Below, piece by piece: positions 1 through 64,000 of a stretch of 64,000 nt of DNA. The stretch is from Terriglobia bacterium (GTDB taxonomy: Bacteria > Acidobacteriota > Terriglobia > Terriglobales > Acidobacteriaceae). Below the pieces are notes generated by a model. The model did not search any database. It was not told where the DNA came from and worked only from the letters and a program-made list of their open reading frames with translations. A program made the translations under genes and the position numbers. Numbering within the stretch: the stretch's first letter is position 1; each line of letters opens with the position of its first letter. The stretch is taken from the NCBI GenBank assembly GCA_020072585.1, contig JAIQGL010000025.1, forward strand, positions 1 to 64,000, read 5' to 3'.

Positions 1-502
1 GTGAATTAGACCCGCTCCAGTCCCGCTCCTTTGCTGGGGATCGGACCTGGAGCTGCAAAACTTCCAGCAACAAAGTGTGAAGGATGTGTTGAGAACGGTC
101 TGTGAAGAATGTCCCTGAACTTTACACCCTCAGGGCCGCGTTAAGGATCTTCTAAATCTCTCGGGCTTCAGCCCTTGCAGCCAAAGTGCCCTAAAAACAA
201 AAATGCGACCCTTCTCAAGGTCGCTTCGACGCACTTCTCCCCCCAGCTTCTGAACTGCGGAAACCATGCCATCCCACCGGCTTTAAGCTCCTGACAACAA
301 AGAGCTTCTTTTCGGCAGGTTTCCCAGAAGGGTTCGCGCCCGGTTCAAAAACCATGCCGTTCCCGGACTGCGAAAGTTGCTGGCCTTTCAGGGCTAGAAT
401 CCACCCTCCGGCGCCGCTCCCGGCCTTAATCGAAACCGTATCTTAAGCGAACATTGGACGAATTGCAATAGAAAAGTGAATGCTATACGCAATGCCTGCA
501 TA
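1..502. other. gene-free left edge
   Basis: No convincing coding sequence is visible. The stretch carries short inverted repeats, including GGGC-TTCA-GCCC at 163-174, which belongs to a hairpin family seen elsewhere in the window, and GCGACC-N8-GGTCGC near 205-224. A + strand transcript may run through here, because a terminator pointing right follows at 503-540. Confidence 0.4.
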
Positions 503-540
503 CGGGGAAGGCTGGCCCGCGCCAGCCTCCCCCGTTTTTC
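503..540 (+). terminator. Rho-independent terminator pointing right
   Basis: A long GC-rich stem (CGGGG at 503-507 and AGGCTGGC at 509-516, pairing with 521-534; one mismatch; loop CCGC) is followed by TTTTTC. The T-tract is on the + strand, yet the adjacent gene (568-1572) ends here on the minus strand, so the terminator fits a rightward transcript from the ORF-free left edge or from beyond the window. As a bare hairpin it could also protect the 3' end of the minus-strand message. Confidence 0.6.
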
Positions 541-567
541 TTCTAAAGATTTACCGCAGGGCGGCAA

Positions 568-1572
568 TCAAGCTGCGCCTTTGATCAGCTTCACCGTTGC
601 GGACGCAGCCCACCAGGAGTCGATCGCCTTGACCAGGACCGAGTCCTTTTCAAAGAAGACAAGCTCGGCGGGTCCAAGCTCGAACATCCCCTGGTTATTG
701 ACGAGAGGAGACAGGTTCTTGCTCACCGGCTTGATGTCAGGATTTTGCAGAAAATCAATGGTCTTCACCCAGCCATCTTCCTTCTGCTTTGCGAGAAAGT
801 CGCGGAATGGGCCGGAGAACAGGCCATCCACCTGGGACATATGCCACAGCACCTCGCGGCGGAACAGCTTGGGCATGACCAGGGGCCCGATGTCGGCTGG
901 TGGATTGGGAGGCCCTCCGTGGCGGAACACCAGAGAGAAATCCGCGTGCTCTACGTCCGCGGACAGATGCTCCCAGATGCCTCTTTTGGCTTTTCTTGCC
1001 TGTTCCGCGTGCTTTGAGACCTCTTTGATCTCGTCCTTTGACGCCAGGTTGTAAAACGCCGGGAAGGCCCAGCCGTTTTGCACCAGCCAATGATTTATGT
1101 TCACCTCTTTGCCGTGCAGGCGGATGAAGATGCTTCCTATCAGGCGGCCATAGGTGTCAAACGCCTGGTTCGGATGATCGATCGCCGTACGCACTTCACA
1201 ATGGACCAGCTGCTGGCCCGCGCTGGCCATCAGATCATGCAATTTCGTGGTCGCGGTTTCTCCAAAGTACTGACGGAAGTTCTTGGTTCCCTTCAATGGG
1301 ACCATGTAGTGCAATTCCGGAGCGTCAATGTGCTCCAGCCGCACTGTGATTTTGCCCTTGGATACAGCCGGGATCAGCTCTCTTGATGATCCCAGGACCA
1401 TCGCGTCATCAAAAACGTGGGTCACCTTCAAAGACGCGGGTTTTCCATCTGGGGAGAACTTGAAACCGTCATGTTCCACCATGACCTTGACCGTGTCTGC
1501 GTCAGACTCTTTACCCGGCCAGAATTGAGTAACATCGATTGTGCCAGTTACTTGCAAAAGTCCTTTGGTCAT
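568..1572 (-). CDS. thermonuclease-like (SNase domain) protein with extra C-terminal domain
   Basis: A probable Ca2+-dependent nuclease of the staphylococcal nuclease family. The OB-fold shows 'RLEHIDAPE' at about 78-86, 'DTYGRLIGS' at 139-147 (the family DxYGR element with a catalytic Arg), 'LVQNGWAFP' at 163-171 and 'ARKAKRGIW' at 192-200, a typical SNase ending. About 130 further residues follow that I do not recognise; plain SNases end near this point. The longest frame begins at 1641, but the ATG at 1572 is preceded by AAAGGAAA at a good distance and is preferred (334 aa). I see no clear signal peptide with this start, so the location is uncertain. It stands alone. Catalysis is inferred from motifs only. 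Confidence 0.75.
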   Translation of the reverse strand: MTKGLLQVTGTIDVTQFWPGKESDADTVKVMVEHDGFKFSPDGKPASLKVTHVFDDAMVLGSSRELIPAVSKGKITVRLEHIDAPELHYMVPLKGTKNFRQYFGETATTKLHDLMASAGQQLVHCEVRTAIDHPNQAFDTYGRLIGSIFIRLHGKEVNINHWLVQNGWAFPAFYNLASKDEIKEVSKHAEQARKAKRGIWEHLSADVEHADFSLVFRHGGPPNPPADIGPLVMPKLFRREVLWHMSQVDGLFSGPFRDFLAKQKEDGWVKTIDFLQNPDIKPVSKNLSPLVNNQGMFELGPAELVFFEKDSVLVKAIDSWWAASATVKLIKGAA

Positions 1573-1878
1573 AACTGTGTTTCCTTTCTCACTTCTCGCA
1601 TAGGGGGAGCGGGACTGCGGCGGATGGAATGATGGAATCACACAACCGGCATCGCCGCTCCCCTTGCCCTTTCCATTGAATACGTCCTTTCATAAAAGCG
1701 AGTCTGTGCGCTTCGTCACTTCTGAGAGTGACGGGCTAATATCATGAGCGTGGCCTGAGGGAGAGAAAGCGGCCAAAGGCGAGCTGGACTTGCGCTAGCC
1801 AACTTTCCGCGCCAGGGCAAGACCCGGCAAAGCTCCGGGAAGCGGCGCTCTCCCCCGCACTCTTGTTACAATGTCCTC
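1573..1878. other. divergent intergenic region with an inverted repeat
   Basis: This is the upstream region of both the SNase-like gene (leftward) and yggX (rightward). It holds the inverted repeat GTCACT-N6-AGTGAC at 1715-1732, a possible operator. No promoter boxes are clear enough to call. Confidence 0.3.
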
Positions 1879-2151
1879 ATGCCTCGTATGGTGAAATGTG
1901 CAAAGCTGGGCCGCGAGCTTCCCGGCCTGGATGAACCCCCTTTTGATACCGCATTGGGGCAGAAGATCTATGAAACCGTGAGCGCTGAGGCGTGGAAGAT
2001 GTGGGCCGAGCACTCCAAGATGCTGCTCAATGAATATCGCCTCCAGCCATGGAAGCCGGAAGCCCAGCAGTTCCTGGTGGAACAGATGGAGCAATACTTC
2101 TTTGGCGCCGGGGCCCAACTGCCGAAAGAATTCGTGCCACCGCCAAAATAG
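1879..2151 (+). CDS. yggX: YggX family probable Fe(2+)-trafficking protein
   Basis: A 90-residue protein of the YggX family, a small cytosolic protein linked in enterobacteria to iron trafficking and protection of Fe-S clusters from oxidative damage. Family features: the N-terminus 'MPRMVKCAKLGRE' with the single Cys at position 7, then 'PPF...LGQKIYETVSAEAWKMW' and 'MLLNEYRL', and a C-terminal 'LVEQMEQYFFG'. The length matches the family (about 90 aa). It is monocistronic and ends at a terminator shared with the converging gene. The start is the family-typical Met; the ribosome binding site is weak. Confidence 0.9.
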   Translation: MPRMVKCAKLGRELPGLDEPPFDTALGQKIYETVSAEAWKMWAEHSKMLLNEYRLQPWKPEAQQFLVEQMEQYFFGAGAQLPKEFVPPPK

Positions 2152-2181
2152 GCCGCCGAGAGACCTCGATCCCCAAAAATA

Positions 2182-2207
2182 AAAAGCGGCCCGCAAAGGC
2201 CGCTTTT
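2182..2207. terminator. bidirectional terminator between converging genes
   Basis: AAAAGCGGCC-CGCAAA-GGCCGCTTTT forms a perfect 10-bp stem with an A-tract before it and a T-tract after it, so it can stop both yggX (rightward) and the NPQPLPP-repeat gene (leftward, ending at 2228). Confidence 0.85.
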
Positions 2208-2227
2208 CTCTGACCAATCTTAGTTTT

Positions 2228-2572
2228 CTACTTGCTCTCCGGCACTGAGGTCTTGCTTTTGTCTTTCGGCGGCAGCGGTTGCGGGTTTAATGACACTTTG
2301 TCGGCCGCCGAAGTTCCTTTGCCCTTTCTCTGTTTTGGCGGCAGTGGCTGCGGATTCAATGACACTTTCTCTCCGGGCGTCGAGGTCTTGCTTTGTGCCA
2401 CGCCGGGTGGCTCGGGCTGTGGATTCAGGGCCACTTTGTCCTTGGATGTCGCTTTCTTGCCGCCCTTCTTTGTGTCTGGTGCGGGCTTGCTTGCGCTGTC
2501 GCCGCTGGCCTGCGCCAGTGATAGTCCGGCCCCCAGCAACAGGGTGAACGCAAGTGCGAATGCCTTTTTCAT
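2228..2572 (-). CDS. exported proline-rich protein with three NPQPLPP repeats
   Basis: A protein of 114 aa starting at the ATG at 2572 (AGGAGA directly upstream), not at the longer frame start of 2620. The signal peptide is 'MKKAFALAFTLLLGAG', with likely cleavage after the Ala-rich stretch near residue 20-23. The mature chain is Lys/Ser/Pro-rich, low complexity, and built from three near-copies of a 'KVSLNPQPLPPK' unit (first copy 'KVALNPQPEPP'), separated by Lys/Ser/Thr linkers. LNPQPLPP-type motifs recur in poorly studied bacterial proteins; no function is known to me. The repeats look like a short polyproline binding or scaffold element in the periplasm, which is a guess. Confidence 0.7.
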   Translation of the reverse strand: MKKAFALAFTLLLGAGLSLAQASGDSASKPAPDTKKGGKKATSKDKVALNPQPEPPGVAQSKTSTPGEKVSLNPQPLPPKQRKGKGTSAADKVSLNPQPLPPKDKSKTSVPESK

Positions 2573-2805
2573 CGATTCTCCTTTTATCTCTCCAGGGTGA
2601 AAACACGCGGGCGCTTGCAATCATTCATTCTGCCGCGTGCCGTGCCAATCTTAACCGGCCGGGCCAATCCCGGTCTAAGAAAAACTAGAGCCTCATGGGA
2701 TGCTTTTGCGAAATGAAGAAGACGGACAATTTCACTAGTACTGGAATTCCTTTGACTTGAGCAGTCATAACCGCGGAAGCAGGGCAGCATGGAGCAGAAG
2801 CGGCA

Positions 2806-3027
2806 TCAGCTGTCCTTGCGGTAAAGAAGATCGCGCATGGCTTGCCTTCTGGCCTCGTTCGCTTCGCTTTCAGTCTTACGTTCGTCGGCGTCCCGGCGGC
2901 GCTTGGTTGCAGGATCATTGGATTCAGAGGCGCTGCATTCCGGACAGCGGTTGGCGAAACCAGGTTTATCCGGCTTCAGCTCAAACTCCTCTGAGCAGAT
3001 GGCGCAGACTTTGATGGGAAAAGGCAT
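2806..3027 (-). CDS. small zinc-ribbon protein
   Basis: A protein of 73 aa with the CxxC...CxxC pattern 'CAICSEEF' and 'RCPEC' in the first 30 residues, expected to bind one zinc ion, followed by a highly charged Arg/Glu/Asp helix-like tail. Similar small proteins carry the names zinc-ribbon or CxxCxxCC family, with no assigned role. The start is the ATG at 3027, which has AGGAGAC just upstream; the longer frame to 3069 lacks such a site. Confidence 0.65.
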   Translation of the reverse strand: MPFPIKVCAICSEEFELKPDKPGFANRCPECSASESNDPATKRRRDADERKTESEANEARRQAMRDLLYRKDS

Positions 3028-3188
3028 GATGTCTCCTGATTCAACCTGATAGATAGATAAATGATACATCCCAGCCCAGCAGGCGGATGGCCCGTAGAAA
3101 AGCCGGCAAGTGTCAACTGACGCTCACATGGTTTGAGGGGGAACAGCGCCGCAATCGCAGCTGCAAAATTGGCCGCGAGGGATCTGCA

Positions 3189-3570
3189 CTAGGCAGAGCG
3201 ACTCAGCCGGAGGGTTTCCGCGCGGGTCACGTTGCCCACCAACTCCAGTATCATGTCGGGCGAATCCAGGCTCTGCAAGTAACCATCCACGACTACCTCG
3301 TGGGAATGGAAGCCATTACAGAAACAGAAGGATTGGCAGCGCCGGGCGCAGCACTCGAATTCGATCAACCAAATGATGCAGGTCAGCTGGCGGCACCGAA
3401 TGGCAGATCAGAACAAGATCCAATGGAGCCGGATCTTGCAGCTGTAACATTGCTTCCCGGTAATCGCGGGCGGGATAGACCTGATGTCCAGCATGCCTGA
3501 GGATATGCGTTCGCGTGTCTTGCAATACTTTGTGATGGCTGATGATGAGAATGGATTTTGCTTGCTTCAT
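3189..3570 (-). pseudogene. response-regulator receiver domain, frameshifted
   Basis: The first 84 codons (3570 down to 3316) read as the first two thirds of a CheY-like receiver: 'ILIISHHKVLQDTRTHIL', the middle segment 'DLVLICHSVP' and the beta-4-like 'LPILLFL', then a stop. Shifting by one base at about 3330 continues with 'CNGFHSHEVVVDGYL' and 'SPDMILELVGNV', which resembles the last receiver strand and helix, ending at the TAG at 3189-3191. The total of 382 nt equals 127 codons plus one base, as expected for a single-base frameshift. The usual acidic pocket and phospho-Asp are not well preserved. It has no output domain. It may be a sequencing error, a recent pseudogene or a short stand-alone protein. 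Confidence 0.55.
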
Positions 3571-3942
3571 GGTACGCCTGATTTCATTGAGAGCCCGGTA
3601 AGGCGGGCAATTTGAAGGCGGCAGGGTGCTGAGAAATTCAGCAAGCGGTGTGGTCTTCAGTGATCGACACTATTGTATCCGGAGTTCCGGCTCATTCAAA
3701 ATATTTAATTAGACCAAAGCCGTTGAGCACCCAGCTAGCGAAACTGAAATAAGAAGGATTTTAGATATTTAGGCCAGAACAGCTTGGGTTGCTGGCAGAG
3801 TGCGGGGGCGCCTGGCGGCCCCGGCTACGATTCTTAAGAAATCGTTGCATCGTTCAAGAGCACAGGCCGCCCGGGGATGGGCTGCGATGCTCGACAAGAT
3901 CGAGCGCGCAGCGTTGTAATGTTTATCAGGGAGTACAGGTTC
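3571..3942. other. gene-free divergent region
   Basis: An upstream region shared by the leftward receiver remnant and the rightward oxidoreductase. The section around 3690-3770 is AT-rich and may hold promoters. I see no gene or strong structure. Confidence 0.3.
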
Positions 3943-5007
3943 GTGAGACACACGCGAATCATCGTCACCCACTACGGCGGGCCCGATGCACTGCAGGTGG
4001 TTGAAGAGGAGTGCCCCGAGCCGAAGCGCGGTGAAGTGCGGGTGAGAGTGCTGGCCGCAGGTGTCGCCATGCCCGACATCATGGCGCGCGAGGGCGTTCA
4101 TCCCGAAACGCCCGCGGTGCCCTTCACGCCGGGCTGGGATCTAGTTGGCGTGGTGGACCGGCTCGGCGCCGGCGTCGTTGAACGCAAACCAGGAATCGAA
4201 CCCGGCCAGATCGTTGCCGCGATGCCGATCCACGGCGCGTACGCGGAGTTCGTCTGCCTGCCGCAACGTGAGCTGGTTCCGGTGCCATCCGGGTTGGATG
4301 CCGCCGAGTCTGTCAGCCTCGTGCTGAACTACATCACGGCGTACCAGATGCTGCATCGCTCCGCCAAGGTCAAACCGGGCCAGCGTGTGCTGATTCACGG
4401 CGCGTCGGGTGGGGTCGGCACGGCACTCTTGCAGCTTGGGCGCCTCGCCGAGCTGGAGATGTACGGTACCTGTTCATCGCGAGGGGCGCCGGCCGTTTCC
4501 GAGCTGGGCGGTGTCCCAATCGATTACCGGAATCAGGACTACGTAAAGGAAATTCACCGCCTCGCGAGCGAAGGCGTGGATGCCGTCTTCGACCCAATCG
4601 GTGGTGCCCACCTCTGGCATTCGCGCGAGGCCCTCCGTCCGGGCGGGAGGGTGGTGGGTTATGGCAATACAACCTCGCTACGTGGGGAGGGATTAGGTTC
4701 GGACCGTACAGGCCGCCGTAATCGCCTTCATGGAATCCCCATCTACGCGTTGTACATCGCCGGCGGCTGGCTTCTCCCTGGCCGGAAACGGATCGTCCCC
4801 TACAGCATCCAGACGCTCAAACGGCTGAAACCGGCCTTATTTCGACAGGATCTGATCGCCCTGTTTGACCTCCTTCAGCAGCAAAAGATCAAGCCGCTCA
4901 TCGCGCAGCGATTTCCGCTTGCCGAGGCAAGACACGCGCAGGAGTTGCTCGGAAAGGGCGGCGTGATAGGCAAGATCGTACTCGTGTGCGACGGGTCACA
5001 AGCTTGA
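3943..5007 (+). CDS. zinc-type alcohol dehydrogenase-like (MDR/quinone oxidoreductase family) protein
   Basis: An NAD(P)H-dependent medium-chain dehydrogenase/reductase of about 354 aa. The N-terminal GroES-like domain contains 'HYGGPDALQVVE' and 'VRVLAAGVAMPDIMAREG'; the cofactor site is 'HGASGGVGTALLQLG' near residues 151-165, the Rossmann glycine motif of the quinone-oxidoreductase branch. Catalytic zinc cysteines are absent, so it more likely reduces quinones or enones than oxidises alcohols. I prefer the GTG at 3943 ('VRHTRIIVTHYGG'), which has GGGAG upstream; ATG 3919 and the frame start at 3877 are alternatives. It stands alone between unrelated genes. The substrate cannot be inferred. 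Confidence 0.8.
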   Translation: MRHTRIIVTHYGGPDALQVVEEECPEPKRGEVRVRVLAAGVAMPDIMAREGVHPETPAVPFTPGWDLVGVVDRLGAGVVERKPGIEPGQIVAAMPIHGAYAEFVCLPQRELVPVPSGLDAAESVSLVLNYITAYQMLHRSAKVKPGQRVLIHGASGGVGTALLQLGRLAELEMYGTCSSRGAPAVSELGGVPIDYRNQDYVKEIHRLASEGVDAVFDPIGGAHLWHSREALRPGGRVVGYGNTTSLRGEGLGSDRTGRRNRLHGIPIYALYIAGGWLLPGRKRIVPYSIQTLKRLKPALFRQDLIALFDLLQQQKIKPLIAQRFPLAEARHAQELLGKGGVIGKIVLVCDGSQA

Positions 5008-5080
5008 GTCAGGGGCGGCGTAAGAAGGGCAGCGCAGCGGACGGTGCTTCGCGCAGCCGCTAATGGGCCGATTTGAGAAT

Positions 5081-5305
5081 TGCTCGGGACGGGCAGATTT
5101 GAGGCTCTAGCAATCGGGAGCCTGCTGCCGAAACCCTGAGCGAAGCGCCTCAGGCGCGGAGTCGAAGGATCTCGCGCCCGCCCCTCGCACGTCTTCTTTT
5201 TGTGCGCATCCGCTCGCGCTTCTGCGCATCATGCCTTGGGATGCTTCGTGGGTCGGCAGCGAAAGAGCATTGCCAATCCAGCATTTTTTTTTAAGGAAAA
5301 AAAAT
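5081..5305. repeat. degenerate copy of the tRNA-Pro-associated repeat
   Basis: It begins with CTCGGGACGGGCAGATTTGA (a decayed tRNA 3' end) and ends with the same block as the intact units (GTGGGTCGGCAGCGAAAGAG to the T-tract). The middle is different, and the unit is about 225 bp instead of 178 bp. It also carries a CGAAGGATCTCGC element of the kind dispersed through the window. Confidence 0.7.
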
Positions 5306-5661
5306 TGGTCGGGACGGGCAGATTTGAACTGCCGAACAACTCGTGCCTCGCACGAGCCCCCTCGCAAGGCTTTTATTTGTGCGCATCCGCTCCGCTTCTG
5401 CGCATCGGGTCCTTTGGGGGTGCTTCGTGGGTCGGCAGCGAAAGAGCATTGCCAATCCAGCATTTTTTTTAAGGAAAAAGAATTGGTCGGGACGGGCAGA
5501 TTTGAACTGCCGAACAACTCGTGCCTCGCACGAGCCCCCTCGCAAGGCTTTTATTTGTGCGCATCCGCTCCGCTTCTGCGCATCGGGTCCTTTGGGGTGC
5601 TTCGTGGGTCGGCAGCGAAAGAGCATTGCCAATCCAGCATTTTTTTTTAAGGAAAAAGAAT
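5306..5661. repeat. two tandem 178-bp repeats beginning with the 3' end of tRNA-Pro
   Basis: Units 5306-5483 and 5484-5661 are nearly identical and differ only by one base in a G-run and one in a T-run. Each begins with the 30-nt 3' end of the adjacent tRNA-Pro gene (T arm, 3' acceptor strand and CCA, read on the minus strand), then a hairpin CTCGTGC-CTC-GCACGAG, then a block shared by all units and a T8-9 tract. They lie directly downstream of the tRNA in its transcription direction. Open frames seen here encode the known artefact type 'GRFELP', derived from tRNA sequence, and are not genes. Confidence 0.9.
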
Positions 5662-5738
5662 TGGTCGGGACGGGCAGATTTGAACTGCCGACCCCTCGCA
5701 CCCCAAGCGAGTGCTCTACCAGGCTGAGCCACGTCCCG
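5662..5738 (-). tRNA. tRNA-Pro (anticodon GGG)
   Basis: A 77-nt cloverleaf including encoded CCA. The acceptor stem is CGGGACG with CGTCCCG, the D stem GCTC/GAGC, the anticodon stem CTCGC/GCGAG around the loop TTGGGGT (anticodon GGG, with the G37 expected in tRNA-Pro), and the T stem GGCAG/CTGCC with loop TTCAAAT. The discriminator base is A. All stems are perfectly paired, so the gene appears functional. Its 3' end is repeated downstream. Confidence 0.95.
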
Positions 5739-6170
5739 ACGAACCGCAGATTCCGCTACTGAAACGATGGGGTCATTGCAGCGGAAGTTCGCCTTGATTA
5801 TAGCATTTGAAATTTGTTCGGTAAAAAACGCTACGCGTGAGCGATAGTCGTTCAGTTTGAAATGACCTGGGGAAACATGCTGCCTATGTGTCAAAGTTTC
5901 GTCACCTCGAGGGTCCGTAAAGCGAGCCCGAGTTTTCGCTGGGGCCTCCAGCTCGCGCGGTTTTTTCGCGTGATGGGGTGGTCGTCATCGGGCGAGTAGG
6001 ACCGAGGGACCTTGTGCTGTGGACAGACAATGTGGGAAGAAAAAATGGCCACAGAAAAAAACGCCAGGATTGTTTTCGGTCATGATCACAATCCCGGCGA
6101 GTGCAGCTTCTCCTTATCGAGTCAATTCAGAATGAGGAAATATGGGCCTATGCGCATACCTGGGCACTGC
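5739..6170. other. intergenic region with a dispersed repeat
   Basis: This contains the presumed promoter of tRNA-Pro on the minus strand and, at 5992-6018, a 27-bp element (GCGAGTAGGACCGAGGGACC and following bases) that recurs with one mismatch at 21068-21094. No gene is supported here. Confidence 0.5.
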
Positions 6171-6992
6171 TCATGCGCGGACCGCTATCACCTCCAGGTA
6201 CTCTGATGAAACCACGGTGAGCTCATCGCCGCCCCGGTTATGCGATGACCACAACGCTTCCAGCTCCGCGCGCAGCGTCCGCGCGGCCTCTGCATTCAGT
6301 GACGCGAAGGCCCGGTTGGTGGGGCCGTAATATTGGCGGTAGAACTCAACCACGTCAGCCGGCGGAAAAGGATAAGTAAAGCTGTAATGGCAGCGTCTCA
6401 TCTTCAACTCCGCGGCCCCGTGGCCCAGTCTCTCGCGCACCACAGTCTCATTGCCCCACAACACCGGCGCCGGCATCCCAGAGGGAGCAATGAACCGGGC
6501 GAAGGTCTTGAACATCTGTCCCACAAAACCTTCCGCCGTCCAGTTGCCCATGGCGATGGTGCCGCCAGGGCTGCACACGCGCAGCAGCTCGCGCGCCACC
6601 AGCTCCGGACGCGGGGCAAACATCGCTCCCACCAGGCTGGTCACCACGTCAAAGCTCGCGTCCTCAAAAGGCAGCGCCTCGGCGTCACCTTCAAGAAATC
6701 GGGCTTTGAGACCTTCCGCGTCGGCCCGAGCCTGCGCGCGTTGCACCAGGTTCGGCGCAATGTCCACGCCGGTAACGTTGACTCCGTCACGCGCCGCCAG
6801 CAGCGCGATCTGGCCTGAGCCGCAAGCCACATCCAGCAACTGGCATCCGGCGGGAACATCAAGGCGTTCATAGAAAACGCGCGCGTCATGCTCCATGTAG
6901 CGTGAGAAGCGGTCATAATCTCCGGCCATCCACGTCTCCTTGAGCCGCGTTTTCAGGCCGTCGAATTCCGATGTGATTGCGATGGCGTTCAT
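6171..6992 (-). CDS. class I SAM-dependent methyltransferase
   Basis: A 273-aa soluble methyltransferase of the UbiE/Methyltransf_11 type. Motif I is 'LLDVACGSGQIAL' at about 52-64, with the acidic residue of motif II in 'VTGVDIAP', then 'LEGDAEALPFEDASFDVV' (motif III/post-III) and the 'LLRVCSPGGTIAMGNW' strand-helix. The C-terminal part includes 'YYGPTNRAFASL', found in related uncharacterised enzymes. GGAGGG precedes the start. The tautomerase gene lies 22 bp upstream on the same strand, so they may be co-transcribed. The substrate is unknown. Confidence 0.85.
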   Translation of the reverse strand: MNAIAITSEFDGLKTRLKETWMAGDYDRFSRYMEHDARVFYERLDVPAGCQLLDVACGSGQIALLAARDGVNVTGVDIAPNLVQRAQARADAEGLKARFLEGDAEALPFEDASFDVVTSLVGAMFAPRPELVARELLRVCSPGGTIAMGNWTAEGFVGQMFKTFARFIAPSGMPAPVLWGNETVVRERLGHGAAELKMRRCHYSFTYPFPPADVVEFYRQYYGPTNRAFASLNAEAARTLRAELEALWSSHNRGGDELTVVSSEYLEVIAVRA

Positions 6993-7014
6993 GCTTCCCT
7001 CCTGTTATTTCGCG

Positions 7015-7236
7015 TTATTTCGCGCCTGCGGCTAGGGCCCGCACCGCATCTGTCGTCATGGCCTGGCCGCCAATGCCCCACTCGCCACTCCGTGCTTCTT
7101 CGATCACTACCCAGGTGACCGGGCGCATGTTCTCTCCCTCAATGGACACCATGGCGTCAGTAAGTTTGCTGATGATCTCTTTCTTCTGGGCCGGCGTAAA
7201 AACTTCTTCGATTAACTTCACTTGAATTAAAGGCAT
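7015..7236 (-). CDS. 4-oxalocrotonate tautomerase family protein
   Basis: A 73-aa tautomerase subunit. Pro2 (N-terminus 'MPLIQVKLIEEVF') would become the catalytic N-terminal proline after Met removal. The pattern 'FTPAQKKEIISKLTDAMVSI' followed by 'TWVVIEE...EWGIGG' matches the 4-OT fold, which works as a hexamer of short chains. It lies directly upstream of the methyltransferase gene and divergent from the AraC-type regulator, which may control both. The physiological substrate cannot be deduced. Confidence 0.85.
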   Translation of the reverse strand: MPLIQVKLIEEVFTPAQKKEIISKLTDAMVSIEGENMRPVTWVVIEEARSGEWGIGGQAMTTDAVRALAAGAK

Positions 7237-7438
7237 GATTTTGAACTTTCTCCTTAAGATTGAAGCAACGGGGTTTGAAACATTCCGTCGCGTCTTTATC
7301 CACTATGGGGCAGGGCCCGGTCGCGCTCTTGTCCGCGCGTCCGGCCTTTTTGCTCAAAACAGCTCTCCTATGGGTTTGTCGTATGATGATTTGTTCCAGA
7401 GTCCGGAAAGTTTTGCCGGACTTCTGCGGAGGCTTCCA

Positions 7439-8434
7439 GTGGATGTGCTTTCTGAAGTGTTAAAGGTGGTAAAGCTCCAGGGGGCCATGTTCTACAACGG
7501 AGAGTTCTCCTCTCCGTGGAGCTTCCAGGCGCCGCCCTCAAGGGAGGTCGCGCCTTATCTGGCGCTGGGCGCCGGACATGTCATCATCTATCACCTGCTC
7601 ACTGAAGGGCGCGCCTCTGCCCGGCTGCTCGATGGCGAACGCATCACTCTTGACGCCGGTGACATCGTGATCTTTCCCCATGGCGACCCCCACATCATTG
7701 AGAACGGCCCGGCCACTGAGACCGTGAACAACGGCAAGGAACTGGTCCGCATTTTCTCCCAGGGGCTCAAGATCTCCCGCCAGGGTGGTGGCGGAGAAGT
7801 CACAAGATTTATCTGTGGCTACATGGCATGCGAACCGCGGCTGAGCCAGGTTTTTCTGAGCGGCCTGCCCCCGCTGTTCAAAGTCCGCATTCGTGACGAT
7901 GCTTCCGGAAGATGGCTGGAGAACTCGATCCGCTTTTCAGTGAATGAAGCGGACGCGTCCCGGGCCGGTGGAGAAGCAGTGCTGGCCAAGCTGTCAGAAG
8001 TTTTGTTTGTGGAAACACTGCGGGCCTATATTGCGCACCTGCCCGCGGAACAGACCGGCTGGCTGGCCGGCGCACGCGATTCAGAGATCGGAAAGACCCT
8101 GGCCCTGATGCACCGGAAACCCGCGCATCCGTGGACCATTGCTTCGCTGGCGAAAGAAGCCGGAGTGTCACGATCGGTGCTGGCTGAGCGCTTTCGCCAC
8201 TACCTGAGTGAACCGCCCATGGCGTACCTCACGCGCTGGCGTCTGCAACTGGGAGCGCAGATGCTCTCCTCCACCAGCTATTCAGTGTCACAGATCGCGG
8301 CTGAGGTGGGGTATGAGTCTGAGGCCGCTTTTAACCGGGCCTTCAAGCGCGAGTTTCAGGTTCCACCGGCGCGCTTCCGCACCCAGTCCAGGTCCGCGCA
8401 TGCCAAATCGCCACGGCTGAGGAATGCCGGCTGA
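7439..8434 (+). CDS. AraC family transcriptional regulator with N-terminal cupin domain
   Basis: Starts at GTG 7439, where GGAGG sits 6 nt upstream; the longer frame from 7235 overlaps the divergent tautomerase start and is unlikely. The protein is about 331 aa. The N-terminal sensor is of the cupin_6 type ('MFYNGEFSSPWSF', 'ITLDAGDIVIFPHGDPH'). The C-terminus has two helix-turn-helix motifs: 'WTIASLAKEAGVSRSVLAERFR' in shortened form and 'YSVSQIAAEVGYESEAAFNRAF'. Such regulators often control neighbouring redox or detoxification enzymes. The divergent tautomerase-methyltransferase pair is the obvious candidate target (inference). Ligand unknown. Confidence 0.85.
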   Translation: MDVLSEVLKVVKLQGAMFYNGEFSSPWSFQAPPSREVAPYLALGAGHVIIYHLLTEGRASARLLDGERITLDAGDIVIFPHGDPHIIENGPATETVNNGKELVRIFSQGLKISRQGGGGEVTRFICGYMACEPRLSQVFLSGLPPLFKVRIRDDASGRWLENSIRFSVNEADASRAGGEAVLAKLSEVLFVETLRAYIAHLPAEQTGWLAGARDSEIGKTLALMHRKPAHPWTIASLAKEAGVSRSVLAERFRHYLSEPPMAYLTRWRLQLGAQMLSSTSYSVSQIAAEVGYESEAAFNRAFKREFQVPPARFRTQSRSAHAKSPRLRNAG

Positions 8435-8473
8435 TTTTGTTAATTCAATAATCACTTTTTGCGCCGGTTCGAT

Positions 8474-8507
8474 TGCCCCCGTCTGCTCAGGGGCATCTTT
8501 ACCCTTT
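8474..8507 (+). terminator. possible terminator after the AraC-type gene
   Basis: TGCCCC-N10-GGGGCA is followed by TCTTTACCCTTTT. The stem is short (6 bp), so this is tentative. Confidence 0.35.
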
Positions 8508-8650
8508 TGTTTGCAACAAAAAGCAACATACCGATTGAGCGAAGGGATCAGGCGATGGGTAAAAATGAAGCCGGGTTCGGCACGAGTCAGCCCCTGCCAC
8601 GTCTAATTTAAGATCGCGCGCCCCGCCAGGTGAATCGAAATTTAGTTAAC

Positions 8651-8710
8651 ATGGTTTTAGTGAACATGTTTTCAGTGAACATGTTTTTAGTGAACATGTT
8701 TTTAGTGCCT
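8651..8710 (+). repeat. four 15-bp tandem repeats before the RND adaptor
   Basis: Units start at 8651, 8666, 8681 and 8696 with consensus ATGTTTTTAGTGAAC. They are in frame with the adaptor and each begins with an ATG. Related 15-bp periodic repeats occur at 27913-27957 and 30014-30088. Confidence 0.85.
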
Positions 8711-8722
8711 ATGGATACATAC

Positions 8723-9814
8723 ATGAGTCTTAAGAAGATAACTTCGTTGATCGTGCTTATGGCAGGTCTCACATTCCTGGCTTCAGGGTGCGCGGATGGC
8801 GCCAAAGCGGGGCCGCCCAGCGGGCCGCAAGCCTTTCCCGTGCAGGTGATTACCGCGAAATCGCAGGTGGTTCCGTTTTCCACAGACTATCTGGCTACGT
8901 TGAAGTCGCGCAATGCCGCCACACTCCAGCCGCTGGTGGAAGGCGACATTACCAGAATCTTTGTCACTTCCGGCCAGCGCGTTGAGACGGGGAAACCGCT
9001 GCTGGAGATTGACCCGCGCAAACAAGAGGCTACGGTCAATAATCAGGAGGCTGGACTCAAGTCAAAGCAGGCGGTGATGCAGCAGGCGGCAATTGATCTG
9101 GACCGCAAAAAGCAGCTTTTTGCCGCCGGCGTGGTGGCCAAAGCTGACCTTGATCAGGCGCAAAATACATACAACGCCGCCAAAGCCGACGCGGAAGCCT
9201 TGCAGGCCGGAATCCGCGAACAGCAGGTGCAGTTGCACTATTACACGGTGCGCGCGCCGGCAGACGGCATCATCGGCGATATTCCCGTACATGTGGGTGA
9301 CCACGTAAACACTCAAACCATGCTTACAACGGTCGACCCTGGCGGAGCGCTGGAAGCCTACATGAACGTTCCAGCGGAGAAATCCGCGGCCCTGCGCATG
9401 GGCATGCCGGTGGACATTGTGGACGACGAAACCAAGCCTCCGGTGCGCACCCGCATCTCATTTATCTCGCCGCACGTGGATACGGATTCACAGACGCTGC
9501 TGGTAAAAACGCAGGTGTCCAATCCGGCGCGGAAGTTCCGCAACGCCCAGCAGGTCCACGCCCGCGTGGTGTGGTCAGAGCGGAGTGCTCCGGTCATTCC
9601 GGTGACAGCGGTCTCTCGGCTGAGCGGAAAGATCTTTGCTTTTGTGGCGGAAGGCCAGGGCCAGCAAGCCGTGGCGCGGCAGCGGGTGATCCAGGTGGGC
9701 GACTTGATTGGCAATGATTACGTGGTGCTGGATGGCATCAAGCCCGGCGACAAGATCATTGTGACCAGCGTGCAGATGCTGGCTGATGGCATGCCCGTGG
9801 TGCCTCAGTCATAA
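8723..9814 (+). CDS. RND efflux periplasmic adaptor (membrane fusion protein)
   Basis: The membrane-fusion subunit of a tripartite RND pump, about 363 aa. The N-terminal 'LTFLASGC' suggests a lipid-anchored cysteine. Then come a lipoyl half-motif ('ATLQPLVEGDITRIFVTSGQ'), a coiled-coil hairpin ('AVMQQAAIDLDRKKQLF'), the second lipoyl half ('YTVRAPADGIIGDIPVHVGD') and beta-barrel and membrane-proximal domains ending 'DGIKPGDKIIVTSVQMLADG'. I place the start at the ATG at 8723. Five further in-frame ATGs between 8651 and 8711 lie in a 15-bp repeat, so the true start is uncertain. The permease follows after 118 bp. No outer-membrane channel gene is nearby. Confidence 0.85.
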   Translation: MSLKKITSLIVLMAGLTFLASGCADGAKAGPPSGPQAFPVQVITAKSQVVPFSTDYLATLKSRNAATLQPLVEGDITRIFVTSGQRVETGKPLLEIDPRKQEATVNNQEAGLKSKQAVMQQAAIDLDRKKQLFAAGVVAKADLDQAQNTYNAAKADAEALQAGIREQQVQLHYYTVRAPADGIIGDIPVHVGDHVNTQTMLTTVDPGGALEAYMNVPAEKSAALRMGMPVDIVDDETKPPVRTRISFISPHVDTDSQTLLVKTQVSNPARKFRNAQQVHARVVWSERSAPVIPVTAVSRLSGKIFAFVAEGQGQQAVARQRVIQVGDLIGNDYVVLDGIKPGDKIIVTSVQMLADGMPVVPQS

Positions 9815-9932
9815 AAAACTTGTCCGCCCGCGGACTGGCGCAGATAAACACTGATCTGGCCGCCCATGACAGGCGCAGAATAAGTATTAGATGTAAATGC
9901 TCCGGCGGTTTGGAGCGAAAGCGACAGAATTC

Positions 9933-12900
9933 ATGGTTAATTTTTTCATCCGCAGGCCTGTTTTCGCCACAGTTTGCTCGCTGCTGATCGTGCTGGGAGG
10001 AGCGGTATGCATTCCAACACTACCGGTGGCGCAGTACCCCAACCTCACGCCTCCCACGGTGAGCGTAAGCGCGTTTTATACCGGCGCAAACTCGCAGGCC
10101 GTTGAAACCAGCGTGACCACGCTGCTGGAGCAGGCCATCAACGGCGCTGAGGGCATGCGCTACATGAGTTCCACCAGCGGCAATGACGGCACCAGCGCCA
10201 TCAGCGCCACCTTTGATCTGGACCGCAATCTTGACGTGGCCGCGGTTGACGTGCAGAACCGCGCCTCCAGCGCGTTGGGGCGCTTGCCGATTGAAGTGCA
10301 GACCACCGGCGTCAACATCAGCAAAAATACCGGCTCGTTCGTGGTGGCCTACGGTTTCTACGCGAACAACAAAGAGTACGACAATCTTTTTATCAGCAAC
10401 TATCTTGACCTTTACGTGCGCGATGCCATCAAGCGCGTCAAAGGCGTGGGCAACGTAATCATCTTTGGTGAGCGCAAGTATTCCATGCGGTTGTGGCTTG
10501 ATCCGGTGCGGCTGGCGGCGCGCAATCTTACCGCCGGAGACGTGACCGCGGCCCTGCGCGAACAAAACGTTCAGGTGGCCGCCGGGCAAGTTGGACAACA
10601 ACCGGCCCCGTCCAACCAGGCCTACCAGATCAGCGTGCGCGCCGTGGGACGATTGACCGATCCCAAAGAGTTCGAGCACATCGTCATCAAGCGCGCTAAA
10701 GACGGCTCTCTGATTGAGCTGCGTGACGTGGGCCGCGCCGAACTGGGCGCGGAAGCCTATGGCGGGCAGCTGCGCTATAACGGCGTGGACGCCATGGGCC
10801 TGGGTGTGATGCAGCTCTCCAACGCCAACGCTTTGCAGGTCCGCCGTGACGTACAGACGGAGATTGAGGAACTGGCCAAACATTTCCCCGTGGGACTGAA
10901 GTATCAGGTGGCTTTTGACACCACCAGAGCGGTCGGCGAATCGATCCGCGAGGTGCTGAAGACGCTGGCGGAAGCCATCCTGATCGTGATCATCGTGATT
11001 TTCCTGTTCCTTCAGGGGTGGCGCAGCACGGTCATCCCGGCCATCACAATCCCCGTCTCTCTCGTTGGGACATTTATTTTTGCCAAGTTCTTCGGCTTCT
11101 CCATTAATACTCTGACCTTGTTTGGCATCACGCTGGCCACGGGACTGGTGGTGGACGACGCGATTGTGGTGATTGAAAACGTGGAGCGCCACATTGAGGA
11201 AGGTGTGCGCGACCCGCGTGAAGCCACCAGAATCGGCATGAGCGAGGTCACCGGCGCGGTGGTGGCGACTTCACTGGTATTGATCGCCGTATTTGTTCCC
11301 GTGTCACTGTTCCCGGGCAGCACGGGGCGTCTCTACCAGCAGTTTGCGTTGACCATCGCTTTCTCCATTGCGATTTCCGCCTTCAATGCTCTTACGCTTT
11401 CACCGGCGCTGGCGGCCCTGCTCCTGCGCCATCGCGAGCGTCCGCTGAACCGTTTCTTTGCCGGCATCAACTCCATCATCCGCAGGGGGACCACGGGCTA
11501 CCAGGCCGTCCTGCATCGTCTCACCCATTGGAGGGCCGCTGTGGTCGTGGTCTTCCTGCTCGGACTGGGGGCCACCTACCTTGTCTACCAGCGTGTGCCC
11601 AGCAGCTTTGTGCCGCAGGAAGACCAGGGATATTTCTTTGTGATTGTGCAGGCCCCGCCGGGAGCGTCATTGCAGTACACCACCAAGGTGATGGACCGCG
11701 CGGCGGCGATCGTCAGCGCAAACACCGATGTGGAAGGCGTGTTCTCCGTGCCGGGGTTCAGCTTCGCCGGCAGCGCCGCCAACCAGGGAATTATTTTCGC
11801 CAGCCTGAAAGACATTGGCGAACGCAAAGGCGCCGCGCATAGTGCTGAAGGCGTGCTGAATACCATCCGAGGCCAATTGAGGCCCATCAATCAGGCGATG
11901 GTCATCCCGTTCGATCCTCCCGCCATCCAGGGTCTGGGGCAGTTTGGCGGCTTTGCCTACGAATTGCAACAAACCAGCGGCGGCAGCCTGGACGAACTGG
12001 AAGCCGTCATGCGCCAGATCATCGCCAAGGCGAATACGCGTCCTGAGCTGGCGCATCCGCTCTTCAGCACCTTCACCGCGCGCGATCCCCAGTTCGTGGT
12101 GCAGATTGACCGCGAGAAAGCCAAGAGCCTGAACGTTCCCTTCTCGCAGATCACATCCGCTCTACAGATCTATATGGGATCGCAGTACGTCAACGATTTT
12201 GATTTCAATAATCGCTCTTACCGCGTCATGGTGCAGGCGGACCAGCAATACCGCTCACAGCCGCGCGACCTGCGGCAATTCTACGTGCGCTCCGATGACG
12301 GACGCATGATCTCGCTCGACAATCTGGTTACGGTAAAAGAAGGCACCAACGCCAGCGTGATCAACCATTACAATCTTTTCCGCAGCATTGAGATTGATGG
12401 CAGCGCCGCGCCTGGCTACAGCTCAGGCCAGGCCATTCAGGCCATGCGGGAAATCTCCGGCGAGGTTTTACATCAGGGCTACTCGTTTGAGTGGACGGGT
12501 ATTTCACTGGAAGAGATACAGTCCGGCGCGCAAACCGTAATGCTCTTCGGGCTGGGATTGCTGGTGGTGTACCTGACGCTCTCCGCGCAGTATGAGAGCT
12601 TTGTTTTGCCGTTCATCATTCTGCTGTCCGTCCCCATGGCCGTACTGGGCGCGCTGCTGGCGCAATCCTTGCGCGGACTGCAAAATGACGTTTACTGCCA
12701 GATCGGCCTGGTAATGCTGATCGGCCTGGCCAGCAAGAACGCTATTTTGATCGTGGAGTTTGCGGAGCAGTTGCAGCACCGGGGCATGGGGCTGGTGGAA
12801 TCGGCGATTGAAGGCGCGCGTCTTCGTCTGCGGCCAATCCTGATGACCTCGATTGCCTTCATTCTGGGCGTGCTGCCGCTGGTCTTTGCCTCCGGTGCGG

Positions 12901-13073
12901 GCGCTGCCGGCCGCCACTCCGTGGGGACCACCGTGTTTGGCGGAATGTTCGTCTCCACGTTCCTGAATCTCTTCATCATTCCGGTGCTTTACGTCCTGGT
13001 GCGCGGATGGCTGCCGATGAAGACCAAAGAAGGGGCCGTGGAAAAGCCTCAGCTGGTAGAAAAGAGCGCATGA
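9933..13073 (+). CDS. RND multidrug efflux permease (HAE1 family, AcrB/MexB-like)
   Basis: The inner-membrane proton-drug antiporter, about 1046 aa from the Met in 'MVNFFIRRPVFATV', which is the conserved family N-terminus (the frame opens at 9897). Two repeated halves each have six membrane spans and a large periplasmic loop. 'GLVVDDAIVVIEN' carries the paired aspartates of TM4 that relay protons, and 'GLASKNAILIVEFA' is the matching TM10 motif with the conserved Lys region. Domain signatures 'GANSQAVETSVT' and 'VPSSFVPQEDQGYFFV' are also typical. It is full length. It follows its adaptor and overlaps the next gene by 4 bp. Substrates cannot be predicted from sequence. Confidence 0.95.
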   Translation: MVNFFIRRPVFATVCSLLIVLGGAVCIPTLPVAQYPNLTPPTVSVSAFYTGANSQAVETSVTTLLEQAINGAEGMRYMSSTSGNDGTSAISATFDLDRNLDVAAVDVQNRASSALGRLPIEVQTTGVNISKNTGSFVVAYGFYANNKEYDNLFISNYLDLYVRDAIKRVKGVGNVIIFGERKYSMRLWLDPVRLAARNLTAGDVTAALREQNVQVAAGQVGQQPAPSNQAYQISVRAVGRLTDPKEFEHIVIKRAKDGSLIELRDVGRAELGAEAYGGQLRYNGVDAMGLGVMQLSNANALQVRRDVQTEIEELAKHFPVGLKYQVAFDTTRAVGESIREVLKTLAEAILIVIIVIFLFLQGWRSTVIPAITIPVSLVGTFIFAKFFGFSINTLTLFGITLATGLVVDDAIVVIENVERHIEEGVRDPREATRIGMSEVTGAVVATSLVLIAVFVPVSLFPGSTGRLYQQFALTIAFSIAISAFNALTLSPALAALLLRHRERPLNRFFAGINSIIRRGTTGYQAVLHRLTHWRAAVVVVFLLGLGATYLVYQRVPSSFVPQEDQGYFFVIVQAPPGASLQYTTKVMDRAAAIVSANTDVEGVFSVPGFSFAGSAANQGIIFASLKDIGERKGAAHSAEGVLNTIRGQLRPINQAMVIPFDPPAIQGLGQFGGFAYELQQTSGGSLDELEAVMRQIIAKANTRPELAHPLFSTFTARDPQFVVQIDREKAKSLNVPFSQITSALQIYMGSQYVNDFDFNNRSYRVMVQADQQYRSQPRDLRQFYVRSDDGRMISLDNLVTVKEGTNASVINHYNLFRSIEIDGSAAPGYSSGQAIQAMREISGEVLHQGYSFEWTGISLEEIQSGAQTVMLFGLGLLVVYLTLSAQYESFVLPFIILLSVPMAVLGALLAQSLRGLQNDVYCQIGLVMLIGLASKNAILIVEFAEQLQHRGMGLVESAIEGARLRLRPILMTSIAFILGVLPLVFASGAGAAGRHSVGTTVFGGMFVSTFLNLFIIPVLYVLVRGWLPMKTKEGAVEKPQLVEKSA

Positions 13074-13369
13074 ACCAGGGAGCAAGCCCGGCGCCGGAAA
13101 AGAAACGCCCGCGGCTTCTGTTCCTGGGCTGGGTCCTGCTGGCGGCAAGTATTTTCTTATGCATGATCGGGCCACGCCTGTCTTCCGTAAGCGACGTCCC
13201 CTCTGACATCAAGAACAGAATGGGAGACGCGAACTGGATCGGCTTTGCATGGATCCTTGCCGGCATCGCCGTTGGTGCGCTGGCCCTGGTTTGTTTTGCC
13301 GTGGAATGGATGCGCCGTCCGGGACGCATAGCCGCCGCTCACCAGCAAAAGGGTCCGCAGTCTAAGTAG
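13070..13369 (+). CDS. small two-span membrane protein coupled to the RND permease
   Basis: A 99-aa protein whose ATG overlaps the permease stop codon (ATGA), indicating translational coupling. Two hydrophobic spans are clear, 'LLFLGWVLLAASIFLCMIG' (about 15-33) and 'GFAWILAGIAVGALALVC' (about 59-76), with a basic N-terminus and a short basic C-terminal tail. I recognise no family. Its position suggests an accessory subunit of the pump (inference only). Confidence 0.6.
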   Translation: MNQGASPAPEKKRPRLLFLGWVLLAASIFLCMIGPRLSSVSDVPSDIKNRMGDANWIGFAWILAGIAVGALALVCFAVEWMRRPGRIAAAHQQKGPQSK

Positions 13370-13385
13370 ATTGACAGGATAGCCA

Positions 13386-14117
13386 ATGAAAAAACTTGCC
13401 TTGCTGCTCTTGCTGGCAGTCTCCTCCGCGGTGGCTTCGGCCGCCGCAAAACCAGAGAAACAGACCCTCACATCAGAGGGCACGGAGCGCATTTACTACA
13501 CCCTTGTCCCGGAGAAACTTGCCGCGCCGGCGCCGCTGCTTTTGCTTCTGCACGGCTCCGGACGCGACGGAATGTCACAGATCAACGAGTGGAAGGACCT
13601 GGCGGAAAAAGAAGGTTTCATTCTTGCCGCGCCCGATTCAGCCAACTCCCGCGAGTGGAGCATGAACACGGACGGCCCGGAGTTTCTGCATCAGGTTGTG
13701 GAAGCCGTCCGCCAAAAAAACTCCGTCGACGGAAAACGCATCTACCTTTTCGGCCATTCCGCCGGGGCGGTCTTTGCGTTGTATATGGGCGTGATGGAGT
13801 CAAGGTACTTCGCCGCCGTGGGTGTGCATGCCGGCGCCGTGAAGGAGGATTTTTACCCGTACTTTGACCTGGCAAAGCGCAAAGTGCCGGTCACCATCTG
13901 GGTGGGAACAGATGATCCATACTTTTCCCTGACATTGGTAAAAGCCACGCAGACTGAACTGAACAAGCATGGCTTTGAAGCGCAAGTGGTGGAAATGAAA
14001 AAACACGACCACAACTATTACGCGGTATCAAAAGACCTGAATCCAAAGATCTGGGATTTTTTTCGCGGCCATACGCTTGACGCAGATCCGGGCTGGCAGG
14101 TTTATCAACGCAAATGA
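13386..14117 (+). CDS. exported esterase / PHB-depolymerase-like alpha/beta hydrolase
   Basis: A 243-aa protein with a signal peptide ('MKKLALLLLLAVSSAVASAA'). The alpha/beta hydrolase features are 'LLLHGSGRDG' (oxyanion region, 54-62), the nucleophile elbow 'GHSAGA' with Ser125, a candidate catalytic Asp at 176 or 177 ('WVGTDDPYF') and His207 or His209 ('KKHDHNYY'). The fold resembles poly(3-hydroxybutyrate) depolymerase or feruloyl-esterase-type enzymes, but the substrate is not determined. AGGAT lies upstream of the start. It follows the RND operon with a 16-bp gap and is probably co-transcribed; its 3' end faces the hybrid kinase gene 11 bp away. Confidence 0.75.
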   Translation: MKKLALLLLLAVSSAVASAAAKPEKQTLTSEGTERIYYTLVPEKLAAPAPLLLLLHGSGRDGMSQINEWKDLAEKEGFILAAPDSANSREWSMNTDGPEFLHQVVEAVRQKNSVDGKRIYLFGHSAGAVFALYMGVMESRYFAAVGVHAGAVKEDFYPYFDLAKRKVPVTIWVGTDDPYFSLTLVKATQTELNKHGFEAQVVEMKKHDHNYYAVSKDLNPKIWDFFRGHTLDADPGWQVYQRK

Positions 14118-14128
14118 ACGGTTGTTTT

Positions 14129-16768
14129 TCAGGTGCGCATGGGGTTGGAAAGCAGCGTTTGCACTTTGCCGGCAAGCTGTTTTAAGGAATACGGCTTTTG
14201 CAGGTAGAGCATGCCCTGCATGGAGATGCCGTTTTGCAGGACTACGTCATCCGCATAACCGGAGATATAGAGCAGTTTGGTATTGGGCCGCAGTTGCAAT
14301 AGCTGGTCGGCAAATTCCCGGCCGCTCATCTTGGGCATGACCACGTCACTGATCACCAGATCAAACTGGCTGGAAACCGCCACCAACTGCAGCGCTTCAG
14401 GACCGCTGCCCGCACAGGTAACGGTATATCCCAGGGAGCCCAGGAACTCAGCGCTCACGTTGCGCAGGTCCACTTCGTCTTCCACCAGCAAAATATTTCC
14501 CTGCCCTCTTTGCAAAGCATGTTGCATGGCTTCATCAGTTCCAGTTGCGCCGGAAAGAGTGACAGGCAGCAGAATGCTGATCTGCGTGCCTTTTCGCGGG
14601 CTTGATTCAATGGAAATCTCTCCCTGCGATTGCTGGACGATTCCATACACAGTGGCCAGACCAAGGCCTGTACCGCGCCCTACTTCCTTGGTGGTATAGA
14701 AAGGTTCAAAAGCATGCAGCCGGGTTTCCTCGTCCATGCCCATTCCTGTATCGCGTATGCGGATGGCGACATATTGGCCAATCATGACGCTTCCTGAAGC
14801 AGTGAGCACGGGCCGCAGTACGTCCTCAGTCTCAATGAAAATCTGCCCTCCGCCTGGCATCGCGTCACGGGAGTTGATCACGATATTGAAGATGATCTGC
14901 TCAAAGTGCGTCTTGTCAATAACCACGGTCCCGGTGGCGCGAAGGTTGACGATGAGTTCGATGTCCTCGCCAATCAGGCGCGGCAGAATGGCGGTAAGTT
15001 CCTGCAATGTCTGGCCGGTCTGGAGCGGCGTAGGCCGGACGATTTCCTTGCGGCTGAAAGTAAGTAACTGGCGGGTAAGTCCGCTGGCGCGCTGCGTGGT
15101 GTCCATGATCTTGCCGCAGTAGCGGCGAAGGCTTTCATTCGAGTCCAGCTTGGTTTCCAGAAGTTCAGCATATCCCCCGATGACGCCCAGAAGATTGTTG
15201 AAGTCATGCGCCACGCCGCCTGCCAGCCTGCCCAGCGCTTCCATTTTCTGCGCCTGGAGAAACTTTGCCTCCATTTCGTATTCTTCTGTCCGGTCAAGTT
15301 GCATGCCAAAGATACATTCCTTATCACCGATGCGGACCAGCGTCGCAAAATACAGGCCAACGCGCTCGGCGCCCGTGGCGTCCTTGAATCTCACTTCAAG
15401 GTTCTGCACTGAGCCATCGACACAAAGCTTGTTGTAGAACTCGGCGCGTTCCGCCGCCGATTTCCAGAGTCCCAGTTCAACGGCTGTTCTGCCAATGACT
15501 TTTTCCGCCGGCAGCGCAAGCATGCGCAGCAGATTGTCATTCACATTAAGGAAGACGCCTTCCATGGAGCAAATGGCGCACCCAACCGGACTCTGGCGGA
15601 AGATCGTGGCAAACCTTTCTTCGGATTGCTTGAGCGCGATCTCGTTCTGCTTTCGTTCTGTAATATCAATCGACGTGCCTTCAATGAAGCTGTTGCCGGC
15701 GCCGTCCGTGATGATGGTGGCGCGCTCCAGTATCCAGAACAAGGTGCCATCCTGGCGGCGCTGTGTGCATTCATAGTTCAGCACCTGGCCTTGCCGCCCC
15801 AGGTCAATCAGAAATTGCTCGCGCTCCTCGGGTTGGGCATAAAGGAATATGGTGGAGAGGGAGAGCGCCTCCTCTTTGGACTGAAATCCGTACATTCTGA
15901 CAAAAGCGCTGTTGCAATTTAATAGCTTGCCTTCCGGAGTAGACATATAAACCGAGGCAAGATTGTTTTCGAAGAGTACCTGGTACTGGCGCGCAACGGT
16001 AGAGGCCATTTCAGCCTGGTTCTCAAACAGCGTCAGGATCATTCCAAAAGCCACAAAGAACTTGGGCAGGTTCCATACGAAGCTCCCTGGACCAAGTTCC
16101 GAGCCCTGGGCCGCGACGATTGCTGACAGCGGAAAAACCGCTCCCCACAGGATGAACGAAGCGGAGGTAAGAAGTACTCCCGGCGTGAGCCGGCGGAAAC
16201 GGCGGAAGTAAACCAGGCCCGTTACATAAAAGAAACCCAACAGGTAGAAATTAAGCCCGTGATCCGGATTGCCATGCAGCACCTGGAGGATGGCCCATAT
16301 TCCATAGGGGAGCATACACAACAAGCAATAGAGATGCAGGCTCTTCCAGTTATAGAAACGGATTGCCTGCACCGTGCCGTAAACATTGCTCACAAGCAAC
16401 AGTGAGATATAAAACCAATGGGCCTCAACACCGAACTCCAGCCCAGTAACATAGAACAAGGCCCCTGCGCTGATGAAAGCGGCAAAAGCAATGCGCCTTT
16501 CCTGCCGCATGAAGACCTCAGAAACAGAAAGCAGAAAACAGGTCCCGGCAAGGATCAGTGTGGACGTCATGATCCACGGAGTGAAGAGCATGAGCGGGGG
16601 GAAAAAGTCGTCAAACGTGGGAGCGGCAAAATGAACAAAAATGGCAATCCAGCCCATCATCCACAAGCCAGTACTTTTCTGGCGGTCACGCAGGTAGATC
16701 CAGGCAAAGAGGGCTACCAGAACAGTGGTGACGGCAAAGACAACAAATTCTTCAAACCGGGGAGACAT
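14129..16768 (-). CDS. membrane-bound hybrid sensor histidine kinase with two PAS domains and receiver
   Basis: About 879 aa from the ATG at 16768 (the frame opens at a TTG at 16846). Order: a 7-8 span membrane region to about residue 270; PAS 1 ('NLASVYMSTPEGKLLNCNSA'); PAS 2 ('IFRQSPVGCAICSMEGVF'); HisKA with 'LAGGVAHDFNNLLG', phospho-accepting His at about 521; HATPase_c ('NIVINSRDAMPGGG', 'IRDTGMGMDEE', 'GTGLGLATVYGIV'); and a C-terminal receiver with 'LLVEDEVDLR', phospho-acceptor Asp at about 808 ('VISDVVMPKMSG') and Lys in 'LQKPYSLKQL'. All catalytic motifs are intact. The HDFNNLL box is typical of hybrid kinases of this class. There is no partner regulator next to it. The signal is unknown. 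Confidence 0.93.
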   Translation of the reverse strand: MSPRFEEFVVFAVTTVLVALFAWIYLRDRQKSTGLWMMGWIAIFVHFAAPTFDDFFPPLMLFTPWIMTSTLILAGTCFLLSVSEVFMRQERRIAFAAFISAGALFYVTGLEFGVEAHWFYISLLLVSNVYGTVQAIRFYNWKSLHLYCLLCMLPYGIWAILQVLHGNPDHGLNFYLLGFFYVTGLVYFRRFRRLTPGVLLTSASFILWGAVFPLSAIVAAQGSELGPGSFVWNLPKFFVAFGMILTLFENQAEMASTVARQYQVLFENNLASVYMSTPEGKLLNCNSAFVRMYGFQSKEEALSLSTIFLYAQPEEREQFLIDLGRQGQVLNYECTQRRQDGTLFWILERATIITDGAGNSFIEGTSIDITERKQNEIALKQSEERFATIFRQSPVGCAICSMEGVFLNVNDNLLRMLALPAEKVIGRTAVELGLWKSAAERAEFYNKLCVDGSVQNLEVRFKDATGAERVGLYFATLVRIGDKECIFGMQLDRTEEYEMEAKFLQAQKMEALGRLAGGVAHDFNNLLGVIGGYAELLETKLDSNESLRRYCGKIMDTTQRASGLTRQLLTFSRKEIVRPTPLQTGQTLQELTAILPRLIGEDIELIVNLRATGTVVIDKTHFEQIIFNIVINSRDAMPGGGQIFIETEDVLRPVLTASGSVMIGQYVAIRIRDTGMGMDEETRLHAFEPFYTTKEVGRGTGLGLATVYGIVQQSQGEISIESSPRKGTQISILLPVTLSGATGTDEAMQHALQRGQGNILLVEDEVDLRNVSAEFLGSLGYTVTCAGSGPEALQLVAVSSQFDLVISDVVMPKMSGREFADQLLQLRPNTKLLYISGYADDVVLQNGISMQGMLYLQKPYSLKQLAGKVQTLLSNPMRT

Positions 16769-17018
16769 AAAGCCGCCTGCAACTTCCCTTGTTGGAAGTC
16801 GAAACTCTGCGATACCGGACAAACGCTCTCTTGCGAGATACTCCAATAAAAATAAGTAAGAATTATTTAATTACTATGAGGGCCATAGCCTAAAACTCTG
16901 AGTTAGAGAAGACCAAAATACCACTGAATTGCCTTTATGGAAGGATTTTTATTTTTCAATCGGGCAGGGATTAGCAAAAACCACTTACTTCTTAATTTTA
17001 ATCTGGGTTCGCTTGAGA

Positions 17019-18290
17019 TTAACGCTTTTTATCGGGCTTTTCCGCTGGATTCTCATGGACGCGTTCACGAAATGTGCCGCCCATGGTCTTGGCCAGAAAG
17101 ATTGTGGAATCTCCGTACTTGTCACGCAGGCGGTCTGAAGCGGAGAAAGCACGGGCCCACTTTTGCTTCTTGTCCCCTTCCAACAGGTCCATTTGCTCCG
17201 GCATGTCTTCAAAATGAGAGGCCTGTACACCCAGCAGGCGGACGGTCCGCCCCCGCTCCCAGTTGCCATGGAACAGCTTTCCAATTGCCGAAAAAATCTC
17301 CGTGTCCATTTGCGTGGGGCTCGCCAGGGAATGCGCGCGCGTAATCGTGCTGAAATCAGAGTAACGCAGTTTGAGCTGAATGGTGCGGGCGGTAAAGTTC
17401 TGTTCGCGGAGCCGGCGCCCGACCTTTTCAGATAGATGAGCCAACGTTGACTCCAGTTTGCCCAGGTCTGCTGTATCGTGCCCAAAGGTATGCTCATGGC
17501 TGATGGATTTGGCCTGCCACTCTTCACCGACCTCACCTTCAAACCACGCGCCTGCATCTTCTCCGCGCGCTTTGCCGGCCAGGGCCTGCCCCCACTTGCC
17601 AAAGTTTTCTTCCAGCACCTGTTGGTCCACCCGCAGCAGGTCGCCGATATGAATGATGCCGATCTGGTTGAGCCGCGCCTTGGTCACCTTGCCCACGCCC
17701 GGAATTTTGCCTACATCGAGCGGAGCCAGAAAGCTCTCTTCCTGCCCGCGCAAAACGTACAGGATGCCATTGGGCTTGGCTTTATCCGAGCTGATCTTGG
17801 CCATCAGCCTTGTGGCGCCGATCCCGATAGAGCAGTTCAATCCTGTGCGCTCTTTCATCTGCTGATGCAGTTTGTGCGCGGAGAGCAATGGCGGGCCATG
17901 AAGTCTCTCTGTACCCGTCATGTCGAGGTAGGCTTCGTCAATGGAAGCCATCTCCACCGCCGGCGAGAAATCATGGAGCACTTCCCTCGCCTTCTGCGAG
18001 TATTCGCTGTAAAGCTCGGGATGGCCGTCAACAAAGATAGCGTGTGGACACTGTTTGGCGGCCGTCCGCAGCGGCATGGCGGAGTGAACGCCGAACTTGC
18101 GCGCCTCATACGAAGCTGCCGAGACGACCCCGCGCTCATCCCTCTGTCCGCCCACCACAACGGCTTTGCCTTTCAGCGCAGGGTTAAAAAGCTCTTCCAC
18201 GGAGACAAAGAAGGCATCCATGTCGACGTGAAAGATGATTCGTCCAGCCGGTATCACACCTTCGGGGGCCACACCTTGAAGATACACCAC
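17019..18290 (-). CDS. dinB: DNA polymerase IV (Y family)
   Basis: An error-prone translesion polymerase, about 423 aa, close to or somewhat longer than the family norm. The catalytic palm has 'FHVDMDAFFVSVE' (first metal-binding Asp, with the steric-gate Phe pair), 'SAASYEARKFGVHSAM' and 'ASIDEAYLD' with the second catalytic Asp-Glu pair; helix-hairpin-helix 'VGKIPGVGKVTKARLNQIGI'; the little-finger domain shows 'SISHEHTFG' and 'RTIQLKLRYSDF'. The C-terminus is lysine-rich with no obvious clamp-binding motif. The frame begins at GTG 18290; GTG 18257 just before 'IPAGRIIFHVDMD' is an alternative start. It is monocistronic. I could not identify an SOS box. Confidence 0.92.
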   Translation of the reverse strand: MVYLQGVAPEGVIPAGRIIFHVDMDAFFVSVEELFNPALKGKAVVVGGQRDERGVVSAASYEARKFGVHSAMPLRTAAKQCPHAIFVDGHPELYSEYSQKAREVLHDFSPAVEMASIDEAYLDMTGTERLHGPPLLSAHKLHQQMKERTGLNCSIGIGATRLMAKISSDKAKPNGILYVLRGQEESFLAPLDVGKIPGVGKVTKARLNQIGIIHIGDLLRVDQQVLEENFGKWGQALAGKARGEDAGAWFEGEVGEEWQAKSISHEHTFGHDTADLGKLESTLAHLSEKVGRRLREQNFTARTIQLKLRYSDFSTITRAHSLASPTQMDTEIFSAIGKLFHGNWERGRTVRLLGVQASHFEDMPEQMDLLEGDKKQKWARAFSASDRLRDKYGDSTIFLAKTMGGTFRERVHENPAEKPDKKR

Positions 18291-18528
18291 CCGAGAAGCA
18301 ATTTGTTCGTCAATTTTTCGCCTCGAAGCGCAGCGATTTCATGGCATGCCGACGATAGCGGGATCTCGAGATAGCCTTAAAAGAGCCCAACCTGCAAGCC
18401 AATCAGCGAAACTTTCCTCCGCGCGTCAGCATCTTATGGGGACGGTTAGTGGCGGGGCGCCCAAGTGCAATTTATAGGCCAACGATTTAGTATGGCTCCC
18501 CTGACTTTGCTTCGTGGTAGGAACCCTC

Positions 18529-19851
18529 ATGGCGCACCTGAAGTCCGTTTTAACCTTCCCGCCAGCTTCTGCGGAAGAGCGCAACGCAGCCGCACTGGCC
18601 AGCCAGTATGCCGCGGTACGTCAGCAGACTGACGCTCTTACAGCCCAGCTCAGCCCGGAAGACCAGATGGTGCAATCTTGTCCGGAAGCCAGTCCGGCCA
18701 AGTGGCATCTGGCTCATACCAGTTGGTTTTTTGAAACATTTATTCTCTCCAGCCATTTAAATGATTACCGTCCGTTCCATCCTCAGTTTCGTGATCTTTT
18801 TAACTCCTATTACAACGCCGTAGGGCAGCAGCCGGAAAAAGCGCTGCGTAACACCTTTTCGCGTCCCGGCCTGGACGAAGTACGCAAGTATCGTGCCCAC
18901 GTTGACGAGCATATGGTCCGGCTTCTGCAATCCAGCGGAGTTGCCAGCGACGTACGAAAGCTGGTCGTCCTTGGCCTGAACCATGAGCAACAGCACCAGG
19001 AGCTGATCGTTACCGATATCAAGCATGGTTTCTGGAGCAATCCGCTTCATCCCGCTTACCAGCCGGCGGTCGCTGCGCCTTCTGCTAGTGCGGCGCCGGC
19101 GCAGAGTCAGCAGCTTTATCCCGAGGGGCTGTATGACATCGGCGCTGAGGGCGAATCTTTCTACTTCGACAATGAAGGCTCGCGGCATAAAGTCTTTCTG
19201 CGTCCGTTCCGTCTTGCAGCACGACTCGCGACCTGCGGCGAATATCTCTCCTTTATGGAAGACGCTAGCTACTCGCGACCTGAGCTCTGGCTCTCTGACG
19301 GCTGGAAGGCCGTGCAGACTCAGCGCTGGAAAGCGCCGCTCTACTGGGAGCAGTCAGGCGGACAGTGGTTCCAGTTCACCTGCTCAGGTCTGCGTCGTGT
19401 GGAAGAGGCCGAGCCCGTCTGCCACGTGAGTTATTACGAAGCCGACGCTTTCGCGCGCTGGGCCGGAGCGCGTCTGCCTACCGAGTTTGAATGGGAAGTG
19501 GCTGCAGTCCGTGCGCCGGTGCAGGGCAATCTGGTGGAGTCAGGAAGGTTTCATCCTGATGCCGCTCCCGCTGCGCGCGAAGACGGCCAACCTTCGCAAG
19601 TCTTTCCTTCACAGATCTATGGCGACGTGTGGGAGTGGACTGCCAGCGCCTATCTTCCGTATCCCGGCTACAAACCAGCAGCCGGCGCGCTGGGTGAATA
19701 CAACGGCAAGTTCATGAGCGGCCAGATGGTCCTGCGCGGAGGCTCCTGCGCTACGCCGCGCTCCCACATTCGCGCTACCTATCGGAACTTTTTCCCACCG
19801 GAAACACGGTGGCAGTTTTCCGGGATAAGGCTGGCAGACGATGGCAGTTAA
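18529..19851 (+). CDS. egtB: EgtB-type sulfoxide synthase (ergothioneine biosynthesis)
   Basis: A non-haem iron enzyme that joins a sulfur donor to trimethylhistidine (hercynine), about 440 aa. The N-terminal DinB_2 domain has 'KWHLAHTSWFFETF' (iron-ligand region, His60/His63) and the HX3HXE motif 'HEQQHQE' (His152, His156, Glu158); the C-terminal formylglycine-generating-like domain includes 'TEFEWEVAA', 'DVWEWTASAY' and the final 'RNFFPPETRWQFSGIRL'. The ATG at 18529 has TAGGA upstream and is preferred to the GTG at 18514. It overlaps egtD by 11 bp. No egtA (gamma-glutamylcysteine) gene is here. EgtB enzymes of another acidobacterium, Chloracidobacterium thermophilum, are reported to use cysteine directly, which would fit a two-gene pathway. 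Confidence 0.92.
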   Translation: MAHLKSVLTFPPASAEERNAAALASQYAAVRQQTDALTAQLSPEDQMVQSCPEASPAKWHLAHTSWFFETFILSSHLNDYRPFHPQFRDLFNSYYNAVGQQPEKALRNTFSRPGLDEVRKYRAHVDEHMVRLLQSSGVASDVRKLVVLGLNHEQQHQELIVTDIKHGFWSNPLHPAYQPAVAAPSASAAPAQSQQLYPEGLYDIGAEGESFYFDNEGSRHKVFLRPFRLAARLATCGEYLSFMEDASYSRPELWLSDGWKAVQTQRWKAPLYWEQSGGQWFQFTCSGLRRVEEAEPVCHVSYYEADAFARWAGARLPTEFEWEVAAVRAPVQGNLVESGRFHPDAAPAAREDGQPSQVFPSQIYGDVWEWTASAYLPYPGYKPAAGALGEYNGKFMSGQMVLRGGSCATPRSHIRATYRNFFPPETRWQFSGIRLADDGS

Positions 19852-20797
19852 AAACCACGCAGTCCTGGTAAGCCCGATTGCCGACGAAGTCATGCGTGGC
19901 CTGTGCGCTGCTTCGCGCCACCTGCCGCCCAAGCTTTTTTATGACGCCGCAGGCTCGCACCTGTTTGAGCAGATCACTGAGACGCCGGAGTACTATCCCA
20001 CGCGCACCGAACGCGCCATACTCAAAGGGTATGCCGGAGAGATCGTCCGCCAGGCGGGCAACAATCTCACGCTGGTGGAGCTGGGCGCGGGTAGCGCCAG
20101 CAAAACCCAGGTGCTGATTGAAGCTCTCTTGCGCCGCCAGCTGCGCGCGGACTTCTATCCCGTGGACGTTTCCTCTTCCGCTCTACAGGGCGCTCTCACC
20201 ACGTTGAACGGACATTTTCCCCGGCTGCGCGTCAGCCCTATCGTTGCCGACTACACGCACCAGATCCCCAACCTCAACGCTCTGCCCGGACGCAAGCTGG
20301 TACTCTTCATCGGCTCCACCATCGGCAACTTCGAACCAGATGAAGCCCTGGCGTTTCTCAAGAGCGTGCACGCTTCGCTTCAACCGGGAGACGCGTTGCT
20401 CATCGGCTTTGATCTGATCAAAGACGCCGACGTCCTTCACGCCGCTTACAACGACGCTCAGGGCGTGACCGCCGCCTTCAACAAAAATATGCTCGTCCGC
20501 ATCAATCGCGAACTTGGCGGCAGCTTTGATCTCGACGGCTTTGAACATGTCGCCTTCTGGAACCGGCGCAAGTCGCGCATTGAGATGCACCTGGAAAGCC
20601 TGTATGAACAGACCGTCTGGGTGCAGGACCTTGGCCGAGGCTTCCATTTCCAAAAGGGCAAGCGCATCCATACGGAGAACAGCTACAAATTCAATCCCGC
20701 GTCGATTGCGCGGCTGCTGCGCCGTAGCGGCTTCAAGCTGGAAAAGAGCTGGACCGATCCCCAAGGCTGGTTCTGCGAGGCGCTGGCCAGGGTGTAA
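19841..20797 (+). CDS. egtD: L-histidine N-alpha-methyltransferase EgtD
   Basis: This enzyme trimethylates histidine to hercynine using SAM, the first step of ergothioneine synthesis. It has 318 aa, the usual length. Family features: 'PPKLFYDAAGSHLFEQIT', 'TPEYYPTRTE', the SAM motif 'LVELGAGSASKT', 'DVSSSALQ', 'LFIGSTIGNFEPDEA' and the C-terminal 'IHTENSYKF', part of the histidine-binding pocket. It starts 11 bp inside egtB, so the two products are probably translationally coupled. Order egtB then egtD with no other egt gene is consistent with a minimal pathway; the C-S lyase step would be encoded elsewhere. Confidence 0.94.
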   Translation: MAVKNHAVLVSPIADEVMRGLCAASRHLPPKLFYDAAGSHLFEQITETPEYYPTRTERAILKGYAGEIVRQAGNNLTLVELGAGSASKTQVLIEALLRRQLRADFYPVDVSSSALQGALTTLNGHFPRLRVSPIVADYTHQIPNLNALPGRKLVLFIGSTIGNFEPDEALAFLKSVHASLQPGDALLIGFDLIKDADVLHAAYNDAQGVTAAFNKNMLVRINRELGGSFDLDGFEHVAFWNRRKSRIEMHLESLYEQTVWVQDLGRGFHFQKGKRIHTENSYKFNPASIARLLRRSGFKLEKSWTDPQGWFCEALARV

Positions 20798-21168
20798 GTC
20801 AGATAGCCGCGAATCTCGCGAATGAACACGAATCTCCAACCGAGGCATGTGACTCCAATCACATAAGGATCGCGAAAAATTCCGCACAATTTAAGCCGAG
20901 GAGTGAAAGTTCCGCCCCTCTCCTGGCTTCCATGCCGCTCTTTGTCGCTTGCGTATAGCTACGGTGCGCGTCTATGGTTGACGGCTATAGCAGTTTTAGT
21001 GTTAGCGTAAACCTTTCTGACTCGTCATCCCGACGTTCGTTAAGCGAGCGCGCGCTTTCATCAGCGCGCGAGTAGGACGGAGGGACCTTGTGCTTGCCTT
21101 AAAAAGTTTACGTTATCTATAAAACCGCTCTAGCTGAACAACAACTGCGAAAGGGTATTAAAACTCTC
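20798..21168. repeat. intergenic region with a dispersed repeat copy
   Basis: No gene is seen. The stretch holds the second copy (21068-21094) of the 27-bp element at 5992-6018, adjacent to an inverted-repeat-rich GCGCGC section at about 21046-21070. The lipoprotein promoter is presumably near 21120. Confidence 0.5.
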
Positions 21169-22011
21169 ATGTCACGCTGCGGAAATCGGATTCGCTACTC
21201 GATGATGCCGGCGGCATTCGTCATTGTTGCCATGGGGTTGTGTTTGCTCTGTCTGGGGTGCGGCGGTCACTCTACGGTAAAGCCTCCCATCCCGGTGCCG
21301 GCGCTTAACGGGAACTTCAATATTTCAGCTACCTCCCTGGGGACGTCGGGCTTAAACATGTTTGGCGGAGCGGTCCAAACCGATTCCGCCGGCCACGTCA
21401 CGGGAACTCTGCATAACGTCGGATCGTTCTTGCTGTGCTTTGGGCTCCAATTGGACCTGCCCTTCACCGGCACGATTGATGCAAACGGGCAATTGAGCGC
21501 CACCATTACTTCGTCAAACAATCAAGTAGTCTCGTTGAACGGCCACGTCAGCCCCAATGGAAGTTCGCTTTCCGGTGGCACTTACACCGTCACCGGGACA
21601 GGCTGCGCCGCCGGCGATCAGGGCACGATCACGGGATTCCAGGTGCAGCCATTCACCGGAACTTACAGCGGAGGATTCACGCCTTCACCCGGTACCACAA
21701 TGAACCTGGTCCTTCCGCTCTCCCAGTCCACCACGCCCAACGTCCACGGACGGTTTCTTTTCGCTCCTGCCAACGTGACTATCACCGGCGGCAGCGCATG
21801 CGGTCTTGCTTCCGCCACGCTTGACACCACCACCAGCTTTGCCAGCGGAAATACGCTGACCCTGAATCTCATGGGGTCGGACGGCGTAACCATTCTGACC
21901 TATGTGGGAGTTACCTTGGACGGGACCACTACACTTGTTCGCGGCCAGTTCAATATCGTTTTAGGGCCGTGCAGTAGCCAGGGAGGACTGGCGAACCTGA
22001 GCCGTCCGTGA
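21169..22011 (+). CDS. probable lipoprotein of unknown function
   Basis: A 280-aa protein. The N-terminal hydrophobic segment 'FVIVAMGLCLLCLGCGG' ends in a possible lipobox with the lipidated Cys at 31. The mature part is rich in Gly, Thr and Ser with alternating beta-like patterns ('SATITSSNNQVVSLNGHVSP', 'LSGGTYTVTGTGCAAGDQG') and no long helices, suggesting a beta-sandwich or beta-roll. Four to five Cys could form disulfides. Proteins of this style are frequent in acidobacteria; I recognise no named domain. It is monocistronic. Confidence 0.65.
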   Translation: MSRCGNRIRYSMMPAAFVIVAMGLCLLCLGCGGHSTVKPPIPVPALNGNFNISATSLGTSGLNMFGGAVQTDSAGHVTGTLHNVGSFLLCFGLQLDLPFTGTIDANGQLSATITSSNNQVVSLNGHVSPNGSSLSGGTYTVTGTGCAAGDQGTITGFQVQPFTGTYSGGFTPSPGTTMNLVLPLSQSTTPNVHGRFLFAPANVTITGGSACGLASATLDTTTSFASGNTLTLNLMGSDGVTILTYVGVTLDGTTTLVRGQFNIVLGPCSSQGGLANLSRP

Positions 22012-23549
22012 TCGCCAGGCGCTGGCCAGGATGTAAGCCCCGCCATTCTCGTGTGGCACAGCCCGGGCCCCATGGAAGCCCGGTTTTGGTTTCCATGGGT
22101 AGAGGCGCCCTCGGCGGTGAATTCTTTCCGATCTCTTTCCGATCAGTGTTATCCGTGTTGATCAGTGGTAAGGTTTTGCCTTCCAAATTTTGGCAATGAC
22201 CCGATTTTGGCAATTTTGGCAATCTTAAAGGCTCCCCCACCCCGTCATCTTTCACTTATTGTTGCAAACAAAGTACTTTTCCAAATCGACGCTTGCATCA
22301 CGCCTGGGTGACCCTTGCGAGTCCCTTGGGTGACGCTTGGGTGACCCAAGGGTGACCCAATCCCAATCCCAGTCGGCAGAGGGTCGTTGGGCTGTTTCAA
22401 TTACCCAATTACCAAATTCCCCATTTACCCAATTCCGTTGAGACACCAAGGAAACCGGCAATCTGCAGCACTTTTAATCTGTCAAAGAGCTTCCTGGAAA
22501 ACCTCACACCCTCAGGCGCTGCCAGACTTTAGCGCGTTTCATTCAGCGTATCAATAGCGAATTAGGCCATCTTGACAAACCTACTCTGCGGAACTGTTCG
22601 CTTTCGCACAGCACCAAACCACTGTGGCACAGCCCCGGCCGCCCTCAGCTGTGATTTTTCTATCACCGCGAAACCATCTCCCACTGTCGTCCTGAGCGTG
22701 GCGCGCGTGAACGCGCGCGCGAGTCGAAGTTGAGCCGGTTCTGCGGGCGTCTGAGCCCGCAGGCGAAATCCCGAGCATAGCCGAGGGAGCTCCCGAAGGA
22801 TCCCGGTGCAGTGTCCTCTGCATTGCTGCATCAAGGTGTTCTCCCTAGGCTGTTTCGGTAGAACTCCCTGCAGCTGCAATGGTCACAACCAGCACTCTCG
22901 GGATTCTTCGACTGCGCCCGTTCGCTTTCGCTCCGGCTCCGCTCAGAATGACAAGTTTAAACGGTTTTGTTTCCTGATCAGCCGATGCTTGCGATCTTCA
23001 AGGCTCGTGTGGCATAGCCCGGGCCCGGGTTTGGCTTCCATGGGTAGAGGCGCTCTCGGCTGTGGCTCCTTCTCTGGAGACTTCTAAATTCCGCAACCTT
23101 TCCCGGTACGCGACACTTTTCTACCCCTGTCATCCTGACCGACTACGAGCGACCCTGACCCTGAGCTTGCGAAGGGCAGGGGAGTGAGTGGGAGTGGAAG
23201 GACCCCGAGACCGATTCCATCATCCATGTCGTATCAGGGAGTTCTCTCGACGAACCCGCCGATATAAACTCAGCCTCGCGTAAGCCACCCGATCCTCTAT
23301 ATAACAACGAACCAAGCGCCGTAGGCGCGAATGAGTCTAGCCCGGGGCGGAAAGCCCCGGGTAAGTATGAAGAACGAATCAAGCCCCGTAGGCGGCGGTA
23401 CATATCTGCCGTGAGGTTGGGATTGCTGTTGGGCACTTGGTGAAAGAGCGGCCCTTCAGGGCCGCGAAAAAGGAATGAATTAAACAACCTTTCCTTGCGC
23501 CGTAGGCCCGCGCGCAGCGCAGCGGAGCGCACAAATCGCATAAAGCAGA
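22012..23549. repeat. 1.5-kb gene-free stretch of dispersed repeats
   Basis: No coding sequence is convincing. Visible elements: a repeat pair at 22048-22115 and 23004-23060 (CGTGTGGCACAGCCCGGGCC..., then TTCCATGGGTAGAGGCGCYC) with a weaker relative near 22620; tandem GGGTGACCC/TTGGGTGAC words at 22305-22360; short TTACCCAATT repeats at 22395-22440; a CCTGAGCG...CGAAGGATC element at about 22690-22805; hairpins CCCGGGGC-GGAAA-GCCCCGGG (23342-23362) and GCGGCCC-TTCA-GGGCCGC (23448-23465); and GCCGTAGGC words at 23310-23510. This is the largest accumulation of intergenic repeats in the window and lies next to the restriction-modification gene. Confidence 0.7.
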
Positions 23550-26500
23550 TTAATGCTCAAATAGCGCTGGCCCAGCCTGCTTCTTCTTCGCAGCGGGTTT
23601 AGCCTTTACCGGAACTTCCAATGCGCCTGCAGCAGTCAATTCTTCCAAAGAAATTGTTGGAGCGGAACACACCTTATCTAGCAAGCTTGCCTGCGTGGGC
23701 TCAAGATCCACCAGCCAGCCAATCACATTGAGTACATTGATTAGCTCAGTTGTATATTCCGCCAACCAATGATCGGGTTGAATGTCACCCAGCGGAGAAG
23801 GCGGTCGCCGGTCGCCTATGATCGGGCGTTCGCGGTCTTTTTTGCGATAGCTAAACCACTGGAGCAGGACCTGTTTTCCTGAGACCTCATAGAACCACAT
23901 CGCGGGCTCCACCCTTTCCACATACCCTTGTCCAATGAGCAGCCTTTTCTTGCTGGCATCGTAATTGATTGAATCCGGCATCATCTTCGGGTCTTCAGGA
24001 ATTTCTCCTGCGGCTGGAATACGCGGCGCTCTCGCCGGGGGGAGGCGCGGCGGCTGCGGTGGGCGTCCTTTCTTCGGGTCTGCCATGCGCTCGCCAAAGG
24101 TGTGCAGCCAAATCACCGTTTTTCCCAATTCAGAAACGGTAGTGAATAGATCAGCATCGGCGGTAATGGGAATCCTTATTCCTGGCGTGGATAGATCGTC
24201 CTGAAAGCGTGCGGTAAACGCAGGATGCGCCGCGATGGCAGCGATGTAAGCCAGAAAATCTTCGGGGCTGATTGTCTTGACATATTTCTTACCCAGGTAT
24301 GCGAGCAATTTTGGTGGCAGATTTGGCAACGTTGCTTGTCGATCTTTCCAAAGCGGAAAGACCCGGCCACCAAAAGATCCTTTGTAGTGGTGTAGGTCAG
24401 GCACGAGGCCGGTAAAGGTGAGAGCCGGTCCATTTGTTGGCGATTCTTCGGTGAATGCAGTTAGGTATACCTGCTGATCAGAGCGTAACTCCCAAAGTTC
24501 GGGGTTAGGCCTATTGATTACTCGGTTATCAGGAATAATCCACTGACGATCGAAGGAGCGAAAACCATAGTGCACTGGTGCAATACAAACGCCCTTTTCA
24601 GCAGCAACTGGTTTCAGAACTGCCTCATATCCTGGGAGGCCGTCATGTACCACGCGATTAGTGTGCCTATCACTAAGCACGCCTCTAGAGAGATGGGGGT
24701 GAAACAGCACTTCTTTGTCTTCGGGAGCCGCTTGGACAAGCTTCTTCCAGCGGCGTTCCAATGAATTTACATCAGGAGCAATGATCCATGTCCGCCCTGG
24801 CATCACACCTGACCCGTTGTAGACAAAAAGCTCTTCTAGATTTGGATAGGCTGCCCATGCGCCCCTCGAAGCTGGCAAGAACGGGGCGCGCCAGTCGGAT
24901 GGGCACTCGATCCATTCCTTGCCACCGAGGGTTATCTCTGCGAGAGCCTTGAACTTCTCGACTCGATGGCCGCCCGGTAATGATCTAAACAAAACTCCTG
25001 CCGGATTTGTTGAGACGTTGCCTGAAGAACGCGAAGCCAGCACTATACAAACTGGTTGTTGTACCCCTTGGAAGATGCGAGTATTCACTTCGGGCTGATG
25101 ACCCTCAGGCGAGCAGTCAATAACCCAGATGTCGTCACACGTGCGGCGCAAGTAGTCACGCATTTTCTGAAAACCGGGGCCACTTAGGAACCCGGCGACG
25201 GTAATGAAACAAACAATGCCCGAGTTATGTGCCGGGTGATGGTCGAATACCTTCCATGTTGCCCAGCGCCAGAAATAAATGTAGAGATTGCGTAGGTGCT
25301 TGGCGTCAGCGCCAGCACCCCATTCCTTAGGAGGTTGCCAATCCGCCAAAGGGGCAGTTTTTTCTGCTTTTTTAGTGGTGCCCTCGATCCAGCCGCCTAG
25401 TCCTTTCGCCTTTACCTTATATGGTGGATTCCCAAGGACAACTGTAATTGGCTCGTCTCTTTTTATCTTGTTTGCATCCCTGCGGGAATCTGCGATTGCG
25501 GCAACAATTCCAGGAATCCATGACTCATCGTCATCCGGGTCTCCGAGGGTATCGGTAACATACATCCGTGGAGGCGTTGTCGGCGGAGCTTTGGTAAGGT
25601 CAACAATTTCAGCAAGGATTCGCAATTGCGCCACGGCAAAAGGACCAAGCTGCATCTCGAACGCAATGAGCCTTTTAACAGCAGCGTTGATGGCTCCTTT
25701 TACAGCGCCCTTCCCCTCATCGGATTCTATGGTTTCCGCAATCCTGCGCAGTACACCGAGAATAAAAGTACCGGTGCCAACCGCCGGGTCTGCCAGAGTA
25801 ACGGATGGTGAAGCGAGTCCTGCATGCAGCTTAAACCGGGACGATCTGAGCGCTTCATCCACTAATCCGACCATAGCGCTGACGACTTCAGGCGGCGTGT
25901 AATATGAGCCTGTTTGCTTCCGTAGCTCGTTGTCGTAAACCGCGAGAAAGTCTTCGTAAAAATAAAGCCATGCTTCAGGGTTGTTCTTGCTGATCTTCGG
26001 CCAGCTAACGGCGTCAAGCACGCGGGTCAGCGTACCCAGAGAAGTCTTGAGCGTGTCCTGGTTTTCCGCATTGTCAGTGAGTAGTTTGAGCGCTGCGCCA
26101 ATCAAAGTGCTTGTCTTGCTAAGTTCATTCGCCACCTGCTGGAGCCCGGTGGCCAGCTTGATTTCCTTGGCGCGGGCCATGAGCATGCCGAATGTGACCG
26201 CCTGCGCATAACCATCCGCAAATCTTTCATCTGTGGCGTCAGGAAAAAGAAGCTTCCGCCAGTCTTTAGCCAGGGATGTGAGGGCTTCGCTGCCCAGTCC
26301 GAGCTGTTCGGTAACTTCATCACGTAATAAACGGCAAAGCCGGGCTGTGGTCTGGGCCAAGTCTTTTGCGCTGCTTGGGGCGATGGGCTCCCAACGCAAA
26401 AACTGCTCAAAGAGATTTAATAGCTTTGGTGGCGCTTGGAGCTTGCTTCCTGAAGATTCAATATCGCCGGTTAGTGTAATGACCGAATCAAACAGTTCAC

Positions 26501-26768
26501 CATCCTGCCAGAGGCTGAACGCATTGCCATCGGTGTAAATAAGGTTTGGCAGCGAGTGAAGCTTCTCCCATTGTGCTTTATCGTGGACATCCTTGAACTT
26601 TCGCGGATCTGCGCCCTTGCCGGGAGCTTTCAACTCAACAAAACCTACCAGCGCATTGTGAACGGTCACTGCGTAATCCGGGCGCGTCTTCAATTCGCTT
26701 ACCGATGACTCGCCTACAGGGGTGACGGCCGCTTTTTGTAGATTGCAAAGCTCCGCAAAATCAGCCAA
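23550..26768 (-). CDS. single-chain restriction nuclease-methyltransferase (type IIG / type ISP C-terminal domain)
   Basis: The open frame is about 1072 aa. The N-terminal PD-(D/E)XK-like nuclease signature is Pro30-Asp31 followed by 'VGFVELKAPGKG' with Glu45 and Lys47. An N6-adenine methyltransferase follows, with SAM motif 'LADPAVGTGTFILGVL' and catalytic 'NPPY' in 'VVLGNPPYKVKAKG'. The C-terminal third resembles the target-recognition/C-terminal domain of type ISP enzymes ('DSINYDASKKRLLIGQGY', 'QWFSYRKKDRERPIIGD'). No helicase motifs are visible, so cleavage is probably not ATP-driven. The frame opens with TTG 26768, but a better N-terminus lies upstream in another frame (26807-26887), so the gene appears frameshifted near its start. 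Neighbour: a divergent HTH gene. Confidence 0.8.
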   Translation of the reverse strand: MADFAELCNLQKAAVTPVGESSVSELKTRPDYAVTVHNALVGFVELKAPGKGADPRKFKDVHDKAQWEKLHSLPNLIYTDGNAFSLWQDGELFDSVITLTGDIESSGSKLQAPPKLLNLFEQFLRWEPIAPSSAKDLAQTTARLCRLLRDEVTEQLGLGSEALTSLAKDWRKLLFPDATDERFADGYAQAVTFGMLMARAKEIKLATGLQQVANELSKTSTLIGAALKLLTDNAENQDTLKTSLGTLTRVLDAVSWPKISKNNPEAWLYFYEDFLAVYDNELRKQTGSYYTPPEVVSAMVGLVDEALRSSRFKLHAGLASPSVTLADPAVGTGTFILGVLRRIAETIESDEGKGAVKGAINAAVKRLIAFEMQLGPFAVAQLRILAEIVDLTKAPPTTPPRMYVTDTLGDPDDDESWIPGIVAAIADSRRDANKIKRDEPITVVLGNPPYKVKAKGLGGWIEGTTKKAEKTAPLADWQPPKEWGAGADAKHLRNLYIYFWRWATWKVFDHHPAHNSGIVCFITVAGFLSGPGFQKMRDYLRRTCDDIWVIDCSPEGHQPEVNTRIFQGVQQPVCIVLASRSSGNVSTNPAGVLFRSLPGGHRVEKFKALAEITLGGKEWIECPSDWRAPFLPASRGAWAAYPNLEELFVYNGSGVMPGRTWIIAPDVNSLERRWKKLVQAAPEDKEVLFHPHLSRGVLSDRHTNRVVHDGLPGYEAVLKPVAAEKGVCIAPVHYGFRSFDRQWIIPDNRVINRPNPELWELRSDQQVYLTAFTEESPTNGPALTFTGLVPDLHHYKGSFGGRVFPLWKDRQATLPNLPPKLLAYLGKKYVKTISPEDFLAYIAAIAAHPAFTARFQDDLSTPGIRIPITADADLFTTVSELGKTVIWLHTFGERMADPKKGRPPQPPRLPPARAPRIPAAGEIPEDPKMMPDSINYDASKKRLLIGQGYVERVEPAMWFYEVSGKQVLLQWFSYRKKDRERPIIGDRRPPSPLGDIQPDHWLAEYTTELINVLNVIGWLVDLEPTQASLLDKVCSAPTISLEELTAAGALEVPVKAKPAAKKKQAGPALFEH

Positions 26769-26806
26769 CAGTTGCTCAAAGGGTGCGCGGAGTTGGTCTT
26801 CTGGTT

Positions 26807-26887
26807 GACGGTAGCAGAGGGGTTGCTGAGTTTCTCTTTGGCTTTGGTGCCAAAAGCTGCAATCGCTGAGCTAAATGTCACTTTCAT
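26807..26887 (-). pseudogene. out-of-frame 5' end of the nuclease-methyltransferase gene
   Basis: From the ATG at 26887 the sequence reads 'MKVTFSSAIAAFGTKAKEKL' then 'SNPSAT', like the N-terminus of related enzymes. After about codon 26 the frame fails. The other frame resumes with 'QPEDQLRAPFEQLLADFAEL' from 26807 and runs directly into the 1072-aa frame. A single missing base near 26807-26813 explains this. There is no long homopolymer at the site, so slippage-based phase variation is not obvious; mutation or sequencing error are equally possible. Confidence 0.65.
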
Positions 26888-26930
26888 TTTTATGGGTCAA
26901 CTTTATCCGAAGTGTAGGTGCGGCACAATT

Positions 26931-27015
26931 GACTGTATATAGTCGCGCTCCGGCGCTGGTTCATCCAGGCCAAAAATATTCTTGACATGTGATTATCTAT
27001 ATGACAGACTCTGTC
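26931..27015. promoter_or_regulatory. divergent control region with two inverted repeats
   Basis: Between the nuclease-methyltransferase (leftward) and HTH gene (rightward) lie GACT-N6-AGTC (26931-26944) and the 13-bp palindrome GACAGACTCTGTC (27003-27015), the latter only 3 bp before the HTH start codon. A TTGACA box is at 26982-26987. The palindrome is placed where a self-repressing regulator would bind (inference). Confidence 0.45.
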
Positions 27016-27018
27016 TAA

Positions 27019-27294
27019 ATGGTTACGTATTCGACAAGCCAAGCGGCAAAGAAACTCGGAATCGGCCTGAAGACTTTGAGCCGCTACATCGAGCTAGGCA
27101 AGGTGCCTGCTCCCACAATCCTTAAAGTAGGCACCGCCACTTTGCATGCCTGGACCGAAGAACAAATTGAACACGTCCGACAACTCCTGCCCAAGATCGC
27201 CAACGGCAGGAAAACCCGTTACTCCAAACTCAGGGAAAAACAAAAGGCACAGGCCAAATCGCCCGTGCCTCGCAAAACGAAAAAGAGAAAATAA
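27019..27294 (+). CDS. small MerR/excisionase-like helix-turn-helix protein
   Basis: A 91-aa protein. 'YSTSQAAKKLGIGLKTLSRYIELGKVPAP' in shortened form (residues 4-32) is a winged HTH of the MerR/HTH_17 type, followed by a helix 'TEEQIEHVRQLLPKI' and a very basic tail ending 'PRKTKKRK'. It lacks the long coiled coil and sensor region of full MerR regulators. It is divergent from the nuclease-methyltransferase across 131 bp containing palindromes, an arrangement like controller proteins of restriction-modification systems (inference). An excisionase role is the alternative, but no integrase is present. Confidence 0.75.
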   Translation: MVTYSTSQAAKKLGIGLKTLSRYIELGKVPAPTILKVGTATLHAWTEEQIEHVRQLLPKIANGRKTRYSKLREKQKAQAKSPVPRKTKKRK

Positions 27295-27411
27295 CCCACA
27301 ACCATTTGGCTGATTGCTATTTGCCAATTGCTAATTGCTTCGACCTAACGGACGCGCCCGGTGTTAGTCGCACCGAACGCGCCCTAACCAAATCGCCTTA
27401 TTGGAGGCAAC

Positions 27412-27798
27412 ATGGCTGTTATTGAAAGTAAACGCTCGGTATCTCCCGCGCAACCCCGCGCCCACAAACCACGCAAATCCAATAAACAAACCAAGGTCCC
27501 GGCTTCCCTGCGTTTCACTGAAACCACGCGCGGCAAGACCGTCATCCGCCGCTATGACGGACGCACCTTCTACCGCTTCCATGACGTCAAGGGCAAGACC
27601 ATAGACTTTGTTGAAGTGTTCGTCTGCGCCGGATACAACTGTGTGGACATCCGCTTTGACGATAAAACCGCGCTGACCTTCGCCATTGAGCCCGCCTTCA
27701 CCCTGGAAACCGAGCACGCCGACTGGAAGACCGGCGACTGGCGTCCCATCAAGCGCTGGCCGCTCATCCACAGCGAATCACACCGGCTGAAAGGATAA
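27412..27798 (+). CDS. conserved-looking protein of unknown function
   Basis: A 128-aa protein with a good ribosome binding site (GGAGG, 6 nt before ATG). The N-terminal 35 residues are basic, proline-rich and likely disordered ('PRAHKPRKSNKQTK'). A compact domain follows, 'TVIRRYDGRTFYRFHDVKGK' then 'VEVFVCAGYNCVDIRFDDKT', mixed beta-strand in pattern, ending in 'WRPIKRWPLIHS'. There is no signal peptide or membrane span. I do not recognise the family. Codon use is like that of its neighbours, so I take it as a real gene. Confidence 0.65.
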   Translation: MAVIESKRSVSPAQPRAHKPRKSNKQTKVPASLRFTETTRGKTVIRRYDGRTFYRFHDVKGKTIDFVEVFVCAGYNCVDIRFDDKTALTFAIEPAFTLETEHADWKTGDWRPIKRWPLIHSESHRLKG

Positions 27799-27891
27799 AC
27801 GGTAAACTGCTGGCGGCGGTGGCCCGCGGGCCATCGCCGCCTTCTCCCTCTGGGAAACTGGTATCCTTTTGAGCGAGGAACTCTAACGCTT

Positions 27892-29664
27892 ATGCGCCGA
27901 CTCCTGACTCCGATCTTTGTATTGACGATCTTTGTATTGACGCTCTTTGCGTTCACCGTTATGGCTACCGCCCAGAAAAATCCCGCTCCGCCTTCCACCT
28001 TCCCCAACGCAGACGAACTCAACCAGATGGCGGCGCGCTTTGCGCCCGCGCATCTGGAAGTGGACACCTCCGGCCTCTCCGCGGGCGACAAGAAAGCGCT
28101 GATCAAGCTGATTGCCGCCGGAAGGATTGTGAACCACCTCTTTATGCAGCAGTTCTGGAGCGGCGACGTGGCGCTCTACCAGAAGCTGCAACAGGACCAG
28201 ACGCCGCTGGGCAAGGCGCGGCTGCATTATTTCTGGATCAACAAGGGGCCGTGGTCGGAGATCGACGAGCACAAGGCTTTCCTGCCCGGCGTGCCGGCCA
28301 AGAAGCCCGAAGGCGCAAACTTTTATCCGGAAGACATGACCAAGGCGGAGTTTGAAAGCTGGGCAAAGGCGCTTTATCCGGAGTCAAAGGCGCAGGCCGA
28401 AGGCTTCTTTACCGTGATACGCCGCGGGGCCGACAAGAGGCTCAAAATGGTCCCTTACAGCGAGGAATACAAAGCTGATCTCACGCGGGCGGCCACATTG
28501 CTGCGCGAAGCCGCGTCGCTCACGGACAATGCGTCTCTCAAAAAGTTTCTCACCACGCGCGCTGAGGCCTTCACCACCAACAACTACTTTGACAGCGACA
28601 TGGCATGGATGGACCTGGATGCGCCGGTGGACGTAACCATTGGCCCGTATGAAACCTACAACGACGAGCTGTTCGGCTACAAAGCCGCGTTTGAGGCCTA
28701 CATCAACGTGCGTGACGACAAAGAGTCCGCGCGGCTGGCGTTCCTGGGCGAGCACCTGCAGGAGATAGAAAATAATCTGCCGGAAGACCCTAAATATCGC
28801 GTGGCCAGGCTGGGAGCGGCAGCGCCCATCCGCGTGGTGAATGAGGTGTTTGCCGCGGGCGATGGCAGCCACGGCGTCCAGACCGCGGCTTACAACCTGC
28901 CGAATGACGACAAGGTCGTCCAGCAAAAGGGCAGCAAGCGCGTGATGCTCAAGAACATTCAGGAAGCGAAATTCAAATCCACGCTGCAGCCGATCTCAAA
29001 AGTTGTTCTGCAACCGGCGGCGCAGCAGGACCTGAGCTTTGAATTGTTCTTTACTCACATCGTGGCGCATGAACTTACGCACGGGCTGGGCCCGCACCAG
29101 ATCAAGATCGGCAGTCGCGATACCAACCCGCGCATGGAGCTGAAAGATCTCTATAGCGCCATTGAAGAGGCCAAAGCCGACGTGACCGGGCTGTTCGCGC
29201 TGCAATACCTGATGACGCAGGCGGACAAGGGCGCGATACATGCCCCGCTTCCGCACGGCCCTGAGGCGGAACGCAAGCTCTACACCACCTACCTTGCGTC
29301 TTCCTTCCGCACACTGCGCTTCGGCTTGCAAGATTCGCACGCCAAGGGCATGGCGGTGCAGTTCAATTATTTTCTGGATAAAGGAGCGTTCGTCGCCAAT
29401 GCGGACGGCACGTTCAGCGTTGACCTGAGCAAGATCAAGGACGCGGTGGCCGGGCTTGACCGGGAATTGCTCACGCTGGAAGCCACAGGCGATTATGCCG
29501 GCGCCAAAAAAATGATGGGCGAGATGATGGTGCTGCGTCCGGTGGTGAAGAACGCGCTGGAGCGGCTGAAGCAGGTGCCCACGGACATTGAACCGGTATT
29601 TGTAACCGCGGACGCGCTCACGGCTGAAAGCATGTCGAGCGAGAGAAGCCGCAGGAGCAAGTAA
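27892..29664 (+). CDS. exported zinc peptidase, M49 (dipeptidyl peptidase III)-like
   Basis: A 590-aa protein with a signal peptide that itself contains a 15-bp repeat (residues 8-22 read IFVLT-IFVLT-LFAFT). The zinc site is 'HELTHGLGPH' with His393, Glu394 and His397, and downstream 'EEAKADVTG' (Glu425/Glu426), matching bacterial M49-like peptidases; classical DPP III has HELLGH and EECRAE, so this is the HEXXH variant. Family features also include 'YETYNDELFGYKAAFEAYI' and 'VVQQKGSKRVMLKN'. It probably removes dipeptides or processes peptides in the periplasm. There is no operon partner; a probable small RNA gene follows. Confidence 0.82.
   Translation: MRRLLTPIFVLTIFVLTLFAFTVMATAQKNPAPPSTFPNADELNQMAARFAPAHLEVDTSGLSAGDKKALIKLIAAGRIVNHLFMQQFWSGDVALYQKLQQDQTPLGKARLHYFWINKGPWSEIDEHKAFLPGVPAKKPEGANFYPEDMTKAEFESWAKALYPESKAQAEGFFTVIRRGADKRLKMVPYSEEYKADLTRAATLLREAASLTDNASLKKFLTTRAEAFTTNNYFDSDMAWMDLDAPVDVTIGPYETYNDELFGYKAAFEAYINVRDDKESARLAFLGEHLQEIENNLPEDPKYRVARLGAAAPIRVVNEVFAAGDGSHGVQTAAYNLPNDDKVVQQKGSKRVMLKNIQEAKFKSTLQPISKVVLQPAAQQDLSFELFFTHIVAHELTHGLGPHQIKIGSRDTNPRMELKDLYSAIEEAKADVTGLFALQYLMTQADKGAIHAPLPHGPEAERKLYTTYLASSFRTLRFGLQDSHAKGMAVQFNYFLDKGAFVANADGTFSVDLSKIKDAVAGLDRELLTLEATGDYAGAKKMMGEMMVLRPVVKNALERLKQVPTDIEPVFVTADALTAESMSSERSRRSK
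27913..27957 (+). repeat. 15-bp periodic repeat within a signal peptide
   Basis: ATCTTTGTATTGACG occurs twice (27913, 27928), followed by a diverged third unit CTCTTTGCGTTCACC (27943). It encodes the hydrophobic core of the M49-like protein's signal peptide. It is closely related to the units at 30014-30088 (ATCTTTACTCTAACG) and more distantly to those at 8651-8710. Confidence 0.8.
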
Positions 29665-29737
29665 ACGCCTGCAATAAAGAAGATCTCTGGACTAAATAAC
29701 GCAGTACTCAAAACGAAATCAAACGAAGATCTCGCTG

Positions 29738-29766
29738 TTGACTTTCCAATTAAGTGGAGCTATTCT
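29738..29766 (+). promoter_or_regulatory. sigma-70-type promoter of a probable small RNA
   Basis: TTGACT (29738-29743), a 17-bp spacer, and TATTCT (29761-29766). The expected transcription start is about 29773. No sizeable ORF follows before a strong terminator. Confidence 0.65.
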
Positions 29767-29772
29767 GCGTTT

Positions 29773-29967
29773 ACACGGGAAAGGAGGGCGATCCAACATA
29801 TATGAAAAATTCTGACTGTAGTGGTTTACGTGAGGTGGCTGAGGCTTAAGGCGTGAGTCTTTAAGTCCTAAGCGAGTTGTGGTTCGCACAAAGGCCTCCG
29901 CGCCTTCAGCCAATCCCAACAGACTACCGAATAACCCCGCACTTGAAGTGCGGGGTTATTGTTTTTT
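29773..29967 (+). ncRNA. probable small RNA of about 195 nt (6S-like architecture possible)
   Basis: A transcript bounded by a good promoter and a strong terminator with no clear coding frame. The interior can form a long, interrupted hairpin: GTAGT (29819) with ACTAC near 29924, GGCTGAGGC (29837) with GCCTTCAGCC (29902), and smaller loops inside. Size and the rod-with-bubble shape are compatible with 6S RNA, but I do not recognise conserved 6S sequence blocks with certainty. A 15-codon frame from ATG 29802 (14 nt after AGGAGG) could be a leader peptide instead. Confidence 0.45.
29930..29967 (+). terminator. strong Rho-independent terminator
   Basis: AATAACCCCGCAC-TTGAA-GTGCGGGGTTATT gives a perfect 13-bp stem and 5-nt loop, followed by GTTTTTT. 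It ends the probable small RNA and possibly read-through from the peptidase gene. Confidence 0.9.
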
Positions 29968-30013
29968 GCGCGCCGCCGGGCTAACGTACTTCTGGGCCTT
30001 ACCGGATGCGATG

Positions 30014-30088
30014 ATCTTTACTCTAACGATCTTTAACCTGACGATCTTTTAACTGATGATCTTCAACCTTCAGATCTTCAAGTCCTGC
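30014..30088 (+). repeat. five 15-bp tandem repeats upstream of an MFS gene
   Basis: Units at 30014, 30029, 30044, 30059 and 30074, each beginning ATCTT, with consensus near ATCTTTAACCTGACG and increasing divergence to the right. The first two units are nearly the same as those in the signal peptide at 27913. They lie in the noncoding leader before the MFS transporter; an upstream ATG (30011) would read 'MIFTLTIFNLTIF' and then stop. Confidence 0.8.
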
Positions 30089-30116
30089 GCCGGGGCCTGC
30101 ACGAGATGAGAAAAAA

Positions 30117-31367
30117 TTGACGTCTCCCACCGTCACATCGGAAAGCCTGGCTGCGGCAAAGCGTAACGTTTACGTCTTTGGTACGGTTTCGTTTTTCAAC
30201 GACACCGCCAGCGAGATGGCCTACTGGATCCTGCCCGCATTTTTATCTTCGCTGGGCGCCGGCCCCGCGGCCATGGGGCTGATTGAAGGCATTGCTGAGT
30301 GCGTGGCCTCGCTGGGCAAACTTCTTTCCGGCTATCTGACTGACGCGGTCCAGCGCCGCAAGCCAATCGTCGTCTTCGGCTATCTGGCCGCCAACCTGAT
30401 GAAACCGTTGCTGGCCCTGAGCACGCGCTGGTGGCAGGTGCTCTTCATCCGTTTTGCTGACCGCACAGCCAAGGGCCTGCGCGGAACGCCGCGCGACGTG
30501 ATGCTGGCGGAATCGGTTGACCGCAAGAAGATTGGCGGCACCTACGGGCTGCTGCAATCGATGGACTCCGCGGGCGCCATCGTCGGGCCGCTGACCGCAT
30601 GGTTCATCATGGCCCGCATCGGCAACATACGCGCGGTCTTCTGGCTGGCGGCGATTCCCGGCGCCATCGCCGTCATGCTAATCCTGCTGGCCCGGGAGAC
30701 GCGCGTTAAAAAACCTGATGCCGGCACGATGCCCTCTTTCTGGCAGCCGGCGCGGCTTTCCGGCCGCTTCTATTACGTGCTGGCCGCGGTGCTTATCTTT
30801 TCCCTGGGAAATTCCAGTGACATGTTTCTGGTGTTGCGGGCGCAGCAGATCGGCATCCGTGCAAGCCTGGCTCCGCTGCTGGGCCTGGTTTTTAACACTA
30901 CGTACACGCTGGCTTCCTGGCCTGCCGGATGGCTGAGCGACCGCCGCTCCAAACGCGTGATTGCCGCCGCAGGATATCTGGTATTTGCGGGGACCTACCT
31001 GACGTTTGCGCTGGCGCCAAGCCAGGCCGCGATCTGGGGCGTGATGGCCTGCTACGGGCTCTACTACGCTCTGACCAGCCCTGTGCTGCGCGCGCTGGTA
31101 GTGGATACGGTGGAGCCAGGCTCGCGCGGTCGCGCCTTCGGCTTGTTTTATTTTTCCACCAGCATCGCCGCGCTGCTCTCCAGCCTGATTACCGGGCAAC
31201 TGTGGAAATACTATGGCGCCGCGCTGCCGTTTTACGTCTCTGCCGCCACCGCCACCGTGGCCGCGCTCATGTTATTGGCAGGAAAAATCGGCGACCTGAA
31301 GCGCGGGTCCGCGCCGGAAGAGGATGAGAGAACCAGAGAGCACCCAGAATTGGAAACATATCACTGA
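30117..31367 (+). CDS. MFS transporter
   Basis: A major facilitator permease of 416 aa with 12 predicted spans. It starts at TTG 30117 with a GAGATGAG-like site upstream; no in-frame ATG is near. Loop 2-3 has 'GYLTDAVQRRKPIVVFGYLA', a degenerate version of the family GX3(D/R)RXGRR motif, and 'LRGTPRDVMLAESVDRKKIG' is typical of a subgroup of acidobacterial and proteobacterial MFS proteins. The second half repeats the loop as 'LSDRRSKRVIAAAGYLV'. The substrate is unknown. Its 3' end overlaps the converging VanZ gene by 7 bp. Confidence 0.88.
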   Translation: MTSPTVTSESLAAAKRNVYVFGTVSFFNDTASEMAYWILPAFLSSLGAGPAAMGLIEGIAECVASLGKLLSGYLTDAVQRRKPIVVFGYLAANLMKPLLALSTRWWQVLFIRFADRTAKGLRGTPRDVMLAESVDRKKIGGTYGLLQSMDSAGAIVGPLTAWFIMARIGNIRAVFWLAAIPGAIAVMLILLARETRVKKPDAGTMPSFWQPARLSGRFYYVLAAVLIFSLGNSSDMFLVLRAQQIGIRASLAPLLGLVFNTTYTLASWPAGWLSDRRSKRVIAAAGYLVFAGTYLTFALAPSQAAIWGVMACYGLYYALTSPVLRALVVDTVEPGSRGRAFGLFYFSTSIAALLSSLITGQLWKYYGAALPFYVSAATATVAALMLLAGKIGDLKRGSAPEEDERTREHPELETYH

Positions 31368-31855
31368 GCTGGCCGCGACTCTCTCCAGCCGATCCAGATG
31401 GCGATGATCGCCTGTAAGAAGATGGCGCCCACGAAATCCAGAAGGACATCGCGTGGACTTGACCCGCGAGAAGCGACAAAGCCTTGGTGGAACTCATCCA
31501 GGCTGGCGGCGGCGAGGACCAGCAGTAGCGCCAGGACGCTCCAGCGAAATGTCCATCGCGGTCGCGCGGGAAAAGTTGCGCGCCAGGAGAAGAAGGCAAA
31601 CGCGCCGAGCGTGCCGTAACTCACAAAATGTGCGGTCTTGCGGATGAAGAAGTGTATCTGCTGAAACCGATGCGCGGATATTCTTCCGAATAGCGCATGG
31701 AGGACCTTCAGCAACAGGCTGCCGGTGTGTTCGGCGGAAAACGTGTCGGTGGAGAAGGACGCCAGCACGCAGAGCCAGACCAGCGTCGGAAGCCACGCCC
31801 ATAGTCTGCGCGGAAAGCGAGCGGGAACGGATTCGGAAACGGCGGGTGATGACAA
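31361..31855 (-). CDS. VanZ family membrane protein
   Basis: A 164-aa protein with four hydrophobic spans. The VanZ-like signatures are 'FFIRKTAHFVSYGTLGAFAF' (the conserved K-x-x-H-F-x-x-Y/F-x-x-L pattern) and 'SLDEFHQGFVASRGSSPRDV' (D-E-x-x-Q...R...D). VanZ-like proteins are linked to teicoplanin resistance in enterococci, but most homologues are uncharacterised and there are no van genes here. It lies 12 bp after guaB and is probably co-transcribed with it. Confidence 0.85.
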   Translation of the reverse strand: MSSPAVSESVPARFPRRLWAWLPTLVWLCVLASFSTDTFSAEHTGSLLLKVLHALFGRISAHRFQQIHFFIRKTAHFVSYGTLGAFAFFSWRATFPARPRWTFRWSVLALLLVLAAASLDEFHQGFVASRGSSPRDVLLDFVGAIFLQAIIAIWIGWRESRPAQ

Positions 31856-31867
31856 AATCGTTTCTGC

Positions 31868-33672
<1,805 letters not shown>

Positions 33673-34047
33673 ATGGAACCCAAGCAAGCCCCCCCATCTG
33701 CGTCATCAGGCACCGCTGCTGTTATAGCTCACTCTGATAAGCGGAATGAAAAGCGGCTGCATCTGGCTGTCCCGGTAAAGGTGTTTCCTGACGTTGCCAG
33801 CATTGAATCCCAGAACTGCTGCACGTATGAAATCTCCACCAATGGGGCACGTTTGGTAGCGCCACCGGGGATTAAAAACGTTGGGCAGACCATCTGGCTG
33901 CAACGCCAGAATCGCCGCGCCAGATATAAAGTGGTGTGGATCGGGGAATCTGGCACTTCACTGGCAGGCCAGGTGGGTGTGGAATCCCTGGAGCCATCCA
34001 ACGTGATTTGGGAACCTGAAATCAAAGCACGGATCATGCGGTCTTAG
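33673..34047 (+). CDS. PilZ domain protein
   Basis: A stand-alone PilZ domain, 124 aa. The c-di-GMP-binding RxxxR is 'RNEKR' (about residues 25-29). The second motif, normally [D/N]xSxxG, reads 'EISTNG', with Glu in the first position, so binding is plausible but not assured. The rest ('GQTIWLQRQNRRARYKVVWI', then 'VGVESLEP') is the usual PilZ barrel. It is likely a cytosolic c-di-GMP effector. No flagellar or pilus genes are adjacent. Confidence 0.8.
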   Translation: MEPKQAPPSASSGTAAVIAHSDKRNEKRLHLAVPVKVFPDVASIESQNCCTYEISTNGARLVAPPGIKNVGQTIWLQRQNRRARYKVVWIGESGTSLAGQVGVESLEPSNVIWEPEIKARIMRS

Positions 34048-34217
34048 TCCTTCCAACACTCTCTTTTGGCCTGTATTTTGCTGCAAAATCCCCCTCTTTA
34101 ATTTGGGGCTTTTGAGTTTAGGGTCTTGGCACGGTAGGCCAAATATCCGCTGGGCCTAAGTAGACCACCCTAGTGCACGTAGGTAAGAAAAGCTTAATAA
34201 TGAGAGCTCCCCCTTGA

Positions 34218-34424
34218 ATGTGGTTCTCCATGGCCGAAAACTATCCTTATATCGTCCGCTGCAATGACTGCGATTTCGTCAGCCAGGTTTATCTCGACGA
34301 ACAACAGGCAATGAACGAACGCGACTTCCACTCCTTTGAGCATCTGCATTCGGTCTCCATCTGGCGCTATGCGTGGGAGCAGTGGACCATGGTGACCGAG
34401 CTGATGGGCGTAGAGCTGCATTAG
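34218..34424 (+). CDS. small protein of unknown function
   Basis: A protein of 68 aa (or 64 aa from the second Met at 34230). It contains one CxxC pair ('VRCNDCDFVSQVYLDEQQAM') and a His-containing helix 'FHSFEHLHSVSIWRYAWEQW'. The CxxC plus histidines could bind a metal, but nothing is recognised. The ribosome binding site is poor. I accept it because composition and codon pattern look coding; confidence is moderate. Confidence 0.45.
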   Translation: MWFSMAENYPYIVRCNDCDFVSQVYLDEQQAMNERDFHSFEHLHSVSIWRYAWEQWTMVTELMGVELH

Positions 34425-34695
34425 GTCTTTGTTTCTGTCGCTTCGCTCCAAACCGCCTGAGAGAAATCCTTTCCGCTGAATTTTTCTGCTCCTGATGCGA
34501 ACGGCTCGGCGCGCAAGCCGGCCTCGCCGCTGACTCCTACGAATGGACCGTCATACCGAGGGGCCCCTGTGTTCGCTTGCTAAAGTCTGCGTGCGCCGTC
34601 CCACGAGCCGGAGACATTCAAGAAGCCACCACCGTCCTCCTGGCCGCGACATTGCCCCGCTCATCCCCCCGTGTTACCTTTAAAAATTCAACCTT

Positions 34696-35223
34696 ATGCT
34701 TCGCTCTTATCAGGGAATTGCGCCCCGCATCCACGAGTCGTGCTATATCGACGAGTCCGCCCAGATCATCGGCGATGTTGAGATCGGCGAAAACTCCAGC
34801 GTCTGGATGAACGCCGTCATCCGCGGCGATGTCTACGCCATCCGCATCGGGAAAAACTCCAATGTGCAGGATTGCAGCGTGCTCCATGGCATGCGCCATA
34901 AATACGGAGTCACGCTGGGTGATTGGGTCACCGTGGGGCATTCTGTCACCTTGCATGGCTGCACCATCGGCGACCGCTGTCTGATCGGCATGGGCAGCGT
35001 GATCTTGAACAACGCCAGGATCGGCGAGGGCTCGATCATTGCGGCGGGCACCGTGATCCCGGAAGGCACCGTGGTTGAGCCCTATTCGCTATGGATGGGT
35101 GTGCCCGGCAAATTCAAAAAGAAGATTGATGACGAAGAGACGCAAAAAAATATCATGATGTACGGCAAGAATTATTTTGACTATACACAGATTTATCGTA
35201 AGGAACGGAGCGATCAAAAGTAA
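34696..35223 (+). CDS. gamma-carbonic anhydrase family protein
   Basis: A left-handed beta-helix protein of 175 aa, trimeric in characterised relatives. Hexapeptide repeats run from about 20 to 130 ('AQIIGDVEIGENSSVWMNAV', 'RIGEGSIIAAGTVIPEG'). Candidate zinc ligands are His68 ('SVLHGMRHKYG'), His82 and His87 ('GHSVTLHGC'). It belongs to the YrdA/CaiE-like group, whose members may hydrate CO2 weakly or act on other small molecules; activity cannot be told from sequence. Its stop overlaps the next start (TAATG), so the CocE-type hydrolase is translationally coupled to it. Confidence 0.88.
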   Translation: MLRSYQGIAPRIHESCYIDESAQIIGDVEIGENSSVWMNAVIRGDVYAIRIGKNSNVQDCSVLHGMRHKYGVTLGDWVTVGHSVTLHGCTIGDRCLIGMGSVILNNARIGEGSIIAAGTVIPEGTVVEPYSLWMGVPGKFKKKIDDEETQKNIMMYGKNYFDYTQIYRKERSDQK

Positions 35224-37004
35224 TGAAGAGTCGTTTTATACAGCTGTTGGCCCTATTAGTGTGTCTTTCGCTTTGTGCGGCCTCCCAGACGAACACGAGC
35301 GCCTCAAGTGCGCCCGTCAGTGTTGACCTGATCTGGGGTTTCAAGATTCCTTTGCGCGACCATGTTCGCTTGAACGGTACCGTTTATAAGCCGGCGGGAC
35401 AGAAAGAACCTCTGCCGGTCATTTTTACCATGACGCCCTACATCGCCGACGGATCTCATCCTCGCGCTTACTACTTTGCCCAGCATGGCTACGTCTTTGT
35501 GACAGTGGATGTACGCGGGCGTGGCAACTCTGAGGGAACTTTCGATCCCTTCGCGCAAGAAGCGCAGGACGGGCATGACATCGTGGAGTTCCTGGCAAAA
35601 CAACCATGGTGCAACGGCAAGGTTGCGATGTGGGGTGGTTCATACGTCGGTTACGATCAATGGGCCACGGTGAAAGAGCTGCCTCCGCACCTGGCCACGG
35701 TTGTTCCTGTAGCTTCCGTGCGGCCAGGAATCGATTTTCCATTCCACCGCGGTATCTGGTACAGCTATGACATGGAGTGGCTCACGTTCACCAGCGGCGT
35801 CACGCCCAACAATAGCTTGTTCGGGGAAAGCAAGCTCTGGATGCAAAAATTTCTTGAGATGTATCAGGACCATCGGCCTTTTAACACGCTGGACCAGATC
35901 GTTGGCAATGGATCCACGGTCTTCCAGAAATGGATGAAACATCCCAACTTTGACAGCTTCTGGCAAGACATGGCGCCCTCGCGGGAGCAGTATGCCAAAA
36001 TCAATGTTCCAATTCTTACCATTACCGGCCACAATGACGGCGATCAAACCGGAGCGTTGTCCTACTATCGTGAAATCATGAAGTATGGCAATGCTGAGGC
36101 CAAAGCGAAGCACTACCTGATCATTGGACCGTGGGACCATCCGGGCACGCGCACGCCGCGGAAGGAGATAGGCGGGCTGGTTTTCGGCGATGCCAGCCTC
36201 CTTGACATGAATGATCTTCACCGCCAATGGTATGACTGGACCATGAAGAGCGGGCCCAAACCGGACTTCCTCAAAAAGCGCGTCGCCTATTACGTGATGG
36301 GGCCCGGAGCGGAAAACTGGAAATATGCCGATGATCTGGAGTCCGTCGCAACCGAGCATCGCAAACTGTACCTGACATCCCATGACGGCATAGCGAATGA
36401 TGTATTTCATTCCGGAGCTTTGGCTGCTCAGGCCGTCCGCACGGCGCCGGACAAGTTCGTTTACGATCCGCTGGACGTGCGCCCGGCGGAACTCGACAAA
36501 GAAGAGTACAGCAAACCGTTTCTTGACGAACGGTATGTTCTGAACCTGTTTGGCAAGGGCGTGGTGTACCACAGCGACCCGTTTACCGAAGCAACAGAGA
36601 TCTCCGGCGACATAAAATTCAGCGCATGGATCGCCATGGATGTGCCCGACACGGATTTCTCAGCAACGCTGTATGAGGTCCTGCCCGATGGAAGCAGCGT
36701 TGAGTTGACCAGCGATTTGTTGCGGGCGCGTTATCGCGAATCTCTGAATAAGGCCAAACCAGTCACTCCGGGTGAAATCACAAGGTACGATTTTGACGGT
36801 TTTAGATGGTTTTCACGGCGCATTTCCAAGGGCAGCCGGTTGCGGCTGGTGCTCGATTGCGTCAACACAATGTACTATGAAAAGAACTATAACTCGGGCG
36901 GCGCGGTGGAGAGCGAATCCGGAAAAGATGCCAGGACCGCTCATGTCGCACTGTATCACGATCCGGAGCATCCCAGCGTGTTGGAAATACCGGTCGTGAA
37001 ATGA
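35223..37004 (+). CDS. exported CocE/NonD family hydrolase (peptidase S15-like)
   Basis: A 593-aa protein with a signal peptide ('LLALLVCLSLCAASQ'). The alpha/beta hydrolase core has 'YVFVTVDVRGRGNSEG' and the nucleophile motif 'GGSYVGY' with Ser140. A likely catalytic Asp lies in 'ITGHNDGDQTGA' and His in 'IGPWDHPG'. A C-terminal jelly-roll (X-Pro dipeptidyl-peptidase C-terminal domain) starts near residue 430 ('FTEATEISGDIKFSAWIAMD'). Known members hydrolyse X-Pro dipeptides, cocaine or glutaryl-7-ACA; the real substrate is unknown. It starts on the stop codon of the carbonic anhydrase-like gene. Confidence 0.9.
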   Translation: MKSRFIQLLALLVCLSLCAASQTNTSASSAPVSVDLIWGFKIPLRDHVRLNGTVYKPAGQKEPLPVIFTMTPYIADGSHPRAYYFAQHGYVFVTVDVRGRGNSEGTFDPFAQEAQDGHDIVEFLAKQPWCNGKVAMWGGSYVGYDQWATVKELPPHLATVVPVASVRPGIDFPFHRGIWYSYDMEWLTFTSGVTPNNSLFGESKLWMQKFLEMYQDHRPFNTLDQIVGNGSTVFQKWMKHPNFDSFWQDMAPSREQYAKINVPILTITGHNDGDQTGALSYYREIMKYGNAEAKAKHYLIIGPWDHPGTRTPRKEIGGLVFGDASLLDMNDLHRQWYDWTMKSGPKPDFLKKRVAYYVMGPGAENWKYADDLESVATEHRKLYLTSHDGIANDVFHSGALAAQAVRTAPDKFVYDPLDVRPAELDKEEYSKPFLDERYVLNLFGKGVVYHSDPFTEATEISGDIKFSAWIAMDVPDTDFSATLYEVLPDGSSVELTSDLLRARYRESLNKAKPVTPGEITRYDFDGFRWFSRRISKGSRLRLVLDCVNTMYYEKNYNSGGAVESESGKDARTAHVALYHDPEHPSVLEIPVVK

Positions 37005-37075
37005 GGCCGGGAACCGCCAGTTGGCCGGCTTGCTGTCTTGCCTTTTTTGCGCTAGTTATTCAATGCTAAGAACTC

Positions 37076-38368
37076 ATGGCTAACCTGATTAAAGCCGTCC
37101 GCGGCACGCGCGACCTTCTGCCTCCCGAGACAGGAACGTGGAACTTCGTCGAATCGGCCGTGCGCGACGTCTTTCGCGTCTACAACTTTCAGGAAATCCG
37201 CACGCCTATTCTGGAAGACCTGCAGCTCTTTCAGCGCTCCGTGGGCGAAGAAACAGACATTGTTTCCAAAGAGATGTTTGCCTGGGAAGACCGCGCCCGC
37301 GCCCAGAGCGAAAAAGGCCAATGGCTGGCCTTACGTCCGGAAAATACCGCGGGCGTGGTTCGCGCTTACATTGAGCATAAACTGTGGGAGCGGCCAGGGC
37401 TTCAGCGCCTCTATTACATTGGACCGCAATTTCGCCGCGAGCGTCCGCAGAAAGGGCGCTACCGGCAGTTTTATCAGATCGGGGCGGAGGTCATTGGCCC
37501 TACAGCAGCGGGCAGCGAATCTCCCGCAGTCGATGCCGAGTTGCTGGAGATGCTGGCCAGCCTGCTTGAACGTCTTGGCATTCAGGGTTGGACCCTGAAC
37601 CTGAACTCCGTGGGCTGCGCGAATGACCGGCCTGTTTATCTGCAAGCGCTGCGCGATGCACTGAAAGACGTGGTCCATGCCATGTGTGCGGACTGCCAGC
37701 GCCGCGCGGAGACGAACCCTCTGCGCGTGCTGGATTGCAAAGTTCCGCAAGACCAGCCCATCATCGAGAAGTTGCCGCGCATGAGCGACTACCTGGACGA
37801 GAGCTGCCGCACGCACTTTGCCGAGGTGCAAAAGATTCTCACCGCGATGGAGGTGCCATTCGTGGTGGATCACCGCCTGGTGCGCGGCCTGGACTATTAC
37901 ACGCGCACGGCCTTTGAGTTCACTCACGGCGCGCTCGGCGCGCAGAACGCCATCCTGGGCGGCGGACGCTATGACGGGCTTTCAGAATCGCTCGGCGGCC
38001 CGCCTGCCCCGGGCATCGGCTTCGCCATCGGTGAAGACCGCCTGGTAATGACCTTGCAGGAATCCGCTGGCGTTGCGGCCCACCCGGCCGACGTTTACAT
38101 CGCTCCGCTCGGCGCAGGCATGAACATGCACGCGGCAAAGCTCGCGCGTGAGCTGCGGGGAAAAGGCGTTGTGGTTGTTGCCGGCGATGAGAGCTTTAAA
38201 CTCAAGAAGTCGCTCGAGACCGCCAGCAAGATGGGTGTCCGCTTTGCCCTGATTCTAGGTGAAAACGAGGTCAACTCCGGGCAATTCGCCCTTAAAAACC
38301 TAAGTACGGGCGAACAGGCCAGCGTGGGCAAAACAGAGATTGCCGGGATTGTGACGCCGAGCAAGTGA
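37076..38368 (+). CDS. hisS: histidyl-tRNA synthetase
   Basis: A class II aminoacyl-tRNA synthetase charging tRNA-His, 430 aa (usual 420-430). Motif 1 includes 'TPILEDLQLFQRSVGEETD'; motif 2 'YYIGPQFRRERPQKGRYRQF' with the ATP-binding Arg; the histidine-specific loop 'LVRGLDYYTRTAFEF'; motif 3 'GGGRYDGL' and 'GIGFAIGEDRL'. The C-terminal anticodon-binding domain begins near 335 ('VYIAPLGAGMNMHAAKLA'). Full length and intact. It stands alone, followed by a hairpin-rich intergenic region. Confidence 0.97.
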   Translation: MANLIKAVRGTRDLLPPETGTWNFVESAVRDVFRVYNFQEIRTPILEDLQLFQRSVGEETDIVSKEMFAWEDRARAQSEKGQWLALRPENTAGVVRAYIEHKLWERPGLQRLYYIGPQFRRERPQKGRYRQFYQIGAEVIGPTAAGSESPAVDAELLEMLASLLERLGIQGWTLNLNSVGCANDRPVYLQALRDALKDVVHAMCADCQRRAETNPLRVLDCKVPQDQPIIEKLPRMSDYLDESCRTHFAEVQKILTAMEVPFVVDHRLVRGLDYYTRTAFEFTHGALGAQNAILGGGRYDGLSESLGGPPAPGIGFAIGEDRLVMTLQESAGVAAHPADVYIAPLGAGMNMHAAKLARELRGKGVVVVAGDESFKLKKSLETASKMGVRFALILGENEVNSGQFALKNLSTGEQASVGKTEIAGIVTPSK

Positions 38369-38428
38369 GTTTCTTGTTCACGAACCTTGTCTACCCATGT
38401 GGGCATTCTTACTTCTGCGTGATATCAA

Positions 38429-38527
38429 AGGCTTCAGCCTCTGCAGGTATCAGGGAACGGCTTCAGCCGTTCCGGCAATCTACTTCAATATGGGCTTTAG
38501 CCCCTGCTGGTTTCAGTGGCTAAAGCC
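38429..38527. repeat. cluster of four GGCTT(C/T)AGCC hairpins
   Basis: AGGC-TTCA-GCCT-type hairpin at 38429-38440, GGAACGGC-TTCA-GCCGTTCC at 38454-38473, GGGCTTTAGCCC at 38492-38503, and the related GGCTAAAGCC at 38518-38527. They lie after hisS and before the converging gene ending at 38544. The TTCA loop and GC stem match copies at 163-174 and 23448-23465, indicating a REP-like family. Confidence 0.75.
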
Positions 38528-38543
38528 TCGAATACTCAAATAT

Positions 38544-39104
38544 CTATTTCACCTCCAATACATCTCCTGTTTCATGCTCCTTGATTTGAAACCGCAGAAA
38601 CTCATGGATCGCTTTCACCGCCTCTGCGTCACGTGACGTTATCACCACCCGCCCGCCATTCTCAGCCTTCTCATAGCGGTATTTGATCTGGTCTTTCAAC
38701 TTCGTCATTACCGCCACACCCGGTGGCGTCTGGTCATGGACAAACATCGGGATATTGAAATCGCCGGACTGGAACGCCTGCGATATGTGGCGCAGGTGCA
38801 TCTGTATCTCTTCTGTGCTCGTCTTGTCGCCAGATGAATTGGCCGTAACCTGAATCGCGCCGCCATCTTGGCTCAGCAGAAAGTGGTGTGTGGTTTTGTC
38901 CTGGGCAAATCCCATACCCTGGTCGCCGCGTTGGTCGAGCTCGTGTTTCGCATGGTCGTGCACAGATGATGCAGCCTGATGCTGCTCATGCATCGGACAG
39001 TCTTTCATGCTGTCCTGTTTGTCCGCTTTGTCCGTCGCTTGTTGTGCGGCGCCGCCAAGCGCCATTGCCAGGATTCCAATCACTGTAAGAAAAATGCGTT
39101 TCAT
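38544..39104 (-). CDS. exported His/Met-containing protein in a MerR operon
   Basis: A 186-aa protein with a signal peptide 'MKRIFLTVIGILAMALGGAA'. The mature N-terminus contains clustered possible metal ligands ('CPMHEQHQAASSVHDHAKH'), then a domain with 'HHFLLSQDGGAIQVTA' and 'IQMHLRHISQAFQSGDFNIP' ending in 'VKAIHEFLRFQIKEHETGD'. I know similar acidobacterial proteins only as unnamed. It starts 4 bp inside the end of the MerR gene (ATGA), so the two are one operon; a metal-binding or metal-sensing periplasmic role is inferred. Confidence 0.7.
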   Translation of the reverse strand: MKRIFLTVIGILAMALGGAAQQATDKADKQDSMKDCPMHEQHQAASSVHDHAKHELDQRGDQGMGFAQDKTTHHFLLSQDGGAIQVTANSSGDKTSTEEIQMHLRHISQAFQSGDFNIPMFVHDQTPPGVAVMTKLKDQIKYRYEKAENGGRVVITSRDAEAVKAIHEFLRFQIKEHETGDVLEVK

Positions 39105-39709
39105 CGTTTTTTGCCCTCATCTCTTTCCAATTTTCGTTTCAGCCCGGGAGACGTCTGCGGTGAAATCGCCCTTACGCTTTCAGGATGGTTGGCGACAAAC
39201 ATCTCCAGCAATCCAGCACGTTTGCCCGGGGCCGTGGACTTGAGCTTTCTGGCCCATCCGCGGATGGCCTTCTGCAAAGCCATATGCAGGGCTTCCAGTT
39301 CGCGGATCCTTGCTTGCAACTCGCGCGCCTTCTCCATGGCCAGCGCATGCACCTGCTGGCAGGGCGCAGCGCCGCGATCGCGTAACTGCAAAATGTCCCG
39401 CAGCTCGTCCACCGTAAAGCCAATACTCAGCGCCGAGCGGATCAACCGCACGCGTTCCAGCGCCTGCGGCGGATAGTGCCGGTACCCATTCTGCGAACGC
39501 TGCGCCGCGTGCAGGAGCCCTTTGCGCTCATAGTGGCGCAGCGTGTCCCGGCTTACGCCTGCCAGTTGCGCCAGCTCTCCTGATCGAAGGGCATGGCCTG
39601 CCAGGCTTTTCGCCAGCTTTGTCTCTGGTTTTGCCTTCGCCTTTGTCTCTGGCTTTCTCCGCGGCTTTTTCTGCAATAAGGGCATTCTCAACTGTGGAAT
39701 ATATTCCAT
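39101..39709 (-). CDS. MerR family transcriptional regulator
   Basis: About 202 aa from ATG 39709, or 194 aa from ATG 39685; the frame-opening TTG at 39715 is probably part of the -35 box. After a basic Lys/Pro-rich N-terminal tail, unusual for MerR, comes the winged HTH ('SGELAQLAGVSRDTLRHYER', 'GYRHYPPQALERVRLI'), then the coiled coil with 'CQQVHALAMEKARELQ', where the Cys is at a position used for metal in CueR/ZntR-type sensors. Only this one Cys stands out, so metal specificity is unclear. It is co-transcribed with the exported His/Met protein and divergent from aspS. Confidence 0.85.
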   Translation of the reverse strand: MEYIPQLRMPLLQKKPRRKPETKAKAKPETKLAKSLAGHALRSGELAQLAGVSRDTLRHYERKGLLHAAQRSQNGYRHYPPQALERVRLIRSALSIGFTVDELRDILQLRDRGAAPCQQVHALAMEKARELQARIRELEALHMALQKAIRGWARKLKSTAPGKRAGLLEMFVANHPESVRAISPQTSPGLKRKLERDEGKKR

Positions 39710-39720
39710 GGTCAAGCGTT
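39695..39720 (-). promoter_or_regulatory. candidate MerR operator-promoter with a 14-bp perfect palindrome
   Basis: On the minus strand, TTGACC (39710-39715) is followed directly by the perfect palindrome TGGAATATATTCCA (39695-39708). MerR regulators typically bind a dyad in a long spacer between -35 and -10, as here. The matching -10 would fall near 39686-39691 (GAGAAT), which would make the message start very near or inside the upstream ATGs, so the actual start codon needs caution. Confidence 0.55.
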
Positions 39721-39811
39721 TTTCTTGCGTATTCCACCGGGAAGGCTCTCACCCTTTATAATCAGAGTCTTAGCCGCTATTGATATTTCTTTGCAATGGA
39801 AAGGTGCTTCT

Positions 39812-41629
39812 TTGCCGCTTGATTTTTTAGGTGATCTTCGTCGCACGCACATGTGCGGAGAGCTGCGCGCCGAGCACACTGGAGCGCGGGTTATTTTACT
39901 GGGCTGGGTGAACCGCCGGCGCGATCTGGGCAACGTGATTTTTATTGACGTCCGTGACCGCAGCGGAATGACGCAGCTCGTCTTTGATAAAGGCGAGAAC
40001 GCGGCCGTGCATGAGAAGGCCAGCAATCTGCGCTCAGAGTATGTCATCGCGGCCATTGGCAAGGTGCGCCGGCGCGACGCTGACACCATCAACAAAAATA
40101 TTGCCACCGGCGAGATTGAAGTCACGGTGGACGAGCTCAAGCTGCTCAATGAATCCAAGCTGCCGCCGTTCTTGCCCAGCGAAGCCGGCCCCATCAATGA
40201 AGAGGTGCGGCTCAAGTATCGCTATATCGACCTGCGGCGTGAAAACATGCAGGCGAATATCCAGCTCCGCCATAACGTGGCGCTGGCCATCCGGCAGGAC
40301 CTTGCCGCGCGCGGCTTCCTGGAAATTGAAACGCCATTCATGACGCGCAGCACGCCGGAAGGCGCGCGCGACTATCTGGTGCCCAGCCGCGTGCATCCGG
40401 GCGAGTTTTACGCGCTGCCGCAATCACCGCAGCTCTTCAAACAGATCCTGATGATCTCCGGATTCGATAAATACTTTCAGATCGTGCGCTGCTTCCGCGA
40501 CGAAGACCTGCGCGCCGACCGCCAGCCGGAGTTCACGCAGATCGATCTGGAGATGAGCTTCCCCCAGCCCGACCGCGTGTTTGAGGTGGTGGAGAGCTTT
40601 TTGAAAGCTGCCTTCAAAGCGGCGGGAATCGACTTGCCGACGCCGTTCGTGCGCATGACTTACGACCAGGCGATACGGCAATATGGGATCGACAAGCCCG
40701 ACATGCGCCTGCCTGCAATGACCGACATCCGTCCGGCGTTCACCGATGAAGACCTGGCCGAGCTGCGCATTGACGGCAACCTGAACATGGTCGGCATCAG
40801 GATTCCAAACGTGGGCAAGATTTCTGACCGCGAGAAGAAAGAGCTGCGAGCTCTATCTGAAGAGCTGGGCAAGCGGAATAAAGATTTTGCCGGAGTGCTG
40901 TACGATTTTGCTCAGCTAGAAAAAAAACGCCCGCAGGTGGCGGCAAAAATCCGCGAACTGTGCGGCGCCGGGGCGGACGACCTGGTTGTTCCGGTGGTGG
41001 GCATTGCCGCGGAAGGTAAGACGCGCTCAGCGGCCAACCAGAAGGCGCAATTCACCTCCGGCGGCGAGGCGCGGCTGGAACTGGCGCGCAAATACGCCGA
41101 CAAACATAAAGCCTTCGAGCGCACCGGTGAGGTGGCGCGCGATTTCAAATTGCTCTGGGTGACCGACTTTCCCATGTTCGAATATGACGAAGGAGAAAGG
41201 CGGTGGAACGCGGCGCACCATCCATTTACCTCACCCCATGAGCAGGATATGGACAAGCTGCAAGCCGATCCCGGCGCGGTGCGTGCGCTGGCCTATGACG
41301 TGGTGCTGAACGGCACGGAGCTGGGTTCGGGCTCCATCCGTATTCATCGCCAGGACATTCAGAAGCAGATCTTTACTTCGCTGGGCATGACCGACGACGA
41401 AGCCCGCTCGCGCTTTGGCTTCTTCCTGGACGCGCTGGAATATGGCACACCTCCGCATGGTGGGATTGCGCTCGGGTTGGACCGCATTGTGATGATCCTG
41501 GCCGGTGAGGACAGCCTGCGCGAGGTGATTCCCTTCCCCAAGACGGCGAAGGCGATCGATATGATGGTAGATGCGCCTACGCCGGTAAGCGAGGCGCAGT
41601 TAAGGGATTTGGGAATCAAGATCCGATAA
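39812..41629 (+). CDS. aspS: aspartyl-tRNA synthetase
   Basis: A class II synthetase of bacterial type, about 605 aa. The N-terminal OB-fold for the anticodon ('THMCGELRAEHTGARVILLG', 'WVNRRRDLGNVIFIDVRDR') is followed by motif 1, 'FLEIETPFMTRSTPEGARDY', motif 2 'FRDEDLRADRQPEFTQIDLE', the bacterial GAD insertion (about 320-460) and motif 3 'GIALGLDRIVMIL'. I place the start at TTG 39812 (AAAGG upstream), because starting at the first ATG (39851) would cut the conserved 'RTHMCGEL' element; the frame-opening TTG 39725 is too far. It cannot be decided here whether it is discriminating. Confidence 0.95.
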   Translation: MPLDFLGDLRRTHMCGELRAEHTGARVILLGWVNRRRDLGNVIFIDVRDRSGMTQLVFDKGENAAVHEKASNLRSEYVIAAIGKVRRRDADTINKNIATGEIEVTVDELKLLNESKLPPFLPSEAGPINEEVRLKYRYIDLRRENMQANIQLRHNVALAIRQDLAARGFLEIETPFMTRSTPEGARDYLVPSRVHPGEFYALPQSPQLFKQILMISGFDKYFQIVRCFRDEDLRADRQPEFTQIDLEMSFPQPDRVFEVVESFLKAAFKAAGIDLPTPFVRMTYDQAIRQYGIDKPDMRLPAMTDIRPAFTDEDLAELRIDGNLNMVGIRIPNVGKISDREKKELRALSEELGKRNKDFAGVLYDFAQLEKKRPQVAAKIRELCGAGADDLVVPVVGIAAEGKTRSAANQKAQFTSGGEARLELARKYADKHKAFERTGEVARDFKLLWVTDFPMFEYDEGERRWNAAHHPFTSPHEQDMDKLQADPGAVRALAYDVVLNGTELGSGSIRIHRQDIQKQIFTSLGMTDDEARSRFGFFLDALEYGTPPHGGIALGLDRIVMILAGEDSLREVIPFPKTAKAIDMMVDAPTPVSEAQLRDLGIKIR

Positions 41630-41639
41630 AGAGAGATTT

Positions 41640-41735
41640 ACCACAGAGGGCACAGGGAAGAAACTGGATTCGGAATTGACCGAATCAAGAAATGAGGCCG
41701 CCTTCCCTCCGTGTTCCTCTGTACCCCTCTGTGGT
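41640..41735. repeat. nested inverted repeat between converging genes
   Basis: Outer arms ACCACAGAGGG (41640-41650) and CCCTCTGTGGT (41725-41735) enclose CACAGGGAAG and CTTCCC relatives, and an inner hairpin GATTCGG-N6-CCGAATC (41667-41686). The right arm touches the stop codon of the leftward MFS gene. It probably serves as a 3'-end structure for both aspS and the MFS gene. ACCACAGAGG-type elements recur widely in bacterial intergenic DNA. Confidence 0.65.
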
Positions 41736-43093
41736 TAGATCCCCGATCTTTCCTCTCGCTGCTGAAGGTCCCGCCCAATCGTTCTTGATCCTAACCACAG
41801 CACGCCGGCCAGCAACAAAGACAGCACAGGAATCGCCAGCAGGGCCTGTTGCAGGCCGATGGCTTTAAAGGCTTCATTGATCTTGTCGAAGCCAGCCAGA
41901 TGCGCTGCATGCAGGGCGAAGAGATCGCTCAACTTGCCGATGATCAGTGTTCCCCACGACGCGCCGAACACATACATCACCAGAAAGTAGATTGCCATGC
42001 TGGTGCCGCGCAGCGCGGGCGCAACGATGTCCTGGATCGAGGCATAAACCAGGCCGTAATACATATTGAGCAGGCCGTAGGCAATCGTGAGCAGAGGAAG
42101 AGCCAGGGCAATCGATCCGATTCCCTGATGAATTCCAAAATAGGAGAGCGGAACGGCCAGCAGGGCGGCGATGGATGCAATCTTCATGCGCCCGCTGCGA
42201 TTGCGCTTTACGATTCGATCACCCCAGACGCCCGCGACGGAACCGCCAAGAATGCCGCCAACAGCATAGACAATTCCGGTCGTAACTCCCGCACGCGCTA
42301 CGCTCATGTGGTGTATCCGGCTAAAAAATGCCGGAAAGAATGTGCCAATGGAGTACAGAATGAAGTTCACCAACGCGCCAGAGATGGCGATCAACCAGAA
42401 AGTGGGAACACTCAGCACGGCCCAGATAGAGCCGGCATCGGCCGGTGGCGCATGCTTTTCAGAGGCGCCACGCGCGGGTTCGTGCAGCATGAGCAGCAAC
42501 GGAATCAGCACCAGCGCCGGCGCCGCGGCTGCCAGCATGGCCATGCGCCAACCGAGCTTCTGCGCGATGGGCCCGCTGAAGAAGAAGCTGAGCGCGCCGC
42601 CCACGGGAACTCCCAGCATGAAAAGCGCCAGCGGCTTGGAACGGCGCTCCGCGGGAAAAAGATCACCGATCCAACTGGTGGCCGTGGGAGCGGCGGTGGC
42701 TTCACCCACACCAACGCCCAGGCGCGAAATTACGAGGAAAGAGTAGCTGTTAATCCAGCGGGCACTGGCCGTGAGCAACGCCCAGACGGTAATGCCGATG
42801 GCCAGAAGCTTCTTGCGGCTGACTCTGTCGGCCAGAAGGCCCAGCGGCAGCCCAACCAGGCCGTAAAGGAGCGTAAATGCGGTGTTGAGCCCTCCAATCT
42901 GCGTGTCGGTGAGGTGGAACTCTTTGCGTACAGGCTCCACCACAGCCCCGGCGACCTGGCGATCGTAAAAATTGAGGACGTTAATGGCCACCAGAACAGC
43001 CAGCGGCCACCAGGCTATTGCACGGTTCGGAGTATTCGCCTGCCCAACTGGAGTGCTTGCCGACTCGGTGGCGATCGTACCTTTCGTGACCAT
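41735..43093 (-). CDS. MFS transporter (Spinster-like)
   Basis: A 12-span permease of about 452 aa from the ATG at 43093 (the frame opens at TTG 43102). 'AINVLNFYDRQVAGAVVEPV', the loop 'GLLADRVSRKKLLAIGITVW' and 'GVGVGEATAAPTATSWIGD' are hallmarks of the Spinster-like branch of MFS, which includes sphingolipid and organic anion carriers in eukaryotes and many uncharacterised bacterial proteins. The substrate is unknown. It may be last in a minus-strand run behind the exported protein gene. Confidence 0.9.
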   Translation of the reverse strand: MVTKGTIATESASTPVGQANTPNRAIAWWPLAVLVAINVLNFYDRQVAGAVVEPVRKEFHLTDTQIGGLNTAFTLLYGLVGLPLGLLADRVSRKKLLAIGITVWALLTASARWINSYSFLVISRLGVGVGEATAAPTATSWIGDLFPAERRSKPLALFMLGVPVGGALSFFFSGPIAQKLGWRMAMLAAAAPALVLIPLLLMLHEPARGASEKHAPPADAGSIWAVLSVPTFWLIAISGALVNFILYSIGTFFPAFFSRIHHMSVARAGVTTGIVYAVGGILGGSVAGVWGDRIVKRNRSGRMKIASIAALLAVPLSYFGIHQGIGSIALALPLLTIAYGLLNMYYGLVYASIQDIVAPALRGTSMAIYFLVMYVFGASWGTLIIGKLSDLFALHAAHLAGFDKINEAFKAIGLQQALLAIPVLSLLLAGVLWLGSRTIGRDLQQREERSGI

Positions 43094-43233
43094 GCGCGGC
43101 AATACTATCAGATGCCGCGCGCGCCAGGGTACTAGAGAAACGCTGCAAGAAGAGTCAGCTTGCCGTGCGGTGAATTCAGATGGTTAATCTCATCGCATTC
43201 AGTTCATGAATGACCTTGAAGGACCCCCGGGGG

Positions 43234-43671
43234 CTATTTTCTTGCCACCGCGCCTTTGAGTATCACCACGTTCGACGGCATCTCCGGCTTCAAGTTATCT
43301 TCCGCGGTAATGAAAATCTCAAACTCCTTGTAAGGAGTTGCGGCTTTCAGGCTGCCTTCCAGATTTTCATTCACACGCAGGGCCCCCAGTAATTCCGGAT
43401 CTCTACCGCGTGACTGCACCCATACAAGATAGGTCTGCTTGGCCGGCGTGAGCGACTGCGGTGTGGCCATGTGCTTCACCTGGACTTCAATGCCGGTGTT
43501 GCCGTTGCGATCAGTGTCAGTATTGACCTTGCCTTCGGCAGCCGGCGCAACCCCCGTGTTCGCCAGGCGGTCTTCTCTTCCCCAGGCTGCGGTGGCCAGC
43601 AGGAAGATACAGAGCAGAAACAGAGCAACCTTGCTGCTTAACTTACGATGACCCAGATTACGACGACTCAT
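43234..43671 (-). CDS. exported protein of unknown function
   Basis: A 145-aa protein. A basic start plus hydrophobic core ('KVALFLLCIFLLATAAWG') forms a signal peptide. The mature domain contains 'KQTYLVWVQSRGRDPELLG', 'ALRVNENLEGSLKAATPYKE' and 'IFITAEDNLKPEMPSN', a beta-rich pattern reminiscent of the C-terminal periplasmic part of RskA-like anti-sigma factors, though no sigma factor is nearby and there is no membrane anchor. No clear family can be given. Confidence 0.65.
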   Translation of the reverse strand: MSRRNLGHRKLSSKVALFLLCIFLLATAAWGREDRLANTGVAPAAEGKVNTDTDRNGNTGIEVQVKHMATPQSLTPAKQTYLVWVQSRGRDPELLGALRVNENLEGSLKAATPYKEFEIFITAEDNLKPEMPSNVVILKGAVARK

Positions 43672-43839
43672 GGTGAATTTCCCCCTTGAACATGAACGGC
43701 TTTTGCATCTCTATCCGGTTAAGATGTGCCGCAGGGGAAACAACGTTGCAGCAAATGCAGAGCACGTTGGTTTTTGTGCCTTGAGAATTTGAATCTGAAG
43801 AGGAGCGGTGATTTTTTGGGCGTCATCAGCTCTGAAGAA

Positions 43840-45474
43840 TCAGCTCTGCGCTTTTTCGCTCGGGCCATCCTCTTGTTCCAGCTTGAGCCGCGAGTTCCGG
43901 GCCGGCTCGAAGGCAGGATCCAGGTTGCAAGCGGCCACCATGTAATCCAGCGCGTCAGCAGAGCGACCCAGTCCCAGAGCACAAAGTCCAAGATTGTAAC
44001 TGGTAGGAGCAGAGCGGCCCAGCACCTGTTCAGAGACCTCAAACATGGCGAGCGCGTCAGCAAAGAAACGCAGCTCCAGCAGGATCACCCCGCAGTTGAA
44101 AGCCAGCACGTTTTCCGCTGCGCTCACGGGATAATGATTGCCCCAGGTGCTCAGGACCGCATTCCGCAAGTCTGTGCGCTCGGCTCCCACGCTGCGGAGC
44201 TGGCGAGCGATTACTGGAAAGAGGCGCAGCAAGGCGGTTGTATCCCAGCGGGTGAGCCGCAGAAGGGCCAGGATCTGAGGTATGGACATCTGCTCCATGT
44301 GAGGATGCAGCCAGGCCAGTAAAGCGAACAAATCATCCGGGCCAAAGCTTGCCATCGCGTCGCGATACGCAGAGGCAGTGCCGGGAAACTCATCGCCCGG
44401 GCGGAGTTGCAGGAAGGCGCAAATGCTAAGTCCGGCAGAATGCTTGTCCGGCTTGAGCGCTTCGCCGCCCAGGCCTACAAAGTATTTGCCGATAGCGTCA
44501 AAATTCACCATCTGAGAAAAGCAGCCTGGGCCATGAAATTCAATCGTCGGCGAACCCTGATAGAGTTGTAGGTCTTCTTCATGCGCGATTGCTTTGTCAG
44601 CGGCGAGCAGCAGCATTCTTCCGTCAGTACGTTGACCGAGTTTCTTGAGCGCTTTGAGAGCCGCACATGGAAACAACACGGTGCCTGATGGCACCCCTGT
44701 ACGATATTGCTCCAGGATCAGGTTCCAGGACTCCTCCGGATAACGATTTGGAGACACTTCAACGTTTTTATAGGAGAGCTGAAGGTCTTTAAGCTCTATT
44801 TCACTGTTTGGATTGTGGTTCGGTTTTCGCGTGGTTGTGAGCAAAGCCTCAAGGACCTGGCCATTGTTAATGACAAATGCATCCTGCGGAAGGCTGTCAA
44901 AAACATAGTTTGCGATCAGTACAAGCGGCCCGCCAGGCTGAGTGGAACTTGTGAAGTTGCTGTTGACGAAACTCGAGTCGATCTCGCCCCCAGCCTGGAG
45001 CTGCTCGAACACCAGCGTCCCCTGTCTAACGAAGCCGGCCAGGTACGCGTTCAAGCGCCATGATTGAAGCAGATTCTCGGAGCAATCGGTCATGCAATAG
45101 CGCACGGTGCTTACATCGATGTTCGCCGCATGCATGAGGTCCGCCAGCTTGCGCAAAAAGAGATAGGAGAACTTGCCGGATCCGGCGCCAAGTTCGAGGA
45201 TGCGCAGAGGGTTTTCGTTTGAGAGTGGTTGCCCTGTGGCATGGGTCCGCCGCATGCAGTCACAGAGAAAACCGAAAACTATGCGGGCGTAGATCTCGGC
45301 GATGAAGGGGTTATTCGTGATGTAGCTTGGAACCTGGTCTTCAGTCCAGGCCTTGAGGCCGCGTTGAGCATAGAAGTCGCGCTGCAGCGGCCAGATCACT
45401 GACGATGACAAGGATACGTCAGATTCCAGCACAACAGGTCCATCGCCGGACGTGATCACGGTATGGTCAGTCAT
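43840..45474 (-). CDS. MidA-like SAM-dependent methyltransferase with TPR-like C-terminus
   Basis: About 544 aa from the ATG at 45474. The N-terminal part resembles COG1565/NDUFAF7 (MidA) arginine methyltransferases: 'YITNNPFIAEIYARIV', SAM motif 'ILELGAGSGKFSYLFLRKL', and 'IANYVFDSLPQDAFVINNG', a conserved family element. The C-terminal 100 residues have TPR character ('SAPTSYNLGLCALGLGRSAD', 'ALDYMVAACNLDPAFEPAR'), an addition MidA proteins usually lack. A protein-methylating role is inferred from the family. A terminator separates it from the upstream collar genes, so it has its own promoter. Confidence 0.75.
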   Translation of the reverse strand: MTDHTVITSGDGPVVLESDVSLSSSVIWPLQRDFYAQRGLKAWTEDQVPSYITNNPFIAEIYARIVFGFLCDCMRRTHATGQPLSNENPLRILELGAGSGKFSYLFLRKLADLMHAANIDVSTVRYCMTDCSENLLQSWRLNAYLAGFVRQGTLVFEQLQAGGEIDSSFVNSNFTSSTQPGGPLVLIANYVFDSLPQDAFVINNGQVLEALLTTTRKPNHNPNSEIELKDLQLSYKNVEVSPNRYPEESWNLILEQYRTGVPSGTVLFPCAALKALKKLGQRTDGRMLLLAADKAIAHEEDLQLYQGSPTIEFHGPGCFSQMVNFDAIGKYFVGLGGEALKPDKHSAGLSICAFLQLRPGDEFPGTASAYRDAMASFGPDDLFALLAWLHPHMEQMSIPQILALLRLTRWDTTALLRLFPVIARQLRSVGAERTDLRNAVLSTWGNHYPVSAAENVLAFNCGVILLELRFFADALAMFEVSEQVLGRSAPTSYNLGLCALGLGRSADALDYMVAACNLDPAFEPARNSRLKLEQEDGPSEKAQS

Positions 45475-45522
45475 GCGTCTTTGTTTATCTGACAGCATAC
45501 GCGATTGGTCACAGCCTGAGAC

Positions 45523-45556
45523 AAAAAAAGGCTTGGGAGTATCGCTCTCCCAAGCC
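45523..45556 (-). terminator. strong terminator after the collar gene array
   Basis: Read on the minus strand: GGCTTGGGAG-N7-CTCCCAAGCC followed by TTTTTTT. It lies 28 bp after the third collar gene and ends the transcription unit made of the giant protein and three collar genes. Confidence 0.93.
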
Positions 45557-45584
45557 AGATTTTAGATTCGACACTCGGCGCTCT

Positions 45585-46115
45585 CTAGCTTCGCGCCGGG
45601 AAGACCCCCTGCAACGCGATGATGAAGGTGAGACCCAGAAACGGCATCATGTTGTTGTGAGGCAGATTGCCGCCGGAGATCGACGTACCGAACGGGTTCA
45701 TCTGCACGTTGGTTTGCGGGCTGCTAGGCACATAGAGATTGCCTCCCCCCAGCTTTGCCCCAGACGCCCAGGAATTGTTGACAGGCGTTGTTTGAGTGCT
45801 GCCAGTGGAGCCCTGCGCAGTATGGGAGTGCGCCGGCATCTCAGTTTGCAGCAGGGTTACACTCTGTTCCCCGCCGATTTCACCCAGATCGCGCAGGCTA
45901 AGCCCAGGGCCCTGGCCCGCCTGCATGGGGGCTGAGCCCTGGAGATTGGGGAGGGCAAAGTTGCTCTTTCCGTCACCACCATAGGTGGTGCCAAGAAGAG
46001 AGAAAAGCGCCGTATTCTGGCTGATGGGCAGGAGTTGGCCATTGCACTGCGCCCAGCCCGTGGGGGCGAAGTTACCAGTGAAGATTCTTATTTCAGCGAC
46101 AAATGGATTTGACAT
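45585..46115 (-). CDS. phage tail-collar / MdpB-like protein (third of three)
   Basis: A 176-aa collar-fold protein. Family elements: 'EIRIFTGNFAPTGWAQCNGQ', 'TALFSLLGTTYGGDGKSNFA' and 'LPNLQGSAPMQAGQGPG', a central His-rich turn ('MPAHSHTAQGSTG') and the ending 'LPHNNMMPFLGLTFIIALQG'. Related proteins are tail-fibre collars in phages and MdpB-type microcystin-dependent proteins in cyanobacteria; the function in free-living bacteria is unknown. There is no signal peptide. It follows the second copy by 15 bp and precedes a strong terminator. Slightly longer and Thr/Ser-richer in the middle than its paralogues. Confidence 0.88.
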   Translation of the reverse strand: MSNPFVAEIRIFTGNFAPTGWAQCNGQLLPISQNTALFSLLGTTYGGDGKSNFALPNLQGSAPMQAGQGPGLSLRDLGEIGGEQSVTLLQTEMPAHSHTAQGSTGSTQTTPVNNSWASGAKLGGGNLYVPSSPQTNVQMNPFGTSISGGNLPHNNMMPFLGLTFIIALQGVFPARS

Positions 46116-46130
46116 GGATTTCCTTTCGCC

Positions 46131-46631
46131 TTAATTCTGAGAGGGGAAGATCCCCTGCAGTGCAATGATGAAATTGAGAACCAGATAGGGCGACATGTTC
46201 TCATGCGGCTGACTGCCCCCTACGGGCAGAATACAGGCCGGGTTCATGGCATTGTTCGGCGCAGCATTTGAATACAGGTTATTGGGATTTCCCGCCCATA
46301 GATTGCCTCCCGGAGCGGGAGCCGTGGGAGCGCCGGAATTACCGACTGGCACATGGTTATGAGCGGGCAATTCGGAGATGTTCAGGGTGTGCGCAGTTTC
46401 ACCGCCACGCTCGCCCAGGACGATCCCATCGCCAACGTGCACCGGCATGCGGCCCTGAAGGTTAGGCAGAGCAAATGTGGTGCGGCCGTCGCCGCCATAG
46501 GTTGTTCCCAGGATTGCAAAGAGGGCCTGGTTCTGATTGATGGGCAGCAGCTGTCCATTACAGAACGTCCAGCCTTTGGGAGGGAAATTCCAACTGATGA
46601 TCTTGATTTCGCCAAGAAACGGCTCTGACAT
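46131..46631 (-). CDS. phage tail-collar / MdpB-like protein (second of three)
   Basis: A 166-aa paralogue of its two neighbours with the same scaffold: 'GEIKIISWNFPPKGWTFCNG', 'FAILGTTYGGDGRTTFALPN', 'ELPAHNHVPVGNSG' and the ending 'NMSPYLVLNFIIALQGIFPS'. The variable middle (about 100-140) differs from the other copies ('PGGNLWAGNPNNLYSNAAPN'), whereas both ends are nearly constant, as if the centre carried binding specificity. GAGGAGACGCGAA lies upstream of the start. No signal peptide. Confidence 0.88.
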   Translation of the reverse strand: MSEPFLGEIKIISWNFPPKGWTFCNGQLLPINQNQALFAILGTTYGGDGRTTFALPNLQGRMPVHVGDGIVLGERGGETAHTLNISELPAHNHVPVGNSGAPTAPAPGGNLWAGNPNNLYSNAAPNNAMNPACILPVGGSQPHENMSPYLVLNFIIALQGIFPSQN

Positions 46632-46674
46632 TTCGCGTCTCCTCTAGTCTTTTTTTAGCTGGCCGAAAAACGGT

Positions 46675-47178
46675 TTACGTCTGTGATGGAAAGACCCCAA
46701 ACAACGAAAGAATGAAATTCACCACCAGGAATGGCACCATATTGTCATGGGGTTGTGATCCGCCGGACGATTGAAGTGCCGCGGGGTCCATGTTGAGGCT
46801 GGGAGCAACGTCACTGTAATCTGTGCCGGTAGTTGGTTGCGCCCACACACCGCCCGTGGGAACAAGCAGGTTGCCGGTGCCGGAATTGCACTGGGGTACG
46901 TGGCTATGGGCCGGAATCTGGCTGGTGGTAAGGGTGACTGACTCCGTTCCGCCGCTCTGGCCCAGCGCAAATCCCGGTCCCACATGGACGGGGATACGGC
47001 TTTGCAGGTTAGGAAGTGCGAAAGTTTCCTGTCCATCGCCTCCGTAAGTAGTTCCGATCAAATTGAAAAGGGCGTCATTTTCTGAAATAGGAATTAATGC
47101 CCCATTGCAGAATGCCCACCCTACTGGAGCAAAATTGCCAGCGAACATCCGTATCTCGCCTATGAACGGGCTTGACAT
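46675..47178 (-). CDS. phage tail-collar / MdpB-like protein (first of three)
   Basis: A 167-aa collar protein, first in the array, 59 bp after the giant repeat-protein gene. Elements: 'GEIRMFAGNFAPVGWAFCNG', 'FNLIGTTYGGDGQETFALPN', 'QIPAHSHVPQCNSGTG', 'QPHDNMVPFLVVNFILSLFG'. It differs from the other two in the central loop and in an extra Cys there. Three similar but not identical copies suggest duplication and divergence. Its position behind a giant exported protein suggests a joint role (inference). Confidence 0.88.
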   Translation of the reverse strand: MSSPFIGEIRMFAGNFAPVGWAFCNGALIPISENDALFNLIGTTYGGDGQETFALPNLQSRIPVHVGPGFALGQSGGTESVTLTTSQIPAHSHVPQCNSGTGNLLVPTGGVWAQPTTGTDYSDVAPSLNMDPAALQSSGGSQPHDNMVPFLVVNFILSLFGVFPSQT

Positions 47179-47237
47179 GTTTTTGTATCGCTCCTATCGC
47201 TTTTTAAAGTTTGCTTCTCAAGTCTACTGCTAGGTCC

Positions 47238-50200
47238 CTATTGCACCGTCAATGTGACCGGCGTACTTGCCTGCACAGTCACGGTGGCGGCTGTTACTGT
47301 GATCTGGTAGCTGCCGGCTGGAGTGGTGATGTTATGCCCCCCGCCGCCGCATCCGGCAAACGAGAGCAGCGCCATCATGCCAAGGAAAACCATGGCCAGA
47401 CGCAGCCTGGACTTCTTGCTCTTGCGTCCACCCAGCGCGATTCCCACCAGACCGAACACAGGGAAGAACATCGCATAGAGCGGCGCTTTGCCTCCCACGC
47501 CAAAATTCTGGCTGGTCACCACATTGTGACCATGGCCGGACGTGCTGATCGTCAAGGTCACGGTAGTCAAAGCCTGGTTGGTGGAAGGCGGATTGAAGAT
47601 GCAGGAAGTGCCTACGGGCAATCCGCTGCAGCCGAAAGAAACCATGCCCAGCGTAAGATCATCATCTTCCACATCGAAAATAAATGAGCCCGCAGTCCCG
47701 GCCCGGACCGTTGTCGAGGTGGAATGCGGTGTAATGATGATCGGCGGCCCCAGGCTTATCGCATCCGTGGCTGTATTGTTTCCGGTGTTGGTTTCGCCGC
47801 CGCCGGAAACTGTGGCCGTGTTGGTGAAGTTGTTTTGAATGTTAATCGGGATGTTCACCGTCAACGTGATGGCCGGGTAGCTGGCGCCGGGCGCCAGAAC
47901 ATCACTGCGTGTGCAGGTAAGCGTACCCAGAGTGCACGTCCATCCGGTGCCGCTGATCGCCGTGGGAACCGGCGGATTGGTCACGCTAGGCAGCGTATCA
48001 ACCACCGTTACCGTGCCTGCGGTCGGCCCCACGCCGCTGTTTTTGACTGTGATGATCCAGTTCGCCCCTGTCTGGCCGCGGGTAAATTTGCCGGTGTGCG
48101 TCTTGGTAATGGTCATATCGGCGGTGGCAATGGTGAGGGTGGCGGACGCCGTATTGCCGGTGCCGCCATTGGTTGAACTCACAGCGCCGCTGGTGTTGTT
48201 GTAAGTGCCTGTGGCGGAGCCGGTCACATCAGCGCTCAAAGTGCAGGAACTGGCGGCTGCAAGGGTGCCGCCCGAGAGGCTGATGCTGCCGGAGCCCGCG
48301 GTGGCCGTAGCCGTGCCGCCGCAGGTATTCGTCAGCCCGTTCGGTGTGGCGACGACGATTCCCGCGGGCAGCGTGTCAGTGAAAGCGACGCCTGTCTCGG
48401 CCACAGCATTGGCTGCAGGGTTGGTAATCGTGAACGTGAGCGTGGAAACACCATTCACCGCGATCGCCGACGGATTGAAGGCTTTAGCAATCGACGGAGG
48501 CGCTACCACGTTGATGCTGGCTGAAGCCGTGCCGCCGGTGCCGCCTTCAACCGAAGTTACATTGCCGGTGGTGTTGTTCTGTGTTCCCGCGGCCGTGCCA
48601 GTCACGTTCACCGCGAACGTGCATGAAGAAGATGCCGCAAGCGTAGCGCCGGAGAGGCTGATGACGTTCGTGGCCTGAGTGGCGGTGATCGTTCCGCCGC
48701 CGCAGCTTCCGGTAAGGCCGTTGGGTGCTGAAATCACCAGGCCCGCCGGCAGCGTGTCACTAAAGCCGATGCCCGTCAGCGTGGTTGAGGTGTTGTTGTT
48801 CTGAATGGTGAAGGTAAGCGAGGTTGAGCCGCCCAGCGGAATGCTGGCCGCGCCAAAGGCTTTGATAATCACCGGCGGAGAGGTCACGGTGATGGAAGCG
48901 TTTGAAGTATTGCCAGCGCCGCTCTCCGTGGCGGTTACAGTCACTGAATTATTTTTCACGCCGCCCGTGGTGCCGGTGACGTTCACGCTGAAAGTGCAGG
49001 AGGCTGTGCTGGCCAGAGTTGCGCCGGAGAGACTGACGCTGCCCGAGCCCGCAACTGCCGTAATCGTCCCGCCACCGCAAGAGCCGGTGAGGCCGTTCGG
49101 CGTAGAGACCACGAGGCCAGCCGGCAGATTGTCAGTAAATGCAATGCCGGTCAGCGAGATAGTTGTGTTCGGATTGTTGATGGTGAAGCTGAGTGAGGTG
49201 CTTCCGCCTACAGGAATCGTAGCGGCGCCGAACGACTTGGTGATCGTGGGTGGTGTAGCCACGCTCAGGTTCGCCGTGGCTGTGTTGCCCGTTCCACCGT
49301 TCGTAGAAGTTACATTGCCGGTTGTGTTGGTGTAATTACCGGCGGCCGCGCCAGTCACGGTCACGCTGAACTGGCACTGGCTGCTGGCCGCAATGGTCGC
49401 TCCGGAAAGAGCAATTCCTGTAGGCGCGGTCAGCGTCAGCGTTCCGCCGCAGACCGTCGCGGAAGCGTTGGCAACTGTCAGGCCCGTGGGCAGCGTGTCA
49501 GTAAATGCCACGCCGGTCAGGGATACAGCGTTTGCCGCTGGATTGGTAATGGTAAACGTCAGCGATGTGGTTGCGTTCAGGGCAATCGCCGCCGGATTGA
49601 AGACCTTGGCAATCGATGGCGGCGCGACAACGTTGATGCTGGCTGAAGCTGTTCCGCCGGTACCGCCTTCGGTCGAAGTCACGTTGCCGGTGGTGTTGTT
49701 CTGCGTGCCCGCAGCCGTGCCGGTCACATTCACTGAGAACGTGCAGGAGCTGCTTGCCGCCAGAGTCGCGCCGGTAAGGCTGATCACGTTGGTCGCTTGA
49801 GTCGCTGTGATTGTGCCGCCGCCGCAAGTTCCGGTCAAGCCATTGGGTGTCGAGACCACCAGGCCCGCCGGCAGCGTGTCACTGAAGCCGATGCCGGTCA
49901 GCGTGGTCGTAGTGTTGTTGTTTTGAATCGTGAAAGTGAGCGAGGTGGAACCGTTCAGCGGAATGCTGGCTGCTCCGAATGCCTTGATAATCACCGGCGG
50001 CCCTGCCACGGTAATGCTGGCGTTGGAAGTATTTCCGGTACCGCCTTCGGTCGACGTCACTTGAACGCTGTTGTTCTTCACGCCTGCGGTGGTGCCAGTC
50101 ACATTCACTGAAACCGTGCAGGATGCGCTGGAAGCCACAGTGCCGCCGGAGAGACCCACGGAGCCTGAACCGCCTACCGCCGTTGCCGTGCCGCCGCAAG

Positions 50201-53200
50201 TGTTGTTCAGGTTGGGCGTGGCTGAAACCACCAGGCCGGCAGGAAGATTGTCAGTGAAAGCAACACCGGTCAACGCGAGCGTGGTGTTCGGGTTATTGAT
50301 GGTGAAGGTAAGCGAGGTGGTTCCATTCAGCGGAATGCTGGCCGCGCCAAATGCCTTGGTGATCGTCGGCGGCGTGGCCACGGTCAGATTGGCGGTCGCG
50401 GTGTTGCCGGTGCCGCCGTTCGTGGAAGTGACACTGCCGGTGGTGTTCGTGTATTGTCCCGAAGCCGCGCCGGTCACGGTGACGCTGAACTGGCACTGGC
50501 TGTTGACGGCAATGGTTGCGTTGTTCAAAGTAATGCCGGTCGGGGCCGTTGTAGTCAAAGTTCCGCCGCAAACAGTTGCGGAAGCATTGGCAACGGTAAG
50601 CCCTGTCGGCAGAGTGTCAGTAAACGCAACGCCGGTCAGCGGATCAACATTGGCCGCGGGATTCGTAATCGTGAACGTCAGTGATGTGGTGGCGTTCAGC
50701 GCGATCGTTGACGGATTGAATACCTTGGCGATCGAGGGTGGCGCTTGAACCTTAACGCTGGCCGTAGCTGTTCCGCCTGTGCCGCCCTCCGTCGAAGTCA
50801 CGTTGCCGGTGGTGTTGGTCTGCAAGCCGGCGGCGATGCCGGTCACGGTCACCGAGAATGAGCAGGAAGAACTTGCCGGAATCGATCCGCCCGACAGGCT
50901 GATGACATTGGTGCCCTGCGTTGCGGTAATCGTACCCGCGCCGCAGCTTCCTGTTAGGCCGTTCGGCGTGGCCACCACCAGCCCTGCCGGCAGCGTGTCA
51001 CTGAATCCGACGCCCGTCAGCGCGATCGTCGTATTGTTGTTCTGAATGGTGAAGCTCAAGTTGGTCGAGCTGTTCAGCGGAATACTGGCTGCGCTGAATG
51101 CTTTGATGATCACCGGCGGAGCCACAACCGTGATCGATGCATTCGAGGTATTGCCGGTTCCGGCATTCGTGGAAGTCGCCTGGACGCTGTTGTTCTTTAC
51201 GCCCGCAGTCGTGCCCTGTACGTCCACAGAGATCGTGCAGCTCGCGCCCGGCGCCAGGCTCGCGCCGCTCAGGCTGACGGAAGAAGATCCATTCACCGCG
51301 GTGGCCGTGCCGCTGCAGGTGGAGTTGAGATTACCTGGCGTGGCCACGACCAGGCCCGCAGGCAGGTTGTCAGTAAAGGCAACGCCATTCAGGGTCAAAT
51401 TCGCATTCGTGCTGCTCAGCGTAAAGGTCAGGCTGGTAGTGCCATTCAGCGGAATGCTGGCCGCGCCAAAAGCCTTCGTAATAGCCGGCGGATTGATGAC
51501 CGTCAGGCTGGCTGAAGACGTGGAGAGCGCGCCCGTGCCCGCCGCCGTGGAATTAATGGTAACGCTATTGTTGTAGACGTTATCCGTTGGGCTTGAGACT
51601 TTTACCGTGATGGTGCACGAGCCCACCGGCAGGCTGGCATTGGAGTAGCTGATGCTGCCCGATCCTGCAACTGCCGTTACCACACCGGTGCACGTATTCG
51701 TGACACCTGGCGTAGCCGCCACAACCAATCCCGCCGGCAAAGTGTCGGTGAAACTTGCGTCCACCGGGATCACGTTCGGATTATTGACGCTGAAAGTCAG
51801 GGTAGATGAAACATTGGTCGCGACCGTCGTCGGGTTGAAGCTCTTTACGATCTGGAGCGGCTCCAGGATGATGATGCCGACATTGGCTGTGCCTCCGCTT
51901 GACGCAGCCAGCCCCGCCGCTGTGGTGTAAGTAAAAGTTGTCGTGGTAGGCGTAGCTAAAATTAAGAACGTTCCGTTGTAGCCCGCAACGCCTACGCCCG
52001 AAATCACCACAGTCTCGCCAGCCGCGAAATTATGCTTGCCCACGGTGGTGATGGTCGCTGTTGTGCCGGCTTCAGTCGCACTGGCAATCAGATTGGAGTT
52101 GGCCGAGACCACCCCCTGGTCCACGGTAGCGTGGGCAGAGCCTCGTCCGCTGGTGCCGCCCGCATTGAATGTAGCCGTCGCCTGAGCGCTGGCGTTCAGG
52201 GTCTCCGGCTGCGCCTGCGGGATACTCCCCAGCACGGGATTATCAAATGTAATGGGCAATCCAATGATTCTGTCGAGATTGGCCAAAGCAACGGACGCGC
52301 CAAGATTGTCAGTGCTCATGTCACCGGTCAATGTGGAACTTTGATTAATGCGGATGATGGCCTGCGATGCGCTGTGCGTCAGAACGATAAAGGGAGAGAA
52401 GGTCGTGGTTCCGCCGCCGCTGGTGTTGATCGTTGTCGCTGCGGCGTTGGTTCCCCACCAGACATCGGTGGCGCTGATGCTGGTGCCGCCATTCTTGAGA
52501 TTGCTTCCCACTCCTGTGGCAGAGTTACCGGCCAGGCGGCTGAACGTCATGGTCAGCGGGCCTGCGGCGTTGGGAAAGGTGCCGGCATTGCCGTTCGAAA
52601 TTCCGCCGCCGTTGCCGGTAGCGCTATTGCCGGTGATGGTGACATGGTTCAGAGTGGCATCACAGATCAATGTGGCAGGACAGCTGGCGGGTGGAAAGTT
52701 ATTAATATAGAGTCCGCCACCGTCTTGTGCTGCCACCGGATTGGTGCCGTCTGTACCGGCAACGTTGTTGCTGATGACGGTTCCCTGGTCGATCAGCAGT
52801 CGCGCCTGGGTCTGCATGCCGCCGCCAAAGCCCGCTGCTTTGTTCCCGGAAATGGTGCTCGAATGAATTATGGTTTCCGGGTTTCCGGTGAAATTCCCGT
52901 TGGGGAAGAAAGCCATGATGCCGCCACCCTGGCCCTTCTGGCCGCCTATCACCTGGGTCGCGTTATTGTTCAGCACCTTGCTGTTGGTCATCACCATGCG
53001 GGTGTCATTGCTCAGCGCAATTCCGCCGCCGGCACCGGAAGAAGGATTATCTACCGCCGAGTTGTTCTGGATGGTGCTGCCGGTAATGGTGACGAACCCA
53101 TTGTTATTGTGATTCAGGAAGTTGAAGGCGACGAGCCCGCCACCGCCACCCTGAAGAGTAGCGCAATTCTGAATGATGACGTTGGTCAGCGTGAGATTGG

Positions 53201-55079
53201 CGTTGCCGCTGGTGCCGGTATCAAATTCCATGCAGCCGCCGTCACCGTCATTGCCATGCACACCGTGGTTGACGCCATTTTGAATGATCACATTGGAAAT
53301 GCTGGCAGTGGCATCGGAGAGGATCAAAATGTCCTCATTGACGGCGATGATCATATCCACGCTATTACCGCTGGTAAGAGTTCCCCACGTAATGATGGAG
53401 GTTGGATTACCGCTGCCGTCTACGGCTCCAATGATATTGACCGAATCATTGATGTTCAGGGTACCGTTCGCGGCATCATAGGCCGGGCTTGCGATACGGC
53501 CTTTCGTGAGCGTATAGGTTCCGGCCACCAATTGAATATTATCGGTTCCAACCGCATTATTGGCCTTGAGCACGGCCTCACGCAGACTGCATGAGCTGGA
53601 AACATCTGCGTTGCTGACATTGTTACAAGTGCTTGCAATAGCTCCCGGAGCCGGGTCATCCAATCGATTCACGAAGAACGTTGGATCAGGAATCGGCATC
53701 AGCATTGAGGGCGCAGCTTCGCCCTGATGGATCGCCAGGACTCCGGGCCGTCCGTCTATGTTGAGGCGCATAGGCAGAGCGTTGATGGGAGAGCCTGTGT
53801 ACGGTTTGATCGATACCTGTCCGGGAACAAACGTTTGCGCTCCAGGCTGCCCGTCAGGATGTGAAATCACAGCCATCTGGCTGTTGCCTGCGTTGAGCCA
53901 CATGATGTCGTCGCCGCCATTGGACGAAACTCGAGTGCGGAAAAACACGGGATTCTGGCCAGGGGCAAGAGTGCCAACGCCGGGGAACGTATCTACAATC
54001 TTCCACCCAGTTGGGAAGGTGGCGAGCGGCCCCATGGGAGGCACTTGATGAAGCACCTTGGCCTGCCGGATTGCGCCGAATTCCTCAACCGTATAGGTGC
54101 GCGGATCGAATTCGCTGCGAGCGGCGATCTGCACGCTGCCATCGGCTGCCAGCACGGCGATCTGCATTCCGCCGCTGCGGTCAAAAATAAACGAGCCCAG
54201 AGCAAAGGCGCGAACTGAAACCGGCAGGGAAACCGGCACTACCTGCATGGAAGAAGAGCGCAGGATAAAAATTTGCCCGCCGGCCAAAAAGGCGGCGTCC
54301 CGGCCTTTACCGCCAAAATTGGCGAAATCGATGCTCGATGGCGCTGCGCTCAGCGGGAACGTGCCTGTTACTGCGAGCCCCCGGAACGAGCCGGCCATCG
54401 CAACCAAAGAAAATGAATTTCCAGTGCCCTTTGTGCCAACAAGCACGGTGGTAAATTGCCCGGAAGCGCCGAATTCACCTGCGGCCAGGGCCGTAACTCC
54501 GCCCTGGAGAGCTATTGTTTGCGGATCGCCGAAGCCCCCTTTGCCATCACCGGGAAAAACAGAAAGCGCGTTCCCGCCCTTCGCTGCCACTACCATGTCC
54601 TGATTGCCATTCCCCTTGAAATTGCCCAGAGCAATGAAGTCCGGAGAAAACGGCACCGTGAAGGTATTGGCATTCTGCAAAAACGGCGCCGGGAACTCGC
54701 TGCGGCCAATGGCCTGCAAGGAAGCGTCGCTCTGTGGCGCGAAGGCGTCAAGGTTGCCGCGATGCACGGCGATCACGCCGCCGCCCGGCACGCGATAACC
54801 GACCAGAAGGTCATCCACGCCATCCCCATCGATGTCGCCGGAGGTCATTGCAACTGGCTGCGATGCCCCTGTCATTGCGCTCGCCGCCGCACCGGTATGG
54901 GCAACCGACATACGCTGGTTGTCCTGTAGCCAGATCTTGGGGCCGCTCGGAGCTTGCTGCAAGGCTGCCGCAAACAGATAACTTCCCAATCCGCCCAGAA
55001 TCAGGAACAGAACAAGAATGGAAGCAGATTGAATTTTGGCAATAACGCGGTTGCAGATAGGTAGAGACCTTCTTCTCAC
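47238..55079 (-). CDS. giant exported repeat protein (FG-GAP, beta-helix, DUF11-like repeats)
   Basis: A protein of 2613 aa. GTG start at 55079 with AAGGAG 9-10 nt upstream. Order: N-terminal signal/anchor 'ASILVLFLILGGLGSYLFAA' (19-38); FG-GAP/VCBS-like repeats to about 460 ('SGDIDGDGVDDLLVGYR'); a parallel beta-helix region of about 480-900 opened by 'CSLREAVLKANNAVG', as in polymorphic outer-membrane-type proteins; an Ig-like segment near 1000-1060; ten DUF11-like units of about 123 aa from about 1080 to 2320, arranged in repeating triads; one classic DUF11 ('MTITKTHTGKF'); and a C-terminus with two hydrophobic spans, 'RKSKKSRLR' between them, 'CGGGG', and a final 'AGSYQITVTA' strand. It is presumably a very large surface or periplasmic adhesin-like fibre. 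First gene of a unit with three collar genes. Confidence 0.88.
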   Translation of the reverse strand: MRRRSLPICNRVIAKIQSASILVLFLILGGLGSYLFAAALQQAPSGPKIWLQDNQRMSVAHTGAAASAMTGASQPVAMTSGDIDGDGVDDLLVGYRVPGGGVIAVHRGNLDAFAPQSDASLQAIGRSEFPAPFLQNANTFTVPFSPDFIALGNFKGNGNQDMVVAAKGGNALSVFPGDGKGGFGDPQTIALQGGVTALAAGEFGASGQFTTVLVGTKGTGNSFSLVAMAGSFRGLAVTGTFPLSAAPSSIDFANFGGKGRDAAFLAGGQIFILRSSSMQVVPVSLPVSVRAFALGSFIFDRSGGMQIAVLAADGSVQIAARSEFDPRTYTVEEFGAIRQAKVLHQVPPMGPLATFPTGWKIVDTFPGVGTLAPGQNPVFFRTRVSSNGGDDIMWLNAGNSQMAVISHPDGQPGAQTFVPGQVSIKPYTGSPINALPMRLNIDGRPGVLAIHQGEAAPSMLMPIPDPTFFVNRLDDPAPGAIASTCNNVSNADVSSSCSLREAVLKANNAVGTDNIQLVAGTYTLTKGRIASPAYDAANGTLNINDSVNIIGAVDGSGNPTSIITWGTLTSGNSVDMIIAVNEDILILSDATASISNVIIQNGVNHGVHGNDGDGGCMEFDTGTSGNANLTLTNVIIQNCATLQGGGGGLVAFNFLNHNNNGFVTITGSTIQNNSAVDNPSSGAGGGIALSNDTRMVMTNSKVLNNNATQVIGGQKGQGGGIMAFFPNGNFTGNPETIIHSSTISGNKAAGFGGGMQTQARLLIDQGTVISNNVAGTDGTNPVAAQDGGGLYINNFPPASCPATLICDATLNHVTITGNSATGNGGGISNGNAGTFPNAAGPLTMTFSRLAGNSATGVGSNLKNGGTSISATDVWWGTNAAATTINTSGGGTTTFSPFIVLTHSASQAIIRINQSSTLTGDMSTDNLGASVALANLDRIIGLPITFDNPVLGSIPQAQPETLNASAQATATFNAGGTSGRGSAHATVDQGVVSANSNLIASATEAGTTATITTVGKHNFAAGETVVISGVGVAGYNGTFLILATPTTTTFTYTTAAGLAASSGGTANVGIIILEPLQIVKSFNPTTVATNVSSTLTFSVNNPNVIPVDASFTDTLPAGLVVAATPGVTNTCTGVVTAVAGSGSISYSNASLPVGSCTITVKVSSPTDNVYNNSVTINSTAAGTGALSTSSASLTVINPPAITKAFGAASIPLNGTTSLTFTLSSTNANLTLNGVAFTDNLPAGLVVATPGNLNSTCSGTATAVNGSSSVSLSGASLAPGASCTISVDVQGTTAGVKNNSVQATSTNAGTGNTSNASITVVAPPVIIKAFSAASIPLNSSTNLSFTIQNNNTTIALTGVGFSDTLPAGLVVATPNGLTGSCGAGTITATQGTNVISLSGGSIPASSSCSFSVTVTGIAAGLQTNTTGNVTSTEGGTGGTATASVKVQAPPSIAKVFNPSTIALNATTSLTFTITNPAANVDPLTGVAFTDTLPTGLTVANASATVCGGTLTTTAPTGITLNNATIAVNSQCQFSVTVTGAASGQYTNTTGSVTSTNGGTGNTATANLTVATPPTITKAFGAASIPLNGTTSLTFTINNPNTTLALTGVAFTDNLPAGLVVSATPNLNNTCGGTATAVGGSGSVGLSGGTVASSASCTVSVNVTGTTAGVKNNSVQVTSTEGGTGNTSNASITVAGPPVIIKAFGAASIPLNGSTSLTFTIQNNNTTTTLTGIGFSDTLPAGLVVSTPNGLTGTCGGGTITATQATNVISLTGATLAASSSCTFSVNVTGTAAGTQNNTTGNVTSTEGGTGGTASASINVVAPPSIAKVFNPAAIALNATTSLTFTITNPAANAVSLTGVAFTDTLPTGLTVANASATVCGGTLTLTAPTGIALSGATIAASSQCQFSVTVTGAAAGNYTNTTGNVTSTNGGTGNTATANLSVATPPTITKSFGAATIPVGGSTSLSFTINNPNTTISLTGIAFTDNLPAGLVVSTPNGLTGSCGGGTITAVAGSGSVSLSGATLASTASCTFSVNVTGTTGGVKNNSVTVTATESGAGNTSNASITVTSPPVIIKAFGAASIPLGGSTSLTFTIQNNNTSTTLTGIGFSDTLPAGLVISAPNGLTGSCGGGTITATQATNVISLSGATLAASSSCTFAVNVTGTAAGTQNNTTGNVTSVEGGTGGTASASINVVAPPSIAKAFNPSAIAVNGVSTLTFTITNPAANAVAETGVAFTDTLPAGIVVATPNGLTNTCGGTATATAGSGSISLSGGTLAAASSCTLSADVTGSATGTYNNTSGAVSSTNGGTGNTASATLTIATADMTITKTHTGKFTRGQTGANWIITVKNSGVGPTAGTVTVVDTLPSVTNPPVPTAISGTGWTCTLGTLTCTRSDVLAPGASYPAITLTVNIPINIQNNFTNTATVSGGGETNTGNNTATDAISLGPPIIITPHSTSTTVRAGTAGSFIFDVEDDDLTLGMVSFGCSGLPVGTSCIFNPPSTNQALTTVTLTISTSGHGHNVVTSQNFGVGGKAPLYAMFFPVFGLVGIALGGRKSKKSRLRLAMVFLGMMALLSFAGCGGGGHNITTPAGSYQITVTAATVTVQASTPVTLTVQ
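48420..51850 (-). repeat. DUF11-like repeat array with triad super-periodicity
   Basis: Ten units of about 370 bp encode domains beginning I-x-K-x-F. Three variants alternate in fixed order: ITKAFGAASIP, IIKAFGAASIP with 'IQNNN', and IAKVFNP with 'NPAAN'. The trio occurs three times (period about 1.12 kb), after one diverged founder-like unit near 51840. This points to amplification of a three-domain block. Large antisense open frames here (for example 52032-53594) are by-products of the repetitive GC-rich sequence. Confidence 0.85.
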
Positions 55080-55631
55080 GGGTAGAACTCCTTGCGATTA
55101 GCTTCTGCTTGTGGGGGTCCGGAAGTACACGTGTTAGGCTTAAAAGCCACTAGGAAGCACAGTCCCCCCTCCGAACATCGGTGGACGGAGCCTCAAATTG
55201 AATCAGTTGAACGCCTGGGGGTGTGTTTTGTTCCAACGATTGTACTCTGCTTCGAATGCAAGTGATTGTCAAGAAAAAAGCCCACTTAAGGACCTGGGGG
55301 AATGGGCAAAGGTAACTTTGGGTGTTAAAAAAATTAGGTGTTAAAAAAATTTCATATATTTTCTATCTTCAAATTATTTATAAAACCGCCTGTATCTAGA
55401 AAAGACGAGTTTGGCTGCCGCTTTTCGCGGAATGAGTACTAAAGTTTTCTAAGAAACCAACAATCCTGCTGGAAATCCTCTCTCTGAACAGTTACCATCA
55501 ATTACTTTTGTTCCACGCCCCAAGGTATGCCCGCACGATGGAGCGGGGTTGCTCCCCCTAAAAAATGATTCCCAAAATGGGAACTACATAGCGTTTTGAG
55601 CATTCATGCTCTTGAATAGCGGAGGTGTAAC
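55080..55631. other. AT-rich divergent promoter region
   Basis: 550 bp between the giant protein gene (leftward) and the Tat-exported DUF6916 gene (rightward), clearly more AT-rich than its surroundings around 55310-55400. It contains a 16-bp direct repeat (GGTGTTAAAAAAATTA at about 55320 and again at about 55336). No gene is seen. It probably carries promoters for both directions. Confidence 0.5.
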
Positions 55632-56339
55632 TTGTCATTTTCCAGACGGATGTTTCTGCGTCATGGTGTTTTCGCGGCGGCTGCGGCTTGCGCCAGTAGT
55701 CCTTTGCTCGCATTGGGTAATCGGCGACCCATTGGGGGCAATGAAGAAGCAGGGCCTTTGCAAAAAAGCCCTTCGTCCAAATCAGGTAACTGGCAGGACC
55801 ACGCTTCGGCGCTGGATAACCTGGACCGCACAGCTTTCGCCGGCGCCGTGGGCACAAATTTTAAGGTCTTTCTCTCTGCGGATAATTCGTCACCAGTGTG
55901 GGTAACATTGCTTGCCGTTCAGGACCTGCCAAAGATCACGCCTGCCAACGTGGCCAGCTTCGCGGTCATGAACAAGGCATCTTCTTTCACGCCCACCAGC
56001 AGCGGATTTGTATTGGTGTTTGCCGGCTCGTCCGCGCTGCCGCAGTCGACGAATCTTTTTGAACATGACGCCCTGGGCCGCTTTGCCCTGTTTACCGTTC
56101 CGGAAGGAAATGGGCAGCAGCTTTACACTGCGGTAGTGAACCGTCTGGATGGAGCGCATGTCGTCGCGGTACCCTTCGCCACAGTCAAGGCTGCGCAACA
56201 GAACCAGCCTTCTGGCGCAAACAGCACTGGAAACATCGGGAAAATCAGGCCTTCTTCTCCCACTTCATTAACAGATGAAACCCTTTCTCCTGGTCTTTCT
56301 GGAAGCCAAGGCGCTCGAAGAGGCGCAACGAGGGATTGA
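55632..56339 (+). CDS. Tat-exported DUF6916-like protein
   Basis: A 235-aa protein. TTG start at 55632 with GGAGGTG 5-7 nt upstream. 'SRRMFLRHGVFAAAAACAS' is a clear twin-arginine signal (S-R-R-x-F-L), so it is folded before export. The body (75-190) matches the DUF6916 pattern: 'FKVFLSADNSSPVWVTLLAV', 'GFVLVFAGSS', 'FEHDALGRFALFTVPEG', 'LYTAVVNRL', and is homologous to the product of 56724-57071. The C-terminal 30-35 residues overlap the converging GNAT gene by 95 bp and look like read-through beyond the domain. Function unknown; this family often sits near collar-type proteins. Confidence 0.75.
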   Translation: MSFSRRMFLRHGVFAAAAACASSPLLALGNRRPIGGNEEAGPLQKSPSSKSGNWQDHASALDNLDRTAFAGAVGTNFKVFLSADNSSPVWVTLLAVQDLPKITPANVASFAVMNKASSFTPTSSGFVLVFAGSSALPQSTNLFEHDALGRFALFTVPEGNGQQLYTAVVNRLDGAHVVAVPFATVKAAQQNQPSGANSTGNIGKIRPSSPTSLTDETLSPGLSGSQGARRGATRD

Positions 56340-56727
56340 AGTTTTCCACATAGATTGTAACCGGCTTCCCAATCTCGCCCGCCTCACGGAGAAGCCGGCG
56401 CAACAGCAATGAGCCAGTGCCCCGGCTGCGATGCTGTGGCAGAACGGTGATATCCAGAATATGCAGCGCGTCTGCGCTGCGGTCCATATAGATCCGGCCC
56501 ACGGGAGTTTGGTCCACGTAAATAACGTCGTGGCTGGCGCTGGGGAATTCCGCTGCATAGTGCTGCTTCTGCGCCACGTATTGCATCCTGACAAAAGCCT
56601 CTTTCTGTTCCGGGCCCCACGGGACCTGCGCCAGTTCCTGCATCCGCGTGGCGGCGTAGACAGACAAGATGAAGTTATCGTCGGCTTCAGTGACCGCACG
56701 CAGGGAGATCTGCTCCTCGCGGGTCAT
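56245..56727 (-). CDS. GNAT family N-acetyltransferase
   Basis: A 160-aa acyl-CoA N-acyltransferase. The acetyl-CoA motif A is 'ITVLPQHRSRGTGSLLLRRL' (the pyrophosphate-binding Q/R-x-x-G-x-G/A version, R-S-R-G-T-G), with motif B 'VENFNPSLRLFERLGFQKDQ'. The N-terminus 'ISLRAVTEADDNFILSVYAA' is typical. Its ATG overlaps the stop of the upstream DUF6916 gene (4 bp), so the two proteins are made together; modification of a partner is conceivable. Acceptor unknown. Confidence 0.88.
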   Translation of the reverse strand: MTREEQISLRAVTEADDNFILSVYAATRMQELAQVPWGPEQKEAFVRMQYVAQKQHYAAEFPSASHDVIYVDQTPVGRIYMDRSADALHILDITVLPQHRSRGTGSLLLRRLLREAGEIGKPVTIYVENFNPSLRLFERLGFQKDQEKGFHLLMKWEKKA

Positions 56728-57071
56728 GCTTTGCTGTCCGCGGGCGCGGACTTGCGGAAGCGATGAAACACTGATTCGTAGAGGATTCCCTGCGGCTCTG
56801 CGCCTATCGCGGTAAGAAAGATCTCAAAACTTCCCAGCTTGTCGTGCTCCAGCCGATGAATACTCTGGGGCAGGCGAGGCGCGGATGGCCCGCGGAAATG
56901 GAGCAAAAAAAGCTCGATCTGGGGCGATGTGTCGCCGTGCTTGACCTCAATCAGTTCAAGCGTCATGGGTTCAAGTATCAAGGGCTCCGCGCTGCCTGGC
57001 TTGACCTTGAATTGGGTGTGCAACTGCTCAGAGAAAACCTGGGCGTTGAGCTTGTCCAGAGGAGTCAACAT
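56724..57071 (-). CDS. DUF6916-like protein, cytosolic form
   Basis: A 115-aa protein without a signal peptide. It aligns with the Tat-exported protein at 55632-56339: 'TQFKVKPG' vs 'TNFKVFLS', 'LEHDKLGSFEIFLTAIG' vs 'FEHDALGRFALFTVPEG', 'LYESVFHRF' vs 'LYTAVVNRL'. The family is small, beta-rich and uncharacterised. Translationally coupled to the downstream GNAT gene, and possibly in one operon with the exported lipocalin-like gene 64 bp upstream. Confidence 0.75.
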   Translation of the reverse strand: MLTPLDKLNAQVFSEQLHTQFKVKPGSAEPLILEPMTLELIEVKHGDTSPQIELFLLHFRGPSAPRLPQSIHRLEHDKLGSFEIFLTAIGAEPQGILYESVFHRFRKSAPADSKA

Positions 57072-57135
57072 GGAAGCGACAGACTATGCAACCACGTCTG
57101 TCGCTGTCAATACCCCCGCACCCGCCTTGTCCTGC

Positions 57136-57621
57136 CTATTGCTTGCGCGTGAGATGAAACACGCCGTGTTCATTGTCTTTTCCATTCTTATTGAAGAACC
57201 ACTCCTCTGTGAAATGGTCTTTGTCCTGGATCGTCAGCACCATCTTGCGCATGTGCCCATCAGAAGGGCTGGCGAGGTTGGTGGCATCGAGAAAATTGAA
57301 GGTAAAGGTCTTGCCGTCATCCGACACCTGGGCCTGCATGCGCGGCTGGTTCTGCGCGGCACAATAGTGCGTCATCATCACGCGGTCCTTGTCCAGGTGA
57401 TACATCGTGACCATGCTTTCGTGTTCCATGCTCTCCATCAGCACGGAGCCGCCTGAAACCACCTTCAGGGTGATAGTCTGCGGCGGCATATTTTCAGCCT
57501 TGAGTTGCCACTCTCCGGCAAGGCTGGTAAGCGATGTAAAGGCGGCAGGCGCGCCGGGAGCAGCGCACCACGCTGGCGCCGCGATGACAAGAATTGCCAC
57601 AAGCAGGGATCGAACCTTCAT
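57136..57621 (-). CDS. exported lipocalin-like protein of unknown function
   Basis: A 161-aa protein with a signal peptide ('MKVRSLLVAILVIAAPAWC'). The mature part has strands typical of a calycin barrel: 'SLAGEWQLKAENMPPQTITL', 'GGSVLMESMEH', 'VTMYHLDKDRVMMTHYCAAQ', 'KMVLTIQDKDHFTEEWFF'. Proteins of this pattern are common in acidobacteria, some annotated as DUF1579-like; I cannot assign a ligand. It is first in a possible operon with DUF6916 and GNAT genes. Confidence 0.7.
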   Translation of the reverse strand: MKVRSLLVAILVIAAPAWCAAPGAPAAFTSLTSLAGEWQLKAENMPPQTITLKVVSGGSVLMESMEHESMVTMYHLDKDRVMMTHYCAAQNQPRMQAQVSDDGKTFTFNFLDATNLASPSDGHMRKMVLTIQDKDHFTEEWFFNKNGKDNEHGVFHLTRKQ

Positions 57622-57725
57622 TTTGTTCCTCCTGGCGCAGGACTGCGCCTGGTTAAAATATTTCTACCACTATTGGATTACCCGTTTCCCCGAAATCCTT
57701 TAACGATGCGCTACGAATCGGCACT

Positions 57726-59279
57726 CTAAGGTTTCTCTGCGCCTTGCGGCCCGTCCTCAGCCTGTTCCTGCTGCTTGCGCAAGAGCGGAAAAAGGATCAC
57801 GTCACGAATGGAGCGTGAATCGGTCAGCAACATCGTAAGCCGGTCAATGCCGATGCCTTCACCGCCGGTTGGCGGCAGCCCGTAGGAAAGCGCGCGGATA
57901 TAATCCTCATCCATCGCGTGGGCTTCTTCGTCACCGCGCTCTTTTTCCTTGAGCTGCTGTTCAAAGCGGCGGCGCTGCTCTTCCGGATCATTGAGTTCGC
58001 TGAAGGCGTTGCCGATCTCCAGACCGCCCGCAAAAACCTCAAAGCGCTCCACCCAGTCAGGTTCATCGCGCTTGTTCTTGGATAAAGGCGAGATCGCCAC
58101 CGGAAAGTCATACAGGATCGTCGGCTGAATCAGATGGTGCTCCGCCACGGCCTCAAACATTGCGGCAATCGTCTTGCCTGCCGGCTCTTTAGGATCGTAA
58201 GGCATGTGCGGCGTGTGGCTGGCATTGAGCCGCGCCACCAGCTTGCCCACGGATTCATGCGTGGCGAAATCTGCAATCTCCGGTTTGGGCGCGGCAGCTT
58301 CCGGCCAGTATTTGATAATGGCTTCGCGCATGGAAAGGCGCTGCCAATCGGCAAAATCAAATTCTTTGCCATCAAAACTGGCCTTGGTGGTGCCGTTCAC
58401 GTCACGCGCCGCCTGCGCCAGCATGTCTTGCGTGAGCTGCATCATGTCGTGATAGTCAGCATAGGCCTGATAGAACTCAAGCATGGTAAATTCGGGGTTG
58501 TGCTGGGTGGAGATGCCCTCATTGCGAAAGTTGCGGTTGATTTCGTAAACGCGCTCCAGTCCGCCCACCACCAGCCTCTTCAGGTAAAGTTCAGGCGCGA
58601 TGCGCAGATAAAGGTCGATATCGAGCGTATTGTGGTGCGTAACAAACGGACGCGCCGTGGCGCCGCCGGCGATGGGCTGCATCATGGGCGTTTCCACTTC
58701 AATGTAACCGCGAGCGTCCAGGAACCGCCGGATTGACTGTACCACCTTGCTGCGCTTGACAAAGACTTCGCGCACATCCTGGTTCATGACCAGATCGACG
58801 TAACGCTGCCGGTAGCGCAGCTCCACGTCACTCAAGCCATGAAATTTTTCCGGCAACGGCAGGTAGTCCTTGGCCAGGAAGGTGATCTCTTCCACGTGGA
58901 TCGTCAATTCACCGGTGCGCGTGCGGAAAAGATAGCCGCCCACGCCGATGTGGTCGCCCAGGTCAAGAAGCTTGTAGAGCGCAAAACCTTTTTCCCCGAC
59001 GAAGTCCAGCTTCACATAGATTTGCAGCCGCTGGCCGCCCTGCTGCAAATGCGCAAACCCGGCCTTGCCCTGGAGACGGATCGAGATGATGCGTCCGGCG
59101 ATTTTTACATTGACGCGGCCTTTTTCCAGTTCTTCGGCGGTATTGTGGCCAAACTCGGCCAGAATCTGCGGTACGGTGTGGGTAAAAGCAAACTTGTGCG
59201 GATAGGCCTCCTGGCCCAGGGCTTCAATCTCGCGCAGCTTCTGCTGGCGCAACTGGTAAATGCTCTCTTCAAAAGACAC
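57726..59279 (-). CDS. lysS: lysyl-tRNA synthetase, class II
   Basis: 517 aa, near the family norm of about 500. The N-terminal OB-fold anticodon domain contains '[20 protein letters not shown]'; motif 1 '[20 protein letters not shown]' with the LysRS-specific '[20 protein letters not shown]'; motif 2 '[20 protein letters not shown]' with ATP-binding Arg; motif 3 '[13 protein letters not shown]'. Intact and full length. Divergent from mscL across about 130 bp. Confidence 0.97.
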
Positions 59280-59407
59280 TGTGTCGCTGACCTCGTGGGT
59301 GTAAACGGTCGATTATAAATGACGCGGAGCAGCCTCCCGGCATCAGAACTGAATGGAGGAATGCAGGGAATTTTCTTGTATCATCGCCGACAGTATAGGA
59401 GGACAAA

Positions 59408-59836
59408 ATGTTAAAAGGTTTTAAGCAGTTCATCCTGCGGGGCAACGTGCTGGACCTGGCCGTGGCCGTTGTAATTGGCGCAGCCTTCGGCGCGGTTGTC
59501 ACATCATTTGTGACCAATATCCTTACGCCGTTGATCGCCGCTATTGTTGGCAAGCCTGACTTTTCCGCCTTTAACTTCACTATCAACGGAGCGGTGATTT
59601 CCTACGGCGTCTTCCTGAATGCCTTGATCTCATTTCTTCTGGTAGCGGCGGCCGTCTATTTCTTTATGGTCGCGCCGATGAATGCCTGGAAAGCGCGGGC
59701 CGCCCGCAATGTCATTCCCGCTGATCCCACAAGCAAAAAATGCCCGGAGTGCCTCAGCGAAATACCCATCGCCGCGCGCCGCTGCGCGTTTTGCGCAAGC
59801 GTAGTATCCACGACTTCAGCCCCGGGCAACGCTTAG
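59408..59836 (+). CDS. mscL: large-conductance mechanosensitive channel with zinc-ribbon tail
   Basis: A membrane tension-gated channel forming homopentamers, 142 aa. The N-terminal amphipathic helix 'MLKGFKQFILRGNVLDLAVA' runs into TM1 ('VVIGAAFGAVVTSFVTNILT') with the Gly/Ala-rich gate; TM2 is 'GVFLNALISFLLVAAAVYFF'. In place of the usual charged C-terminal helix bundle there is a four-cysteine ribbon (Cys112, Cys115, Cys126, Cys129: 'KCPECLSEIPIAARRCAFC'). GGAGG precedes the start. It releases solutes on hypo-osmotic shock; the metal-binding tail may alter cytoplasmic assembly (inference). Confidence 0.93.
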   Translation: MLKGFKQFILRGNVLDLAVAVVIGAAFGAVVTSFVTNILTPLIAAIVGKPDFSAFNFTINGAVISYGVFLNALISFLLVAAAVYFFMVAPMNAWKARAARNVIPADPTSKKCPECLSEIPIAARRCAFCASVVSTTSAPGNA

Positions 59837-60160
59837 GGCTTTCACCACTGAAGACATGAGAGATTACATAGAAGAGGAGTAACGCCGCGAAATCGTCCAA
59901 GGTAACCGCTCTAGTAGGATTGGCTCCGTAGCAACTTAGCCGAAGGCCCAGCGTTGTTCTTTCTTCATCAAGTCCTCTGTTGTGAGGTTTCTTCACAATT
60001 CCCTCATGGCTGAAAATAGCCACCCGCGCTGGTTGAAATTCACCGGTAATCACGGTTGGGCGGCTTGCCTCGCATTGCAACTGCTTGAAAATACAGTTGT
60101 TATCTCTCCCGCCCACTGGCATGAGGGTTGCTTAACCTTAACCCCGAGGGATCAATCTCT
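59837..60160. other. gene-free region
   Basis: No coding sequence or clear structural RNA is seen between mscL and the PEGA gene. Confidence 0.3.
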
Positions 60161-60835
60161 ATGCTCAAGCGTTCGCTGGTAGTCTGTCTGCTATTTGTAG
60201 TTTGCCTGCCTGCATTGGCCAAGCCCAAGAAAAAGATGTATGCCAATGGAGCCACCGATTTATTTACCGCTGCACTGCGCACGGCGCGTGAGCGCCACGT
60301 CGTCACTTACGTCGACGAACAAATGCTCATGTTCACCTTCCAGACCGGACACTCTTTCTTTTCCAAGGGATTTGTCGCTAATGCCTCCATTGAACCGCAG
60401 GATGACAACCGCGCCACGTTGATCATCAACGTGCAAACCAAAGACGGTGAAGTCGCATGGGGCGCGGGTGACCGCATGGCCGACAAGTTTTTTGACCAGG
60501 TAAAAGAAGAGCTGGCCGGACAAGTCAAACAGAAGTCTGCCATTAAGGCCGACCAGGCCAACATACCTGTGGCGCCACCAAAAGCGGTTCCACCGGAACC
60601 TTCCCTGACATCTCCAGCCAGATCGGGCGTTGGCACGGTGATTCTGTCAGCCACGCCGGAGAATGCTGAAGTCGCCGTGGACGGCAATTTTGTTGGCAAT
60701 GCTCCGGTCAATCTGAAGCTGACGCAGGGCAAGCACACGATTGTGGTAACGGCCCGTGGATATCAGGGCTTGACGCGTGAGATCACGATCATGCCTGACT
60801 CCGAAGTGCGGCTGACCGCACAACTGGAACGATAA
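60161..60835 (+). CDS. exported PEGA-domain protein
   Basis: 224 aa from ATG 60161 (GAGGG upstream; frame opens at 60128). The signal peptide is 'MLKRSLVVCLLFVVCLPALA'. An unclassified alpha/beta segment follows (about 25-130), then a Pro-rich linker ('PVAPPKAVPPEPSLTSPA') and a C-terminal PEGA domain of about 70 residues ('ILSATPENAEVAVDGNFVGN', then 'GKHTIVVTARGYQG'). PEGA domains occur at the cell surface and are thought to bind other surface components. It converges on the tonB-like gene. Confidence 0.78.
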   Translation: MLKRSLVVCLLFVVCLPALAKPKKKMYANGATDLFTAALRTARERHVVTYVDEQMLMFTFQTGHSFFSKGFVANASIEPQDDNRATLIINVQTKDGEVAWGAGDRMADKFFDQVKEELAGQVKQKSAIKADQANIPVAPPKAVPPEPSLTSPARSGVGTVILSATPENAEVAVDGNFVGNAPVNLKLTQGKHTIVVTARGYQGLTREITIMPDSEVRLTAQLER

Positions 60836-60897
60836 CCCATAACCAATGAACCATTCACCTGTGAACGGCGCGGTGGACCGATGACCGCCGCTTTCGT

Positions 60898-61737
60898 TTA
60901 GCGATCAAGATGGAAATTCACAAAGATGGTTGTCTCCACCTCAACCGGCACTCCACTCAGCATGTAAGGCCGGTAATGCCATTGGCGCACGGCATCGATT
61001 GCGGCGCTCACGAGAAAAGGATGTCCTTCCACGAGTTGAAGGTTGGCAATGCTTCCATTCGTGGCGATAACCGCCCGCAACTGTACCGTGCCCTGGACCC
61101 GCGATCTCCGGGCGATGATTGGATAGACAGGCTCAACTCTGTTTTCAAGCAGCCCTAAAGAGACGCCCTGCGAAACTTTGAGTCTTTTGGGGATCTCAGA
61201 AGCAACTGGCGCCGGTCCATGATTGGTCGCGGCGATAAGACTTCCAATCACGCCTCCAGTCTGGCCGCCGGGAACTCCGCCCACCACGCCTCCCGCAACA
61301 CCCATCGCCGGAGGTGGAGCTTCTTCCTCCTTAATCATCTGCACTTTTTTGGGGATCTTGCTGGGCGTGAGCAATTGACCATTGATGATCTGGCTCACCC
61401 TCTCCATGGCCTTCACCGGAGCAGCCGGTGGTGGCGGTGGAGGCGGCGGTGGAGGAGCTACCAGAAATGTGGTTAATTGCTGCGTTGGCAGCACGTCAGT
61501 AAACCACAACGGCAAAAGAATAAGGACAAGGACAATGGTTGACTGAATGATCACGGAGACCAATGCGGTGCCTCTCCTGCGTCTCCGGTCAAGGCCAGAG
61601 GGCTCCAGAAAGCTGTCTGAAAATAGCTGACGATGAGGAGTGTAAGTAGAAACAGCTGGCACGAGCGCAAGGGACGCGCTCCCGGGTTGCAGGGCTTCTT
61701 TCTTATCTTTCTTATTAAGGACGGCGGTCGCATTCAT
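60898..61737 (-). CDS. TonB family energy-transducing protein
   Basis: 279 aa from ATG 61737 with GGGGG upstream. A cytoplasmic N-terminus of about 50 residues precedes one span ('ALVSVIIQSTIVLVLILLPL'), a proline-rich stretch 'APPPPPPPPPPAAPVKAMER', a Gly-rich linker ('GVAGGVVGGVPGGQTGGVIG') and the C-terminal TonB domain with 'VEPVYPIIARRSRVQGTVQL', 'LVEGHPFLVSAAIDAVRQW' and 'YRPYMLSGVPVEVETTIFVN'. It energises outer-membrane receptors with ExbB/ExbD, not present here. The proline spacer is short compared with E. coli TonB. Confidence 0.88.
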   Translation of the reverse strand: MNATAVLNKKDKKEALQPGSASLALVPAVSTYTPHRQLFSDSFLEPSGLDRRRRRGTALVSVIIQSTIVLVLILLPLWFTDVLPTQQLTTFLVAPPPPPPPPPPAAPVKAMERVSQIINGQLLTPSKIPKKVQMIKEEEAPPPAMGVAGGVVGGVPGGQTGGVIGSLIAATNHGPAPVASEIPKRLKVSQGVSLGLLENRVEPVYPIIARRSRVQGTVQLRAVIATNGSIANLQLVEGHPFLVSAAIDAVRQWHYRPYMLSGVPVEVETTIFVNFHLDR

Positions 61738-62014
61738 GATGGATAACCCCCTGCCATCAGTTCGAATCAAAATTTTCTTCTCTTAGGCCGCAGCATGGCT
61801 GTGATCACGGTCACGCTCGATGGGTGATTTGGAGAGATTTCGCCTTGCGGTCAACCTGACCGCAGCCGCCTTCCCTGCCTATTCAGCGGTTACGAATGTA
61901 GGCCATCACGGGCTGAGGTCTCGATTCCATGCCGGCACCCCATGCCTTGACAGCGCCAGAAGGTACTTCTAATGTGGAGGGTTTTAACCACGGAAGAAAA
62001 CTTGGAGAAGACTT

Positions 62015-62491
62015 ATGAAGAAAAGATTGGCCCTGGTAGTTGTGTTGCTGGCCGGCTCAATGGCATTTGCGCAGGCGAAAAAAGCGGCCCCCGCAGATCC
62101 ATGGGTGGGCGACTGGAAGCTGGATGTAAGCAAATCAAAATTTCACAATCCCGGCCCCAGGGAAGAAACATTGACTGTGGCCGCCGCGAACAATGATGCG
62201 GTGAAGTATTCCATGAAAGGCACGGATCCGGCCGGGGCGGCCTACACGGAGGCATATGAAGGCAAGCCCGACGGCAAACCATATCCGCTAACGCGCAATG
62301 GCCAGGAAGTAGCAAAGATCAGCTATCATCGCAACACTGATCACAACTCCACCGGAAATGCAACCGTGGTGGATGGCTCAACCTTCACGGAAAACGTCAC
62401 GCTTTCCGCTGACGGCAAAACAATCACCGTCAAGCAACATCACAAGACAAAAGATAGCGAATACGACGACATTATTGTCTTCACCAAGTAA
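62015..62491 (+). CDS. exported protein of unknown function
   Basis: A 158-aa protein with a signal peptide 'MKKRLALVVVLLAGSMAFAQ'. The mature protein has 'WVGDWKLDVSKSKFHNPGPR' near its start, then beta-strand patterns ('EETLTVAAANNDAVKYSMKG', 'TVVDGSTFTENVTLSADGKT', 'ITVKQHHKTKDSEYDDIIVF'), a barrel or sandwich resembling lipocalin-like acidobacterial proteins with the W-x-L-x-x-x-K-S-K-F opening. GAGAAGAC precedes the start. Function unknown. Confidence 0.72.
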   Translation: MKKRLALVVVLLAGSMAFAQAKKAAPADPWVGDWKLDVSKSKFHNPGPREETLTVAAANNDAVKYSMKGTDPAGAAYTEAYEGKPDGKPYPLTRNGQEVAKISYHRNTDHNSTGNATVVDGSTFTENVTLSADGKTITVKQHHKTKDSEYDDIIVFTK

Positions 62492-62593
62492 CAGATGTCT
62501 GTTGCTTTTGAGCTTGGTCGGCGCGGCACCTGAAGCTGCGCCGATTCTTTTTGGGCGGCGGACGCAATGTCCTCTGAATCGCCGGCCCAGCGG

Positions 62594-63106
62594 TCAGAGG
62601 TATTTTTCTCGCAGCACTGCGGCATGGTGGGCCACGTGTCCGGCAACGATGTAAGCGCACGCTCTCACGGTGAAGGGATTCCCGCTGGCTTTGCCCGTAC
62701 GCATCCAGGCATCTTCCGGCATGTTGCGGAAAAAGGAGATTGTCGCCAGACGAATCTCGCGGAACTCTTCCACATGGCCTGCCCAGGAAAACTCGTCAGC
62801 CTTGCCAGCGTTGGCGGCGACGTCCTGCTCAAAGCTCGGCAACTCGCTGTTGTGTTCGCGCGCGAACCACAAGGCGCGAAAAAGGAAGACGCGTTCCGCG
62901 TCATTTACATGGTTCCACATCTCGCGGATAGTCCATTTGTCCGGCGCGTAACGGTGCATGGATTTCTCTTCTGACACGCGGTGCAGAAGCGGAAGCGTTT
63001 CGTCCAACTGGTTCTGCAGGGCATGAACAATATCGTCGCCAGAAACGCGGTTGATGTATCCAAAATAATAGGGAGCAGCTTCGTTTGATTCAGGGCGGCC
63101 GATCAT
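62594..63106 (-). CDS. DinB/YfiT-like four-helix metalloenzyme family protein
   Basis: About 170 aa from the ATG at 63106; the longer frame to 63235 runs into the divergent gene and is unlikely. The DinB_2 superfamily four-helix bundle is shown by 'YRYAPDKWTIREMW'-like text (here 'MHRYAPDKWTIREMWNHVND'), with His in 'NHVND' and the pair in 'AGHVAHH' as the likely metal triad. Relatives are thiol-dependent transferases (bacillithiol, mycothiol) or of unknown role. It shares its fold with the EgtB N-terminal domain but has no partner here. Confidence 0.8.
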   Translation of the reverse strand: MIGRPESNEAAPYYFGYINRVSGDDIVHALQNQLDETLPLLHRVSEEKSMHRYAPDKWTIREMWNHVNDAERVFLFRALWFAREHNSELPSFEQDVAANAGKADEFSWAGHVEEFREIRLATISFFRNMPEDAWMRTGKASGNPFTVRACAYIVAGHVAHHAAVLREKYL

Positions 63107-63210
63107 AAGAATAATTTTAGCAGTTCGCGACGAGCAGCTTGCTGAACGCGGCACTGCGCCAAGGCTTAGCCCAGTTGCGTGCTCTGCCTGCAATCCGGGA
63201 AAATAACGGC

Positions 63211-63495
63211 ATGTTTGGCCGGAACAAACCAACACCGCAGCCCGTGACCAATGGACGGCTTGAGATTGAGCGCGATGGCCATGTCGCCTATCTTGAGTAC
63301 ACTCTGGCCGGCAAGGTGTTGCAGCTTATTCATAGCGAGGTTCCGGAAGCCCTGCGCGGCAAGGGCCTGGGGTCTGAGTTGGCGCATGCTGCGCTGGAGT
63401 GGGCCCGCGAACAGGGACTGAAAGTGGATGTAATCTGCCCTTCGGTCACAGCCTACCTGGAAAAGCACCCGGAGTATGCCGATCTGGTGATGTGA
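63211..63495 (+). CDS. small GNAT-like N-acetyltransferase (YjdJ/NATD1 type)
   Basis: 94 aa from ATG 63211 (GGGAA upstream; frame opens at 63139 inside the divergent gene's leader). Compact family signature: 'FEIERDGHVAYLEY'-like N-terminus (here 'LEIERDGHVAYLEYTL'), 'IHSEVPEALRGKGLGSELA' (acetyl-CoA loop R-G-K-G-L-G) and 'VICPSVTAYLEKHPEYADLV', in which the conserved Cys-Pro sits. Members are minimal GNAT folds of unknown acceptor. Confidence 0.85.
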   Translation: MFGRNKPTPQPVTNGRLEIERDGHVAYLEYTLAGKVLQLIHSEVPEALRGKGLGSELAHAALEWAREQGLKVDVICPSVTAYLEKHPEYADLVM

Positions 63496-63552
63496 TGGAA
63501 ATCCGCCGGCAGAGGACGGGACAGTTTTGCATTTCACTCTGAGACCGGTCCG

Positions 63553-63963
63553 TCAGGCAATCGCGGTTTTTTGCCGTGCGATCTCAGACAGCCATTGCGT
63601 GCGGTCAAAATACACTTCATTACGCTGAATTTTGCCCGCATCATTCAGTTGTACAAAACACACGCCAATGATCTCCAAAGTCGCGTGTCCCACGGGAACC
63701 ACTGCGCGCCATTTGTTGAGGAACCCGCCTTCCATGGGGATGCCTTCTAACTGCGTCCACACCCAGGCCGGATTGTAAGACAGCAGTTTCTTGAAATAGG
63801 CCAGCAGGGCCTCTTTGCCCCGGACACCGCCAGGAACACCAGGATCAAGGTAAAACGCATCGGCCGAGTAGAAGCTGGCCAGCAGTTCAGGATTGTTTCC
63901 TGTCCAGGCCGGAAGCCATTTCTCTGCGAAGGTACGGGCTTCTTGGGCACTCAAAGATTTCAT
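63553..63963 (-). CDS. NTF2-like / SnoaL-type protein
   Basis: 136 aa from ATG 63963, which has GGAG 6 nt upstream; ATG 63975 or a start beyond the window edge are possible. The cone-shaped NTF2-like fold is indicated by 'FAEKWLPAWTGNNPELLASF', 'YSADAFYLDPGVPGGVRGKE', 'LLAYFKKLL' and the strands 'GGFLNKWRAVVPVGHATLEI' and 'IGVCFVQLNDAGKIQRNEVY'. Members include isomerases, cyclases and binding proteins. No catalytic assignment is possible. Confidence 0.75.
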   Translation of the reverse strand: MKSLSAQEARTFAEKWLPAWTGNNPELLASFYSADAFYLDPGVPGGVRGKEALLAYFKKLLSYNPAWVWTQLEGIPMEGGFLNKWRAVVPVGHATLEIIGVCFVQLNDAGKIQRNEVYFDRTQWLSEIARQKTAIA

Positions 63964-64000
63964 TTGCTGCTCCATATTTTTAGCGTCTGGTTTCAACAAT

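Follow-up and report, generated by a model that had tools for sequence, protein, structure and literature searches.

The window, by which we mean the whole 64,000-nt stretch analysed, comes from a 6.9-Mb draft genome of 74 contigs. It carries on its minus strand a tRNA-Pro(GGG) gene with an encoded CCA (5662..5738), called by ARAGORN and matching Rfam RF00005 at 62.9 bits. A promoter-like site lies 5' of the gene on the same strand (5797..5825; TTTACC, 17 nt, then TATAAT with TG); it is a consensus match only, with one such site found where 0.4 were expected. Directly 3' of the tRNA, again on the minus strand, units follow head to tail, each ending in that tRNA's 3' end. Unit 1 (5484..5661, 178 bp) consists of a spacer, a hairpin block and a CCA-ended tail, and scores 131.1 bits with the covariance model described below, of which it is itself a training member. 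Unit 2 (5306..5483) is likewise 178 bp long. The tails of unit 1 (5484..5513; T arm, 3' strand of the acceptor, CCA) and unit 2 (5306..5335) are both identical to the tRNA over 30 of 30 nt and are spaced 178 nt apart. Unit 3 (5081..5305, 225 bp) has decayed: its tail (5081..5102) matches at 21 of 22 nt, and a REP-like palindrome (5119..5169) replaces the last hairpin. This palindrome belongs to a dispersed family with 22 genome-wide matches, the copy at 5119..5169 being found at E 1.9e-5. Counted from the CCA of tRNA-Pro, the 22-nt tails start 156, 334 and 559 nt downstream. These results confirm the original prediction of tandem tRNA-Pro 3'-end copies, one of them decayed, and its claim that the two intact units differ in homopolymer lengths alone: the entire difference is one A and one C, two single-base indels in homopolymer runs.

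A search of 4900-6150 for terminator-like sites came back empty, against 2.2 in shuffled sequences. Several reading frames of 136–141 aa cross the array on both strands (5107-5762) and are likely spurious if annotated as proteins. The four array frames that were scanned had no Pfam match above the cut-off, the best reaching E 0.0099 and 16.3 bits against a cut-off of 27. Elsewhere in the window, a 394-aa reading frame (8630-9814) begins with a 15-bp tandem repeat of 4.5 copies (8641-8707), and ARAGORN calls a tRNA-Arg(CCG) inside it (9559-9651, plus strand); the call is probably false.

Other tRNA genes of the host genome were surveyed for the same arrangement. The set comprised 70 RF00005 matches plus tRNA-SeC, with flanks, in which ARAGORN identified 73 distinct tRNA genes. 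A tail copy was scored where the last 22 nt of a tRNA recurred with at least 18/22 identities on the same strand, no more than 1250 nt downstream. Seven of the 73 genes had such copies, five with 21 or 22 identities (Pro GGG, Gln TTG, Leu CAA, SeC and Met) and two decayed to 18 (Thr GGT and another Met). Three controls over the same 73 genes (upstream on the same strand, and both regions antisense) gave none at 18 or more, the best being 17, so the host tail copies are not due to chance. The Gln, Leu and SeC arrays are built on a different block, the REP-like palindrome, most of whose 22 genome matches lie away from predicted tRNAs. The Met and Thr tail copies resemble longer tRNA copies with inserts in their loops. 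Units 1 and 2 of the Pro array do not match the palindrome block; unit 3 does. The genome-wide block search that had been proposed as a check placed the Pro block at the window locus and nowhere else in the host. The hairpin blocks of the Gln, Leu and SeC arrays and of window unit 3 come from a dispersed palindromic family and in this resemble REP/BIME palindromes; the intact Pro units have a block of their own at a single site.

Two further tRNA loci drew attention. In L086 (721-2030), tRNA-Leu(CAA) is followed by an insert of ~1 kb, closed by a more extensive tRNA copy that begins at the anticodon arm, and then by a palindrome-type unit; the insert looks like a small island. In the host at G000:C43:147652-151661 (L074), 24 RF00005 matches, several of them low-scoring, fall within ~4 kb, a density reminiscent of the tRNA arrays of phages or plasmids.

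A similar design exists in the E. coli tyrT/tyrV array (rtT, rttR, RF00391), where 178-bp tandem units also lie directly 3' of a tRNA and the tRNA 3' end closes each unit. In E. coli these tyrT repeats have so far been regarded as a curiosity, and effects on the stringent response are known in the rtT context. The tails of the K-12 tyrV array stand at 159, 337 and 515 nt with a 178-bp period, and the K-12 annotation has rttR ending at the CCA of a repeat unit. Both arrays have a hairpin-rich block that includes an inverted tRNA segment. The tail is 19 nt long in E. coli and 23–30 nt in the acidobacterial arrays, which occur at several tRNAs per genome. The shared period is likely a coincidence, since array periods in relatives of the host span about 105 to 178. 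Copy number varies in the enterobacterial repeats as well; rtT RNA is recorded as a 175-bp VNTR of Salmonella Paratyphi A in PMC2658671. Two further papers tie rtT to BIME elements (PMC2965389) and place rttR among small RNAs with REP (PMC12306157), a likeness that window unit 3 shares.

The two arrays differ in phylum and in the tRNA concerned, and their block sequences are unrelated. The Rfam RtT model (RF00391), run over window 4500-6600 with E values up to 5 allowed, gave no match there, nor did it give any at the gathering threshold in five further stretches (L075, L133, L038, L254 and L257). As a positive control it gave four matches in E. coli K-12 (L131), three of them within the array. 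We therefore regard the window array as an analogue of the rtT array and not as a member of its family. A looser comparison is with the Bacillus cereus pseudo-tRNA tRNA-Other, a tRNA-like remnant for which a place within a larger regulatory RNA has been suggested; as described in PMC3399842, it is a single pseudo-tRNA next to an island, with no tandem tail array. We found no report of tRNA-tail arrays in Acidobacteria in the literature searched, which comprised openly licensed papers.

We searched for the Pro unit in related genomes with a covariance model built from 11 units of 6 genomes. Units scoring at least 48 bits, where the tRNA alone scores about 25–39, were present in 13 of 150 genomes of the family. 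Across the order, a match at E 1e-8 was obtained for 23 of 298 genomes, which represent 11 of 70 genera. Each of these 23 falls in the family of the host, probably Acidobacteriaceae, a figure set against the order total, undivided by family. Eighteen of them carry the unit immediately 3' of tRNA-Pro(GGG); in two it is displaced, by 12.5 kb (G030) and 66 kb (G048), and in three (G133, G344 and G360) the stretch covered is indecisive. When the named-genome collection was scanned separately for pairs of exact tails 126–156 nt apart, 10 contigs from nine genomes matched, all with titles naming Acidobacteria, Acidobacteriaceae, Terriglobia or Terracidiphilus. The last 22 nt of the own tRNA were matched exactly by 34 of 51 listed tail copies, a list in which one array is entered twice (L257, L280) and at least one entry is probably a non-array match (L037, at 1987 nt). 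Searches of plasmid and phage records with the array gave matches to the tRNA part only among the best 20 in each case (with 75 further plasmid and 44 further phage records).

The arrays are far from universal at this tRNA. We collected 63 tRNA-Pro(GGG) loci in the family, of which a contig end cuts six downstream and three upstream, leaving 57 with at least 250 nt downstream; only 7 of these 57 had tail copies within 700 nt, and a congener of the host (G001) retains just a relic; both observations count against the explanation we favour below. Comparison across relatives, another of the proposed checks, showed that copy number varies. Truncated copies follow the last tail in six of eight arrays examined, the exceptions being the G163 Pro and G007 SeC arrays. 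Together with the near-identical units, these observations support unequal recombination, which had been offered as an alternative source of the array, as the explanation of copy number.

Conservation was measured with one unit per genus, giving nine genera and 36 pairs. Block identity was 0.689 against 0.574 for shuffled sequence, above the shuffle in all 36 pairs; the 38-nt spacer reached 0.573 against 0.548 and exceeded the shuffle in 25 of 36. In a larger comparison of 72 pairs, the block was at 0.713 against 0.594, the spacer at 0.576 against 0.534, and the 50 nt 5' of tRNA-Pro at 0.597 against 0.568. That set includes three records whose genus is unknown and at least one same-genus pair (G197, G138), and it lacks G019, whose spacer measures 10 nt; we base the claim on the nine-genus set. 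The Pro block is more conserved between genera than the spacer, and its predicted fold is kept through paired changes.

The fold in question has a long-range helix, a C/G helix, a two-part central hairpin (5558..5582 in unit 1, from the fold analyses) and a hairpin at the variable-loop position (5517..5535 in unit 1, minus strand like all features of the array), making five helices as counted. Over 11 units, which represent six genomes and from which the structure was itself partly predicted, 87.4% of cells are paired against 76.6% in shuffled alignments, both-side changes occur in 27 cells against 10.4, and the covariation score is 0.274 against 0.119; none of 500 shuffles reached any of these values. 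Nine pairs are changed on both sides against 6.5 in shuffles (19/500 as high), and further pair types show no gain (275/500). Sliding the fold along the units left 31–45% of cells paired. All six pairs of the last hairpin, helix 5, are changed on both sides across the 11 units; the long-range helix has only 77.8% of its cells paired. The central hairpins of G121, G197 and Terracidiphilus form perfect inverted repeats; their sequence is unlike that of the window, and none of 300 shuffles equalled their stability. Folding of the whole unit was no better than shuffles (z 0.39; seven units, z –1.33 to 0.71). Single-helix scores were modest, with mean z of –1.2 to –1.6 over 22 non-independent units, these being 23 of 29 after near-identical units were dropped, less G136, where the anchors were missed.

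Within the block of unit 1, a segment (5592..5615) is complementary to the anticodon arm plus T stem of the tRNA, with a score of 24. None of 300 shuffles scored as high in the host (G000), G004 or G007; 1/300 did so for G019, 4/300 for G005, and 16/300 for G068, where the signal is weak. The same test found no inverted tRNA segment in the Gln, Met, Thr and G011 units. The unit of the E. coli tyrV array does have one (0/300 shuffles).

The explanation we favour, with a confidence that we would put at about even, is that the locus carries an rtT-like tRNA-tail array, multiplied by ordinary duplication and read as a CCA-ended small RNA. By analogy, it most likely works like the E. coli tyrT array, and it is probably transcribed as an RNA ending in CCA. 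The original prediction had listed an RNA-level function as an alternative; the conserved predicted fold and the parallel with E. coli tyrT/rtT lend it support.

The array might instead be a functionless by-product, in which a REP-like palindrome was rejoined to the tRNA T loop by short homology and the resulting tandem duplications expand, shrink and decay. We take this to be somewhat unlikely. The block of the Gln, Leu and SeC arrays and of the G011 Pro array is REP-like, with further copies scattered at sites away from tRNAs. Three dispersed palindromes (L135, L136 and L140) continue with TTCGACTC, a T-loop-like octamer, and a fourth (L139) continues with one change in it. In G011, one more block follows the last tail of the Pro array with another continuation, and in the G007 SeC array the junctions are of two kinds, one of them in the anticodon region. 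The truncated copies past the last tail also fit this account. PMC7661048 cites Shyamala et al. 1990 for REP sequences at the join points of duplications. Palindrome-type arrays may well have arisen in this way, by duplication via short homology. However, the other dispersed blocks do not have the octamer, two arrays have no terminal copy, and the flank past the last tail is unlike the spacer at the host Gln and SeC loci. Nor does the account explain the conservation of the Pro block between genera, which exceeds that of the spacer and comes with paired changes. Near one of the dispersed palindromes, at about 23.3 kb of the window, we also noted an Acido-Lenti-1 RNA match above the gathering score (L140:2086-2132, minus strand), with the palindrome copy ~0.5 kb away.

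Mobile elements offer a further account of the array, that its units are relics or miniatures of integrative elements stacked at a tRNA attachment site. The boundary of the tails at the T loop presumably fits such a site. Relatives do have islands here: a large serine recombinase gene is convergent to tRNA-Pro at 7 of the 63 family loci, abutting the tRNA itself in six (G030, G048, G038, G040, G022 and G066) and the tail of the second unit in G004. The recombinase was identified by its domains in G030 and G048, and by tblastn stretches of at least 132 residues in the other five. Its frame is open into the tRNA in five of the six tRNA-abutting loci and interrupted in G066; in G004 the tblastn match is split into two pieces that lie in different frames. 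Past the last tail of G004, the sequence aligns from its first base with the end of the gene found behind the CCA in L106, L033, L034, L093 and L108. An end motif closing in CCGACCA marks the far end of the island in three of the seven (G030, G048 and G004). Of the two others that were followed, G040 shows no such motif within 10 kb and the far copy in G038 is a different one. G163, G133 and G019 have the motif too, twice in succession in G133, with no recombinase gene in the stretches covered, and further copies lie in stretches of other Pro loci (L115/L236, L031 and L235).

In all six motif genomes the order is the same: the motif (or the last of them), then spacer, then a Pro unit, some of these units being decayed. 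The junction of motif and array spacer is exact in G133, where this spacer is the same as in the next unit. Because a separate end motif precedes the displaced units wherever far ends were seen, the units are not serine recombinase islands, and we dropped the idea that a Pro unit is the end of such an island. For the same reason we consider it unlikely that the units are integrative relics; the four array frames have no Pfam match above the cut-off, and no end motif was found in the whole window, where no recombinase gene was seen within 1700 nt downstream of the locus. The tails seem to serve as landing sites in relatives, with the Pro units in place before the islands arrived. The proposal of a tRNA-end attachment site thus stands in part, in that tails and tRNA ends act as landing sites, and its attribution to tyrosine integrase elements does not, the recombinase being of the serine type and the units having no recognised gene. 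Islands usually enter tRNA genes through tyrosine integrases (PMC4383910), and Islander-type islands likewise repeat a tRNA 3' fragment beyond an intact gene. The window units differ in having no recognised integrase or cargo, as do the relatives in having a large serine recombinase at tRNA-Pro.

Two candidates were rejected along the way: a tyrosine integrase between the tail copies was not found in the window array by the Pfam scan of four frames, and a likeness between the unit and the recombinase C terminus (tblastn, L257 and L282) proved to be tRNA antisense with weak padding. We also observed that the recombinase frame at L253:12836-14335 enters the antisense of the tRNA (14270-14346) by 66 bp, so that its last ~21 residues are tRNA-encoded, and that four other relatives (G022, G038, G040 and G048) have the same or nearly the same tRNA-encoded end. 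In G038 (C44:53737, L276), a tRNA-Pro copy of ~45 nt, from the anticodon loop on, lies 21 kb from the tRNA and hints that a further kind of island uses this gene.

The same island data bear on the notion that the array serves as a store of spare attachment sites, diverting islands from the tRNA itself. A recombinase gene (G004) or motif-marked relics (G163 and G019) at unit tails, and the exact joint of motif and spacer in G133, would suit it. We consider it very improbable, as the gene sits directly at the tRNA in the six other recombinase loci and there is no sign that arrays shift the balance of landing. That the array is an assembly artefact, conceivable for a draft in 74 contigs, is hardly credible given that separately assembled relatives have the same arrays and that units differ from one another.

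In the array as described above, each unit runs from a spacer through a hairpin block with its inverted tRNA piece to a copied tRNA segment that extends from the T loop as far as the CCA. For its proposed role as an rtT-like small RNA array, we envisage the following course of events. Identical units would recombine with each other, so that units multiply and shrink in number. Transcription would run on from the tRNA promoter into the array, as suggested by the fact that no terminator-like site was found. The tRNA-processing machinery would then release a structured, CCA-ended RNA of ~178 nt. This predicted RNA may act as a small RNA, perhaps pairing with or replacing tRNA-Pro(GGG). In relatives, the tails would double as landing sites for islands.

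A wider and more speculative proposal, which we rate as rather improbable, is that bacterial tRNA-tail arrays form a general and recurrent class of RNA genes. In unrelated phyla, a tRNA would acquire hairpin-bearing tandem echoes of its 3' half; released as CCA-ended RNAs, these would tune the tRNA from which they derive, which for tRNA-Pro(GGG) would mean pairing with its anticodon and T arms, and the tails would serve also as landing sites for serine-recombinase islands. The recurrence of one design with unrelated sequences at five or more tRNAs of a single acidobacterial genome, tRNA-SeC among them, suggests a recurrent process. Reading frames that cross tRNA-tail arrays are probably not genes. 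The existence of both carriers and array-free relatives permits comparative tests of whether RNA is made from the units, how T-loop homology and REP-like palindromes give rise to the arrays, and what use islands make of them.
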